A stretch of 64,000 bases of DNA. It comes from Gigantopelta aegis. Lineage: Eukaryota; Mollusca; Gastropoda; Neomphalida; Peltospiridae. The stretch spans positions 36,659,306 to 36,723,305 of the forward strand of contig NC_054712.1 in NCBI RefSeq assembly GCF_016097555.1. Reading direction: 5' to 3'. The position numbers and the translations under genes are program-made. The notes beneath the pieces are model-generated. The model had not been told where the DNA came from. It made no database searches and worked only from the letters and a program-made list of their open reading frames with translations. This document shows, one piece after another, positions 1 to 64,000 of this stretch (positions within the stretch are counted from its first letter, which is position 1; every line of letters begins with the position of its first letter).

Positions 1-54
1 ATATTTCGATGTGCTCTAGTGGGCCGTTAAAACTAAATAAACTTTATTTTACTT
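1..54 (+). repeat. 3' tail of a SINE (family B)
   Basis: The stretch gtgctctagtgggccgttaa followed by an A/T tail matches the 3' end of the family B SINE seen many times here, for example at 63890-63925. The 5' part lies outside the window. Confidence 0.6.
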
Positions 55-55
55 A

Positions 56-1110
56 TTGGAGGCCGGTGTTTATTAGAGGCCCGGCGTTTTTATTTTGTTG
101 CAGTGTGTTACAGACCCGGCGCTTATTGGAGACCCGACGTTTATTTTGTTACAAAGGGTTACAGACCCGGCGCTTATTGGAGGCCCGGCGTTTATTTTGT
201 TACAAAGGGTTACAGACCCGGCGCTTATTGGAAGCCAGCGTTTATTAGAGGCCCAGCGTTTATTTTGTTACAATGTGTTACAGACCCGGTGCTTATTGGA
301 GGCCCGGCATTTATTTTGTTGCAATGTGTTACAGACCCGGCGCTTATTGGAGGCCGGCCCTTATTGGAGGCCCGGCGTTTATTTTGTTACAATGTGTTAC
401 AGACCCGGCGCTTATTGGAGGCCCGGCGTTTATTTTGTTGCAATATGTTACAGACCCGGCGCTTATTGGAGGCCCGGCGTTTATTTTGTTACAAAGTGTT
501 ACAGACCCGGCGCTTATTGGAAGCCAGCGTTTATTGGAGGCCCGGCGTTTATTTTGTTACAATGTGTTACAGACCCGGTGCATATTGGAGGCCCAGCGTT
601 TATTTTGTTGCAATGTGTTACAGACCCGGCGCTTATTGGAGGCCCGGCGTTTATTTTGTTGCAATGTGTTACAGACCCGGCGCTTATTGGAGGCCCGGCG
701 TTTATTTTGTTACAAAGTGTTACAGACCCGGCGCTTATTGGAAGCCAGCGTTTATTAGAGGCCCAGCGTTTATTTTGTTACAATGTGTTACAGACCCGGC
801 GCTTATTGGAGGCCCAGCGTTTATTTTGTTGCAATGTGTTACAGACCCGGCGCTTATTGGAGGCCCGGCGTTTATTTTGTTGCAATGTGTTACAGACCCG
901 GCGCTTATTGGAGGCCCGGCGTTTATTTTGTTGCAATGTGTTACAGACCCGGCGCTTATTGGAGGCTGGCGCTTATTGGAGGCCCGGCGTTTATTTTGTT
1001 GCAAAGTATTACAGACCCGGCGTTTATTAGAGGCCCGGCGTTTATTTTGTTGCAATGTGTTAAGAGACCTGGCGCTTATTGGAGGCCCAGCGTTTATTAG
1101 GGGTAATACG
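56..1110. repeat. 51-bp minisatellite, about 20 copies
   Basis: The unit starts at ttacagacccggcgcttatt and recurs every 51 bp; for example, cagaccc sits at 111 and 162. Each unit contains two related half-motifs, ggcgcttattgg and ggcgtttatt. About five units carry an extra 18-bp half-motif, near 230, 350, 520, 740 and 960. The variant with gaagccagcg recurs 510 bp apart (230 and 740), which suggests a higher-order repeat. Because 51 and 18 are multiples of 3, several frames stay open on both strands. These open frames are a by-product and I do not call them genes. The last unit decays near 1110. Confidence 0.93.
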
Positions 1111-1990
1111 GTATGCCAATTTTATTTGTGGGATTGACTGATTTGTAGTTATTTATTGTATATATATGTAATAATAGCACACTGTGGAACTTATAACTAT
1201 GACATAGCACCTTTAAATTGGATAAGTGACCACTGTATTTATTAGCGACGACTGACAAATGAGACCGCAGGCCATCTTTCAGAGTTAGAAAATTGGATTC
1301 ATCCATCACCCCTATCGGTCGAGAGAATCAAGCCAACTGGACATCCCAATATTGCCGAGTTCCGTTATCGAGCTCTTGTGCAACTAAGTCTCGGTAATTC
1401 GGGGCTCAATATGTCCGCCGTGATATTAAAATAACCACAATATGTCATTAAACGTTCTTCAGCATATACTTCTATAATGGTGCATATTATATTCTCGTTA
1501 GTAACACATTGCTGTGTCAACGACATTGACCCATGGCCACGGGTGTTACATGTAGAATCATGGTAATTCCTCCATTATTGCTGAACATTAATAAATGAAA
1601 AGGTTATGAAAGGAGAACAGCAAATGCTATCGCCTACCACTGTTGTCATAACAGATGTTTGTATAGGAAGGAAAGAAAGAAATGGTTTATTTAACGACGC
1701 ACATTAAATTTACGGTTATATGGCGTCGGAGTTTGTATAGGCGTACGGGCTTCCATTTGGTAATGGGGAATAGGCCGATTAATTATTGCCGGAATTAAAC
1801 GAAAATGCCCGAATCTGGATAACAATTTTGATTCATTCCGGTATTTGCATTACTACCAAACAGGACATCCAATAGTCGATGATAATTAATAAATTAATGT
1901 GCTTTAGTGGTGTCGTTAAACAAAACAAAACACTTTACTACCAAATGGGTTTGTTATAGGGTTCCGAACGAATCAGCCCTCATCTTTACT
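1111..1990. other. Intergenic, SINE tail remnants only
   Basis: No supported gene. 1676-1728 is a reverse-strand remnant of a family A SINE 3' end (tttatttaacgacgcac). 1840-1930 is a forward family B tail (gtcgttaaacaaaacaaaac). From about 1925 the sequence is alignable with 12270 onward and so starts duplicated block X. I see nothing in 1111-1670. Confidence 0.6.
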
Positions 1991-1994
1991 TTAA

Positions 1995-2377
1995 AGGAAC
2001 ATTCCTGAGTTTGCTACAATGTTTGAGATGTTATCAACTGACAGACTTTTTAACGATTGTAATTACATATCATATATATTTTTCTGCATAAAATATTAGT
2101 GGCTGTATATTAAACGTATTTCTGGTCGTTCTAATAAGGTGTACTTGGTTAAATTTCATTTTATTTCCTAAAAAATATTTTTTCGTACGTACGAAAATAT
2201 TTGAAGACAAACTCCAGTTTGAGCTTCTTACAAATATTGAGAGGACCAGAAACACATTGAATATACAAACACTGATATTCTAAAAAAAAATATATATATT
2301 TAATATGTAAGTTTAATCGTAGAAATATTTTATTAGTCGGAAACATCTTACAATGCAACAAACTCGGGAATGTCCCT
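1995..2377. mobile_element. TTAA-flanked MITE (family T1), intact
   Basis: A 383-bp non-autonomous element with terminal inverted repeats aggaacattcctgagtttgc and, at the far end read in reverse, agggacattcccgagtttg. It is flanked by TTAA at 1991-1994 and 2378-2381. The duplicated locus at 12329-12332 has a single TTAA in otherwise matching flanks (ctttactttaattacaac), which is a direct empty site. TTAA targeting is typical of the piggyBac superfamily, so that assignment is inferred from the target. Other copies lie at 59734-60119 (intact), 56397-57120 (with a nested SINE), 20394-20755 and about 3812-5365 (broken). Confidence 0.9.
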
Positions 2378-2451
2378 TTAATTACAACTAAAATAGTGAT
2401 TCCTCGATATTTCCTATAATTCCTCTTAACTAACACACATTTACTCTTCTC

Positions 2452-2761
2452 CAGTGGACAAGCGCTCGCTCGATGCGCGGTCGGTCTGGGATCGATCCCC
2501 GTCGGTGGGCCCATTGGGCTATTTCTCGTTCCAGACAGGGAACCACGACTGGTATATCAAAGGCCGTGGTATGTACTACCCTGTCTGTGGGATGGTGCAT
2601 ATAAAAGAGCGCTTGCTGCTGATCGAAAAGAGTAGCCCATGAAATGGCGACAGTGGGTTTCCTCTCTCAATATCTGTGTGGTCCTTACCCATATGTCTGA
2701 CGCCATATAACCGTAAATAAAATGTGTTGAGTGCGTCGTTAAATAAAACATCTCCTTCTTC
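2452..2761 (+). mobile_element. tRNA-derived SINE, family A
   Basis: Starts inside the tRNA-like head (agcgctcgctcgatgcgcgg), passes the B-box-like ggatcgatcccc, the body (caaaggccgtggtatgtact) and the 3' end cgtcgttaaataaaaca. Reverse-strand translations of this body give the recurrent MFYLTTHSTHF-type open frames, which are artefacts. A duplicate is at 12403-12711. Confidence 0.85.
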
Positions 2762-3000
2762 TACACCCAGGAACACGTTATTCTACTGTTACGATGTATA
2801 AAACCCACCGTTGACTATGGGCTGTTTTGTAAATTATTTCCTTCCTTTCCATTCGTGGTATGGAATTTTACGCATATAATACGGGATAATATACTGTACG
2901 GAATAGTTATAGCCAATTATAAACTGCAGCGTACAACAATGAGTTGGTTGCATGCAAAAATCTATATTATTATTTTTGATTCTACCTTGCTATGGATAGG

Positions 3001-3165
3001 CTTGTGCGGGGGTGGGGGGTCTAGACTATGGCGAAAAATATTTCGGTGTGTGTGTGTGTGGGGTGGGTCAAAACAATACATTAACAAACAAATTTCCTTG
3101 AACAGTGGGTTGCGCCCCCACCCCCACCCCCACCCCACCCCCGAATACGCGCCTGATGGTATGCG
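3001..3165. mobile_element. Small G-rich MITE remnant
   Basis: G-rich start, a gtctagact motif, aaaaatatttcgg, and an end at acgcgcctga. The same motifs appear at 34274-34411, where the element is intact with inverted ends caggcgcgtg/cacgcgcctg, and at about 59520-59715. This copy has expanded G and C runs. Confidence 0.5.
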
Positions 3166-3540
3166 ATATTTCTCGCACTGCCTCGCCTTAAGTTTTCTAG
3201 TATCTTAGCAACTTTGTTGTTGGTCTGCAGTATCTATATACGAGTAAAGCATTTTTATTATACAGTATGACTTCTCTAGTAATTAAGACAGGGAATTTGA
3301 GCCTTAATCTGTTGTCTTTGCCGTTCTTCGCAGTACGCTGTGATGTGGTTGTGATTGTGGTTACACTTAAAAGTATCAAGTACAGGTAGTTGTTGACGAA
3401 GAGACAAGGCACTGCATATTTAATAACCTTCACCTTTGAATACGTACGTTTCATGTCTGGAACACGGTATTCACAATGTACAGTTAATTTCATGCGTACA
3501 TTATTATTTTCATTTCGTCTTATTTTCGTTCTTTTATCCA

Positions 3541-3808
3541 ATTAAGGTTCAAGCACGCTGTCCTGGACACACACACACACACCCACCCACCCACACACAC
3601 ACACACCTCAGTCAGCTGGTATGTCTGTCCAGGACAGTGGGTTAGTTGTTAATTGTTAGTGGTTAGTGAGAGAGAAGAGGGTGTAGTGGCCTTACACCTA
3701 CCCACTGAGTCGTTAAAACTTACCTCTGGGTGGGAGCCGGTACCGGGCTGCGAACCCTGTACCTGCCAGCCTTATGTCCGATGGCTTAACTACGACACAA
3801 CCGAGGCA
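3541..3808 (-). mobile_element. tRNA-derived SINE, family D
   Basis: Reverse strand. The tRNA-like head (cctcggttgtgtcgtagtta) is at the high-coordinate end, followed by a B-box-like ggttcgcagcccgg, a cccactgtcctggac body and the terminal ccttaattgg. It contains a (CA)n stretch at 3570-3606 that is longer and different in the duplicate at 18993-19312. Confidence 0.75.
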
Positions 3809-3857
3809 CGTTGATAAGGAGACTGTCCTGAGATTGTTTTGCATCAGTTATAATACT

Positions 3858-4112
3858 CATTGGGCTATTTCTCGCTCCAGCCAGTGCACCACGACTGGTA
3901 CCTCAAAGGGCGTGGTATGTGCTATCCAGTCTATGGGATGGTTCATATAAAAGATCCCCTGCTTCTAATGAAAAAGAGTAGCCCATGATGTGGCGACAGC
4001 GGGTTTCCTCTCTCAATATCTATGTGGTCCTTAACCATGTGTCTGACACCATATAACCATAAATAAAATGTGTTGAGTGCGTTGTTAAATAAAACATTTC
4101 CTTCCTTCCATT
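3858..4112 (+). mobile_element. SINE family A, 5' truncated
   Basis: Begins at attgggctatttctcgctcc and ends with the ttaaataaaacatttccttcc tail. The duplicate at 19353-19600 preserves an 11-bp target duplication, ccattataata. Here the same flanks have decayed. Confidence 0.8.
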
Positions 4113-4327
4113 GTAATGTATTTTTGGCAACTAAGCTTACATAATAAATATATTTTCTTGTTTCGATTATCTATTTATACAAGATGTTTGTGGTCGTGTT
4201 CTAATGTTTGTAGTAGTCATTTTTCATTTTTATTTGTAATACAATCCCCATATTATATATATATTTTTCGTACATACTAAATTATTGGGGGGTAAAATCC
4301 GGTTTGGGCGATTACAAACATTAGGGA

Positions 4328-4645
4328 AGAAGAAGTTTCTTTTGTTTAACGACACCACTTGAGAACATTGATTTATTAATCATCGACTATTGGATGTCAA
4401 ACATATCGTCATTTTAATACAGTTATAGAGAGGAAACCCGCTACATTGTTTTCATTAGTAGCAAGGGATCTTTTATATGCACCATCCCAGAGACAGGATG
4501 GCACATGCCACGTCCTTTGATATACCATTCGTGGTGCACTGGCTGGAACGAGAAATAACCCAATGGGTCTACCGACGGGGATCGATCCTAGACCGACCGC
4601 GTATCAAGCGAACGCTTTATGACTGGGCTACATCCCGCCCCAAAT
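4328..4645 (-). mobile_element. SINE family B, full length, with target duplication
   Basis: Reverse strand. The 3' tail is at 4330-4375 (gtttaacgacaccactt) and the tRNA-like head ends at 4642 (gggctacatcccgcccc). It is flanked by attaggga at 4320-4327 and 4646-4653, an 8 to 10-bp duplication with one mismatch further out. It sits inside the older TTAA MITE. Confidence 0.82.
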
Positions 4646-4692
4646 ATTAGGGAGACAACAATCACCTTGCTTTACAAAGGCACTGATATTCT

Positions 4693-5285
4693 CAATCTAA
4701 TTAAAATTAGCTCCACTATTACATGTGGATCTAAAGACAGCCAGTTGGAGCTCATGTCCACCAATCAAAACCTTACTTGCAGAATCCTGCCAGTGATTTA
4801 AAACTAACAACCCTGCGTAGTCCCCAATGTCCAGGTAACATTTCGTCTGTAAATAATAATTTAAATATTGACCAATCACATTTCGCCTTTTATAACGTTA
4901 TTTGGGAGCATACAAATTCTAAAGATATCGGGCGAGTCTATTTTAGTGGCCGCAGTACAGCGAACCATACCAATACGTACGGGGTGGGTTATCAGTCTTC
5001 AATTTTACATTAAAAATTATTTATTTATTTATAAAATTTAAAAAAACTAAATCAGTCTTCAGTTTTACATTACAAATTATTTATTTTATAAAATAAAACA
5101 TGTTTTAAGGCATTCGTAATTCACACGAAACATGTCGTATACCCTCAGGATAATTCGGAATGTTTTCAAATTATTTTTAAATCACTGGCAGGATTCTGCA
5201 AGTAAGGTTTTGATTGGTGGACATGAGCTCCAACTGGCTGTCTTTAGATCCACATGTAATAGTGGAGCTAATTTTAATTAGATTG
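4693..5285. mobile_element. Foldback element with long inverted repeats and 9-bp target duplication, copy 1
   Basis: 593 bp. The ends are caatctaattaaaattagct and its exact reverse complement. Near-perfect inverted arms of about 107 bp cover 4693-4803 and 5178-5285. The flanks tgatattct at 4684-4692 and 5286-5294 are an exact 9-bp target duplication that interrupts the MITE body. Long inverted repeats with 9-bp duplications are typical of Mutator-like (MULE) elements. That assignment is inference because no transposase is present. The centre is A/T rich with a local tandem repeat of atcagtcttca (4989 and 5051). A second copy is at 30586-31106. Confidence 0.9.
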
Positions 5286-5423
5286 TGATATTCTAAACAA
5301 GAAAATATATTTAATATATGATTTTAGTCAACAAAAAGGCCAGAAGCAAACTCAGAACAGTCCCTTTAAACCTACAAGCTCGGGTATACTTTTATTATTA
5401 TAAAACCTTTCAGAATAAGTCGG

Positions 5424-5737
5424 GGCGGGACGTAGTTCAGTGGTAAAGCGCTCGCTCGATGCGCGGTCGGTCTGGGATCGATCCCCGTAGTTGGGCCCAT
5501 TGGGCTATTTCTCGCTCCAGCCAATGCAGCACGACTGGTACATCAAAGGCCGTGTATGTACTACCCTGTCTGTGGGATGGTGCATATAAAAGATTCCTTT
5601 CTGCTGATCGAAAGGTGTAGCCCATGAAGTGGCGACAGCGGGTTTCCTATCTCAATATCTGTGTGGTCCTTAACCATGTGTCTGACACCATATAACCATA
5701 AATAAAATGTGTTGAGCGCGTCGTTAAATAAAACATT

Positions 5738-5768
<31 letters not shown>
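5424..5768 (+). mobile_element. Full-length tRNA-derived SINE, family A
   Basis: The best complete copy. It has the head ggcgggacgtagttcagtgg (A box region), a B-box-like gggatcgatcccc at 5472, the body, and a (ttct)n tail at 5738-5768. Family A, B and C heads differ but share the region from accacgactgg to cttttatatgc. Confidence 0.88.
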
Positions 5769-5769
<1 letters not shown>

Positions 5770-5936
5770 TCCAAGACTACAGTTTATTCATAACCATCTT
5801 CCGACATGTTAGAAATCGTTACCAAGACAAGTCAAATGAAAAAAAAAAAGAGAGAATTTATTTTATGACAAAGATGACACAAACCATATACTCGTCTGGT
5901 TAGTGTTTTTACCAAAACGACAAAAATGTCAAACTA

Positions 5937-6044
5937 AAGCACTGGCTGGAACGAGAAATAGCGCAATGGGTCCACTGACGAGGATCGATCCCAAAGCGAC
6001 CACGCATCAAGCGAGCGCTGTACCACTGGGCTACGCCTCGCCAG
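5937..6044 (-). mobile_element. SINE head fragment, family A or B
   Basis: Reverse-strand tRNA-like head only, from cactggctggaacgagaaat to gggctacgcctcgcc. The body and tail are missing. Confidence 0.75.
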
Positions 6045-6205
6045 TATATAATAAAGAGTATTATATACTCTTTATATGTAACTATAGTATTGGTATTAGG
6101 GGTTTCTGTTTGGGGGTATCTGTGGTGTAGAGTTGCTGTGACGTTAAAGTATCAGAATATTAGTCTTGAGTCATTGCTTAATTCATTTCAACTTATTTTT
6201 GTACT

Positions 6206-6445
6206 TATATCCAATTAAGGTTCAAGCACGCTGTCCTGGGCACACACACACCTCAGCTATCTTGGCTGTCTGTTCAGGACGGTGGGTTAGTTGTTTAGTG
6301 AGAGAGAAGAGGGAGTAGTGGTCTTACACCTACCCATGGATTCGTTACAACTCGCTCTGGCTGGGAGCCGGTACCGGGCAGCGAAACCAGTACCTACCAG
6401 CCTTATGTCCGATGGCTAAACCATGACACCATTGAGGTCGGTAGT
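6206..6445 (-). mobile_element. SINE family D
   Basis: Reverse strand. It starts at ccaattaaggttcaagcacg, has the body gtctgttcaggacggtgggt, and ends at the head (accattgagg). It lies in copy 1 of block Y and is not seen at the matching place in Y'. Confidence 0.75.
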
Positions 6446-6879
6446 CTTGAATCTAAGCTTTACACGTTTTATAAACACAGGGGCTCAAACTTCTGTGTGT
6501 TGTTTTAGGACATGACCAAAACACACAAAACCCCTCCAAACAACAGCATTGATGCCTGTCATTAATACATATTTGAATTTTGTATTTACTGCACTATTTT
6601 CATGAAGGTACACTCGAGACTAAATTAGCAGCCGTTCAGTACATACGTATCGCAAAATCCAAGGCAGTATCGAGTCACCAACAGCTCTCCCCTTATTGAT
6701 ATTGATATACTGACTCAAGCTATATCTAGCTAGATGAGTATCCGGCGTGTGTCCCCAGTTATTTTTATTCAAAGTACAGCTCTGCTCCTTCACTAATATC
6801 GTTTTGTAATGCCAAGGCGCGAATTTCAATTGTCCATAATCCGCATCAGTCACTATCTATGCAAATGAGTTGAGTAGAT

Positions 6880-7065
6880 TATGCGTCCTCCGTACGCGTG
6901 TGCGTATCCGACCACTCTGTGCATTGTGGATTACGGATACGGATACGCCCTCCGTACGCGTGTGCGTATCCGACCACTTTGTGCATTGTGAATTACGGAT
7001 ACGTATATGGATTACGAATACATATACAGATTACGGATACGTATATGGATTACGGATAAATGGAA
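6880..7065. repeat. 62-bp minisatellite, two units plus fragments
   Basis: The unit from cctccgtacgcgtgtgcgta recurs at 6887 and 6949, followed by shorter ggattacggatacgtatat repeats. The unit is partly self-complementary (cgtatccg and cggatacg). The Y' copy at 21105-21375 has about four units, so copy number changed after the duplication. Confidence 0.85.
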
Positions 7066-7169
7066 TTTGCGCCAAAGACTAAACTCCTTCTAACAGCATA
7101 AAATAATCTTGTGTCCTCTCAAGCACACCCAATTTTATTCACGATGACTGCAACGTAATTTGTCCTTTA

Positions 7170-8230
7170 AAGTGCTGTGCCAGACCATACACTAAAATTT
7201 CAAATTCCACAATTAAATGCTTTCTTAATTCATTGCAATAATATTTTACACCGATATATAAATCAATAATTACGAAAATGCCCCATAAAAGTATTAAAAC
7301 ATCACTCCCGTAGAACACTGCCGGAAACGACCGAGTAAAATTCTCGGTAAAAACATTTGCCTGTAAATAGCCATGACGTCACGAAGGGAACGCGCTTCAG
7401 GTTCCATTAGACCAAATCAATTCCTATTGCCGGTAATGTTAACGTTTACTAATAAAACTGATATAAGCAGCGTTTCAACACACCCAGGAAGTACAGCAAT
7501 AGAAAGTGTGGCACCTCACATCTAATCTAGCTGCAAGAAAATGGGGGGTAACGTATCATTTAAGAGATTTAATTTATGTTTTTAATAGCAACCGTCATTT
7601 TTGCTGAAAATTGCAGTTCCATTTTTGGGGGTACCCCGCATTAGTTTCAACCTCTGGTATATACTGCATAACAACTGTATAACAAATAAAAGTGTATTTA
7701 TTTATTGTCAATGGATAATAGTATTAGCACAAATAATCAATGTCACATATTACTACCAATCACACCCACAGCTGCTTTTACTCCGTAAATATTTCACGGT
7801 GCACGTCGAACCTTGACACGGTACTCTCTTCTTTGGTACTATGCAACCTTCACAGAAACCTACCACGAGATGACTTCCAGCGCAAGCGAAAGTGGGACCG
7901 ACAGCGACTGCCAAGCTCATTGATCATGCGATTCTTCTTTCGATGATGAATAGTGTAGTAATGACGACTGGTCTAATATTTGTGCAACACAACAAATAAT
8001 GCCTTATCAGTTTGAACCTGGAACATCTTCCGACGAACCACCGGCTTGACAGATGACGATGAAAATGTTCGTGGAGACAGCTTACCACTAATTTACAACT
8101 TTTATTCTTGTTTTATTCTTTAGCTTTTCGTGCGAATTATTTTGCTACATTGTATGTTCTAATACTTGTGATGTAGTAGAAAAGACGATAAATAACTCTT
8201 GAATTCTACGAGTCAAGTGGACCCGATATA
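7170..8230. other. Unassigned sequence; possible N-terminal protein fragment
   Basis: Present in block Y but not Y'. A short frame at 7999-8080 reads MPYQFEPGTSSDEP and continues, after a one-base shift, as an acidic serine-rich stretch. MPYQFEP-like starts followed by acidic tails occur in an invertebrate family related to the P2X7 C-terminal domain. This is a weak recollection from seven residues. Nothing else is recognisable. Confidence 0.25.
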
Positions 8231-8232
8231 GG

Positions 8233-8612
8233 TAATTTTAAGAAATAAAGAAAAACGACTTTTAGTCCGTCCCATCCCTCCATGAAGATGGGTTTTTTAT
8301 TGAACAATTTCAGTTTAGTTTGACGTAAAAAAAAAAGTAAAAGTATTTTGGAAATAACAAAACAATACTATTTTTTGTGTGCAGTTGTGAAAACAGTCTG
8401 CTCAGAAATAATATAAGTTATTTTAATTTTAAGAAATAAACAAACGACTTTTAGCCCGTCCCATCCATCCATGAATATGTTTTTTTGTGTGAATAATTTC
8501 AGTTTAGTTTGACGTCAAAAAAAAAAAAGTAAGTGTTTTGGAAATAACAAAACAATACTCTTTTTTGTGTGTGTGCAGTTGTGAAAACAGTCTGCTCAGA
8601 AATAAATAACTT
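8233..8612. repeat. Tandem duplication of about 190 bp
   Basis: Two consecutive copies, from 8233 and from 8425. Both contain ttttaagaaataaa, cgacttttag, tttcagtttagtttgacgt, and end at gtgaaaacagtctgctcaga. They differ mainly in A-run and GT-run lengths. Confidence 0.85.
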
Positions 8613-8616
8613 ATAG

Positions 8617-8732
8617 CACATTCCATAGTATGAAAAAAGGTTTTCTCTGTGGGAAGGTACAGTAAAATTAATTTAATGTATTTTATAGTCTGTTTTACAG
8701 GGAACGCCTTTTTTCATACTATGGAATTTACA
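8617..8732. repeat. Foldback element of about 115 bp
   Basis: Arms of about 22 bp: ttccatagtatgaaaaaagg at 8621 and its reverse complement ending near 8731. The centre is unrelated. It is probably a small MITE; no target duplication is clear. Confidence 0.65.
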
Positions 8733-8854
8733 AGTCATTTATTTCCGAGCCGATTGTTTTCTAAGATGCATACAAAATTAGCTTCTTTTTTTTCTTTTTT
8801 CTATACAAAAAAACCCTACATTTTTGTAGGATGGGGCGGACTAGGCTATAGATA

Positions 8855-9580
8855 CTTACTTGTTTGTACTTTATTGTTTTAATGTTCTCGAACTGTAAAG
8901 AAAAATCTCACAAATGAACGAGATGCAAACGACAACAAATCGGATCTCGATGATTGCACGAACCGTGCATGAAAAAACTAACTGACCGGAGTTGTAAAGC
9001 ATAACGCAATTTGGGACATTGACGATATGCACCCCAGGGTCGTTTCGGTGTGGACGGCATCGGCTTGTTGTCATTTGTTTTGTGTCGCAGAAAAATTGTT
9101 GGTATACGGCATCTTTTTTTAAAAGCCATAACACATGGTATTCCCATATCTCGCTTAAGCCGACAAGCCAGTTCGAACGAATCGAAACTAAAGTGCCTGC
9201 AGTCACAACGGTCTCCGGCATTTTCTTCCTGTCCAGTATTTTCACGTTGTTTTAATCAAATTCACACACAGATTTCTCACAGCAACATTACTAGGAAATG
9301 CGTGAAAACTAAATTTATCGGCTTTTGTATTGCTAAAGCCGCCAACAACAAGCCGTTTAACCATAATAAACACAAAAGAAGCAATGAACAATGGCGCTGA
9401 CTATCGAAAGGAGTTCCCTTCGTGACGTCACGGATCAAATCTTACGGAAATTCCCGAAGCGAATTCAGCTGGTTCTGTTTTTCAGGGGAATATTTTTAAA
9501 TGGAAAATATACCGGTATATAATTTTTTTTTTTTTAATTTTTTTTAATTTTCTAATCATATTAAATGATATCTTGATTGA
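8855..9580. other. Repeat-like segment, no supported gene
   Basis: 8862-8990 is similar to 10255-10390 (shared tctcacaaatgaac, caaacgacaacaaatcgga, gaaccgtgca), so this is a dispersed repeat. The block ends with ttcgtgacgtcac at 9419, in inverted orientation to gtgacgtcacgaa-like sequence at 7374. Short open frames lie on both strands (8871-9245, 9050-9400). None resembles a protein I know. Confidence 0.4.
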
Positions 9581-9882
9581 TATATAGAGAATAATACATT
9601 AGTGGCCGTTAGATACCATTTATCTTACAACGAGTTTTAAAACGTATCTAACGAGCGAGTTGTAAGATAAATGGTATATAATTTATACGAATGTTGTATT
9701 CTATTTCTTACATATCCTGAAGATCCCCCCCCAACCCCCCCCCCCAAAAAAAAAACACCAAAAAAAAAAAAAAAAAACACTACAAAAACAACAACAAAAA
9801 AACAAAAACAAACCAGTTTTAAAATAAATTTAAATGCCTGTTTCAACGAAAACCTATTTACTGCCCTTGCACTTAGGGTTAA

Positions 9883-10701
9883 AGCCGCACACCCTAGTTC
9901 CATCCAGCGAAAATAAATTATAATTTGGTTAATCTACAAACTTGTAACACACTTAGATCACGTTTTTATCAAATGGTGTGAAAAAGCAGGTTTTATATCG
10001 ATAAATACCATGGGAATCCCCATGTCCCAATTGCTTGAAATAATTTTGAAAGTTAGTATTCTGATGTCACTGGTAGATGTCGCTCGAAGCACAACAATGC
10101 CTACGTCACGACAAATTTCACAGACTTGGGGTGCGTTCCTTTCACCTCTTCTGGGCATGTTCCAACTGTTCTGTCCTGGTTGTATCCCCCTCCAGATATC
10201 GTAAGACTTAGCAAAATTATTGGTTTTAAGGGTTTGTAACGTTTTGTATTGAGACACTTGTCTGAACTTTATTGTTACTGAAAATTTTCACGAACTGTGA
10301 AGAAATATCTCACAAATGAACAACAAGCAAACGACAACAAATCGGATGTTGATTGCGCGAACCGTGCACGAGAAAACAAACCGAACCAAAATGATAACGG
10401 TCACGTGGTATACCAACGTCTGTGACGTTTACACAGGAAGATTCCCTCTAAAAATAGATTGGACCTCGCTTGCTTAACGGTTTTTTCTCGAGTGCGCGCG
10501 GCATTTTAAGAAATACAAAAAAATGCATTTCGTGGTTTTACAAACATCAGGATTACCAAAAAGCACTTCAGGTGAATGGAAATGTGTATTCTAAATAATA
10601 AAATGTAAGTAAAGTGCAATTTTATTTGTGAAAAAATGGGTTTAATAGCGAAAAACAACGCCGTAATGGTTAACAACTAGCCGTAACTAGGACGTGTCCC
10701 T
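9883..10701. mobile_element. TTAA-flanked element of 819 bp (family T2)
   Basis: Starts agccgcacaccctagtt and ends aactaggacgtgtccct, which are imperfect inverted ends. It is flanked by TTAA at 9879-9882 and 10702-10705. The matching place in Y' has one TTAA (22412-22415) in identical flanks (cttagggttaaaagtcaatt), a direct empty site. It carries sequence shared with 8862-8990. No convincing transposase is inside; the open frame at 10257-9958 on the minus strand is not recognised. Confidence 0.85.
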
Positions 10702-11255
10702 TTAAAAGTCAATTTCAGGTTATCTTGTACGCCACGAAGTGATCGATTCGACATTTTTTATTTTTTTTCATTGGCTGCATGGCACTGGTGACCTGGTCAT
10801 CACCTAGAAGCAACCAGTCGTATGTCTTTAAAATGTTAACACACATATATGTGTTAACAAGTATGTGCTATCAAAATAATGAATGATGTTCTCATCAATG
10901 GGTGTGTAAGAAATTCGTGTAATTAGTTTAAACCAGAATCGGTGTACCAGCTAATATTGTCACTGAAACGTGAACGAGGTCCTACTAAACATAGAAATTA
11001 CAAATTTGGTGTGACAGTCAAAGACGCTTCCACTTATGTCTAAAACTATATAGAAGCTTAAACCCATTTTTTTCTGATTTACTTTAATCGTGAGGGGTGA
11101 TAGTATGTGTATGCCTCGTGTGCAATTTGGTTGATACGCTGCGGGTAGGAGTTTAAGCCACATATATATGTTATCGTCATCGTCTGTGGGATTTTATTTG
11201 GTGGTACACACCCTGTAAATGGAAAGATAATAAATGTTGAGAGACAGGTAACAGT

Positions 11256-11393
11256 TTAGTGCTGGTTTAGGTCTCTTAGGCGATGATTGATGCCATACGG
11301 TCTTGCGTGATATAACAAATATTCTAGAGTGTCCATGTTTTGTTTGTGCACGTAATGAAATGAAATGACGTAATCACTCAAACTGTCCACTCC
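11256..11393 (-). pseudogene. Orphan duplicate of the C1GALT1-like terminal exon
   Basis: 138 bp identical base for base to the true terminal exon at 22964-23101, including the stop codon at 11256-11258 and the acceptor tgcag before 11393. It encodes the C-terminal 45 residues (GVDSLSDYVISFHYV to RDLNQH). Block Y ends inside intron 2, so exons 1 and 2 are not repeated beside it. As it lies downstream of the real gene on the same strand, it could in principle serve as an alternative last exon giving the same protein. I consider it a passenger of the duplication. Confidence 0.88.
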
Positions 11394-11397
11394 CTGC

Positions 11398-11399
<2 letters not shown>

Positions 11400-11428
<29 letters not shown>

Positions 11429-11545
11429 TAAAAAAATACAAATAAAATACAAATAAAACTAATAAAAAAAAATAAAAAATAGTAAAATAAATAAAATAAT
11501 AAAAAAATAATAATAATAATTTTTTTTTATATATTATATAAATTA
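11400..11545. repeat. A-rich simple sequence
   Basis: A run of A followed by (aataaa)n-like sequence directly upstream of the orphan exon's acceptor. On the coding strand it forms a very long polypyrimidine tract. The Y' counterpart has a different length and an added (TA)n. Confidence 0.85.
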
Positions 11546-11705
11546 CATATCTAATTTGCTAGTTGCATAATAAAGATTCATTAAGTTGTGTTTTAAAATG
11601 AAAAATATATGTCATAAACTACCTGTCCATAAATAAATACAACATAAATAATTCCATGTACCAAATGGATAGGATCAATGATAATTATATTCCCAACACG
11701 TCAAT

Positions 11706-11912
11706 ACCAGGACCGTATCCTCCGGGGGGCAGGGGGTTGGGTGGGTGGGGTGGGGGTTGGGGGCTGTTGCCCCCCCCCCCCCCCCCGAGAATCTCTTCTT
11801 TTTTTTTGTACTCCAGAAAATAGCATACACATCTCAGGGTTTAATTTGTATAGTGTTTCATTTGTTTATAAAAAGTAGTGCCCTCCCTAGGATTATGATC
11901 AGGGTACGGCCC
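11706..11912. mobile_element. Small MITE with aggrccgta ends
   Basis: Ends aggaccgtatcct and, reversed, agggccgtaccct. It contains G and C runs. The duplicate at 23395-23580 has the same ends, so insertion preceded the duplication. Confidence 0.6.
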
Positions 11913-12029
11913 TAAATAAAAAGTAATTTTATAAACATTACGTGGTAATGTCTAGGCCTGGATTCGAACACATAGCTGCCTGGCCTAAGGTTTAGCGAGT
12001 CGAAGGATCGATCGTCCTCATTGGACTCA

Positions 12030-12180
12030 GTTTTTGCTCATCCCAACCAGTGTTACACGACTGGTATACCATAGGCCCTGATATCTACTGTATTGTCTAG
12101 AGGAAAATGTATATAAAATATCCATGTAGCCTGTATACCTCAATTTATCTAATTATATTTCATTGGTTTTTTAATTTACT
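12030..12180 (+). mobile_element. SINE fragment (variant head)
   Basis: Contains a B-box-like gaaggatcgatcgtcctc, then tacacgactggtataccata and aaatgtatataaaatatcc, which is diverged SINE body. The duplicate is at about 23660-23810. Confidence 0.6.
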
Positions 12181-12269
12181 GGGGTTTTTTTCTGGTTTTC
12201 TGCAAATAATAGTATAGTCGATGATGATTAATAAATGAATGTGCTCTAGTAGTGTTGGACAAAACAAAA

Positions 12270-13290
12270 ACTTTACCACCAAACGGTTATGTTATAGGGT
12301 TCCAAACGAATCGCCCCGCATCTTTACTTTAATTACAACTAAAATTGTGATTCCTCGGTATTCCCTATAATTCCTCTTAACTAGCACACATTTACTCTTC
12401 TCCAGTGGAAAAGCGCTCGCTCGATGCGCGGTCGGTCTGGGATCGATCCTCGTCGGTGGGCCCATTGGGCTATTTCTCGTTCCAGACAGGGAACCACGAC
12501 TGGTATATCAAAGGCCGTGGTATGTACTACCCTGTCTGTGGGATGGTGCATATAAAAGATCGCTTGCTGCTAATCGAAAAGAGTAGCCCATGAAATGGCG
12601 ACAGTGGGTTTCTCTCTCAATATCTGTGTGGTCCTTACCCATATGTCTGACGCCATATAACCGTAAATAAAATGTGTTGAGTGCGTCGTTAAATAAAACA
12701 TCTCCTTCTTCTACACCCAGGAACACGTTATTCTACTGTTACGATGTATAAAACCCACCGTTGACTATGGGCTGTTTTGTAAATTATTTCCTTCCTTTCC
12801 ATTCGTGGTATGGAATTTTACGCATATAATACGGGATAATATACTGTACGGAATAGTTATAGCCAATTATAAACTGCAGCGTACAACAATGAGTTGGTTG
12901 CATGCAAAAATCTATATTATTATTTTTGATTCTACCTTGCTATGGATAGGCTTGTGCGGGGGTGGGGGGTCTAGACTATGGCGTTGACTATGGGCTGTTT
13001 TGTAAATTATCTCCTTCCTTTTCATTCGTGGTATGGAATTTTACGCATGGATAATATACTGTACGGAATAGTTATAGCCAATTGTAAACTGCAGCGTACA
13101 ACAATGAGTTGGTTGCATGCACAAATTTATTTTATTATTTATTTTTCTACCTTGCTATGGATAGGCTTGTGTGTGTGTGTGTGTGGGGGGGGGGGGGGTC
13201 TAGACTGGCGAAAAATGTTTCGGTGTGTGTGTGGGGTGGGTCAAAACAATACATTAACAAACAAATTTCCGTGAGCAGTGTGTTGCGCGA
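12270..13290. repeat. Segmental duplication block X, copy 2
   Basis: Matches 1925-3110. It lacks the MITE and contains an extra internal copy: the segment beginning gactatgggctgttttgtaa occurs at 12770 and again at 12985, once directly after the other. It starts about 50 bp after the end of block Y copy 1, so X-Y-X' runs head to tail. Confidence 0.85.
12403..12711 (+). mobile_element. SINE family A (duplicate of 2452-2761)
   Basis: Nearly identical to the first copy, with the same 5' truncation point and the same 3' tail cgtcgttaaataaaacatct. It was therefore duplicated with block X and did not insert separately. Confidence 0.85.
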
Positions 13291-13449
13291 ATCGACGTGA
13301 TTCTGGCTGTCAGCTTGTGTCTCAAACAGTGAAATGTACAAGTACAGTAACTAGCCTTGATTCAGGCCATAACTCGGCTGACAGCTTGTGTTCGAATGCA
13401 AGTTTGTTAAAACAGTGATAAAATACTTATCCACTCCAAAATGTGTTGG

Positions 13450-13610
13450 GTTGCAGGATAAAGATAATAACCAGTTAATGATGGTTGATATCGGCTTTAT
13501 CCTGTTCAGGACGAATGGGAAATTTCCCATTCTTACCTTCACAGGATAAAGCCGATATCAAGCGTCATTAACTAGTTATTCTCTATTTATCCTGCAACCA
13601 GTGTTCCTAC
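13450..13610. mobile_element. Foldback MITE with arms of about 65 bp, intact
   Basis: Arm gttgcaggataaagataata through gatatcggctttatcctg (13453-13515). The complementary arm runs from caggataaagccgatatcaa (13540) to tatttatcctgcaacc (13610). The copy at 17855-18740 has the same arms but is split by 0.7 kb and has lost its outer end at the block Y' junction. Confidence 0.85.
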
Positions 13611-13754
13611 TGGCCTGTTATGATAACAGTATACTAGCATGTTATGACTTTTGACGTCACGTACAAAGGGAACTACTTTTCCACCCACAGATATCATTCA
13701 AATAACAGGACACAAGAATATATACAGAGTTCGACAAATCCGCTAGCCTGACGC

Positions 13755-13830
13755 CCGTGGCTAGTGGTTTTTAAGTTCGGGCTAGTGAGAAACGCAAAAC
13801 CACTAGCCCGCAGGGCTAGTGCTTTCCACC
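13755..13830. repeat. Short hairpin, ctagtggtttt arms
   Basis: ggctagtggtttt at 13760 pairs with aaaaccactagcc at 13796. A related gggctagtgctttatc piece occurs at 17803. It is probably a MITE fragment. Confidence 0.5.
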
Positions 13831-14409
13831 CCACCTCCTTATCGCTCGATTGTGTTTTTTTTTTTCCTCGGCTGAAATTTCATTTAATAAATTTGATTCT
13901 GACGTTTGTCATCGAATAATATCAACAACGCAATCAGTATATAATAATAATCCACTTGAACTAGGTCTGCAAACTGCAGTAACATGTTATCTCTACATCA
14001 CCACAGTTACAGCATGCATTGTTTACTTTACCCTTTCAAGTTTCTGGCACAGGAAATAAGTCTAATGACATACGTGCTTTGATTGGTGGGACACGTCACG
14101 TGGTAGAGAATCTCGCACATATTATGCTTTAGGCTAAGAAACTTGCAAATCACCAATCGCGACGACAGGTTAATCTCAATCAAGTGAACCCCAGTCATGC
14201 TTTGAATTTCAGTGTTTGTTTTATTTACCTATTGTTTTTTAATTTAACACTTCGCTAACATGTGGTTATCGGCAATCGGGAAAACAATTTACTTTAATGG
14301 TAACCGCACATGCAATGACTGCTTGGCCTATTACGTGTAGCGGTCTGGATATTGCGTCACAGCTGCCGATACAAGATGATACCTTTTTTGTTCATAATAG
14401 ACCTCTTTC

Positions 14410-14550
14410 TGATTCCACTGCGCATGTGCCCGTTGCGGAGTTACTCGAGGACGCAAACCGCGAGATTTCGCGAGATCTCGCCAAAATAGACCTATCTGGC
14501 CTCAGATTACAGTTATCTTCCCATTTGGTTGTCCAAAATCCGGAAGTTTC
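14410..14550 (+). promoter_or_regulatory. Possible housekeeping-type promoter
   Basis: Three motifs of TATA-less animal promoters lie within 130 bp: an NRF1-like tgcgcatgtgcc (14419-14430), a TCTCGCGAGA-like tttcgcgagatc (14466-14477) and an ETS/GABP-type ccggaagt (14540-14547). CpGs are denser here than around it. It lies about 430 bp upstream of the THAP reading frame. Function is inferred from motifs only. Confidence 0.45.
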
Positions 14551-14973
14551 ACCGAGCAAGTAGTCTGCTGTTTGACTGTGATTATTTCATGGCAGACAGC
14601 TATGAAGTGGCAACTGTTTGACTGAAGTGACAGGGGATAGCATGTAGTTTGTAAACATGTGTAACTTGTTGACATTGAAGACTTGTTTGTGGTAATTCCG
14701 GCCCATGCAAAAGTAGTGCTTTTTGTGTAAAATGGGTGTACTCCGGCCTGGTTTAGAGGGTGTGTCTGTTTAAACCAATATGCTGGGAGAAAGAGCTGGA
14801 CAACAGGGGTTGTCCTTTTCAGGGTATGTGTCCCCCGTGCAGGCAAAGGTACATACAAAACTTCACGGGCCTGCTGATATTAATAAAAATGTTATAGCCA
14901 CTAAGGCTATATAGAAACATATAGCGAAATTAATTGTGGTCTGAGGCCATCTGCAAATTGGGGGGCAAAAGCA

Positions 14974-15178
14974 ATGGGAGGCCACGACCATTGTTCAATT
15001 ATTAACTGTTCCAATCGCATATGTCCGGGAAATTCGTTATCCTTCCATCGATATCCAGCCAATGGATATCGGAAACGTTTGTGGGTAATCGTTTCACGTA
15101 GAAAACGATTTTAATGTTACTCTAAGTACGAGTGTTTGTTCGGGACATTTTGTAGGAGGGAAGCCAGTGAACGCATAA
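14974..15178 (+). pseudogene. THAP zinc-finger domain with one frameshift
   Basis: The frame opens at ATG 14974: MGGHDHCSIINCSNR, then LSFHRYPANGYRKRLW. It ends at TAA 15112-15114 just after RRKRF. A one-base shift near 15106 restores the rest: NDFNVTLSTSVCSGHF, ending at TAA 15176-15178. Together this gives the C2CH zinc site of THAP domains: C-x4-C, 43 residues, C-x2-H, plus the conserved W and HF. THAP domains bind DNA and occur in transcription factors and in P-element transposases. No downstream catalytic domain is visible, so it is a decayed gene, a single exon, or transposon debris. The region upstream has promoter-like motifs. Confidence 0.72.
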
Positions 15179-15189
15179 GGGACCAAAAC

Positions 15190-15526
15190 CTTACTGGTTC
15201 TGTACAGGACGTTCCTACACAGGGCGGTCTAGTATACTTAGATATGGTGGAAAACACATTAACAGTAAAGCAAATAAATATATATTTTGTATATAAAGAA
15301 AATATATGTATATTTCGGATTATACTCAATAAAATATATAACGTGTGCGTGTGTAAATATATAAAAAATATATGTAGTCAGGACAGCTCTGTACAGAACG
15401 TTCCTATACAGGGCGGTTTGTATTCTCTACTTAGATATAGTAGTAAACAGTAAATAAAATAAAATAAAATAAATATATATTTTGTATATACAGAAAATAT
15501 ATGTATATTTCGGACAATACTCAACA

Positions 15527-15573
<47 letters not shown>

Positions 15574-15950
15574 CTTTTAATGTTATTATTACTCAGTGTG
15601 TTTCAAATTTAATTATAAGTATTGTCTGTTGTTACTTTTACGTTCATCTAGGTATAAACAAAAAAATCATCCGCAAACTTATGTGAGAACGGCTTCGCCG
15701 ATTCACATAATTTACGGATGATTTATTTTGTTCATACCCCGATGAACGTAAAAGAAATAACAGACACTCCTTAAATAATAATAATAATAATAATAATGAT
15801 ATATAAATATATATAGAGTGATGACGGCTGTGTACAGGACGTTCCTACACAGCTCCGTCTAGTATTTTATATACTTAGATATGGTGGAAAACACATTAAC
15901 AGTAAAGAAAATAAATATATTTTGTATAATACTCAATGCGTTCATGTTGA
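15190..15950. repeat. Degenerate tandem repeat with A/T-rich spacers
   Basis: Three units begin with tgtacaggacgttcctac or tgtacagaacgttcctat at about 15197, 15389 and 15832. They continue with acttagatatggtggaaaac-type sequence and ataaatatatattttgtata. A (TA)n run lies at 15528-15570. A foldback element sits between units two and three. Confidence 0.75.
15627..15768. mobile_element. Foldback MITE, arms of about 60 bp
   Basis: The left arm contains acttttacgttcatctaggt and aaatcatccg. The right arm contains cggatgattt and gatgaacgtaaaag. The loop is cggcttcgccg. The element lies between two units of the tandem repeat. Confidence 0.75.
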
Positions 15951-16149
15951 CACTGTATAAAAACGTGTGTATGGGTAAACAGAACGGCACCTACCTTCAC
16001 CCCCCCCCCCCCCTCCCCCAAATCCCTCTTTTTTAAATTCCCACTTTATGGATATACATGTAACAGCATAAATTCTCTTCTTTTTTTAACTTTTTCCAAT
16101 TAGATAGACACTAAGAAAAATGCAACAAAACACCTTCTGATATATATAT

Positions 16150-16962
<813 letters not shown>

Positions 16963-16995
16963 TCGATCGATGCCATAACCTGTCGATGCCATAAC

Positions 16996-17165
16996 CTATG
17001 GAATCTGTCAAATGTTTTGTTTATACTTTTTACGAGATAGTCTTTTAATCTGGCGTTATCAAAACCCTCGGGTACGAGTCGCAGAGACTTTGTCCAAGTT
17101 GTTGCACTGCTTTTTAATTTGAACCATTCCGCTGTAAATTTCAGCGGACCGTTTTCTACGGCCAT
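16996..17165 (-). CDS. Candidate first coding exon, unknown protein
   Basis: ATG at 17165 opens MAVENGPLKFTAEWFKL, followed by TTWTKSLRLVPEGFDNARLK and DYLVKSINKTFD. The composition is protein-like, and it reminds me weakly of the N-terminal part of an invertebrate family of uncharacterised SWIM-type zinc-finger proteins. Two donor-like sites 16 bp apart follow, ccatag|gttatg (exon end 16996) and gacag|gttatg (exon end 16980), created by a short repeat tcgatgccataacct. About 150 bp upstream is a perfect NRF1 palindrome. No following exon was found before the microsatellite. Confidence 0.4.
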
Positions 17166-17316
17166 TATACCATCTAATTCGAAATATGTACATGTTAGTT
17201 GCCAAAGTTTAAAAGTCTCCTACGAAGCTACTCAAGTCGCCCATAACAACCCGTCTGTCACGCCCCCCAATTTGTAAGTAGACTAGTTTCAGTCTATTTT
17301 ATCAAGGGACGTTACT

Positions 17317-17336
17317 CTTCGCGCGCATGCGCAATA
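17317..17336 (-). promoter_or_regulatory. NRF1-type palindrome gcgcatgcgc
   Basis: gcgcatgcgc at 17323-17332 inside ttcgcgcgcatgcgcaatag, with cacgcccccc (KLF/Sp-like) at 17260-17269. It is placed as expected for a promoter of the minus-strand candidate exon at 17165. The motif match is exact; function is inferred. Confidence 0.45.
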
Positions 17337-17854
17337 GGAATGCGAAATACCTCTATTAACAACGGATTAGATATCCCCGTTATATTCTTTTGATATCGGT
17401 CTGACACGGGATAATGCCCTGTATTTGAACAATTGGCATCACCGTTCCTGGCGACATAAATAGTAGGGCCCTAAATCTTAGTAAATGTATAACCCGGCGT
17501 TCGCTACAACAGCTTGTTCTGAATGTGCACGTAAAACCCTATGACATGACATGTATAACCCGCTACCGAATACACTGAACCATCTATTACCGTGTGTCAC
17601 ACTGTCGTACCCTCATTTAAATTTAATTATTTTGATAGTGGGTTTAGATATCAACCATGAGTTTGCTCAATTATTTTTCCCCGGAGGGAGGGCAAAAGCG
17701 AAAACGGAACAATGACGATGGATCACACTTGACAAAAAACGTACAACACGACAAAAAACTGAATTATATAAAAATCCAGTTATAATTGATCAGGAATTTG
17801 GGCTAGTGCTTTATCTTGGTGGGTTAGTGCTTTTCACAAACCCACTCCAAAATT

Positions 17855-18745
17855 TGTTGGGTTGCAGGATAAAGATAATAAGCAGTTAATGACGGTTGAT
17901 ATCGGCTTTATCCTGTTCAGGAGGAATGGGAAATTTCGCTCGGCAAGCCTCGCGGAATTTCCCATTATTACCTTCACAGGATAAAGCCGATATCAAGCGT
18001 CATTATCTCGCCTTCATGTAAAATTATTTAATCTCATTGGTTGTTTGCCGTTGGACAAATCCCTTATACCCCTGTGGGCGGAGCCAAATTCTCTTATACC
18101 CCGTCTGTAATTTCCAACAGTTTCCAGCCACCCCAGTTAATGCTAAAGCAATAATTAGATTATAAATAACATTGATAATCAATCAAGTATACATAATTAA
18201 TTTTATTTTTACTATAAAATACACTATTTCAATACTTTTAAAAGCTGCAATGTTGAACTGGGCCACCTAATTACGGTCGTGGTGTTATTGTATTAATGCG
18301 CGATTAACAACAGTTGTTTTTTCGTTTTTTATTTTTAATATTTTTATTTTTTCACTACATACATTTCTGATAAAAAAAAGGTTGTTTTTTTGTTCTGTTT
18401 TTATTAATATCTGTTTCACAAACAAACTGTATTACAAACATTTGAAGTTAAAAACTCGTTTATCGATGGAACTATATTTCGTCACTGGCAAGTGGTTTCG
18501 TTCGCGTCCGCGTGGTACGGCTCCGTTAATAAATTGTTAACAATTATTGTCTGGCGTTATTTTGATTATTTGGCTATAGGCCTATGGTTTAACATGTCGG
18601 CAAGATAAATTCGTTGTAGAAGCATCTCTCGGGGTATATGGCTTTTTATGTACCCTCTGTGTGCACACAGAGGGTACATAAAAAGCCATATACCCCTCGT
18701 GATGCTTCTACAACTTATATTAACTAGTTATTCTCTATTTATTAT
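17855..18745. mobile_element. Split copy of the foldback MITE at the X'-Y' spacer end
   Basis: 17858-18009 repeats the 13450-13575 arms (ggttgcaggataaagataat, gatatcggctttatcctg). The homology breaks at 18009 (gtcatta|tctcgcc) and resumes at 18720 (ttaactagttattctctatt), then runs straight into block Y' without the final tcctgcaacc. One edge of the large duplication therefore lies in this arm. Confidence 0.75.
18616..18713. repeat. Near-perfect 98-bp palindrome with almost no loop
   Basis: gttgtagaagcatc, ggggtatatggcttttta and tgtaccctctgtgtg are followed immediately by the exact reverse complement cacacagagggtaca onward to gatgcttctacaac. Only three or four mismatches lie near one third of the arm. 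It sits inside the 0.7-kb insert that splits the foldback MITE. Confidence 0.92.
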
Positions 18746-18992
18746 ACAGTATGACCTCTCTAGTAATTAAGACAGGAAATTAGAGCCTTAATATGTTGTC
18801 TTTGCCGTTCTTCGCAGTACTCAAGTACAGGTAGTTGTTGACGAAGAGACAAGGCGCTGCATATTTAATAACCTTCACCTTTGAATACGTACGTTTCATG
18901 TCTGGAACATGGTATTCACAATGTACAGTTAATTTCATGCGTACATTATTATTTTCATTTCGTCTTATTTTCGTTCTTTTATCTAATTAAGG

Positions 18993-19055
18993 TTCAAGCA
19001 CGCTGTCCTGGACACACACACAAACGCACACACATACACACAAACGCACACACAC

Positions 19056-19100
<45 letters not shown>

Positions 19101-19312
19101 CCCCTCAGTCATCTGGTATGTCTGTCCAGGACATGGGTTAGTTGTTAGTTGGTTAGTGATTAGTGAGAGAGAAGAGGGTTTAGTGGTCTTACACCTACCC
19201 ATTGAGTCGTTAAAACTCACCTTTGGCTGGGAGCCGATACCAGGCTGCGAACCCTGTACCTGGCAGCCTTATGTCCGATGTCTTAACCACGACGCCACCG
19301 AGGCACATTAAT
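18993..19312 (-). mobile_element. SINE family D with expanded (CA)n
   Basis: Duplicate of 3541-3808. The (CA)n with interspersed cgcaca runs from 19013 to 19100, much longer than in copy 1. Confidence 0.78.
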
Positions 19313-19352
19313 AGAGAGACTGTCCTGAGATTGTTTTGCAGCCATTATAATA

Positions 19353-19600
19353 CTCATTGGGTTATTTCCCGCTACAGCCAGTGCATCACGACTGGTACAC
19401 CAAAGGCCGTGGTATGTGATATCCTGTCTATGGGATGGTTCATATAAAAGATCCCCTGCTTCTAATGAAAAAGAGTAGCTCATGAAGTGGCGACAGCGGG
19501 TTTCCTCAATATCTGTGTGGTCCTTAACCATATGTCTGACGCCATAAAACCGTAAATAAGATGTGTTGAGTGCGTCGTTAACTAAAACATTTCCTTCCTT
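19353..19600 (+). mobile_element. SINE family A with exact 11-bp target duplication
   Basis: Flanked by ccattataata at 19342-19352 and 19601-19611. It is the same 5'-truncated insertion as 3858-4112 in block Y copy 1, inside a TTAA MITE fragment whose left end is gagagactgtcctgagattg (19314). Confidence 0.85.
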
Positions 19601-19674
19601 CCATTATAATATGTATTTTTGGCGACTAAGATTACATAATTAATATTCTTTCTTGTTTCGAATATCTAAGTTTG

Positions 19675-19930
19675 TTTTGTATAACGCCACAACTAGAGTA
19701 CATTGATTTATTAATCATCGACTATTGGATATCAAACATATGGTCATTTTGACACAGTCATAGAGAGGAAACCCGCTGCATTTTGTGTTTCATTAGTAGC
19801 AAGGGATCTTTTATATGCACCATCCCAGAGACAGAATGGCACATACCACGGCCTTTGATATACCAGCCGTTGTGCACTGGCTGGAACGGGAAATAACCCA
19901 ATGGGCCTACTGACGGGGATCGATCCTATA
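19675..19930 (-). mobile_element. SINE family B, duplicate of 4328-4645, head truncated
   Basis: Reverse-strand tail and body (ttgttttgtataacgccac to tgacggggatcgatcct). The tRNA-like head beyond the B box is missing, replaced by unrelated sequence from 19931. Confidence 0.75.
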
Positions 19931-20390
19931 ATGTAATCGGCGGCAAGCACATGGCAAAATGACGTAAACATATAATTAAACGAGAGTGCTCTTCCTTGCA
20001 CGGATACTCGAGTCCTGTGAACGGACTCGAGTCTTGCTAGACTCGGCCCGTGTCCGAGTACTCGAGTACCGGTGGAGATCCTAGTACTCTTACAGATCAA
20101 GTTTGACTTTCTTCGCGATTTACTCATTTTTGACAGAGTTGTGGCGCCTAAACTTAGGAGTTTGAAAATTAGTTTTCCGGATTCTTTTTCGCAGTGAAAT
20201 TTTGTGTATAGCTTTATCATGTACTGTTACAGACAAGTTTTGACTTTCGTGACGATTTACTCATTTTTCACAGAGTTATGGCCCGTGAACTTAGAAGATA
20301 TGGAAACTGTTTGGGACAGGTATCGGACATGTATTGCTTTATAGCAGTATTACCAGAATACTGGTTTATTTATTTTTGTAGTACCATTAT
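19931..20390. other. No supported feature; local repeat
   Basis: Two related pieces, tttactcatttttgacagagt (20122) and tttactcatttttcacagagt (20259), about 137 bp apart suggest a tandem duplication. The gaactcgag-like motifs cgagtcctgtgaacggactc form a small hairpin at 20010. No gene is recognised. Confidence 0.5.
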
Positions 20391-20393
20391 TAA

Positions 20394-20755
20394 AGAGACA
20401 ATCCTGAGTTAGCTGCAATATTTAAGATGTTATCGACTAACAGAGACTTTTTAACGCTTGTAATTACATATCAAATATATTTTTTCTGCATAACATATTA
20501 GTGGCTGTATATTAAACGTGTTTCTGATCGTTCTAATATTTGTTAAATTTCATTTTATTTCCTAAAATTGTTTTTTTTCGTACGTACGAAATTATTTGAA
20601 GACAAAATCCAGTTTGGGCTTCTTACAAATATTAAGACGACCAGAAACACATTGAACATACAGACACTGATATTCTAAACAAGAAAATATATTTAATATG
20701 TAAGTTTAATCATAGAAATATTTTATTAGTCGGAAATGCAGAAAACTCAGGAATG
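20394..20755. mobile_element. TTAA MITE T1, right end truncated
   Basis: The left end follows TTAA at 20390-20393 (agagacaatcctgagttag). The body matches 1995-2377. The right end stops at aactcaggaatg and joins gcctgtcattaatac of block Y, so the final inverted repeat and TTAA are lost. Confidence 0.75.
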
Positions 20756-21104
20756 CCTGTCATTAATACATATTTGAATTTTGTATTTACTGCACTATTT
20801 TCATGAAGTACACTCTAAACTAAATTAGGAGCTGTTCAGTACTTACGTATCGCAAAATTCAAGGCAGTATCGAGCTAGCTCGAGTCACCACAAGCCCTCC
20901 CCTTATTGTATTGATATGTTGGGGATATCAATATTAATAAGCAAGCTATATCTAGCTACATAAGTGTCCGGCATGCGTCCCCAGTTATTTTTATTCAAAG
21001 TACAGCTCTGCTCCTTCACTAATATCGTTTTGTAATGCAAAGGCACAAATTTCATTTGTCCATAATCCGCATCTATCGCTATCTATGCAAATGACTTAAG
21101 TAGA

Positions 21105-21380
21105 TTATGCGTCCTCCGTACGCGTGTGCGTATCCGACCACTCTGTATATTGTGGATTACGGATACGGATACATCCTCCCTACGAGTGATACGGATACGT
21201 CCTCCGTACGAGTGTGCGTATCCGACCACTTTGTGTATTGTGGATTACGGATACGGATACGTCCTCCGTACGAGTGTGCGTATCCGACCACTCTGTGCAT
21301 TGTGAATTACGGATAGGTATATGGATTACGAATACGTATACGGATTACGGATACGTATACGGATTACGGATAAATGGAAT
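21105..21380. repeat. 62-bp minisatellite, about four units
   Basis: Duplicate of 6880-7065 with more copies of cctccgtacgagtgtgcgta, at 21112, 21198 and 21263, plus a shortened unit near 21175. Confidence 0.85.
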
Positions 21381-21540
21381 TTGGTCCAAAGACTAAAATC
21401 CTTCTAACAGCACAAAATACTCTTGTGTCCTCTCAAGCACACCCAGTTGTATTCACGATGACTGCAACGTAATTTGTCCTTTAAGGTAGGTTCGACTGTA
21501 GGTGGTGGTATACCAAATAGCATATGACCGGGTCAAAAAA

Positions 21541-21912
21541 ATAAGAAAGAAAGCAAGAAATGTTTTATTTAACGACGCACTCAACACATTTTATTTACGG
21601 TTATATGGCGTCAGACATATGGTTAAGGACCACACAGATTTTGAGAGGAAACCCGCTGCCGCCACTTCATGGGCTACTCTTCCGATTAGCAGCAAGGGAT
21701 CTTTTATTTGCGCTTCCCACAGGCAGGATAACACAAACCATGGCCTTTGTTGAACCAGTTATGGATCACTGGTCGGTGCAAGTGGTTTACACCTACCTAT
21801 TGAGCCTTGCGGAGCACTCACTCAGGGTTTGGAGTCGGTATCTGGATTAAAAATCCCATGCCTCGACTGGGATCCGAACCCAGTACCTACCAGCATGTAG
21901 ACCGATGGCTGA
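21541..21912 (-). mobile_element. tRNA-derived SINE, family C
   Basis: Reverse strand. The tail tttatttaacgacgcactca is at 21565 and the body contains gcgcttcccacaggcaggat. The head has a B-box-like gggttcggatcccag (reverse of 21867-21881) and ends near 21912. Family C shares its 3' half with family A but has a different tRNA-like head. Confidence 0.82.
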
Positions 21913-22029
21913 CCGGGTCAAAGTTGTAGGTGAACCAAACTTTTAATAACACAGTCAGTACTACCAGTCCTACTATTGGTAATGAATATGACAGTGCTTG
22001 TTGTCATAAAATTTTGTTTCATCTGATCT

Positions 22030-22420
22030 GTAAATAGAGAATAATACATGAGTGGCCGTTAGATACCATTTATCTTACAACGAGTTGTTTTAAAACGTAT
22101 CTAACGAGCGAAAGCGAGTTGGATACTTTTTTTTTTTAAACAACGAGTTGTAAGATAAATGGTATATAATTTATACGAATGTTGTATTCTATATCTTACA
22201 TATCCTGAAGATCCCCCCAACCCCCCCCCCCAAAAAAAAACCCCACAAAAAAACAAAAACAAAAAAACAACAAAAAAAACAACAACAACAACAACAAACA
22301 AACAAAAAAACACCCCAAAAACAACAACAAAAAAACAAAAACAAACCAGTTTTAAAATAAATTTAAATGCCTGTTTCAACGAAAACCTATTTACTGCCCT
22401 TGCACTTAGGGTTAAAAGTC
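22030..22420. repeat. Part of block Y' with A/C-rich simple sequence
   Basis: Contains an inverted pair, tagataccatttatcttacaa (22060) and its complement in aagataaatggtatataatt (22153), then C and A runs at 22214-22345. The C/A-rich run encodes spurious P/K/T open frames. Confidence 0.7.
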
Positions 22421-22963
22421 AATTTCAGGTTATCTTGTACGTCACGAAGTGATCGATTCGACAGTTCTTTTTTTTCCATTGGCTGCATGGCACTGGTGAC
22501 CTGGTCATCACCTAGAAGCAGCCAGTCGTATGTCTTTAAAATGTTAACGCACATATATGTGTTAACAAGTATGTGTTATCAAAATAATGAATGATGTTCT
22601 CACCAATGGGTGTGTAAGAAATTCGTGTAATTAGTTTAAACCAGAATCGGTGTACCAGCTAATATTGTCACTGAAACGTGAACGAGGTTCTACTAAAAAT
22701 AGAAATGACAAATTTGGTGTGACAGTCAAAGACGCTTCCACTTATGTCTAAAACTATATAGAAGCTTAAACCCATTTTTATCTGATTTACTTTAATCGTG
22801 AGGGGTGATAGTACTTGTATGCCTCGTGTGCAAATTGGTTGATACGCTGCGGGTAGGAGTTTAAGCCACATATATATGTTATCGTTGTCGTCTGTGGGAT
22901 TTGATTTGGTGGTACACACCCTGTAGATGGAAAGATAATAAATGTTGAGAGACAGGTAACAGT

Positions 22964-23101
22964 TTAGTGCTGGTTTAGGTCTCTTAGGCGATGATTGATG
23001 CCATACGGTCTTGCGTGATATAACAAATATTCTAGAGTGTCCATGTTTTGTTTGTGCACGTAATGAAATGAAATGACGTAATCACTCAAACTGTCCACTC
23101 C
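22964..23101 (-). CDS. C1GALT1: C1GALT1-like exon 3 (C-terminus)
   Basis: The acceptor follows a long T run on the coding strand (tttgcag before 23101), phase 0. It encodes GVDSLSDYVISFHYV, then LEYLLYHARPYG and RDLNQH, stop at 22966-22964. It is identical to the orphan copy at 11256-11393. Confidence 0.9.
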   Translation of the reverse strand, partial: GVDSLSDYVISFHYVHKQNMDTLEYLLYHARPYGINHRLRDLNQH

Positions 23102-23172
23102 CTGCAAAAAAAAAAAAAAAAATTAATAATAATAAAAAAATTAATAATACAAATAAAACTAATTAAAAAAAA

Positions 23173-23227
<55 letters not shown>

Positions 23228-26200
23228 AATTACATATCTAATTTGCTAGTTGCATAATAAAGATTCATTAAGTTGTGTTTTAAAATGAACAAAATATGTC
23301 ATAAACTACGTGTCCATAAATAAATACAACATAAATAATTCCATGTACCAAATGGATAGGATCAATGAAAATTATATTTCCAATACGTCAATACCAGGGC
23401 CGTATCCTTCGGGGGGGCAGGGGGTGGGGTGGAGTTTGGGACTTTTGCCCCCTGAGAATCTCACCTTTTTTTTTGTACTCCAGAAAATAGCATACACATC
23501 TCAGGGTTTAATTTGTATAGTGTTTCATTTGTTTATAAAAAGTAGTGCCCTCCCTAGGATTATGATCAGGGTACGGCCCTAAATAAAAAGTAATTTTATA
23601 AACATTACGTGGTAATGTCTAGGCCTGGATTCGAACACATAGCTGCCTGGCCTAAGGTTTAGCGAGTCGAAGGATCGATCGTCCTCGGTGGACTCAGTTT
23701 TTGCTCATCCCAACCAGTGTTACACGACTGGTATACCATAGGTCGTGATATCTACTGTATTATCTATAGGAAAGTGTATATAAAATATCCATGTAGCCTG
23801 TATACCTTATTTTACCTAATTATATTTCATTGTTTTTTTTTAATTTACTGGGGGGGGGGGGGGGTCTTCTGCTTTTCTGCAAATAATAGTATAAAAAGTC
23901 CTTAAATATTGATAATAATGGAGTTGAGGGAGGTCTATGTTAATTACACCCTTTATGATCCCAAGTAACAAAAGTACTTGCCTGTTTAATTCCGTTTTTG
24001 TCATATCTAAATAACCAGCTGGGAAGTGCTCCAGCAACATGGTTATACGGCGGGAAACAGTGAAATCTGCTCTTGCCAAATTTATCTGTGGAATTCTTCA
24101 GCTGAACTCCCAGGCTACCCATACATTCACCAAACGCCTCGTCCCCATATGTTCCAGTCTGTCGACACACTTTGGAATCATTTCCAGCCCTGCCAAACCG
24201 CCTCAGCGCCTCTTTGCTAACAACAAACCCAGACCCGCCACTCGAATAGTCGTATTTGTTAATCGCTTTGAAGTGATGTCCAAAATAAATCGGTTCATTG
24301 GTATCTTCCTCGGACAGAAGATATCTCAAATTTTCCATGATGACGTATGTATCGTCATCCGTCTTCAGGAACCAATCAGCGTCGTCGAAATGGTGTTTGT
24401 ACACGTAGTGGAATCCTCCAAGGGTTTTCTCAGTGAGATGGTTTCTGCCTTCCGATACGTTGATGGCGACGATGCCATATTCTTCGTTGGCTACGGAACT
24501 GATGATGACGAGTTTGTTACATCGTCGGCCCCAAGTTCGCTTCAGGTATTTGACACGTGATTGTACGGTCAACGGCATCGTCATGACCCAACACAACACC
24601 CTCACCCGTTCGGCTAATTCCCTGGCAACTGCGTCATCATCTGAATAAGATTTAAAAAATACAATTGTGTAAAGAGAGACCAGAAAATGGGTAACCCATG
24701 GGGAATTCATTAATGATCACCAAATGCAACACCCTCACGCTAGTTCCCTGGCCACCGTGTCGTCATTTGAATAAAAAAAAATTAAATGCAATTTATTAAA
24801 AGAGAGAGACCAGATAATGTGGAATCAACGGGAAATTAATTAATCACCACACATCACAATACCATCACGCTTTCGACTAATTCTCTAACCACAGTGCCCT
24901 CATTTTAATAAGATTAAGAAGGAAATGTTTTATTTAATGACGCACTCAACACATTTTATTTACGGTTATATGGCGTCAGACATATGGTTAAGGACCACAC
25001 AAATATTGAGAGAGGAAACCCGCTGTCGCTACTTCATGGGCTGCTCTTTTCTATTAGCAGCAAGATATCTTTTATATGCACCATCCCACAGACAGGATAG
25101 TACATACCACGGCCTTTGTTACACCAGTTGTGGAGCACTGGCTGGAAATAGCCGAATGGGTCCACCAACGGGGATCGAGCGAAAGCTTTACCACTGGGCT
25201 ACTTCCCGCCCCTTAAGATTAAGAAAACAAACATTTATTAAAATAGAAAGACTAAAAAATGGGAAATTAATTAATTAATTAATTGTTCGACAAAAATAGA
25301 AATACTGAGCGATATGAGTCTCCTGTTCAAAAACTTCACCCTATCCAAGTTGTAGAGAGATGTGACTTTGCCCTATAACATGGACCTCGCTTCACCCTTG
25401 TATGACCTTGCTAAATAATCTTGATTATGAATTACTATATCAGCCATCACTAGTCAAGGTCAGGGCTGTTCAGTCAGATCGAGCGGAAAAACGTCCGCTA
25501 GACTGGTTTATGCGCTTCACGGTAAACCAAATGGCGACGTCGGGAACCAATTAAATAATTTGCGAATGTTAGCGAAACGTTCGCTGGCTGAACGTATGCC
25601 AGATGTTAGTCGATAAAACCATTAACTCAGAATTTATTAGGGAGAATCAAATGGACGACATGACAAGGTCGTGATGACATGTTACTATGGATATTACTGG
25701 TCAAGATCAGCTAGTACTTTGCTGCGTTGTTACGACTTTTTCAGTCATGAATAGCGCTCTAATCTTGCCGGAAGTCGTCTTCACGACTAGAGATCTCGAG
25801 GTAAAAAAAGAAACCGACTTCACTTTCACGACACGAGATTTCACTACACAGATGTCATTTGCCAATGAAATCCATGTTAAATTACCCAACTTTAAATGAA
25901 GATGATTGGCAATAGAACGGGTTTTCGTTGGCACTAACGACATATATCCATTGCGAACATACATTATATATATATGGATTTATGTTAGCTCCACAACTGA
26001 GAACATTTTCGTCTCAGTTGTTTTGCTATATGACCATATCTGGCTGTAGTACCGATCCGATCAGGTGGTTTAAGAACCGATTCAAACCGGCCGCCTGTTT
26101 GGTACACACCCATGTCCCTAGCCCGAGTACTCTGACTGTAAGAGAGCTAGACGGACATTTTGGAATTTTAACTCTCTTACAGTCATAATACTCGGGGTAC

Positions 26201-27437
26201 CATTTCCCAAAACGTCAATGCACAATATTACAAAATATGATGGGCCAAATCCAGCTAGAGGGCTTACCACTGAAAAATACAAATTGTTCTCCAATTACTA
26301 GAAGCGACTATGTGTGAGCTACAACATATTTCACAATTAGGAACTATAGTGAAATGCGATGAATGAACTCTCATCCGAAAGTGCACTGTGTAGTGAGACC
26401 CATGTTAAGATTCAAAATGGCAATAAAGCATGAGAGTCGATCGGTGGGGGACAGGGGAGACCCGTCCCCTCACTTTTCAACGCCGGGGGACAATCTATAA
26501 GAAAGTATTATATTCCGTCTGCATACTCTACAGTATCTTTTTTCAATTGTTGATAAGTTGTATAGTCAAAGGATGTGTTTTTGTTGGGAAGTCCGTTTTA
26601 ATGGATGTGTAGATTGCGTGCAATCTAACGCAGTCGTAGATATCGATGTCAGTAGGTTTTGCGTTGAAAATGTAAACTAACAGGTATCACTTTCAGAGAC
26701 GAGTTTTGCTAAAATGAAGCACAACGTGTAAATGCATTACAGTTAACTGTTTCTTAATACTCGGCAATGACGTCAAAACGGAAGCTATTGCAATCTCAGG
26801 CGATTGGACTACGAGAAGGGGGCGGGACGTAGCCAATTTGTAAATTCAAGCGATCGTTATAAGATTGATTCCCATCGTTGGGCCCATTGGGTTATTTCTC
26901 GTTGCAGCCAGTGCACCACGATGGGTATATTCTGTCTGTGGGATGGTGCACATAAAATATCCCTTGCTAGTAATGGAATTTTTTTTATCGGGTTTCTTCT
27001 CTAAGACTATATGTCAGAATTACAAAATGTTTGACATCCAGTAGCCGGTGATTAATAAACCAATTAATTCTAGTGGTGTCGATAAACATAATAAACACAA
27101 TATTTACAATATGATTGGAACTCACCATCAAGTCAAGAGCAAGAGCAAGTGAAGGTATGCAAAGATTATGTCCTGCCACCCACCTACTGTTGTATGAATA
27201 ATTAATTAATTAATTAATTAATTAATGTATAAATGTATTACCATACATTGTGCTTGATCCTCCCGTGTCATTTGATCTGGATTCTCGAATTTGTACAAAC
27301 TTGGACTGATCTTCGTTACCGACAAGCGTCATCACCCGAGTCTTGCTGGTCAGTAAGAAAGCTGCAACGTACATGACGACGACAACGACGACCGTATTGG
27401 CGGATATAAACACGAGACGACATCCAATGGAATTCAT
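22964..27437 (-). CDS. C1GALT1: Core-1 beta-1,3-galactosyltransferase-like gene (three exons)
   Basis: Three exons join in phase to a 330-residue protein: 27437-27242, 24640-23982 and 23101-22964 (196+659+138 nt). This enzyme family adds galactose to Ser/Thr-linked GalNAc in the Golgi, making the core-1 O-glycan. Seen: a short cytosolic tail and one signal-anchor helix (residues 8-29), a stem, VRVLCWVMT (78-86), TWGRRCNK (101-108), the DxD metal/UDP site in WFLKTDDDTYV (155-165), FGHHF, GGSGFVVSKEALRRF, and a C-terminal ISFHYV plus LEYLLYHARPYG. The human enzyme is 363 aa. Intron 1 is GT-AG, phase 1. Intron 2 has a GC donor (cag|gcaagt), phase 0. The start is the first Met after an in-frame stop. 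Invertebrates often have several paralogues, so orthology is not certain. Confidence 0.93.
23394..23582. mobile_element. Small MITE in intron 2, duplicate of 11706-11912
   Basis: Inverted ends agggccgtatcct and agggccgtaccct. The inner G/C run is shorter than in copy 1. Confidence 0.6.
23982..24640 (-). CDS. C1GALT1: C1GALT1-like exon 2 (catalytic domain)
   Basis: The acceptor is tcttattcag before 24640. The exon carries the catalytic domain with TDDDTYV. It ends NGIKQ at 23982, where cag|gcaagt matches the consensus of GC donors. Without splicing here the frame reads 13 unrelated residues to a stop at 23940-23942. Confidence 0.92.
24590..24920. repeat. Threefold 130-bp tandem repeat over the exon 2 acceptor
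   Basis: The sequence around the intron 1/exon 2 boundary recurs at offsets of 133 and 130 bp: accctcac (24598), accctcac (24731), accatcac (24861). Each is followed by a diverged gctaattccctggc-type stretch. In the outer copies the acceptor AG is gone (attcaa and attaaa in place of attcag on the coding strand), so only the true site is usable. Confidence 0.85.
24921..25213 (-). mobile_element. SINE family A with 12-bp target duplication, in intron 1
   Basis: Flanked by taagattaagaa at 24909-24920 and 25214-25225, exact. Reverse strand; the tail is at 24922 and the tRNA-like head ends gggctacttcccgcccc. It inserted into the outermost copy of the 130-bp tandem repeat. Confidence 0.9.
25230..26110. 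other. Intron 1 sequence without recognised features
   Basis: Unique-looking intron sequence. The piece ctagactggtttatgcgctt at 25499 also occurs at 63399 (ctagactggtttatgcgctt), so it is part of a dispersed repeat. Short open frames at 25687-25964 on both strands have no recognisable similarity. Confidence 0.5.
26118..26202. repeat. Foldback MITE of about 85 bp
   Basis: tagcccgagtactctgactg and taagagag at the left pair with ctctcttacagtcataatac and tcgggg at the right. Confidence 0.7.
26818..27090 (+). mobile_element. SINE family B in intron 1
   Basis: Head gggggcgggacgtagcca, body cgttgcagccagtgcaccac with an internal deletion, then ggtttcttctctaagactat and a family B tail (ctagtggtgtcgataaacat). 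Confidence 0.75.
27242..27437 (-). CDS. C1GALT1: C1GALT1-like exon 1 (tail, membrane anchor, stem)
   Basis: Encodes MNSIGCRLVFISANTVVVVV and the rest of a type II signal anchor, then a hydrophilic stem with an NDT glycosylation site. The donor is tatg|gtaata at 27242/27241. It leaves one base of the next codon, matching the two bases at the start of exon 2. Confidence 0.85.
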
Positions 27438-27511
27438 AGCAAGGCGAGAGGACTGGTGTGCAGTAGCGTCTGGTTATCTACAATAGTAGACTTCACATGT
27501 CTTTAATTAAT

Positions 27512-27732
27512 AAGGCGGGGCGAGACGTAGCCCAGTGGTAAAGCGCTCGCTTCTAGCGCGGACAGTTTGGGATCGATCCCCGTCAGTGGGCCTATTGGGC
27601 TATTTGTCGCTCCAGCCAGTGCACAACGACTGGTACATCAAAAGCCGTGGTATGTACTATCCTGTCTATGGCCGACGCCATATAACCGTAGATAAAATGT
27701 GCTGAGTGCGTCATTAAATAAAACACTTAATT
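27512..27732 (+). mobile_element. SINE family A, internally deleted
   Basis: Complete head (ggcggggcgagacgtagccc, gggatcgatccccgtc). It then jumps from ctatcctgtctatgg to ccgacgccatataaccgta, so about 100 bp of body are missing. Confidence 0.8.
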
Positions 27733-27744
27733 CCTTTATTAATA

Positions 27745-28000
27745 GGGACCGGCCTCGGTGGCGTCGTGGTTAGGCCATCGGTCAACAGGCTGGTAAGTAC
27801 TGGGTTCGGATCCCAATCGAGGCATGGAATTTTTAATCCAGATACCTTGCTGCTAATCGGAAAGAGTAGCCCATGAAGTGGCGACAACGGGTTTCCTCTC
27901 AAAATCTGTGTGGTCCTTAGCCATATGTCTGACGCCATATAACCGTAAATAAAATGAGTGCGTCGTTAAATAAAACATTTGTTTCTTTCTTTTTTATTAA
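27745..28000 (+). mobile_element. SINE family C, internally deleted
   Basis: Head cggcctcggtggcgtcgtgg, B-box-like gggttcggatcccaa, then a jump from ttaatccagatacc to ttgctgctaatcgg. The tail is cgtcgttaaataaaacattt plus (ttct)n. It follows the previous SINE directly. Confidence 0.82.
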
Positions 28001-28024
28001 TAGGGCATAAGAATTAAAGTTAAA

Positions 28025-28225
28025 AGTTTGTTTTCTTTAATTACACCACTAGAGCACATTGATTAATTTAATTGATCTTCGGCTGTTGGATATCAAACAT
28101 TTGGTCATTCTGACACGTAGTCATCAGAGGAAACCCGCTACATTTGTTCCAATGCAACAAGGGATCTTTTATATGCATTTTCCCACAGACAGAAAAAGCA
28201 CATATCACGGGCTTTGACCAGTAGT
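28025..28225 (-). mobile_element. SINE family B, tail half
   Basis: Reverse-strand tail (tttaattacaccactagagc) and body down to cacatatcacgggctttgac. The tRNA-like head is absent. Confidence 0.7.
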
Positions 28226-28396
28226 ATTAACATGGCAGCACTATTAAGAGTCGTTTTTGATAACTGAAAGCAAACATTACTTACATTTTATTGTTTAAAG
28301 CATCCATTTTCTAACATCCGAAGTGTTTCTGGTCATTCTGGTGTTTATAATATCACGACATGCATTTTTAAATTTCATTTTAAACACGCAGGGGAG

Positions 28397-30403
28397 ACAT
28401 TATTGTTAATATCAGCACTCTATATTCTTATAATATGCACATATTTGGCATCACTGGAACGGGAATGATCCACTATACCCTTCAGTATTAATAATTGGAA
28501 GATTTTCCCATTTGTTATGTAACTAGAGGCCAAAAGGTGGCGCTTTTTGAAGAAAAGTGAACATTTTAGACGTTTTGCAATAAAATCGCCACAGTGTGCA
28601 TGAAAGGTGAATGAATCAGGTAATCTTAGCTTAGAATATATAAAAAAGGAACCTGGAATAATTTTGGTCGTACTTTATTAGTTTTGGGACACTAATAATG
28701 CAGTTTAACCCCTCCATATCCATCACCAAAATTTCACTAAATTCATTTTTCTGTAAAAGTACCGCTAAGTGAAATGTATCATTTAATTATTTCCTGTAAA
28801 ATGCTGTTAAGCAGGTTTTTTGTGTTCATATGACACATTTCATTTCTTTGGTGAACATATTAACCTTTATATTAATCCTACCTAACTGTTTTTATCTAAT
28901 TATTATGTTTGTGCAGGGACCATCTCAAGGCGATCCTTTAGATCCACCTAATGGTACAACTCAACTGGAAAGCAGTCTAGGTGTCATCGTCACTAGCCCT
29001 GTTTGATTCATCATCTGTGTCCTCCTCGTCGCTGTATTCCTCATCTTCAGAATCAGTTTCTGTGTTATCCTGATCTATGGTCTCAAGGATGTCTACAAGT
29101 TCTACTGGGAGTACATCCTTCTCACTCCACTTTGGTTCCAGCATCCCATTGTCATTTGTCCATCCATGTCCATCGGTTGGGTCTGGTATGGGTGGTTGTG
29201 GGATATAAGCACGTTTCCATACCCCAACCTGAACGTTTACCCGTTTCAGGTGCTCCATCAGGGTGCTTTGGCATGGGGGCATGGAAGCAAAATCAGTCTT
29301 CCTTGATTGTCTCAGTGTCCCATCGTCTCTACATTTTAAAAGCAGGCGAACATGGCGACGGTTATTTACTTTCTTTAGTCTTTTCTCCCCGTACATTCCG
29401 CAGGTGAAATGTTCTATCACCGTTGCCACTTCTCCAGGTATTGTCCATGCTTCCCCATGTTCTGCGAATGCTTTCTGGAAGGTATCGTTTTTCATCAACA
29501 TTTTGAGGGGTTTGACCTTTCCTTTTGATTTAAAAGCACTGGTGCTGTCACACCACGTGAAGCAATGCAAACCCAGCAGTGCTGAGCACAGTATTGGAGT
29601 ATGTGACTCTGCTAAGTCACTAATGTCAATGCAACGCTTTGTGCCTCCCTTTTCCCTTTCGAACAGAATTTGCAGGCCATTCAGCCGATGTGCATGGTGC
29701 AGCAAGATAACAAAAGATATCTGTATCAGGGCTTTTCACTCGCACAGTTCGAAAACCTCGCTGCTTTGCATATGCACAATACAACACCACTCTTGTGTCC
29801 GTTTCTTCCTGTGTTGATTTAAGGGCTTCAATTTCTTTCACTGAGACATTTTTCCCATCAGAAGTCAATTGGTAAGCCGTGCCTTCACAGATAAGAGTCA
29901 CCTCTCGACCAGTTAGGACATGGACAGAACTGGGACTACTCCACGTTTCCAATAAAATCTGTACCAGCTGTTTTTCATTGTCACCATTGGGCAAGAAGGA
30001 TTTCCTGTCCTTTGGCCGTTTCATTTTCCCACTACTTAGAATCAGCTTCTCCCCAACTCCTCGATGCTTCCTTTCCATTGCTTTTATTGACTGAGGACTG
30101 TACATGTCAGTGCTGAACACACAAAGAATACTTTGTTTTCAATGCTGGATCTAAAGGATCGCCTTGAGATGGTCCGTGCACAAACATAATAATTAGATAA
30201 AAACATTGTGGCGGTTTTATTGCAAAAAGTAAATAAAATTCACTTTTCTTCAAAAAGCGCCACCTTTTGGCCTCTACTTACATAACAAATGGGAAAATCT
30301 TCAAATTATTAATACTGAAGTGTAGAATGGATCGTTCCCATTCCATTGATACCAAATATGTGCATACTATAAGAATATAAAGTGCTGATATTAACAATAA
30401 TGT
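28397..30403. mobile_element. DNA transposon with inverted repeats of over 200 bp
   Basis: Outer arms 28397-28610 and 30196-30403 are inverted copies (acattattgttaatatcagc, ctttttgaagaaaagtgaa, gcaataaaa-cgccac). A second inverted block, 28889-28946 and 30146-30205 (accatctcaaggcgatcctt), continues the arm. On the left the two are separated by 278 bp absent on the right. The interior carries the minus-strand frame 30120-28977. No target duplication is evident, so the real ends may lie slightly outside. The superfamily is not assigned. Confidence 0.82.
28977..30120 (-). pseudogene. FEN/XPG-like protein of a transposon-associated family, frameshifted
   Basis: Two overlapping frames. 30120-29626 reads MYSPQSIKAMERKHRG, EETDTRVVLYCAYAKQ and VKSPDTDIF. 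29705-28977 reads HHAHRLNGLQILFE, LLGLHCFTWCDSTSAFKSKG and an acidic C-terminus (DSEDEEYSDEEDTDDE). A one-base insertion in the T run near 29718 explains the switch. I recognise an uncharacterised metazoan family with EEADTR, SPDTD and HCFTGCDSTS motifs. The order acidic helix, S-x-D-x-D, then helix-hairpin-like GCDxTxxxxGKGK resembles FEN/XPG nucleases; this is inference. Here the usual G of GCD is W. The N-terminal part is missing; a tgtgtgttcag acceptor precedes 30120's neighbourhood. Confidence 0.7.
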
Positions 30404-30585
30404 TGTAGCATGGAGCCAAACTCATGGCCTGTACACCTATTGAGTACCAATGGTTTTCCTATTAACATAATTTTTCTGAATTACTAGACCCATAGGTATA
30501 AAAATATACCAAAGAAGTTAAGATATGGCGGAGGTGCACGGTGGCCCCACCTAGCCCATGGACTAAACTTATTATTCATTTCCAA

Positions 30586-31106
30586 CAATCTGATTAAAAT
30601 TAGCTCTACTGGTATATGCCAGTAGATCTAACAGCATTGCATGGACTCCCATGTCCATGTGAAATTTCATCTATAAATAACAATTTAAATATCGACCAAT
30701 TACACTTCGTCTTTTATAGCGTCATTCGGAAGCATACAAATTCTAAAAATATCGGGCGAGACTTATTTATGCAATAGGCGAACTTGGAAAAGTGCAGTAA
30801 TAAACTCTGGATTGTATACTGGTATAAACAGATTTCATGGCTATACCATCATTGTTTTTTTCGTCTTGAAACGAATTTTATATAAAATTTTATATTGAAA
30901 TTAGTTTCCGGCATACTTCGCAATTCACCCGAATCATTTTGTATACCCTCGGCATAATCCCGAATGTTTTCAAATTCTTTTCAAATTACTGGCATGATTT
31001 TGCAAGTAAGGTTTTGATTGGTCGAATGAAAGGTCAACTGGACATGAGCTCCAATGGGCTGCTGTTAGATCCACATGTAATAGTGGAGATAATTTTAATT
31101 AGATTG
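30586..31106. mobile_element. Foldback element with 9-bp target duplication, copy 2
   Basis: 521 bp. The ends are caatctgattaaaattagct and, reversed, caatctaattaaaattatct. It is flanked exactly by catttccaa at 30577-30585 and 31107-31115. The interior matches 4693-5285 (atcgggcgaga, ataccctcggcataatcc, gcaagtaaggttttgattgg). The arms are more diverged than in copy 1. Confidence 0.9.
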
Positions 31107-31209
31107 CATTTCCAAGGGTTGAAAGGAAAGGGTCTGTAACTTTAAAAGTACTTGGTTCTCTTGTAACACGATATGGCATTTCTGATTGAACCGTTTTTTG
31201 TTTTTTAAA

Positions 31210-31480
31210 CATGAAATAGTTAAAGTTTGTCTTGCTTAACGACACCACCAGAGCACATTGATTTATTAATCATTGGCTATTGAATGTAAAGGAGTGTAAA
31301 AGAATATAGCATGTTGTCAAATAATACACCATGTAAAAGAATACGCAATGTTGTAAAGTATACGACATGTTGTAAAATAATACATCGTGTTGTAAAAGAA
31401 TACATCGTGTTGTAAAATAATACATCGTGTTGTAAAAGAATACACCGTGTTGTAAAATAATACTACATACAAAATAACCT
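31210..31480. repeat. SINE tail followed by a 20-bp minisatellite
   Basis: 31215-31290 is a reverse-strand family B tail (cttaacgacaccaccagagc). From about 31295 a 20-bp unit, tacatcgtgttgtaaaataa and variants, repeats about eight times to 31475. Confidence 0.8.
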
Positions 31481-31489
31481 TCTTACACA

Positions 31490-31955
31490 TGCACTCGTTT
31501 GTGAGAAGATCATTCGTTATTTTTGATAACACATATTTGTTAACTCACATACGTGTGTTAACATTTTAAAGACATACGACTGGCTGCTCCTAAGTGAAGA
31601 CCAAGTCACCAATGCCATACCATCCAGTGCAAAAAAATATTGGTCGAATCGATCACTTCGTGACGTATAAGATAACCTGAAATTGACTTGTTGATGACGC
31701 ATAAGTTAAGCTCAAGGGCCGTAAATAGGTTTTCGTTGGAAAAGGCATATAAATTTATTTTGAAACTGTTTTTCAGGATATGTAAGAAATAGAATACAAC
31801 ATTCGTTTCCGTTAGATATCATTTATCTTACAACTCGTTGTTTAAAAACGTAGTCAACTAGCTTTCACTCATTAGATGTGTTTTAAAACAGCTCGTTGTA
31901 GTATAAAATGGTATCTAACGGCCACTCATGTAGTATTCTCTCTCTATATATCAAA
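31490..31955. repeat. Inverted third copy of part of block Y
   Basis: Reverse complement of roughly 22025-22610: tgttaacattttaaagacat, cgatcacttcgtgacgta, aacctgaaattgact, catttatcttacaactcgtt. It lacks the C/A-rich run, and the order is fully reversed. It is a dispersed element or an inverted duplication. Confidence 0.78.
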
Positions 31956-31981
31956 TTGTAAAATAATATATTACATTGTAA

Positions 31982-32018
<37 letters not shown>

Positions 32019-32120
32019 AAAAACAGAATGCACTATAATGTAAAACAGATCCAAACAGATTTCAGAAATTAAACTTTTGAAATTATATTCCAAGAGTAAT
32101 TTAATTGTCAGCATACTTAC

Positions 32121-32371
32121 ATTGAATACGCGTGCGTCTTTCGTTTGAAGTCGGTTGTATTTTTATCGGGATATCGACATATTCGTACGTCACATATTCG
32201 ATCAGACGACAGCTGAGTCGTGTTCTTGACGCAGGAAGAAAGATCTTTTTCGACGTTGTGGACTTTTGTGATTATGACCTTGACATTGTCAGATGACTTA
32301 CATTTAAAGTTACACACTGAGATATTATTGCATGTAGTTGTGATAAATAACGACAAATTAATCAATGACAT
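32121..32371 (-). CDS. Candidate cysteine-rich exon, unknown protein
   Basis: MSLINLSLFITTTCNNISVC opens a frame of 83 codons with six cysteines and three N-x-S/T sites. It ends at a strong donor, tcaat|gtaagt (32121/32120). The exon could also start at an acceptor-like aatatctcag inside the frame (near 32322). It looks like part of a secreted or extracellular protein. I recognise no domain and found no partner exon. Confidence 0.4.
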
Positions 32372-32374
32372 ATA

Positions 32375-32405
<31 letters not shown>

Positions 32406-32464
32406 TTAGCATAATTTACTGAAGAATATCAAAAACGTATATGTGTTTATTTATTATGCACGTT

Positions 32465-32615
32465 ATCATACCCAGGACAGTACATACCACGGACTTTGAT
32501 GTACAAGTTGTTCAGCACTGACTGGGGATGAGGAAAAAAACACCATAGATGGGAAATGATCCTGGGACCCATCGCACGTCAAGCGAACGCTTTAGTACTG
32601 AACTACATCCTGGTC
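32465..32615 (-). mobile_element. SINE fragment, diverged
   Basis: Reverse-strand body and head: aggacagtacataccacgga, then acgctttagtactgaactac, ending catcctggtcc. Confidence 0.6.
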
Positions 32616-32648
32616 CTATGTTAAAGACCATGGTATGTGCTATCCTGC

Positions 32649-32921
32649 ATATGAAGAGTTCAGGCGCAAAACGCGATATAAACCATTTTCTTTCTTTTTT
32701 TAGTTAAAGCCATTATTGTATGTCAGTAAGGGCTAATCGTAGGCCCGCTGATTTGCTGCAAAACGAGATTGATCCTTATGAAATTGTATTAGGTAAATCC
32801 CGTTTTTTTTTTTTTTTCTTTTTTTTTTTTGGTCAAAACGCAATATACGCCAATTAAAAAAGTCACTGTTACTGAAAATGAAAAATGGATATATCGCGTT
32901 TTGCGCCTAAACTCTTCATAT
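32649..32921. mobile_element. MITE of 273 bp nested in a SINE
   Basis: Inverted ends atatgaagagttcaggcgca (32649) and its complement ending aactcttcatat (32921), with 28 to 30 bp matching. It interrupts SINE body between gtgctatcctgcat and ataaaatatcttttgctac. A TA or AT target is likely. Confidence 0.82.
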
Positions 32922-32939
32922 AAAATATCTTTTGCTACT

Positions 32940-33760
32940 AATGGAAAAATGTAGCACTTTTCCTATATTAAAGGCCGCGGTATGTGCTGTCCTGTCTGTA
33001 GGATGGTGTATATAAAACATCCTTTGCTACTAATGGAAACATGTAGCAGGTTTCCTGTATTAAAGGCCGCAGTATGTGCTATCCTGTCTGTGGGATGGTG
33101 CACATAAAATATCATTTGCTACTAATGGAAACATGTAAACGTTGTTTTTTCTTTCATTAAAGGTCGTGGTATGTGCTATCCCGTATGTGGGATGGTGCAT
33201 ACAAAATATCCTTTGTTACTAATGGAAAATGTGGCAGGTTTCCTATATTAAAGGCCGCAATATATGCTATCCTGTCTGTGGGATGGTGCACATAAAATAT
33301 CATTTGCTACTAATGGAAACATGTAAACGTTTTTTTTTCTTTCATTAAAGGTCGTGGTATGTGCTATCCCGTATGTGGGATGGTGCATACAAAATATCCT
33401 TTGTTACTAATGGAAAATGTAGCAGGTTCCTATATTAAAGGCCGTAGTACGTTCTATTATGTCTGTGGGACGGTGCATATAAAATATCCCTTGCTACTAA
33501 TTGAAATAAAATGTAGCAGGTTTCCTCTCTAAGACTATATATCAGAATTACTATTTGTTTGACACCCAATAGCCAATGATTAATAATTATATCAATCAAT
33601 GTGCCCTAAACGTGGTGTTAAAACCCCTAACATCCTGTGCCTATATTAAAGGCCCTGGTATGTGCTATCCTGTCTTTGGGATGGTGCATATAAAATACCC
33701 CTTGCTACTAATTGAAAACTATGGTGTCGTTAAACAAAACAAACTTTAACATCCCGTACC
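32940..33760 (+). repeat. Tandem array of an internal SINE segment
   Basis: About eight head-to-tail copies of a 90 to 100-bp segment from tattaaaggccg through gtgctatcctgtctgtggga to tttgctactaatggaaa. Starts are near 32969, 33057, 33149, 33246, 33342, 33433 and 33641. A 192-bp double unit repeats (33057-33245 and 33246-33432). Family B tail pieces follow at 33520-33625 and 33722. Confidence 0.85.
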
Positions 33761-33769
33761 ACAGACTTA

Positions 33770-34155
33770 CATTTTTTAAAATAATTATTTTGTTATATGA
33801 TAATATGAGGATAGGTCCTATTCAAACTCTTGGTACACCGTCTATTGGTTTCGGTATCAACAACCCTTACATTGTTTACCAATTATTGCGACAGCTTGTT
33901 GAAACAATCGTTAAGAACTGATTGAAACTATCGACTCAACAACGGCTTTTTATGTGCATGAATGTGGGACCAAGAAGATCAAGCTTATGGCCTTCGGACA
34001 AGCTTACAAATAAAAGAATATTTGTTGTTTTTTTGAAAAAAGGTTTCGTGCTCACAATACATTAACTTACGCTCCAACAGCTGTCATTTCGTTTTATTCT
34101 TCTGACATTTCCACCCAAAACATTAGCTTTGTCACTCAACAACATTTAGAGTTTT
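33770..34155. other. No supported feature
   Basis: A short open frame (33712-33921) starts inside SINE tail and is not recognised. Nothing else is seen. Confidence 0.5.
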
Positions 34156-34159
34156 GAAG

Positions 34160-34475
34160 ATGAAGAAATGTTTTATTTAACGACGCACTCAAAACATTTT
34201 AATTATATAGCGAGGAAGACAGAGATAATAAGAGAGGAAACCCGCTGACGTAACGCCATGTGGGCTACTCTTTCAGGCGCGTGGGCAGGAAATTGTGCAG
34301 GGAGGGGGTCTAGACTGGCGAGTGAAGTGTTTTTCGTATGGAGCTGGAGGGCGTGGGGGTGGGCAGAGTGGTGGGTTGAGCTTCAAAACCCACACCCTGC
34401 ACACGCGCCTGTCTTTTCGATTAGCAGCAAGGGATAGTTTATGTGCACCATACCACAGACAGGATAGTACATACC
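34160..34475 (-). mobile_element. SINE family A interrupted by a MITE
   Basis: Reverse-strand tail aaatgttttatttaacgacg (34168), body to ggatagtacatacc. It is split at 34273 by the MITE 34274-34411; removing the MITE and one TCTTT restores gggctactcttttcgattag. Confidence 0.82.
34274..34411. mobile_element. 138-bp MITE, caggcgcgtg ends, 5-bp target duplication
   Basis: Perfect ends caggcgcgtg and cacgcgcctg, flanked by tcttt at 34269-34273 and 34412-34416. The interior has gtctagactggcgag, G-rich and aaaacccacaccc stretches. Degenerate relatives are at 3001-3165 and 59520-59715. Confidence 0.85.
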
Positions 34476-34682
34476 TTGAGTTTTGAAAGTCTCATATGTA
34501 ATAAACTCATAAGTTTCTGAAGTTCATTACTAGTTTGTATAACAATTTGATTTAAAGCATATTAATAGATTAATAGCAAAGGATCGGCCAACGGGCATTT
34601 AAAAAAAATATACTTCTTCGTGAATCAGACTAAATACATGCATGCTAAAAGTGGTAACTGAGAATGAAGCTTGGAGATGAGG

Positions 34683-34860
<178 letters not shown>

Positions 34861-34960
34861 ATCCTAGGTTTTAAATACTACGACTTATTTTTCACTATTA
34901 AAGCCGCTTTTGATAACTTAAAATAGAAATACTTATATTTTATTATTTAAAATATTAATG

Positions 34961-35060
<100 letters not shown>

Positions 35061-35093
35061 GAGAGAGAAAGAGAAGAGAGGGATAGAGAGAAA

Positions 35094-36330
35094 GAAGAGA
35101 GGGATAGAGAATTCCAGTTAGAAAAATTAAAAGTGGAACATGAGTTAAAGTTGAATACTGAAGAAGTTAGACGGGAGGCAGGAAATGGTTTTAACATGTC
35201 GGAGGCTTATAGATCAGTGCCTGTATTTGACGATCAGGAGGTAGATGTTCTTCCAACTTTTTGAACGGGCCGCTAAGCAGCTAAATTGGCCGCAGTCTAA
35301 GTGGACATTGTTAGCCGTGTCTAAGTTTAAGGGGAAGGCTAGTGTAGCTTATAATTCAATGAGTGATGAGCAAGCAAGTCAGTACGACCTAGTTAAGGCG
35401 GCAGTGTTGAGGGCGTATGAATTACGACCTGAGGATTATCGTTTACGGTATAGCGAGTTGAGAAAAACGCAGGGTCAGTCTTATAGTGAGTTTGTGGCTA
35501 AGAAGGCAGGGATGTTTGATAAATGGGTGGTGTCTCATCAGGTAGTGTCATATACCGAGTTACGGGAGTTGTTGATCTTACAGGACATTAAAAATGGATT
35601 ACCAGTTAGCTTACGTATTCATTTAGAGGATCGTGATGTCAAAAAGATAGAGGAGGCAGGCATAGTGGCAGATGATTACGTGTTAATACACAAAGCTCAG
35701 GCAGTACAGGGTAGCTCTTTACAACAGGGTGATAAGAAGAAATTTCAGCCAGGTTTTTCCCGGGAAAGTAACTATCGGGGAGAGTCATTTAGTTGGTCAG
35801 CTAGTCAGGCAAGGAATGTACCTGGTGGGCAAAGTAAGGATAAACCTGCATTATCAGCCAAGGCACGAACCTTTCGTCCACATTGCAGTTACTGTAAAAA
35901 GGATAACCATCTTGTTGGGGACTGTTTTAAAAGGAAACGCGATAATGCGCAAGTGGTCGGTTTAGTGAGGTCAGCTCCGCTAGCGAGAGAGTTAATGGTT
36001 AGTCCCATGGCAGAGAAAGTAAACCCGTATGTGTCCACTGGTATGGTTTGTGATGCGAAACAAGAATTGAGTCCTAAGGCAATATCAATCTATCGAGATA
36101 CCGGGTGTAGTCAGTCGCTGATAACATCAGAGTGTTTAGCTGGTATTGAGAATTCAGATACAGGACGTAGTTTGGCTTTAACCTCGGTTACTGGAGAACA
36201 CATGGTTGTCCGGTTACATAACGTTTTCTTGTGTTCGAAGTTTGTGACGGGACCAGTCGTTATGGGTGTTGTGAAGGACTTGCCTGTTGAAAACATAGGA
36301 GTTTTGTTGGGTAATGATTTGACTAGTTAG
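35094..36330 (+). pseudogene. Retrotransposon gag and protease (broken)
   Basis: The reading frame EFQLEKLKVEHELKLN to VPVFDDQEVD (35109-35245) is followed, after a one-base shift near 35246, by FFQLFERAAKQLNWPQ and a capsid-like helical region. In the 361-residue frame from 35245, the CX2CX4HX4C zinc knuckle is at residues 214-227 (CSYCKKDNHLVGDC). The protease active site reads DTGCS at 285-289 where DTGAS is usual, followed by LLGNDL. A TAG at 36328-36330 interrupts the frame, which otherwise continues in phase into 36355-36624. Flanking SINE and microsatellite DNA shows no promoter. Confidence 0.85.
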
Positions 36331-36624
36331 TGTTGTCAGCCGAAATGTGACCAATTGTTAATTAAAGACAGCCCTTTACCAATAGAAGAGAGTGAGGTTG
36401 ATGAGATTAGATATCCTGCGTGTGTAAAGACTAGGGCTATGGCCAGAAGGGTAACACGAGACCCAAAGGATATTTGTGATTTGTCTGACACGTGTGTGAG
36501 CCATGAAATTGGAGTGGATGAGGTTATCAGTAAAATGGTAGATAAGTCAACTGAGGAATTAAATGTGGAAATGAACCAGTTGTGGGTGATAGAGTGGACT
36601 TACCTTGTAATAGACAAGAGTTAG
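36331..36624 (+). pseudogene. Linker between protease and integrase
   Basis: Same frame as gag-protease after the stop. It contains PACVKTRAMARR, typical of the variable linker in such elements, and ends at TAG 36622-36624. Another frame here reads NRQELVLEQGVD, so a frameshift lies near 36580. A 19-bp direct repeat (agagcagggggttgatcca, 36627 and 36646) shifts the frame again. Confidence 0.7.
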
Positions 36625-36658
36625 TTCTAGAGCAGGGGGTTGATCCAAGAGCAGGGGG

Positions 36659-37825
36659 TTGATCCAAGATCCAAAATTGTTGGCAGCTCGCACTACTTTG
36701 TTAACTGAGGGTGAGATGGAGGATCAGAAGTCAGGTTATGATATGGACATGGGAGTATTAATGAATAAGAGAGTTAGAGATAGGAGGTGGCAGGCAACCG
36801 AACTAGCTAGGAAGCAACTGAGCTATGCTCAGAGCAAAATAAAATCAGTGTTTCATAGGAAGGCTAGGAGTCGGGAATTTAAACCAGGGGATAAGGTGCT
36901 GCTGTACCTTCCCATTAAACGGGGTTCTGTGCAGAACAGGTATTTCGGGCCCTATGTTGTGCGCAAACGGGTTAATGAGACAGGGTATGTGATAAACACT
37001 ACTGATAGGGTTAGGAAAAGTAGGTATTGTCACATCAATTTGCTAAAAGGTTATTTTGACAAACTGCCGATAGTTCCAGAGTTACCGGTCCAAATTGAGA
37101 GTCACTCAATTTCCTGTGATGACGTCAAGACTGCGAAGATCAAATTAACCAACAGCCAGATTCTAGCAGACTTGAGCCCCCAGCGAGCAAAGTTGACTAC
37201 GTTGATTCAAGACAAAGTTTCCATTTGTCAGGACCTTCCAACGGTTACCAATACCTTAATCCAAGATGTGCGCTTGGAACCCAACGCTACACCGAGTCGA
37301 CAGCATGCCTATCGGAGAAAACCTGTAAAACGTGCGACACTGAAAAAGAAGGAATCGAAGTTCCAGTGGTCAGACGAATGCGAGAAGTCATTCAACCGTC
37401 TCAAGATGCTCTCCTTGTCTCGCGTGATGGCAGCACCAGACTACCGAATGCCTTTCAAGCTAGCTGTGGATGCCAGTGACGTGGGAGCTGGAGCTGTGCT
37501 GTTCCAGGAAGACGAAAATGGACTGGACCATCCTGTAAGTTTCTTCTCCAAAAAATTTGACAAACACCAGGTGAACTATTCCACTATAGAGAAGGAAGCT
37601 TTGGCCATGGTACAAGCTCTGAAGCATTTTCAGATCTACATGAAATCGGCAGTGCATCAAGTGGTGGTCTTTACTGATCATAATCCGCTTACCTTCATTC
37701 ACAGAATGAAAGCCACCAACCAGAGAGTTTTGAGATGGAGTCTTCTTCTGCAGGAATTCCCAATTACCATTGAACATATCAAGGGCACTTCTAATGTAAT
37801 CGCTGATGCCCTGTCCCGAAGTTGA
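36659..37825 (+). pseudogene. Integrase C-terminus joined to RT/RNase H remnant
   Basis: 388 codons open. First comes the integrase C-terminal region: ELARKQLSYAQSKIK, FKPGDKVLLYLPI, the GPY/F module (RYFGPYVV), then YCHINLLKGYF. This is followed directly by the RT N-terminal region (SICQDLPTVTNTLIQDVRL, HAYRRKPVKR), then a jump to FQWSDECEKSFNRLK and MPFKLAVDASDVGAGAVLFQ, and RNase H with EKEALAMV, FTDHNPLTF and VIADALSRS. The YxDD catalytic box of RT and the integrase zinc and DDE core are absent. All four RNase H acidic residues are present. The frame has stayed open across both deletions. Confidence 0.87.
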
Positions 37826-37830
37826 ACGTT

Positions 37831-38042
37831 ATGATAATGTGTTGACATTCTTGATTTCTGTTTTGTTTTTATATATATTATTTGTATACCAGGGACTCAG
37901 AGACTCAGTGTGATTACTGGTAGTCACCTTATTACTATGTGTTATAAATGCCCGGATGCGTCGTTTAACGCACTTTTTGTTTTAATGTAGTATATTTCCC
38001 TATTCCTAGAGTAGAGGAAATATCCTTTTTGAGGTGGGGGTG
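37831..38042 (+). other. Retrotransposon 3' untranslated region and polypurine tract
   Basis: Non-coding from the RNase H stop to the LTR. gaggtggggg at 38031-38040 is the likely plus-strand primer. Confidence 0.65.
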
Positions 38043-39191
38043 TGTGACGGAACAGGCTCTTAATTTAGTTTTCGCCTGTGGCGATATTAATTGTTTTAGA
38101 GGGCCGTGTGCAGTTCCAATATACACTTAAGCCCAGGTGTGCACTTTGTTACGTAATACCTCCGCGCGACCGTGGTCGAGCTGTGCCTAATACACACCCA
38201 GCCCAAGTGCGGAGGCCATGCGGCCAGTAGTTACGTAATACCTCCGCAAGTGCGGTTTTTACGACCGTGATTTTGGCGACTTGGCGTCAGCAAGTCTGGC
38301 CATCTAAGGAAAATTGTCGTCTTGGTCGCTGTGGAAATATCAGTTGTAGGTATTCGGTGCCGCGATGTACCCCCAGGCGATACTGGGATTTATAATAAAT
38401 AGCTAGGGTTTTAGAGATATCAGGGAGAAACATAGGAAGGCTTCCAGGGGGAACGTTGTCCGTCCGGACTGGTAAATATATTATTTCTGCACTGTTGTAT
38501 AACCTTGATGTGATTGATGTGACTTTAAATATTTTAATACTGTATTATACCAATATTATTTAGACGGTGCTGCCGGTAATCTGACGCAGTAAACTGTAGG
38601 CTCACTGTTCTAATATATATAAAGCTTAACCAGTCATCCTAGAGGACCTAGGTAAACTGTAGGTTATTGTCTTTATTGTGATAGGTACCATTATTAATTC
38701 TATATTACAAGGTTACTGAATGAGTAGATAAGGGTTAATTAAAAATTAACCAGTTAGGAATAGAGTTGTAATTCCTTTATTAATTAAGTTCCCCTGGAAG
38801 CGTTTCTCAATTATCACACGTGTGGGTGTTGTGTCACGGTGAAGTGATTACAATATTGTGTAAACTAGACACCTAGAGATTAACTAATTAAGTGATCAGT
38901 TCTGGGTTGTTATTATTTGTTGTTGTTAATTAACTACTGCGGCAGTACATTTGTCAGCGTAGTATTAATACAGATTCCAAAGTGTATTGTATTTTTGTTG
39001 TGTTTTCTAGTGAACTAAACGTGCTATAATCATACATACTTTATATAAGATCTTATCTCTGATCATACCTAGACGAGCCACGCGGGTTTTGAACTGCCCG
39101 TTACAGAGAGATCTAATAGATATACAGTTAGGAGAGATATTTGGATAATCGTGTTTCATTCAGTTACGGGTATTATAGGATCCCCGTGACA
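38043..39191 (+). repeat. 3' long terminal repeat
   Basis: About 1149 bp from tgtgacggaaca to ccccgtgaca. It is bounded upstream by the polypurine tract and has TG...CA ends within short imperfect inverted repeats (tgtgacgg/ccgtgaca). No second LTR lies in the window, so the ends cannot be confirmed by comparison and no target duplication can be read. Confidence 0.75.
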
Positions 39192-39375
39192 GCTGTTGTA
39201 TTTATGGAATTCATTTATGTATACAATAGTTATCTCAATATGTGTATCGTAGTCAATCTGACCTGAACGCAAAAAGATCCTTGCAAAATGCGGGCATCGG
39301 GTTAGTACAAAGAAAGCTGTCGACAATATATGGAAACCGTAAAAACAGCCTTGCGTATTATAATATATATACTAC

Positions 39376-40967
39376 TCAAAAGAATTTAAGGGTCAAAAAT
39401 GTATAACCAAATAAGTTTCAGAGTGTATTAGATTGATGATGTAAACTACACCAAATTTTTTATTTATTGTTCCATATTTACAAAAACCCACAAATAAACG
39501 TCACTGTATACAAGAAAGTCACATGACATGCTGTCAGAGTTGAAGGTTGTCAAACATGGATTTTACACATTAGAACATTCGTTTAATAGTGTGTGAATCC
39601 ACCCCTGGCGCGAATACACTCGACACATCGTTGCCTCATGCTGTTGATCAAACGTCTGAAGAACTCTTGGGGAATGGCCTGCCACTCTGCCATAAGAAGT
39701 TGACCCAGATCATGAAGGTTGGCCGAGGGGCATGGTTATCCCGAACTCTCCTGCCTAATTCGTCCCAGGCGTACTCTATTGGGGCCAAGTCAGGCGAATA
39801 TGCTGGCCAATCCATCCTGGCGATACCTTGTTGTCTGAGAAAGTCCGTTACCACCCTGGCGCGGTGGGGTCTGGCATTGTCATCCTGCAGAACTGCCCCG
39901 CCGCCAATCTGCTGAAGGCCTGGGAGAACCAACGGCCGCATAATCTCATTCAGATAGCGGATTCCATTCAGATTGCCATCCACCACATAGAGGGGGGTCC
40001 TGTGGTGGATAGAGATGCCGCCCCACACCATGACGCTGCCACCACCGAACCGGTGACGTTGTCTAACGTTAACGTCAGCGAAGCGCTCCCCAGGACGTCT
40101 GTAGACACGAACCCGACCGTCGTTGAACTGGAGACTAAACCTGGACTCATCAGTGAACATCACTCGACCCCATTGAACACGTTGCCACCGCAGATGAAGC
40201 ATGCACCAGTGACGTCTGGCCGTTCTGTGACGTGGTAGGAGTGGTGGTCGAACAGCCTGGCGACGGCAGCGTAGATTATTGGCTCTCAGACGATTGCGTA
40301 TGGTTTGATCAGACACTCGAGTTCCAGTCGCAGTCCGCAGATTGTCACGTAATCGGCGTGCAGTGGTTGTGCGTTGACGTAGAGCCATATTGGTGATGTA
40401 GCGGTCCTCTCTATTTGTAGTGCTTCGGGGTCTTCCCGAACGTGGACGATTTCGAACAGAATTCGTTGCTTGGTACCGTTGCCACAGTCCGCCAACGACA
40501 CTCTGACTGACACCAAGTCTCAGAGCAACATTTCTTTGCGTATTGCCATCCTGAAGCCAAGCAATAGCCCTTCCTCGATCTTCGATAGTCAGTTGAAGTC
40601 ATACCATTGTCGAATTTGGAGTGTGCACCGTACACGAACGCAAGCTCCAATTATACGGATATTCAGCATTGGGAACATGGAATACACGTGCAAAGCGTGA
40701 AAATGAAGCGCTTTGTGAAAAAGCAAGTTATGGGCACTTAGCAGACCTTTCGCTTTCGCCCTAATTTACGTGCAAATGTAAGCATGTTTTCGCCATTAGA
40801 ACTAGTCGACAGTGTCAATGACAGTGGATTTTAATTCATTTATGGGTTGCTTAGACCCACTTTCGTCAAAATGGAACAATACCATGCGTAACATTATGGT
40901 CTAGCTAAAATAACTGACATTCAAAAAATAATGTCGAAAATATCGTCTGACCCTTAAATTCATTTGA
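39376..40967 (-). mobile_element. Tc1/mariner transposon
   Basis: Inverted ends tcaaaagaatttaagggtca (39376-39395) and tgacccttaaattcatttga (40948-40967), two mismatches, next to TA-rich flanks. It contains one transposase frame on the minus strand. Length 1.6 kb, usual for the group. Confidence 0.88.
39583..40607 (-). pseudogene. Tc1/mariner (DDE) transposase with two lesions
   Basis: The frame from ATG 40607 has a TGA as its third codon (40601-40599), then stays open through the DNA-binding part (TIEDRGRAIAWLQDGNTQRN, LRLGVSQSVV, RPRSGRPR). It continues into the catalytic domain: MFTDESRFSL, VMVWGGIS, LQDDNARPHRA, DWPAYSPDLAPIEYAWDELG, so the three acidic positions are present. A frameshift near 39725 gives the end at 39648. 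The alternative frame continues NLHDLGQLLMAEWQAIPQE and RARGGFTHY to TAA 39585-39583, the expected C-terminus. A transposase of about 340 codons with one nonsense and one frame mutation. Met 40388 is internal. Confidence 0.88.
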
Positions 40968-40984
40968 TATATACTAGAAAAACT

Positions 40985-41370
40985 GGGTCCTGTTTACTTT
41001 TCGATTCTTTGTTTGGCTGTTTCCCGTTTCTTCCACTCTCACAATTCTTTCTTTTTAACAGCCACTCACATGCAAAAGGAAATGTTAGTCAAAGTGAAAA
41101 TCTTCTGTAAATAGACTTGAATTAACACGCTACATGCACCACCCAGCAAGTTAATGTGCGACTTGTATCAGATACGTACCAACATGCATAAACTATGTAA
41201 ATGTTAATGAAAGCTTAATGTATCGCCATTAAATTCGATACGACACATAACTGTCAACAGTTTGTAGTTACTAAAAAAAATCGATACAATCGTAATCGCC
41301 CTCTTACTATGATACTATATAGGATAAGTTATTATATGTAAATAGGGCGCCGTTCTACCGACATGCCATT
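40985..41370. other. No supported feature
   Basis: Unique-looking A/T-rich sequence with no open frame of note. Confidence 0.5.
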
Positions 41371-41378
41371 GTTGATAT

Positions 41379-41600
41379 CGGTGGGGCCGTATGTAACTCA
41401 GTGGTAGGGCGTTTTCCTGAGGTTCGATAGATCGCAGGATCGATAGCTCATAATGGACTTAAGTTTTTCTCGACCCAGTCAGTGCTCCACGACTGGTATA
41501 TCACAGATCATGGTATGTACTGTGCATATCCACGGGGAAAGTGCATATAAACATCAAGCGTGGAGCACGGTCCTGTCAACTAGTCTTCATACTGAAAAGA
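41379..41600 (+). mobile_element. SINE with variant tRNA-like head
   Basis: Head ggggccgtatgtaactcagt and gcaggatcgatagc, then the common ccacgactggtatatcacag body. A related head is at 51440-51718. A reverse-strand relative lies at 41715-41815 (atataccagtcgtgggatac), and a further piece ends ccactgagctacgtcccgc at 42005-42025. Confidence 0.65.
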
Positions 41601-42609
41601 AATACTGCGGCTTCACCATCCATCTCATCATCATTATCTATATGTTTGTGATGTCCTAACAAAAAAACGTCCTTATCTCTGTAACTCTTCACAGTTGGTA
41701 ATGATGACGTAATGCTATTGTTATGATATACCAGTCGTGGGATACTGGTTGGGACGGGAAAAAAATCCGATCAGAGAATGGGTTCACCGAGTGGATTTGA
41801 ACCGTGCGACTAGAGCTGGGCGGTATTGAAATTTCAGGCTCGGTATCGGTATCGGTATTTTGGGAATGATTTACTTTAAGGGTGAGGGGTGGTAGTATTT
41901 ATATTCGTGACGTTTATGTCGATTGATACGCTGCAAGTAAGAGTTATAGCCACATATGTCACTATTGTCATCCATGGGACTTGATTTGGTAGTATACACC
42001 CTTTACCACTGAGCTACGTCCCGCAATTTCAATCCGGGTATATTATGAAAGAGCCACAGTAAACTTTGCACAGTGTTCTAAATACAAGACACTAGTAATT
42101 AGTATCACGTAGTCTGTCACTCACACCTCGGCTATTTAGTACGTCCCTTGAGACAGGACTTAATGATTAATTATTTGTTATTTGGTACATGTATTAACGA
42201 TAGGTATAGATGCTATACCGATAGCGGTGTGAGTTTTTCTATTTTTTTCTATTTTTTTTTAACAGGTGAAATTCGTTCAACCGTGAACTTGTGAAATAAA
42301 CCTTCTGTGACGCCGTATGACCATCTATTGAGAACACCAGCTGTTCATCTGTTATCACCATCTACAGTAGAATGTAATAATAGATCTGTAATTCTGAATA
42401 AAACAAACCACACGTTTATGTTGTTAGACAAAAATACAACTACTGAGGCTTGGTTTGGCTAGGCTAGTATTTTAACGTGTTCATATACCTTGATGGTTTC
42501 GAACACGCCTATCTCGAATCCGGCTTCCGATAAGATCGGGGGTCTGACTCGGGACAGGAAATACCTAAATATTGCGACAATTTGGAAATTTTGCAAATTA
42601 CAACCAAAA

Positions 42610-42642
42610 AAACTATTGAGGCATGTATGTATATATATATAT

Positions 42643-42685
<43 letters not shown>

Positions 42686-43990
42686 TATGTATGTATGTAT
42701 GTATTGATGTATGAATATCTGTGGCACCGAATCGCCCGCAAATTGCAAGACTAACCACGATACGCTCTGAGCTATTGAAGCTTCCATAAAAAGGAAGTTC
42801 TTTAACTCAGCCATATGCATGGGGCCTACAATCTACGCGGTCGATCCCGCTTACGTGCATGAAACAGTGGGCAGACCTGGCACTGGCTAGTATGTATTGA
42901 TGCATGAATATCTATATATTGTATGTGTGTCGAGGTTGACTGTTACATACATAGATATTAACGCACTGGCGCAGGGGATAATTAAATTCTTTCTGGCCTC
43001 ACAAATTGTCCCATGCCGTTGCTGGGACTCGAACCTGTGGCACCGAATCGCCCGCAAATTGCAAGACTAACCACGATACGCTCTGAGCTATCGAAGCTTC
43101 CATAAAAAAGGAAGTTCTTTAACTCAACCATATGCATGGGGCCTACAATCTACGCGGTCGATCCCGCTTACGTGCATGAAACAGTGGGCAGACCTGGCAC
43201 TGGATAGTATGTATTGATGTATGTATTGATGTATGAATATGTATGTATGTATGTATGTATGTACGTACGTACGTATGTATGTATGTATCGATGTATGAAT
43301 ATCTATGTATTGTATGTATGTCGAGGTTGACTGTTACATACATAGATATTCACGCACTGGCGTAGGGGGTAATTAAATCCTTTCTGGCCTTAAAAATTGT
43401 CCCTGCCGTTGCTGGGACTCGAACCTATGGCACCGAATCGCCCGCAGATTTGCAGACTAACCACGAAGCATTCTGAGCTATCCAGACATCCATAAAAAAG
43501 GATGTTGTTTAACTCAACCACATGCATTGGTTCTACAATCTACGCGGTTGATCCCGCTTACGTGCATGGCACAGTGGGCAGACCTGGCACTGACTAGTAT
43601 GTATTGATGTATGAATATCTATATATTGTATGTATGTCGAGGTTGGCTGTTACATGCATAGATATTAACGCACTGGCGCAGGAGATAATTAAATCCTTGC
43701 TAAGGACTCGAACCTATGGCACCAAATCGCCCGCAAATTTGCAGACTAACCACGATGCGTTCTGAGCTATCCAGACATCCACATACAAGGATACTGTTTA
43801 ACTCAACCACATGCATGGGACCTATAATGTATGCATCTATGGATGGATGAATGGATGGATGGATGGATGGATGGATGCCTGCCTACCTGCCTGCCTGTCT
43901 GTCTGTCTGTCTGTATGTATGCATGCATTGATGTATTGATGTATGTGTATTTATGCGCGCACGTTTGCATGCATGCTCGTGTATGTTTAT
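42610..43990. repeat. Tandem array of a tRNA-like unit with variable (TATG)n
   Basis: Four units of about 300-390 bp. Each has, on the minus strand, a tRNA-like start gcttcgatagctcagagcg (A-box-like) and ggttcgagtcccagca (B box), at about 42780, 43100, 43490 and 43785 downwards. The other part is cgatcccgcttacgtgcatg ... gcagacctggcactgg (42845, 43160, 43548), then (TATG)n or (GATG)n of variable length and cgaggttgactgttacata. The tRNA-like part lacks a normal stem set, so it is a SINE-type promoter and not a tRNA gene. Confidence 0.82.
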
Positions 43991-44164
43991 TAATAAAACA
44001 ACTACGCCACCGAGACTCTTTAAGAACAATAATTAATAACTTTCTTTTACTAACTCACAAACAGTGAAACCATTGCGAAACAAAATATTTTGTAACGCAA
44101 TTTCCTCAATGTTCTATCCTGAACTCAGCTTAAAACAGCCCTAAATATGGTAATTACAGTGAAG

Positions 44165-44465
44165 ACACCGACCTCGGTGGTGTCGTAGCTAAGACATAGG
44201 ACACGAGGCTGGTCGTTAAAACTCGCTCTAGGTGGGAGCCGGTACCGGGCTGCGAACCCATTACCGGCTCCCACCCAGAGTGAGTTTTAACGACTCAATG
44301 GGTAGGTGTAAGACCACTACACTCTCTTCTCTCTCACTAACCACTAACCACTAACCACTAACAACAAACCCACTGTCCTGGACAGACAGCCCAGATAGCT
44401 GAGGGGTGTACGTACCCAGAACGGCGTGCTTGAACCTTAATTGGATATAAACACGACAAATAAGT
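44165..44465 (+). mobile_element. SINE family D
   Basis: Head gacctcggtggtgtcgtagc, then a partly duplicated gggagccggtaccgggctgc / ccggctcccacccagagtga junction, the body cccactgtcctggacagaca and the end gcttgaaccttaattggata. Confidence 0.78.
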
Positions 44466-44546
44466 TAAAATGAAACACTAAAGACACGAGATATTATGAA
44501 GTACAACAAAGAACCACTAATAACATAGAGCTGGGCACATTTATTT

Positions 44547-45360
44547 ATACTCAAAGGCAAAAGTTATTGTGACATGGATTGTTTGGAGTAATAAATTTGT
44601 GAATGGATTTATGGATGTAAACCGGAGAAAATGTGCATGAAACAGCTCAAAGAAATGCAACCAAGCAGTTGTTGCAGCGATCGCATGCTTTGTGCAAGAA
44701 ACATGGAATATTCGGGAGAAATCCTGTCTAGTGTTCATCATAAAAGGCCAGACATTCAGTCGCAAATCATTGCCACTCTGTGCAGCCTTCAGAAGTCCAG
44801 AAGTCAGAAAAACACCATTAGTAAACTGTTTGATGCAATTTCGTCATGCCACGCCTCAATGAAAATGACAGATGATGAGTCATAGGGATGCTTGAATCTG
44901 GGACCTCGCAGCGTGATGTCGCACGTCAATTCAACGTCCACAGAAACACCATATGGCACTTATAGCAACGATATGAACAAAACAACCAGGTCAGGGACCG
45001 CCCTCGTTGCGGCCGACCACCCATGACAACCCCTCGCCAAGACACATGGATCCGAACCACGCTGATCCTTCCTCAGATCTGGAATGGAATTCCCAGGAAC
45101 TTTCTCCAGCGTTTAGTGGCATCAGTGAGACGACGGTGCCAGGCCTGTATCAATGCTCAAGGTGGACACACTCGCTACTGACTGTGTGATGTGGCTCATT
45201 TGCATATGGCAGGTGTGCCCTTTTCATGGACTATTGCTCGTTTCCATACCTTCGGATATTTCTCTTTCCATATAATAACGTTTCATACACGGCAGTAAAA
45301 ACTTACCATCAATTTTCTTTATCTTTTGTGTGTCACAGTAACTTTTGCCTTTTAGTGTAT
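44547..45360 (+). mobile_element. Internally deleted Tc1/mariner element
   Basis: Inverted ends ggcaaaagttattgtgaca (44556-44574) and tgtcacagtaacttttgcc (45331-45349), one mismatch, extended by actcaaa-type bases. Inside, 44887 onward reads GMLESGTSQRDVARQFNVHR then QRYEQNNQVRDRPRCGRPP, the helix-turn-helix of a transposase with one stop. It jumps straight to IWNGIPRNFLQRLVASVRRR and CINAQGGHTRY, the C-terminus. The DDE core is missing, so it is a deletion derivative that kept its ends. Confidence 0.82.
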
Positions 45361-45389
45361 TTCATTTCAACTTATTTTCGTGCTTATAT

Positions 45390-45645
45390 CCAATTAAGGT
45401 TCAAGCACGCTGTCCTGGGCACACACACCTCAGCTATCTGAGGTGTCTGTCCAGGACAGTGGGTTAGTTGTTAACTGGTTAGCGGTTAGTGGTTAGTGGT
45501 TAGTGAGAGACAAGAGGGTGTAGTGGCCGTACACCTACCCATTGAACCCTTAAAAGTCGCTCTGGGTTGGAGCCAGTATACGGGCTGCGAACCCTGTACC
45601 TACCAGCCTGTAGTCTGATAGCTTAGCCACTGCGCCACCGAGGCC
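45390..45645 (-). mobile_element. SINE family D
   Basis: Reverse strand: ccaattaaggttcaagcacg, body gtctgtccaggacagtgggt, head end tgcgccaccgaggcc. Confidence 0.8.
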
Positions 45646-45689
45646 GAATGCTTTTATCCTCTTGTTTAGATTTTTTTTTTTTACACCAA

Positions 45690-45945
45690 CGCAATGACGT
45701 TTCTCGAACATTGATCCAGCCTTCTGTTGCTATTTTGGAGATCTGCTTGTTCAAATATATGGCCAGTTTATACGATAATAAACGCGAATTATTTCTAGAT
45801 TTAATGTTCTGATCTGAGATTCCGATGTAGGAGAATAAACGAGCCAAGTTCTGTTCATCCATGCAATGTTCAAGCACGCTCTCATGGGACCGCCAGAGCT
45901 GCCCGAAGTGTCTGTTTATATAACTCGTATCAGCCTCCATTTCAT
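45690..45945 (-). CDS. Candidate coding fragment, unknown protein
   Basis: Reads EADTSYINRHFGQLWRSHES, CMDEQNLARLFSYIGISDQN and YLNKQISKIATEGWINVRET, a normal amino-acid mixture ending before an A run (LRWC then lysines). On the other side it runs into a (GT)n tract. It could be one exon or a retrocopied fragment. No family is recognised and there is no clear splice site. Confidence 0.33.
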
Positions 45946-46174
45946 GTGTGTGTGTGTGGAGGGTGGGGGGTGGGGGGGGGGGGGGTGAGTGTGTGTGCGC
46001 GTGCGCGTGTGCGTCTGCATGTGTGTGCGTGTATGTGTGTGTCTTGAGAGCTTTTTTTTCCAGTTTGGCTTGAAATAACACGAAAATGTAAGTGTTTTAG
46101 AAATAACAAAAATGTTATATTGTCATATGCAATTTATATGAAAAAATCAAGATGAAAATAACAGTCAAACTCAT

Positions 46175-46412
46175 TCATAGCACTTTGCATTATTAATCAT
46201 CGGCTATTTGATGTTAAAACATTTGTTAATTTTTGACATATAGTCTTAGAGAGGAAACTCGCTACATTTTTCCATTAGTAGAAAGGGATCTTTTATATGC
46301 ACCATCCCACATACGGGATAGCACATACCACGGCCCACCGACGATAATAGATCCTACATCGACCGCGCATCAGGCGAACGCTTTATCACTGGGCTACGTC
46401 CCGCCTCAACAC
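46175..46412 (-). mobile_element. SINE family B
   Basis: Reverse strand: tattaatcatcggctatttg, gtcttagagaggaaactcgc, head end gggctacgtcccgcctc. Confidence 0.8.
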
Positions 46413-46654
46413 AATAATAATCAACATTTTAAATGAAAATAAATAAATAAATAAATAATAAATTTTAAAAATTAAATAAAATTTAAACTGCAACAACCGT
46501 CGCACACAAATTCCTTGTCATTTCTGTCTACAAATCATGAACGTATTTTATTTTCCATGCATGATCGTCCTCTGTAATTAGCTGAATGTTCACTGGTATC
46601 AGCATCGCCCGAGCTGTGTTGAATCTACACAGGTCAGCGAGATTTTCCTGTAAA

Positions 46655-47360
46655 TAAAGTTTTGTTTTTATTTAACTACACTGCTAGAGCCCATTGATTA
46701 AAATAATCACCGGTTATTTGGTAAACCATCGTCAAAACAAGCATAGATCTATTGGGTAAACCACTGTCAAAACAAACATAGATCTATTGGGTAAACCACT
46801 GTCAAAACAAGCATAGATCTATTGGGTAAACCACTGTCAAAACAAGCATAGATCTATTGGGTAAACCACTGTCAAAACAAGCATAGATCTATTGGGTAAA
46901 CCATCGTCAAAACAAGCATAGATCTATTGGGTAAACCACTGTCAAAACAAGCATAGATCTATTGGGTAAACCATCGTCAAAACAAGCATAGATCTATTGG
47001 GTAAACCATTGTCAAAACAAGCATAGATCTATTGGGTAAACCATTGTCAAAACAAGCATAGATCTATTGGGTGAATCGTCGTCAAAACAAGCATAGATCT
47101 ATTGGGTGAATCGTCGTCAAAACAAGCATATATCTATTTGGTAAATCATCGTCAAAACAAGCATAGATCTATTTGGTAAATCATCATCAAATAATATTTG
47201 GTAAGTCTTCAGGGAAAACCTGTTACATCTTTCCATTATTTCCATTAGCATCATGAGATCTTTTATATGCGTTTTTCCCTCACAGACCGGACAGCACACA
47301 ACCACAACCTTTGATATTCCATTCGTGGGACACTGAGCTGGTTGTGACAGGAAGTCTGCG
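46655..47360 (-). mobile_element. SINE family B expanded by an internal minisatellite
   Basis: Tail side tttaactacactgctagagc (46670). The body resumes at gggaaaacctgttacatctt (47212) and ends with ccattcgtgggacactgagc. Between them the short segment that is normally ggctattggatgtcaaaca is replaced by a 35-bp tandem array. Confidence 0.8.
46718..47190. repeat. 35-bp minisatellite, about 13 copies
   Basis: Unit gtaaaccactgtcaaaacaa + gcatagatctattgg, starting at 46756 and repeating every 35 bp. Variants accatcg, accattg and aatcgtcg cluster toward the 3' end. There are no spacers, so it is not a CRISPR. Confidence 0.95.
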
Positions 47361-47397
47361 AATGAATTCATCTGTACCGTCGCATCACATATAAATA

Positions 47398-47785
47398 GAG
47401 TGGCTCATTACGATTTTATAATCTATATTGCTTGTATGTATATGCTGCATTTTATTCTGTTGTAATGAGGTGATGCTTTAATAAACTATCTCTCTGTCTG
47501 TCTGTCTAACTGACCTTATCCTTGTAAAATAAATTACCAACGTCCTTCATTTAGATCACTGTTCTGAACTCTTCCTTTAAAAGTATCTTAGAGTGGCCCA
47601 TTACAATTTTATAATCTATATTGCTTGCATGTATATGCTGCATTTTATTCTGTTGTAATGAGGTGATGCATTAAGCTATCTGTCTGTCTGTCTGTCTAAC
47701 TGACCTCGTACTTTTAAAATTTCCATCGTGCTTCCCTTGGATCATCGTTTTGAAATCTTCCTTCAAACGAATCTTTCGATGAACC
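47398..47785. repeat. 193-bp tandem duplication covering the GPCR 3' end
   Basis: tgctgcattttattctgttg occurs at 47443 and 47636. The second copy runs into the last 72 coding bases of the receptor gene; the first contains a decayed version (accaacgtccttcatttaga against ccatcgtgcttcccttggat). Confidence 0.82.
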
Positions 47786-48808
47786 GTCAATACTGAAAAC
47801 AAAGTTTTCCTTAGTGGACTGTTTTGCCGACTTTCTCTTCATTCCCACAAAAGACTTGAATGCATTCAGGAATTTTCGATCCTTGAATGCATATATCACA
47901 AAATTCATTCCCGAATTTAGGTAACCCAGGACCATGAAAGCCTTAATTAACTTGGGATTTACAGACGTACCGTATCCAATGAGGATGATTAAAAAACTTG
48001 GTGTCCAACAAACGAAGAAAATCCCGAATACAAGCATGAACATTTTGATGGACTTAATTTTATTGCGGTTCCACCAGGACATTTTATCGTGGTGGAACAG
48101 CTGCCACTGACTGTCTCTGCGCTGCTGTGGTATAGCTTCCCTGATGAGTAACCCGTAGATCACAGCAGTTATGAGGCAACACAGCAGATACAATGGACAC
48201 AATGTGAACTGTCTGTAGTTTGCCGGAAGAAGCTGAAACGTTTGGCATTGCCTGTTTTTATTCCATAGATTATAGTACAGCGGGACGGTTCCTATTGCGA
48301 ACGACAGGATCCATGTTCCGGCAATGATGGCGGCCACCGTGGCAACTCTGCATTTGGTGGAATAATGCAGCGGGTATTTGATGAAAATGTATCTATCAAC
48401 CGATATCGCAATCATAGTCAGGACGGAGTTGGACACGAACGTGAAGAGAAACACGTAACGAATGAGACAGACGTATTTGTGATCGTCCAGGGCCTCCTGG
48501 AACGGCGGATACAAGTCGCTGGAGTAGAACGGTATTATCAGTCCGGTAAAAAAGTCCGCCACGGCAAGGGACACAGTGTACATGTTGCATCGGGTTCTCA
48601 GATCCGGCGTCACACAGACTGCCACGATGGTGAAAACATTCCCAGTGCAGATGAATATCATTGTCAGAGCGTTGGCCACAATTATTCCAAACTGACCTGG
48701 TGATGACTCTAGAGTGCTATCAGTGCTATCACCGTAATCATATTGATAATGAAATGAAGGCAGATCTGCAAAAGGCTGGTTTGATAGCGTCGTGTTAATA
48801 TAATCCAT
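47714..48808 (-). CDS. Class A (rhodopsin-type) G-protein-coupled receptor, orphan
   Basis: 364 residues in one exon, within the usual size range. Seven hydrophobic segments. An N-glycosylation site (NTT) lies near the start. Class A landmarks: GNV in TM1 (N57), LAVAD in TM2 (D85), Cys114 and Cys188 for the extracellular disulfide, DRY at 138-140, CWTP at 267-270, and NSGMNFVIY in TM7, where the Pro of NPxxY is Phe (303). It resembles invertebrate adenosine/amine-type receptors in TM1-3, but the ligand cannot be read from sequence. It signals at the plasma membrane through G proteins, a family role. ATG 48808 follows agaaagaag. A possible acceptor (ttgtag|gcctac) just upstream suggests a separate 5' UTR exon. 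Confidence 0.92.
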   Translation of the reverse strand: MDYINTTLSNQPFADLPSFHYQYDYGDSTDSTLESSPGQFGIIVANALTMIFICTGNVFTIVAVCVTPDLRTRCNMYTVSLAVADFFTGLIIPFYSSDLYPPFQEALDDHKYVCLIRYVFLFTFVSNSVLTMIAISVDRYIFIKYPLHYSTKCRVATVAAIIAGTWILSFAIGTVPLYYNLWNKNRQCQTFQLLPANYRQFTLCPLYLLCCLITAVIYGLLIREAIPQQRRDSQWQLFHHDKMSWWNRNKIKSIKMFMLVFGIFFVCWTPSFLIILIGYGTSVNPKLIKAFMVLGYLNSGMNFVIYAFKDRKFLNAFKSFVGMKRKSAKQSTKENFVFSIDGSSKDSFEGRFQNDDPREARWKF

Positions 48809-48839
48809 CTTCTTTCTCCAGTAGGCCTACAACGTTTAA

Positions 48840-49630
48840 GAAGTATTACTACAGTACATACATATATACCTGTTAGAATTCCTGGCTTGGCATTGGTATA
48901 TTACACATTCAAGGTATACAAAATGTTCAGCTGCCTACAGTTTTCATTCACACAGATCATTTCCTACCTTTAACAACACGAATAATTATCCATCCAATTC
49001 ACTCTTCATCTGTAAAATAAATTTATTTTAGTCCATGTCTTTATGAACAAAACATTGTTTAAGACAATCGTTTTGGTCGATATTTGGTCAATGGAAGCTA
49101 TTTTACCGTCATCCGAATTGAGGAGATTTTCTTTTACACTTATTACGTAACGGCAATATGAGGGCATGTGCTTTAGAGCCTAGTCAAATCTTTAATGACG
49201 TCACGCTCATTAAGTTTGCATGCGTTGTCATGACGTTAAAGACTTAAGATGTGATTTGAACGGGGGGAGAGGGAGAGTTGGGTGTGTGTGACTCCCTAAT
49301 ACCCCTTCCCGTCTCGTACGCTTATGCGTGTGGTTGTTTTAAACTTGGCATTTGGTCCCAATAATAGATTATTGTTGTATAGTAGGCCATGGGGTAGACT
49401 AATGCAAGTATTCAAAAGTTAAATAGCTGCCCGTAGGCTATTAGTCGTCAGTGGTGATCATGCATCAGATACAAAACATATATATTTAGGGGTCTTAGCA
49501 GAAATTACCTAAATGTTGCTTACTGTGAGTATTAATATATTATTAGATAAGGCATTGCCCCCTCCCCTAAGTTGAAAATCAAATGAATACTTATTTACAA
49601 AACAAAACAATAACCAGATGACAAACCAAA
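48840..49630. other. Upstream flank of the GPCR, no repeats recognised
   Basis: Probable 5' region of the receptor gene. gacgtcacgctca at 49198 contains a CRE-like tgacgtca. No other feature is supported. Confidence 0.45.
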
Positions 49631-49634
49631 CAAA

Positions 49635-49815
49635 AACAGTTTGTTTGTTCAACGACACTACTAGAACACATTAATTTATTAATCATCGGCTATGGATGTC
49701 AAACATTTGATAATTTTCACATATAGTCTTAGAGAGAAAACCCGCTGCATTTTCCATTAGTAACAAGGGATCTTTTAAATGCACATAGCCTACCACGGCC
49801 TTTGATATACACAAA
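49635..49815 (-). mobile_element. SINE family B, partial
   Basis: Tail ttgttcaacgacactactag to ccacggcctttgatatacac. The head is replaced by an A/C-rich run. Confidence 0.75.
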
Positions 49816-50450
<635 letters not shown>

Positions 50451-50635
50451 AAAAGAAGAAGAAAAACAGGAGAAGAAATCATATACAAATATAGCATAAG
50501 GCTGCACCCAAAAATAACCAATGTAATAAGCCCTAGTCCGAAAATTCGAATATAATCGACACCAGCGGAAATATGTTAAAAGGAAAATGCGAAATAATTT
50601 GATGCTTGGATATAGAAATGTGACTATATTTTGAA

Positions 50636-51030
50636 CCGGCCTCGGTGGCGTCGTGGCAGGCCATCGGTCTACAGGCTGGTAGGTACTGGGTTCGGATCCC
50701 AGTCGAGGCATGGGATTTTTAATCCAGATACCGACTCCAAACCGTGAGTGAGTGCTCCGCAAGGCTCAATGGGTAGGTGTAAACCACTTGCACCGACCAG
50801 TGATCCATAACTGGTTCAACAAAGGCCATGGTTTGTGCTATCCTGCCTGTGGGAAGCGCAAATAAAAGATCCCTTGCTGCCAATCGGAAGAGTAGCCCAT
50901 GTAGTGGCGACAGCGGGTTTCCTCTTAAAATCTGTGTGGTCCTTAACCATATGTCTGACGCCATATAACCGTAAATAAAATGTGTTGAGTGCGTCGTTAA
51001 ATAAAACACTTCTTTCTTTCTTTCTTTCTA
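50636..51030 (+). mobile_element. SINE family C, full length (first of a train)
   Basis: Head accggcctcggtggcgtcgt, B-box-like gggttcggatcccagtc, and tail cgtcgttaaataaaacactt plus (ttct)n. Preceded by ctatattttga. Confidence 0.88.
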
Positions 51031-51041
51031 TATTTTGAACC

Positions 51042-51430
51042 GGCCTCGGTGGTGTCGTGGTTAGGCCATCGGTCTACAGGTTGGTAGGTACTGGGTTCGG
51101 ATCCCAGTCGAGGCATGGGATTTTTAATCTAGATACTGACTCCAAACCCGGAGTGAGTGCTCCACAAGGCGCAATGGGTAAGTGTAAACCACTTGCACCG
51201 ACCAGTGATCCATAACTGGTTCAACAAAGGCCATGGTTTGTGCTATCCTGCCTGTGGGAAGCGCAAATAAAAGATCCCTTGCTGCTAATCGGAAAGAGTA
51301 ACCCATGCAGTGGCGACAGCGGATTCCTCTCAAAATCTGTGTGGTCCTTAACCATATGTCTGACGCCATATACCTGTAAATAAAATGTGTTGAGTGCGTC
51401 GTTAAATAAAACATTTCTTTCTTTCTTTCT
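51042..51430 (+). mobile_element. SINE family C, full length (second of a train)
   Basis: Same structure as the previous one and again preceded by ctatattttga. The two differ at scattered positions, so they are separate copies or an old duplication. Confidence 0.88.
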
Positions 51431-51435
51431 ATATT

Positions 51436-51718
51436 TTGGGGCGGGGCGTGATGTAGGTCAGTCGGTTGAGCGTTCGCCTGAGGTGCTTGCATCGCAGGAC
51501 CGAATTACCTCGGCGGATCGATTCAAGTGTTTGGGTTTTTTTCTAGTTCCGACCAATGCACCACAACTAGTCAAAGGTCATGGTATGTGCTTTCCTGTCT
51601 GTGGGAATGTACAAATAAAAGATCCTTGCTGCTAGTAGACACATGTAGCGGGTTTGACATCCAACAGCCGATGATTAAGTAATTAATGTGATCTAGTGTT
51701 TTCGTTCTACAAAACAAA
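51436..51718 (+). mobile_element. SINE with variant head (third of a train)
   Basis: Preceded by tatattttgg. Head gcggggcgtgatgtaggtca and gcatcgcaggaccgaatta, then family B body and tail (gatctagtgttttcgttcta). Confidence 0.75.
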
Positions 51719-51734
51719 CTTCTTCTTCTTCTAC

Positions 51735-51990
51735 ATTTTGGGGCCTGATGCGCGGTAGGTCTAATATAGATCTCCATTTGGGCTATTTCTCGTTCGAGCC
51801 AATGTACCACGACTGGTATATCAAAGGCCGTGGTGTGTGCTATCCTGTCTGTGGGATCGTACATATACATGTACAAGATCCCTTGCTATTAATTGAAAAA
51901 AAGTAGCGTGTTTCCTCTCTAAGACTGTATGACAGAATTACCAAATGTTTAACATGCAATAGCCGATGATTAATAATGAATGAATGAATG
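51735..51990 (+). mobile_element. SINE family B, 5' damaged (fourth of a train)
   Basis: Preceded by tacattttgggg. Body atttctcgttcgagccaatg to ccaaatgtttaacatgcaat. The tail merges with (gaat)n at 51978. Confidence 0.7.
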
Positions 51991-52335
51991 AATGAATGTT
52001 TAACGACACCCCAGCACGAAAAATACATCGGCTATTGGGTGTCAAACTATGGTAATGCAAATAAATAAAGTGATGATCAACATCAATATAAAAATTCAAG
52101 ACAAACAAAAACAGTGTAAAGAACTGTGCAAAAACACAAATATCACAGAATTTTACGGATACTGAATTTTACTAAAAACTTCAATTTTGCGCTGTATTGG
52201 CCATTCTCAAAGAAAATGTTACACCCCTGCACCACGGTGAGGTTACAGCACACGCAGGGGATGATTGATAAATGAATGTGCTGTAGTGGTGTCGTTAAAC
52301 AAAGCAAACTAATTGTACATTTGTTGAATAAATAA

Positions 52336-52546
52336 AGTACTCTTATAACGAACTGGAAGGGACCATGATAGTTCGTTATAGCAGTCGTTCGTTATAGCAG
52401 CAGTTCGTTAAAGCAGTAGTTCGTTGTACACATTTGCATAAGTTGATTATTAATGTATAAAGAGAGAAAAAACGGGACTTTACGATCAGTTCGTTCTATG
52501 CAGTAGTTCGTTTTAAGCATGTTCGTTATAAGTGTACTTTACTTTT
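52336..52546. mobile_element. MITE with cttataacgaac ends
   Basis: About 210 bp. Ends aaagtactcttataacgaac and, reversed, aaagtacacttataacgaac, one mismatch. The interior repeats cagttcgtt-type pieces (agcagtcgttcgttatagca). Confidence 0.8.
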
Positions 52547-52639
52547 TGTACACCAAAAGTGATACACAGTGTATCCGGGTTTCCTCTAACAATCTAATTC
52601 AACCTATGTCATATGTTTGAAACCTAGACCAGGCTTTGA

Positions 52640-53062
52640 TCTGGTGCAGATTTGTGTTGTCCAATGCTATACGATTACTATGTGTACATAAGACTGGTAG
52701 ATACAGGGTTCGCAGCCTGATAGTGGCTCCCATCCACAGCGAGTTTTAACGAATCAGTGGGTAGGTGTAAGACAACAACACCCTCGTATATCTCACTAAC
52801 CACTAACAACTAACTCACTGTTCTGGACAGACATACCAGGCCCCGTGCTTATAAACCTTAAAGTCTAGACTTTAATAAAGTCCAGACTTTAACGTCATGG
52901 CAACACCATTCAAATAGCATTACGTTAAAGGCTGGACTTTTGTTAAAGTCTAGACTTTACGTTTTATAGGCACGGGGCCCGATAGCTGAAGTGTATTCCC
53001 AGGGCAGCGTGCTTGAACCTTAATTGGATATAAGCACGAAAATAAATTGAAATGAAATGAAA
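52640..53062 (+). mobile_element. SINE family D interrupted by a foldback MITE
   Basis: Head region near 52690-52720 (gatacagggttcgcagcc), body cactgttctggacagacata, then the insertion 52839-52979, then gatagctgaagtgtattccc and the end ccttaattggatataagcac. Confidence 0.8.
52839..52979. mobile_element. 141-bp foldback MITE, ggccccgtgc ends
   Basis: Left ggccccgtgcttataaacct and taaagtctagactttaa. The right arm is complementary (ttaaagtctagacttta, tataggcacggggcc). Arms of about 55 bp; the centre is aacaccattcaaatagcatt. Confidence 0.85.
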
Positions 53063-53690
53063 GGCCATTTGAAATGACAGATCCACTGTAATGCAGAGAT
53101 TATAACAATGACTCATCTTCAATTTCACAATATCCAGCCAAAAAAGAAGAAATCAATTTATTAAATGATCACAGCGACATCGATCAAAAACGTTACATAT
53201 AAATGATCCATAGACTATTATTTCTCAAACACACTGTGCAAGTTGTGCAGAAGATTTTTTGTTTTCATTTTATTTGTTGAAAGCCCAAAGCTACGGTGTA
53301 CTGTCAATTGTGATCGAGTGTACTGTATATTGCAATGTTGCAATGTACTGCAGTTTGTTTCTTTTGATTATTAAAAATAATGAAAATATAGTCTATCATC
53401 GATAATCAAAGACTATGCACACTAAACAATGGCAATTGAGATTAAATTAATTAAACCAAATATGTTAATTCCGTGTACGATTGTAGGAAATGTAAAATGA
53501 TTTATAGGTGGCTATACAGTGTAATACATTATTAAAAGTTTCCTGAAATAAATCGGTCAACGGTCAATGATAACTAGCGTGGTTTCGAAATAGTTAAGGT
53601 ATCAAAGTGAAGAAGAAATTGTCCAATATTATCATACATAAATACTAGTATATAGCGTTGGAAATACATTGATTTAGCATCCGTATCTCT
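53063..53690. other. No supported feature
   Basis: A/T-rich sequence. ttgcaatgttgcaatgtact is a small local repeat. No open frame of note. Confidence 0.5.
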
Positions 53691-54118
<428 letters not shown>

Positions 54119-54449
54119 CACTAAATCACAACATTGATTAGCTTACTATTTAAAAACAATAAATATGTGTCGTTACTTATTCGATATTTAGCCCTTACAT
54201 AATTATTTGGTTTCTATTCATCGTTCCAGTAAACGGTCGACGAACGATTAGCATGCTTTATGTATGGACGATGTTTAGAGGGGTCCCAGGGGACACGTGG
54301 CGTGCTGAGAGAACGCATTCTGTTTCTACTAGTCAACAGATGTGTCAGTAAACACACAAACTAATGTTTCGAAAAGCCTTCAAGAAACCCCTAGCGTTAA
54401 GTCCGAGAATTCTTCAGTATATGGTTAAAGGAGCAGGTCCGTAGCCGAA

Positions 54450-54520
54450 GGGTGGTGGTGATGGTGGTGGTGGTGGTGGTGGTGGTGGGGGGGGGGGGGG
54501 GGGGGGGGAGATGGGGCATC
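54450..54520. repeat. (GGT)n followed by a G run
   Basis: ggtggtggtgatggtggtgg then an uninterrupted run of G to about 54509. Confidence 0.95.
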
Positions 54521-54844
54521 GTCTTCCTAAAAAAATATATTTAATTACCCCTAGAATCTGCCGGATTTTATCTATGGTGTGTGTGTGTGTGTCTTTGTTA
54601 TGTCTCCCCTCAAAACTGAATTACCCCCCCCCCCCCCCACACACACACACACACTCACACCCATGTGACACGTACATGTCTAGATACCTAGGAAATTTAG
54701 TGTGGATGGCTTGAAGTGGAACATAATTACACTCTTTCTTTAACACAAGAAAGTATTTTTTTGTAAGTTTAATTTTAACGACAAACTGAACATATTTTAA
54801 TATAGTGAACAATGTATGAGAAAGTGTAAATTAGTAAATAATTA

Positions 54845-55203
54845 TACCCCCCCCCACTCAGAAAACTAAACCCCCCCACCCCAACAAACCCCAAACATAA
54901 ACAAAACAAACAACAAAAATAGAACAGACGACAGCAAAAACAACAACATCATCAATAACCAAAACAAACAAAACATCCTACTCACAAAACAATAACAACA
55001 CAAACAAACAGAAAACATTTACAGAAAACAAACACCACACAAAACCCCCCCACAAAACTCCCAAAAACACCCTCCCCCGAAAAATCCCCCAAACCCCACA
55101 AACAAACAATATACGAACAATACAAACAAATATACAAACAAAACAAAACAAACAAACAAACAAAATCCAACAAAATAAAATCAACAACAAATAAACAAAC
55201 AAG
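54845..55203. repeat. A/C-rich low-complexity sequence
   Basis: C runs and (caaa)n-type sequence. The open frame on the other strand (LFV/FCLF-rich) is an artefact. Similar blocks are at 57375-57540 and 63030-63210. Confidence 0.85.
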
Positions 55204-55215
55204 TACATTGAAACT

Positions 55216-55613
55216 AAAAAGTAAAGTTTGTTTTATTTAACGACGCCGCTAGAGCACATTGATTTTTTATCTTATCATCGGCTATTGGACGTCAAACATA
55301 TGGTCATTCTGACACTGTTTTTAGAGGAAACCCGCTGTCGCCACATAGGCTACTCTTTTTACGACAGGCAGCAAGGGATCTTTTATTTGCGCTTCCCACA
55401 GGCAGGATAGCACAAACCATGGCCTTTGTTGAACCAGTTATGGATCACTGGTCGGTGCAAGTGGTTTACACCTACCCATTGAGCCTTGCGGAGCACTCAC
55501 TCAGGGTTTGGAGTCGGTATCTCGATTAAAAATCCCATGCCTCGGCTGGGATCCGAACCCAGTACCTACCAGCCTGTAGACCGATGGCCTGCCACGACGC
55601 CACCGAGGCCGGT
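55216..55613 (-). mobile_element. Chimeric SINE: family B tail with family C body and head, 12-bp target duplication
   Basis: Flanked exactly by tacattgaaact at 55204-55215 and 55614-55625. The tail half has the B signature (cgccgctagagcacattgat, atcggctattggacgtcaaa). The rest is family C (gcgcttcccacaggcaggat, gggatccgaacccagtacct, caccgaggccgg). One clean target duplication shows that the chimera inserted as a single unit. Confidence 0.9.
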
Positions 55614-55685
55614 TACATTGAAACTGTTCACATTCAAGCATGCAAGTAAATATATTTAGGAAAGTGGTTAGATTAGACACACACA

Positions 55686-55892
55686 TGATGATGATGATGA
55701 TGACGGTGATGATGATGATAATGATGATGATGATGATGATGATGGTGATGGTGACGATGGTGGTGGCGATGATGATTGTGATGACGGTGACGATGGTGGT
55801 GGTGATGATGATGATGATGACGGTGATGATGATGATGATGATGATGATGGTGATGGTGACGATGGTGGTGGTGATGATGATTGTGATGACGG

Positions 55893-55933
<41 letters not shown>

Positions 55934-56090
55934 GTGGTGGTGATGATGATTGTGATGATGATGGTGGTGGTGATGGCGATGATGATGATGATGATGATAG
56001 TGGTGATGATGGTGATGATGATGATAATGATGATAATGGTGATAGTGGTGGTGATGATCATGGTGATGATGATGGCGATGATTATTTGTA
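55686..56090. repeat. (GAT)n trinucleotide repeat, about 400 bp
   Basis: Imperfect (atgatg)n with gtg, gtc and att variants. Frames encode Met/Val-rich or Ile/Thr-rich homopolymers and are not genes. Confidence 0.98.
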
Positions 56091-56396
56091 TTACTGTTTC
56101 ATTAGTTACTGAGTGACCCATGCCACTGTAACACAATTATTACTCACATATCTTGTTTGTTTTGACTTTTCTAAAAGGTGGGTGTTGTTTATATTGTAGG
56201 TCGGCGTCTCATGACAACGAAATGAGCCAGTCGAATTATACCTTTTTTGTGTGGACTGTTTGCAACACAATCATAGTTATGTGAGCTCAACCAGAGTTCA
56301 GGAACTGTGCCTGTTTGCTGCCATTATATATAGCATAGCAATAAACAAGCAACAACATGGCTGTTATTGTAAAGGTCGTTTATTAAAGGAACAGGC

Positions 56397-57120
56397 CTGG
56401 GTTTACAGCTTTGTAAGTTAGTTAGTTTGTTTTGTTTTGTTTAACGACACCACTAAACCACATTGATTTGTTAATCATTGGCTATTGGATGTCAACAATT
56501 TTTTATTTTTTTTTACATAGAGTCACAGAGACGAAACCCGCTACTTTTTTCCATTAGTAGCAAGTGCTCGTTTATATGCACCATCCCACAGAGATAATAA
56601 CACATACCACGGCCTTTGATATACCAGTCATGGTGCACTGACTGGAACGAGAAATAGCGCAATGGGTCCACCGACGGGGATCAATCCCAGACTGACCGCG
56701 CATCAAGCGAACGCTTTATCACTAGGCTACGTCCCTCCCCACAACTTTGTAAGATGTCTCCGACTAAAACACTTTTGTAACGACGACTAGTAGTATTGCA
56801 TATTAAATATATTTTCTTGTTAAGAATATCGGTGTCTGTATATTCAATGTATTTCTAGTCGTACTAATGTTTGTAATTGTAAATAACCCAAAATGGATTT
56901 GGTAAACCGATAATTGCCTACGTACCATATATATATATATATATATATATACATAATTAGTTTGTCCTGGTACAAACACTGGGACCATCAGAAACACATT
57001 TAATATACATCCACTGATAGTTTATGCAGCAAAGTATATTTAGTATGTAATTACAGTCGTTAAAAAGTTTGTGTTTATCGACAACATGTTAATAATTGCA
57101 GCAAACTCAGGACTGTCCCT
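56397..57120. mobile_element. TTAA MITE T1 containing a nested SINE
   Basis: TTAA at 56393-56396 and 57121-57124. Left end aggaacaggcctgggttta, right end gcaaactcaggactgtccct. Split by the SINE 56418-56740. Confidence 0.85.
56418..56740 (-). mobile_element. SINE family B inserted in the MITE
   Basis: Tail gtttgttttgttttgtttaac, head end ggctacgtccctcccc. Target duplication acagctttgtaag (56405-56417) and acaactttgtaag (56741-56753), one mismatch. Confidence 0.88.
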
Positions 57121-57374
57121 TTAATGACAACGATTTGTCATTGTTATATTATTATTGTTAAACCCTTGTTTTTAATCTGTACACAAATTGAGACGAAATT
57201 AACGAATTTGTCTGTCTACACTTTTACAATGCGTGAGGTACGAAAATCTGCATACATACAGAATTGATAATGACTTTGTGTGGCAGTAAATACAGAGGGT
57301 AAAACTATTGACAATTAATATAGTAATTACATTGTTAACGTAGAAAATAGCAAATATATAGTAACCTTGTAAAC

Positions 57375-57447
57375 CCCCCTCCAAAACAACAACAACAACA
57401 ACAAAAACCCAACCCCAAACACAACAACAACAACAACAACAACAACA

Positions 57448-57488
<41 letters not shown>

Positions 57489-57540
57489 AACACACACATA
57501 AAAACCTCCCAAAAACAAACAAAAAACAAACAAAACAGGC
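57375..57540. repeat. (CAA)n and (CA)n low-complexity sequence
   Basis: aacaacaacaac and cacacacacaca runs. The C/V/L-rich open frames opposite are artefacts. Confidence 0.95.
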
Positions 57541-57549
57541 ACTGATAAT

Positions 57550-59262
57550 TAGAATAATGACCTATGAATCATTTTGTTACACTGGTCTTTAGATTACCGT
57601 TCCAAATTACCTGAATCGACTCTGTATCATCATATTTTTGTGAGAAAATATGTGGATGACCTGCAACACATTTCCCCCTGTACATTATTCACAAAAATAT
57701 AAAATATAAACTATACCCCGCTTTTGCACCCTCCCCTCGCGATTGTGGAACAACCCTTAACAGATAAACGTTTTCGCTGTATCAGTGGTTCCACTAACCG
57801 ATTCTGATATCTGTAACCAATGCCGTGAGCGCGAGAAAGTCGAACAAAATCAATGCGTACTCAGTATGTAGTTGGAGGTGGTTTGTTCCACCGGTTGGAA
57901 GGATGAGCTACGGGCGGTGTAACATTTCCACGATCGCCGTGTGTTTATAGATGTACCAGCTTGCAGCATATCCACAAGAGACCTATTCTCATACCACTAA
58001 TGATGGTGGCTAGTTCGAAGAGCATCTCATTAATTTACCTTTGGAATTTTTTTTTAGGAACAATATCAAATATCGTATTTTATGTGACAACAACAAATTT
58101 TATTTGATAACAAAACAGCAGACGTCAGGAAACATTACTTAGGAAAAACATCACAACAAACAAAATGCTGCACAACAACATGGATTTATTTCTGCGAATC
58201 CGGATTTTGTTTTCAATGATTAAACTGTGATGAATTATCGTCTGCTAACACCTGTGGATACCGCAGATCAAACTAATCAATAAATGTATTGGCAATAAAT
58301 AACAGCGTCACAGAACTTCATCCATATTCAAAGTTTGCGAAGACTAATCGTCTGCTGAGCAGAACTGTGCTTAATGACTTCCGGAAAAGCACGTGCGTGT
58401 TTGTGTCTGCCGCTGACAAAGAAAAGGAATGAATCGTGAATTCGGGTAATCGAAACAAAGCATTCGCGAGTGGTCATTTGGAAAGATATATTTGGAATGT
58501 GTAAACAAGAACTATGTGTTTGTGAGAGCCAAAATCTCGCCAGTTATCAAATCAAAAATAAAACGGAACCACCAAGCAATCGCCGACAGAAAAAAAACTA
58601 ATACTCTGTTGAAATGATGTTTATAGGTAATTATTATGGCGACATTTCCGAGTACGAAATAATTGCGAGAATTAACGTTAACTACCGTTGCGGAACTTGA
58701 TAGAGAGCTCTGTGGATAAAACGGATACACGGTTTCGGAAGGATAGACATGGTTGTTGCTCCTGGAAAGCTAAGCGTGATTCCAATGCCGAAGTTAATTT
58801 TGTCAGTTGACTAGACAAGCCAGATGTTTTGTTTATTAAAAGGCAATTAACAGGCTGGAATTAGCTTTAAATATAAAATGTGGACTACCACGTTGGAATT
58901 ACAAATAGGATTATATGTGGCATTTTAAGTCTGGAATGTAACGGGTCATCCGTCATAACAGATTTATTGAAATATGGCAAGGCATATTTCTTAAAACAAC
59001 ATAGAAACGAGGAAATAGATTTAATTCTGAACTGCAGGGAAAATCTAAGACCGCAAACACATTGAAAGAGATATATGGAAAATGTTCGATACGTGATCTT
59101 ACAACAGTGAAAATAGTTTAATATTGGAAACACTATATGAAATAAATATATTGGAAGTTTTCGATACTGGAACTTATTACAACGTATTCGTGATTGCAAA
59201 ACGTGAAAATATTGTGTGTTCATGTTCCAGTCATAAAGCAGAGAAATTTAAAAAGGAAAATC
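57550..59262. other. Largest repeat-free stretch; possible 5' region of a gene
   Basis: About 1.7 kb without recognisable SINE, MITE or microsatellite, which is unusual here. Mixed base composition. No long frame on either strand. It leads into the candidate exon at 59263. Confidence 0.4.
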
Positions 59263-59329
59263 ATGTTCACAAGCGAAGAAATAGCTAAAAGTCGCCGACG
59301 GCGTAAACAATGGACAGCACAGGCGTATG
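59263..59329 (+). CDS. Candidate first coding exon with strong donor
   Basis: ATG 59263 reads MFTSEEIAKSRRRRKQWTAQ then AY and one base, followed by a consensus donor tatg|gtaagt at 59329/59330. The 1.7 kb before it is free of repeats, consistent with a 5' UTR or promoter. Only 22 residues, no recognised family, and the next exon is not found within the window. Confidence 0.33.
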
Positions 59330-59514
59330 GTAAGTAACAAATATATACTTTTTTTTTTTTTTTTTACAGTTGCGGTTACCGTTTCATGGTAGTTACAAAA
59401 ATGTTTGTGATGAGGAGCGCAAACTCAGCCGTGGCATATTTACTATTCCTGGGATCTCAGGATATATACCGAAGCATAAAAGAAACGCAGATTTTAACAG
59501 ACGCTTGTGCAGGA

Positions 59515-59720
59515 ATTTTAGAAGGGGGGTGGGGTGGGTGGGGGGTGGGGTGGGGGGGGGGGGGGGGGGGGGGGTCTGGATTGTGGCAAGCGAAGTTTAT
59601 AGTGGTGTCGAGTCATGCTCTCCCGAAAAATATACGAAAAGAAGAAGAAGAATATGTGATTGAGCAGGTGAGGGGGTTCGATCCCCGGAACCCTCCTCTT
59701 GAACACGCGCCTGATTATGT
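59515..59720. mobile_element. Degenerate G-rich MITE (relative of 34274-34411)
   Basis: Long G runs at 59523-59574, gtctggattgtggcaagcga, then gaacacgcgcctga at 59701-59714. Confidence 0.5.
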
Positions 59721-59733
59721 TCATTTTCTTTAA

Positions 59734-60119
59734 AGGGACATTCCTGAGTTTGCTGCACGTTTTGAGATGTTATCGACTAACAAATCGTTTTTAACGATTG
59801 TAATTACGTATCAAATATATTTTTTCTGCATAAAATATCAGTGGTTGTATATTAAATGTGTTTCTGATCGTTCTAATATTTGTACTAGGTTAAATTTTAT
59901 TTTATTTCCAAAAATATAATTTTTTCCTACATACAAAATTATTTGAAGACAAAATCCATTTTGGGCTTCTTACAAATATTAAGACGACCAGAAACGCATT
60001 GAATATGTACAGACACTGATATTCTAAACAAGAAAATATATTTAATATGTAAGTTTAATCGTAGAAGTATTTTATTAGTCGAAAACATCTTACAATGCAG
60101 CAAACTCAGGAATGTCCCT
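59734..60119. mobile_element. TTAA MITE T1, intact
   Basis: 386 bp. Ends agggacattcctgagtttgc and, reversed, agggacattcctgagtttgc, which are perfect. TTAA at 59730-59733 and 60120-60123. The best-preserved copy. Confidence 0.92.
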
Positions 60120-60328
60120 TTAATTTATGTAAAATTATTCACTTTGAATCCCATGATGTTTTGAGTCTGTAAAAATTATTAATATCTTGTGGACATTTTA
60201 GGGCCCATTTTGACAGTGTGTTTATCGAGTTACATTTATCATGAAACACAATATGTGCATGTATTATGTATTCATTTCTTTTGTTCTTTAGTATATATTT
60301 TAGACGAATTTCAATTATATTTAGCGGA

Positions 60329-60329
60329 A

Positions 60330-60369
<40 letters not shown>

Positions 60370-60370
60370 A
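60329..60370. repeat. C homopolymer of about 39 bases
   Basis: An uninterrupted C run from 60331 to 60368. The length is likely to be imprecise in an assembly. Confidence 0.97.
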
Positions 60371-60821
60371 AAACCCTAAGACGAATGTCTAAACTGGGAT
60401 CATATATTCGCCACTACTGCTTATTAAAATAACTGTTACATCTATTTCAATGCTGGAAATGCCCTGTTTTGTCTACCAACATGATAATAATGAAAACAGT
60501 TTCAGCAAAAAACCCAAAACAAAAACAAACCCGGGAACCATGAAGATGTGTATGCCTTTGTCACAAGATAATGAAAATAATGAATAACCATTCAGGGCTT
60601 GACAGCAGAGAGGAAGCAAATGCCACTCAGAATTTGAATATTATACTTTCTGATAATTACTTTGATAGCAGCTTCTGCATTCCACCGTATCTCTGACAGT
60701 ATTCTAGGTGTATAATTCCTAATTTTCATATACTAGTATATCATTAGATTTTATCCGCGTTTGTCTCGAGTTTCCCAACATTGCTTTTGAAAAACCCAGG
60801 TAACACTAAAATGCTAGGGTC

Positions 60822-61345
60822 AGACTATCAACTGTCACCACGGATTGGCCAACTCGATGGTTGCGTTGTAGTTCTCCCCCGCCCCCAACTACCGACTTAC
60901 GACGGGTGCGTTCAGATTAACAACTAATGGGTTATACGACGAGAATCGAGTCGTAAGAGCGCTCAGACTAGCAACTGGACAGTCGTAGAAGTCGTGACAG
61001 CTTTCTGATGACAGTTGGTAGTCTGTGACTAACATTAGCTTTCATCCGCATTTGTCTCAAGTTTCCCACATTGCTCTTGAAAAAAGGGTCATACTGCAAT
61101 GCTAAGCTAAGACTAGCAACTGCCACGACGCAGTAGGTCAACTCGATGGTCGCGTTGCAATTTTCCCCAACTCACGACTTACGATGGGTGCGCATAGATT
61201 AACAACTAATCGGTCATAGGCGTTGTATACAATGAGAATCGAGCTGTAAGAGTTCTCAGACTAGCAACGGGACAGTCATAGAAGTCGAGAGATCGGCGAG
61301 TTGGCCAACTCTGTCGCGACAGTTGGCAGTCTGAACCTAGCAGAA
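60822..61345. mobile_element. Foldback element containing a tandem duplication
   Basis: Left ctagggtcagactatcaact, ggccaactcg. Right ttggccaactctgtcgcgac, agttggcagtctgaaccta (inverted). The interior is doubled: agattaacaactaatgggtt (60914) and agattaacaactaatcggtc (61196), agactagcaactggacagtc (60967) and agactagcaacgggacagtc (61258), 282-291 bp apart. Confidence 0.75.
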
Positions 61346-61521
61346 CCTAGCAGAAGTCTAATTAAAGTTGTTTAATTTTCAGGCTACGTTCTAGAACGGC
61401 ATCTCGATTTCTAACATTTGTTTCCAAATTAAAATTTGAGAAGCCTAAAGAGTATTGCCATTAATTTGATTAATTCCATGTCCGACGATCCCACCGTGTG
61501 TACATCTTATTTTCTCCCCGA

Positions 61522-61830
61522 GCTGAGCCCATATTTTCAAAGCTATCTAATGCTTGGCGCACACGTGCCAATTAACTTGACTGTCGATTTAGCAGTTACT
61601 GTAGTCTGAAAATGTGCACCTGCATACACCTTTTGATTAAAGCCGATGCGACTGTCGTATCGGCATTAATCGTTTGGTGTGTGTCAAGCGCTACAACATT
61701 GTAAAAAAAAAAAAAAATCGTAAGCTATGACGTCACTCTAGCGCGTGCTACACTGACGTCATAGCCTGCAATGATTTTACGATTTCGTAGCGCTAAGATA
61801 GCTTCGAAAATATGGTCCCAGATTGTTTCT
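61522..61830. mobile_element. Foldback MITE with internal tgacgtca palindrome
   Basis: Ends gagcccatattttcaaagct (61524) and, reversed, gggaccatattttcgaagct. The interior has tatgacgtcac (61730) and gtgacgtcata-type complement (61753-61763). Confidence 0.7.
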
Positions 61831-61969
61831 TTCAAAATACATTCTTTGTTGATTTAACTGGTAATTGGTAAATAGCTTATGCACTTAAACAAATAGTAGC
61901 CTACCTGTTTTAAAATTGCATGTATCTTTAACATGTATCAGTTTTATCTACTTAAATTTAATACTCTCA

Positions 61970-62100
61970 ACCGCACGCACGCACACGCACAGGCACAGGC
62001 ACACGCGCGCGCGCGCACACACACACACACACACACGCTCGCACACACGCACACACGCACACACGTACACGAAAACGCAAGCACACGCACACGCACACGT
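61970..62100. repeat. (CA)n/(CGCA)n microsatellite
   Basis: gcacgcacgcacacgcacag then CA and CG blocks to 62100. Confidence 0.97.
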
Positions 62101-62369
62101 TACGCTCCCTTTTTTTATACGCGGATGAAGCGAGAGGGGGAGGAAGGGGGCTCTGGACCCCGAAGTCTGATGATTATTCATCCCTCAGTTAAAAGCAAAT
62201 TAATATACAACTGGTCCGTCAATCCACCGACGCCTGTATGTTATTATGAGTTTATGTGAGGATGACAAACTATTCGGTTTTAGATAATGTCACATTAATA
62301 CAGGTGTTCCAGGTGTTCTCAATAAATTATGTACTCTTCACAGAGATAGAGATAGTGATAGATGAAGTG

Positions 62370-62602
<233 letters not shown>

Positions 62603-62603
<1 letters not shown>

Positions 62604-63030
62604 TAAACCTCTTACTGGGAGATAACAGTTGCAGTATGTGACTTAAACGTAGCCATTGGCGTAACCTTGTTTTTCATATGGGTGGCACCCACACTGTCTG
62701 TGAGTTATGTTAAAGGGCGACTGGCAAATATAAAAGGTGGTGATGGAAAAAAGCGATGTGAATATAGCTAATTAAATGAATCAATGAATGAATTTTAATG
62801 TCATGCCAAAGATATAATATTAAAATAATTACAGAACAGAAATATTCGCTTTGTTAATAGAATAAACTATTGTGTAAAGGATAATGAATTTGCCTACACA
62901 CAACTCCCCCAATAGCGCTACTAACATACTAAAACAGACCATAGAATAAACCACATGTATAAGCAATAACCACTTACTACACTAACAGTAAATATATATT
63001 TAAAGAGCCAATCTCACCTCTCCTAAGTTA
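62603..63030. other. No supported feature
   Basis: Short (gaat)n at 62778-62792. No open frame of note. Confidence 0.5.
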
Positions 63031-63215
63031 AAAAAACCCCCAAACCCCCCCCCCCCAAAAAAAAAAAACCCAAAAAAAAAACTACAACCCCCCCAAAAAA
63101 CCCCCCAAACAAACAAAAAACCAACAACCCCCCCAAAAACAACAAAAAACAAAAAACATAATAACAACAACAAAACAAAACAAAAAAAACAACAACCCAA
63201 AACCAAGAAGAAAAG
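63030..63215. repeat. A/C-rich low-complexity sequence
   Basis: C and A homopolymer runs and (caa)n. The Phe/Gly-rich frame on the minus strand is an artefact. Confidence 0.95.
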
Positions 63216-63699
63216 AAAGTTAATTCTTTAACGACACTTTCAGAATTTTAAAATTATTGCTATTTGTTGCCTAGCATATTACGACCATTTTAACACATGG
63301 GCAGAGCTCAGCTAACCGGAGCCACCCCATCCCTCCCTCCAAAAAAACAAAACAAAACAACAACAAAACCCAACAAAAAACCCCAACCCCTCCTCTAGAC
63401 TGGTTTATGCGCTTCACGTTAAACCGAATGGCCATTTCGGTAAACCAGTCAAAATAGTTAGCAAACGCTGAACTTAGGGTTGGTCTGTGAAAGTGTGATA
63501 AAAGAAATCAACTGCTATTACAGGTTGCTAGTACCGAAAGAAACCCCCAGCAAGACAATTTTATATAACGTCCCCTTTTCACATAGACAGTACAGGGCAT
63601 TTTATATGTAAGTCAACTGTCATGGAGGATAAAATAGCAAGCTCGTTTTTTTTACTGAACGATCGCACGTAACGGGAAGAAATAGAATAGGATTATCTA

Positions 63700-63930
63700 T
63701 TCTGAATGGTCGTTCCAGCCAGTGCACCATGAATGGTATATCAAAGACCGTGGTATGTGCTATCCTGTCTGTGGAATGGTGCATATAAAAGACCCCTTGC
63801 TACTAATGGAAAAAAACATGTAGCGGGTTTCCTCTCTATGGCGGTGTCAGAATGAGCATATGTTTGACATCCAATAGCCGATGATTAATAAATAAATGTG
63901 CTCTAGTGGCGTCGTTAAAGAAAAAAAATG
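63700..63930 (+). mobile_element. SINE family B, head truncated
   Basis: Starts at cgttccagccagtgcaccat, then atcctgtctgtggaatggtg, ggtttcctctctatggcggt, tgacatccaatagccgatga, ctctagtggcgtcgttaaag and an A tail. Confidence 0.85.
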
Positions 63931-64000
63931 TCTTCTATTCTAAATGGCTTAGATTTATCAAGTGTTTGACACCCAGTAGCTGGGGGGGGGGGGGGGGGGG

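Follow-up and report, generated by a model that had tools for sequence, protein, structure and literature searches.

The remnant element at positions 28388..30565 of the window (the whole 64,000-nucleotide stretch analysed here, C14:36659306-36723305 of the 1.149 Gb, also given as 1.15 Gb, genome of Gigantopelta aegis) is probably a dead copy, with internal deletions, of a DNA transposon of the Academ type (AcademX-like). We regard it as a transposon remnant because the same terminus is shared by seven independent insertions and because relatives in the genome are flanked by 3-bp target duplications, while the assignment to Academ is drawn from duplication length, the encoded nuclease, the inverted repeats, the size, and the lack of a helicase match. 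What an earlier note on this DNA had put forward as a possible undescribed system is thereby recast as a defective copy within a large transposon family, of which one or more open reading frames are still intact in the same genome; overall, the interpretation given in that note is partly supported.

The observation as first made, of a protein with three acidic motifs lying between inverted arms of over 200 bp, is partly confirmed, in that the feature is real and was wrongly bounded. Outer inverted arms (28397-28597 and 30203-30403; 201 nt, 91% complementary) and an inner inverted block (28885-28947 and 30145-30207; 98% over 60 nt) do flank the motif-bearing protein, and the arm alignment scored 349.8 compared with a best of 33.0 among 200 base shuffles. 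These arms had been taken for the transposon ends, which they are not, as similarity in other copies runs outward past them to a shared terminus that lies at 30565 in the window; judged from those copies, the true right end, TAGTCCATG..., is thus found 162 nt beyond the right arm as first drawn. Alignment with other copies sets the limits of the remnant (minus strand, that of the gene) from a truncated left (3') end to an intact right terminus. The left arm (28388..28947, plus strand) is the 3' non-coding end of the element without its outermost ~190 nt, and includes a stretch of ~292 nt (28594..28884, plus strand) that is absent from the right arm and at least partly present in other copies. 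The right arm (30145..30565, minus strand) is an inverted copy of the 3' end region which carries the real terminus and in which two internal stretches, of ~292 nt and ~35 nt, are gone. Since the left arm breaks off at ~28388, the left end of the element is lost, and the target duplication is therefore unreadable in the window copy; a search for a duplication at the arm ends as first drawn gave matches at chance level only, because those positions are not the ends of the element.

A DNA search of the genome with the element found 12 candidates, the window among them, which together gave 35 matching pieces, and ten other copy loci were retrieved, two of which contain runs of N. Similarity in these copies extends ~195 nt outward from the arm end as first drawn, to a common terminus, TAGTCCATGGG(C/T)TAGG, beyond which the flanks differ. 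In the window this terminus, TAGTCCATGGG, occupies 30555..30565 and reads inward on the minus strand; its counterpart in intact relatives is TAGTCCATGAGC. It is present in 8 of 10 aligned rows (L045-L050, L053, and the right side of the window) and is not reached by L051 and L052, and given that L048 and L049 are duplicates, the number of independent insertions sharing it is seven. Arms on both sides, implied by the original description, are not the usual state of the element: a complete second arm occurs in none of the ten other loci (none found in eight, a partial one in L045, and only ~15 nt in L053). Most copies instead display a fixed 3' end with variable 5' truncation, a pattern that would also suit a host repair gene that had been captured or retrotransposed and that carries an inverted repeat by chance. 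This origin is highly improbable, given that no poly(A) was seen at the shared terminus and that intact relatives have the same terminus at both ends together with 3-bp duplications. Within one of the copies (L045) there is also a nested LTR-element insertion. In another, L047, the family copy is adjoined by inverted arms (2413-3892 and 5329-6808; 669, 321, and 496 nt, 100% identity); these may be a recent palindrome or an assembly artefact, the locus containing 200 N.

The family was also searched for in the genome at the protein level. From 1,652 first-look candidates, 108 matches were scored, all listed at E <= 0.001, a count which includes two pieces of the window and some loci twice. Members of the subfamily of the window copy (>=79% identity) were seen at five further loci, of which two lie on C9 and the others on C6, C15, and C12, all partial; among relatives at a greater distance (25-50% identity) there are long open frames of up to 1,553 codons. 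The longest of these belongs to an intact relative of 5,887 bp (C7:5351441-5357327), found as two contiguous pieces (L072 and L085), in which a single ORF of 1,553 codons ends in the FEN/XPG-like domain and is followed by a 3' non-coding end of ~720 nt. This element starts with TAGTCCATGAGC and ends with its reverse complement (TAGTCC ends), has a terminal inverted repeat of ~130-140 nt (142 aligned columns, 70%), and is flanked on both sides by TGA, a 3-bp target duplication. A relative on C2 (13766371-13772774) has termini of the same type, with TAGTCCATG at both ends and a duplication of CAG, and one in-frame stop in its match. The 3-bp duplication rests on both of the two relatives with both termini seen, out of four tried; the 5' end of a copy on C8 was not found in the piece retrieved. 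A second copy on C7 (L073:1-3355 and L090:591-1200; C7:2.196-2.202 Mb) is 99.7-99.8% identical to the intact C7 element over the parts retrieved and, though recent, stops 4 and 27 nt short at its two ends.

When the intact 1,553-codon ORF was compared with Pfam at E up to 1, no family was matched, helicase included, and a conserved region upstream of the nuclease domain was likewise free of Pfam matches. The nuclease had been proposed to be either mobile cargo or part of the transposition machinery, and it is the cargo alternative that falls away, as the domain belongs to the long ORF of the element itself.

In the window, what is left of the nuclease gene lies on the minus strand at 28977..30120 and reads through 380 codons with one frameshift near 29710. 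All three motifs originally described are present in this one gene (30120-28977): EETDTR (29791..29808, minus strand), which resembles the ExE/D of FEN/XPG and is the third acidic motif; SPDTD (29719..29733, minus strand), resembling DxD, the fourth; and HCFTWCDSTS (29538..29567, minus strand), the fifth, which corresponds to G-C/S-D in FEN/XPG and reads TGCD in relatives and WCD in the window copy. With one shift allowed, the gene region is stop-free for 380 codons, a length reached by none of 210 other window segments of equal length on both strands (best 377, in a tandem array). The gene is not complete, its N-terminal part being absent at the right-arm junction (~30145-30120), along with the region of the first D of the FEN/XPG acids, in addition to the frameshift. 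Comparison of the window remnant with Pfam, PHROGs, NCBIfam, and PDB sequences gave no useful match, and an Rfam search of the window gave no match. Taken by itself the window protein does not support the nuclease assignment: its score against FEN, 18.4, was exceeded by at least 10 of 100 shuffles, and it failed both the strict FEN motif pattern and a looser pattern with GxG. A pattern of the acids only is present in the window protein, and also in 145 of 20,000 core shuffles and 3,071 of 20,000 whole-protein shuffles.

The FEN/XPG likeness of the domain is nonetheless probable when judged from the sequences of the family as a whole, because of the conserved order of acids and a profile alignment. 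Alignment A1 (first row L072:1495-2643, minus strand) was built from 15 of 18 usable rows out of 24 family loci (near-copies L062, L064, and L071 were omitted, and six loci contained no stretch reaching 150 residues); several of its rows are near-identical, so that the effective number of sequences is smaller, HHalign having kept 9 of 19 in a similar set. Gaps excluded, the acids of A1 are conserved at D25 (IIDG; 8/8), D66 (VIFD; 10/10), E163, E164, and D166 (EEADTR; 12/13, 12/13, and 13/13, respectively), D189 and D191 (EDTD; 14/14 and 13/14, respectively), and D247 (TGCD; 15/15). The family alignment thereby contains the seven-acid FEN/XPG order D, D, E/E(D), D/D, D, and the resemblance in motif order to flap nucleases pointed out from the window alone holds across the family. 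Against a five-member FEN/XPG panel, four members of which were provisional sequences, HHalign gave A1 a score of 32.8 (E 0.0013, probability 18%), compared with a best of 23.8 among 200 column shuffles and with 14.1 and 13.0 for reversed controls. VFD, EEAD, DTD, and GCD were paired with their FEN/XPG counterparts, and the first Asp lay outside the aligned stretch. An earlier family alignment scored 31.6 compared with a best of 21.8 among 60 shuffles, the probability being 13-18% over both runs.

It may be argued that the domain is not of the FEN/XPG fold and that an unrelated transposon protein has come to resemble it in its acid motifs by chance, as there is no sequence-level match in Pfam or PDB (A1, used as a profile against PDB sequences, returned no FEN/XPG chain at E up to 10) and the HHalign probability is modest. 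We consider this improbable, in that the acid motifs occur in FEN order and at roughly FEN spacing across diverged relatives, and the profile score lies above all 200 shuffles and both reversed controls. The probable FEN/XPG-like domain shares with FEN1, EXO1, XPG, and GEN1 the order of acidic motifs, the G-C-D motif, and, in most relatives, a subsequent G-K-like stretch; it differs from them in forming the end of a transposon polyprotein and in having no significant plain sequence match.

The nuclease of AcademX transposons is of the XPG type. Within the Academ superfamily, the account in PMC10045372 (citing Kojima 2020), as far as its passage on these groups goes, describes AcademX as encoding a nuclease and generating duplications of 3 or 4 bp, and AcademH as encoding a helicase and generating duplications of 9 or 10 bp. 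A transposon with this combination of nuclease and 3-4 bp duplications is hence already in print, which removes the grounds for calling the system undescribed. The elements surveyed here resemble AcademX in having a transposon-encoded nuclease, 3-bp duplications in the relatives that fall within the 3-4 bp reported in that passage, and terminal inverted repeats in the C7 relative. The length of the C7 relative, 5,887 bp, is also near the mean of 5,565 bp that the relevant part of PMC10294476 gives for the Academ elements of bivalves, where they are abundant. The window copy is unlike AcademX in being deleted and frameshifted and in having long fold-back arms. AcademH, of the same superfamily, differs from the relatives described here, which have 3-bp duplications and, in the intact ORF, no helicase match. 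Lineages of Kolobok (KolobokP, KolobokE, and KolobokD) are likewise DNA transposons with an extra nuclease; according to the portion of PMC9587614 concerned, their nucleases are of other folds (His-Me finger, lambda-exonuclease-like, and DnaQ-like). Among the papers searched, none combined Academ, XPG, and transposase as whole words.

Several observations count against the Academ-type reading. The part of PMC10294476 that treats molluscs has Academ nearly restricted to bivalves and nearly absent from other molluscs; eight of ten other copy loci are without a second arm, unlike a tidy two-ended transposon; and there is no Pfam match and no FEN/XPG chain among PDB sequences, the HHalign probability is low, and the window protein scores within shuffles. 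A separate, unnamed superfamily which is not Academ, with a transposase joined to an XPG-like nuclease, TAGTCC ends, and 3-bp duplications, has to be weighed as a rival. None of the libraries names any part of the 1,553-residue protein, nor the window remnant, and the likeness to Academ was drawn from published descriptions, yet nuclease, 3-bp duplications, and length all fit AcademX or Academ as portrayed in the parts of PMC10045372 and PMC10294476 concerned, and we hold such a superfamily to be unlikely. A shade less credible still is the fuller proposal of a distinct, unnamed animal superfamily in which a transposase and a FEN/XPG-like flap nuclease are fused in one polyprotein and from which fold-back derivatives repeatedly arise, these being copies with a head-to-head duplication of one end that at times takes in part of the nuclease gene. 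If that proposal were true, the element would come equipped with the nuclease for handling the intermediates of transposition, and failures of that nuclease would give rise to long inverted repeats in the host genome.

For the preferred, AcademX-like transposon, the middle of the intact ORF (residues ~420-1120 in the C7 relative) would encode the transposase, which may bind the ends, excise the element, and insert it with a 3-nt stagger, and flaps or branched strands left where the ends are cut or joined may be trimmed by the nuclease domain. The window copy appears to have lost the transposase part, the left terminus, and the region around the first catalytic Asp of its nuclease, and to have acquired a frameshift; it is therefore expected to be immobile and to yield no active protein. 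Its right arm seemingly repeats almost all of the 3' non-coding end in inverted orientation, to ~30 nt before the stop codon, and most likely arose by fold-back or template switch during failed or interrupted repair or transposition. Such an event is the simplest cause of the long arms, which look like a secondary fold-back feature and not normal inverted repeats. Large inverted arms of 410-895 nt were found in 5 of 24 family loci (L069, L079, L080, L082, and L083), although these loci carry only 1.5 kb of flank and further arms may be missed; head-to-head pieces of the nuclease gene occur in all of the five except L069.

Alternatively, the long arms may be the original terminal inverted repeats of the subfamily, of ~750 nt, with one-armed copies being later fragments. 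The right arm does exist elsewhere, in that L053 matches it at 94% over 364 nt and has the same loss of ~35 nt, from which it follows that the right-arm form is older than the window copy alone. This alternative deserves to be kept in mind but is the less likely of the two, since the inverted repeats of the intact C7 relative are only ~130-140 nt, one-armed copies outnumber two-armed ones, and inverted arms extend into the gene in other family members. The points of interest are the reason for a flap-nuclease-like domain in a cut-and-paste element, and whether this domain accounts for both the duplications of 3 bp and the fold-back arms that recur; the recurring fold-back forms and the nuclease fusion merit specialist attention.

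Relatives were also sought beyond this genome. Viral contigs scanned with peptide patterns and phage records searched at the protein level revealed none. Degenerate motif scans returned 0, 1, 1, and 0 stretches in viral contigs and 22 stretches in prokaryote genomes, and translation or tblastn led us to reject the 22 prokaryote and two viral stretches as relatives; the best tblastn E was 0.12 among the 23 stretches checked together, the remaining viral stretch having been checked separately.

Other repeats and genes lie around the element in the window. Adjoining its right end is a separate repeat (30586-31106) with internal inverted pairs, related to 4693-5285. An open 316-codon transposase of the Tc1/mariner type (DDE_3, HTH_Tnp_Tc3_2) is encoded at 39648-40598 (minus strand), and LTR-retroelement pieces lie at 35245-37825 (plus strand), comprising one gag-like ORF that matches SCAN and another ORF bearing reverse-transcriptase RNase H domains; ORFs similar to these lie within family copy L045. 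Two further ORFs are likely host genes, one Fringe/galactosyltransferase-like (23940-24716, minus strand) and the other encoding a rhodopsin-type 7TM receptor (47714-48826, minus strand).
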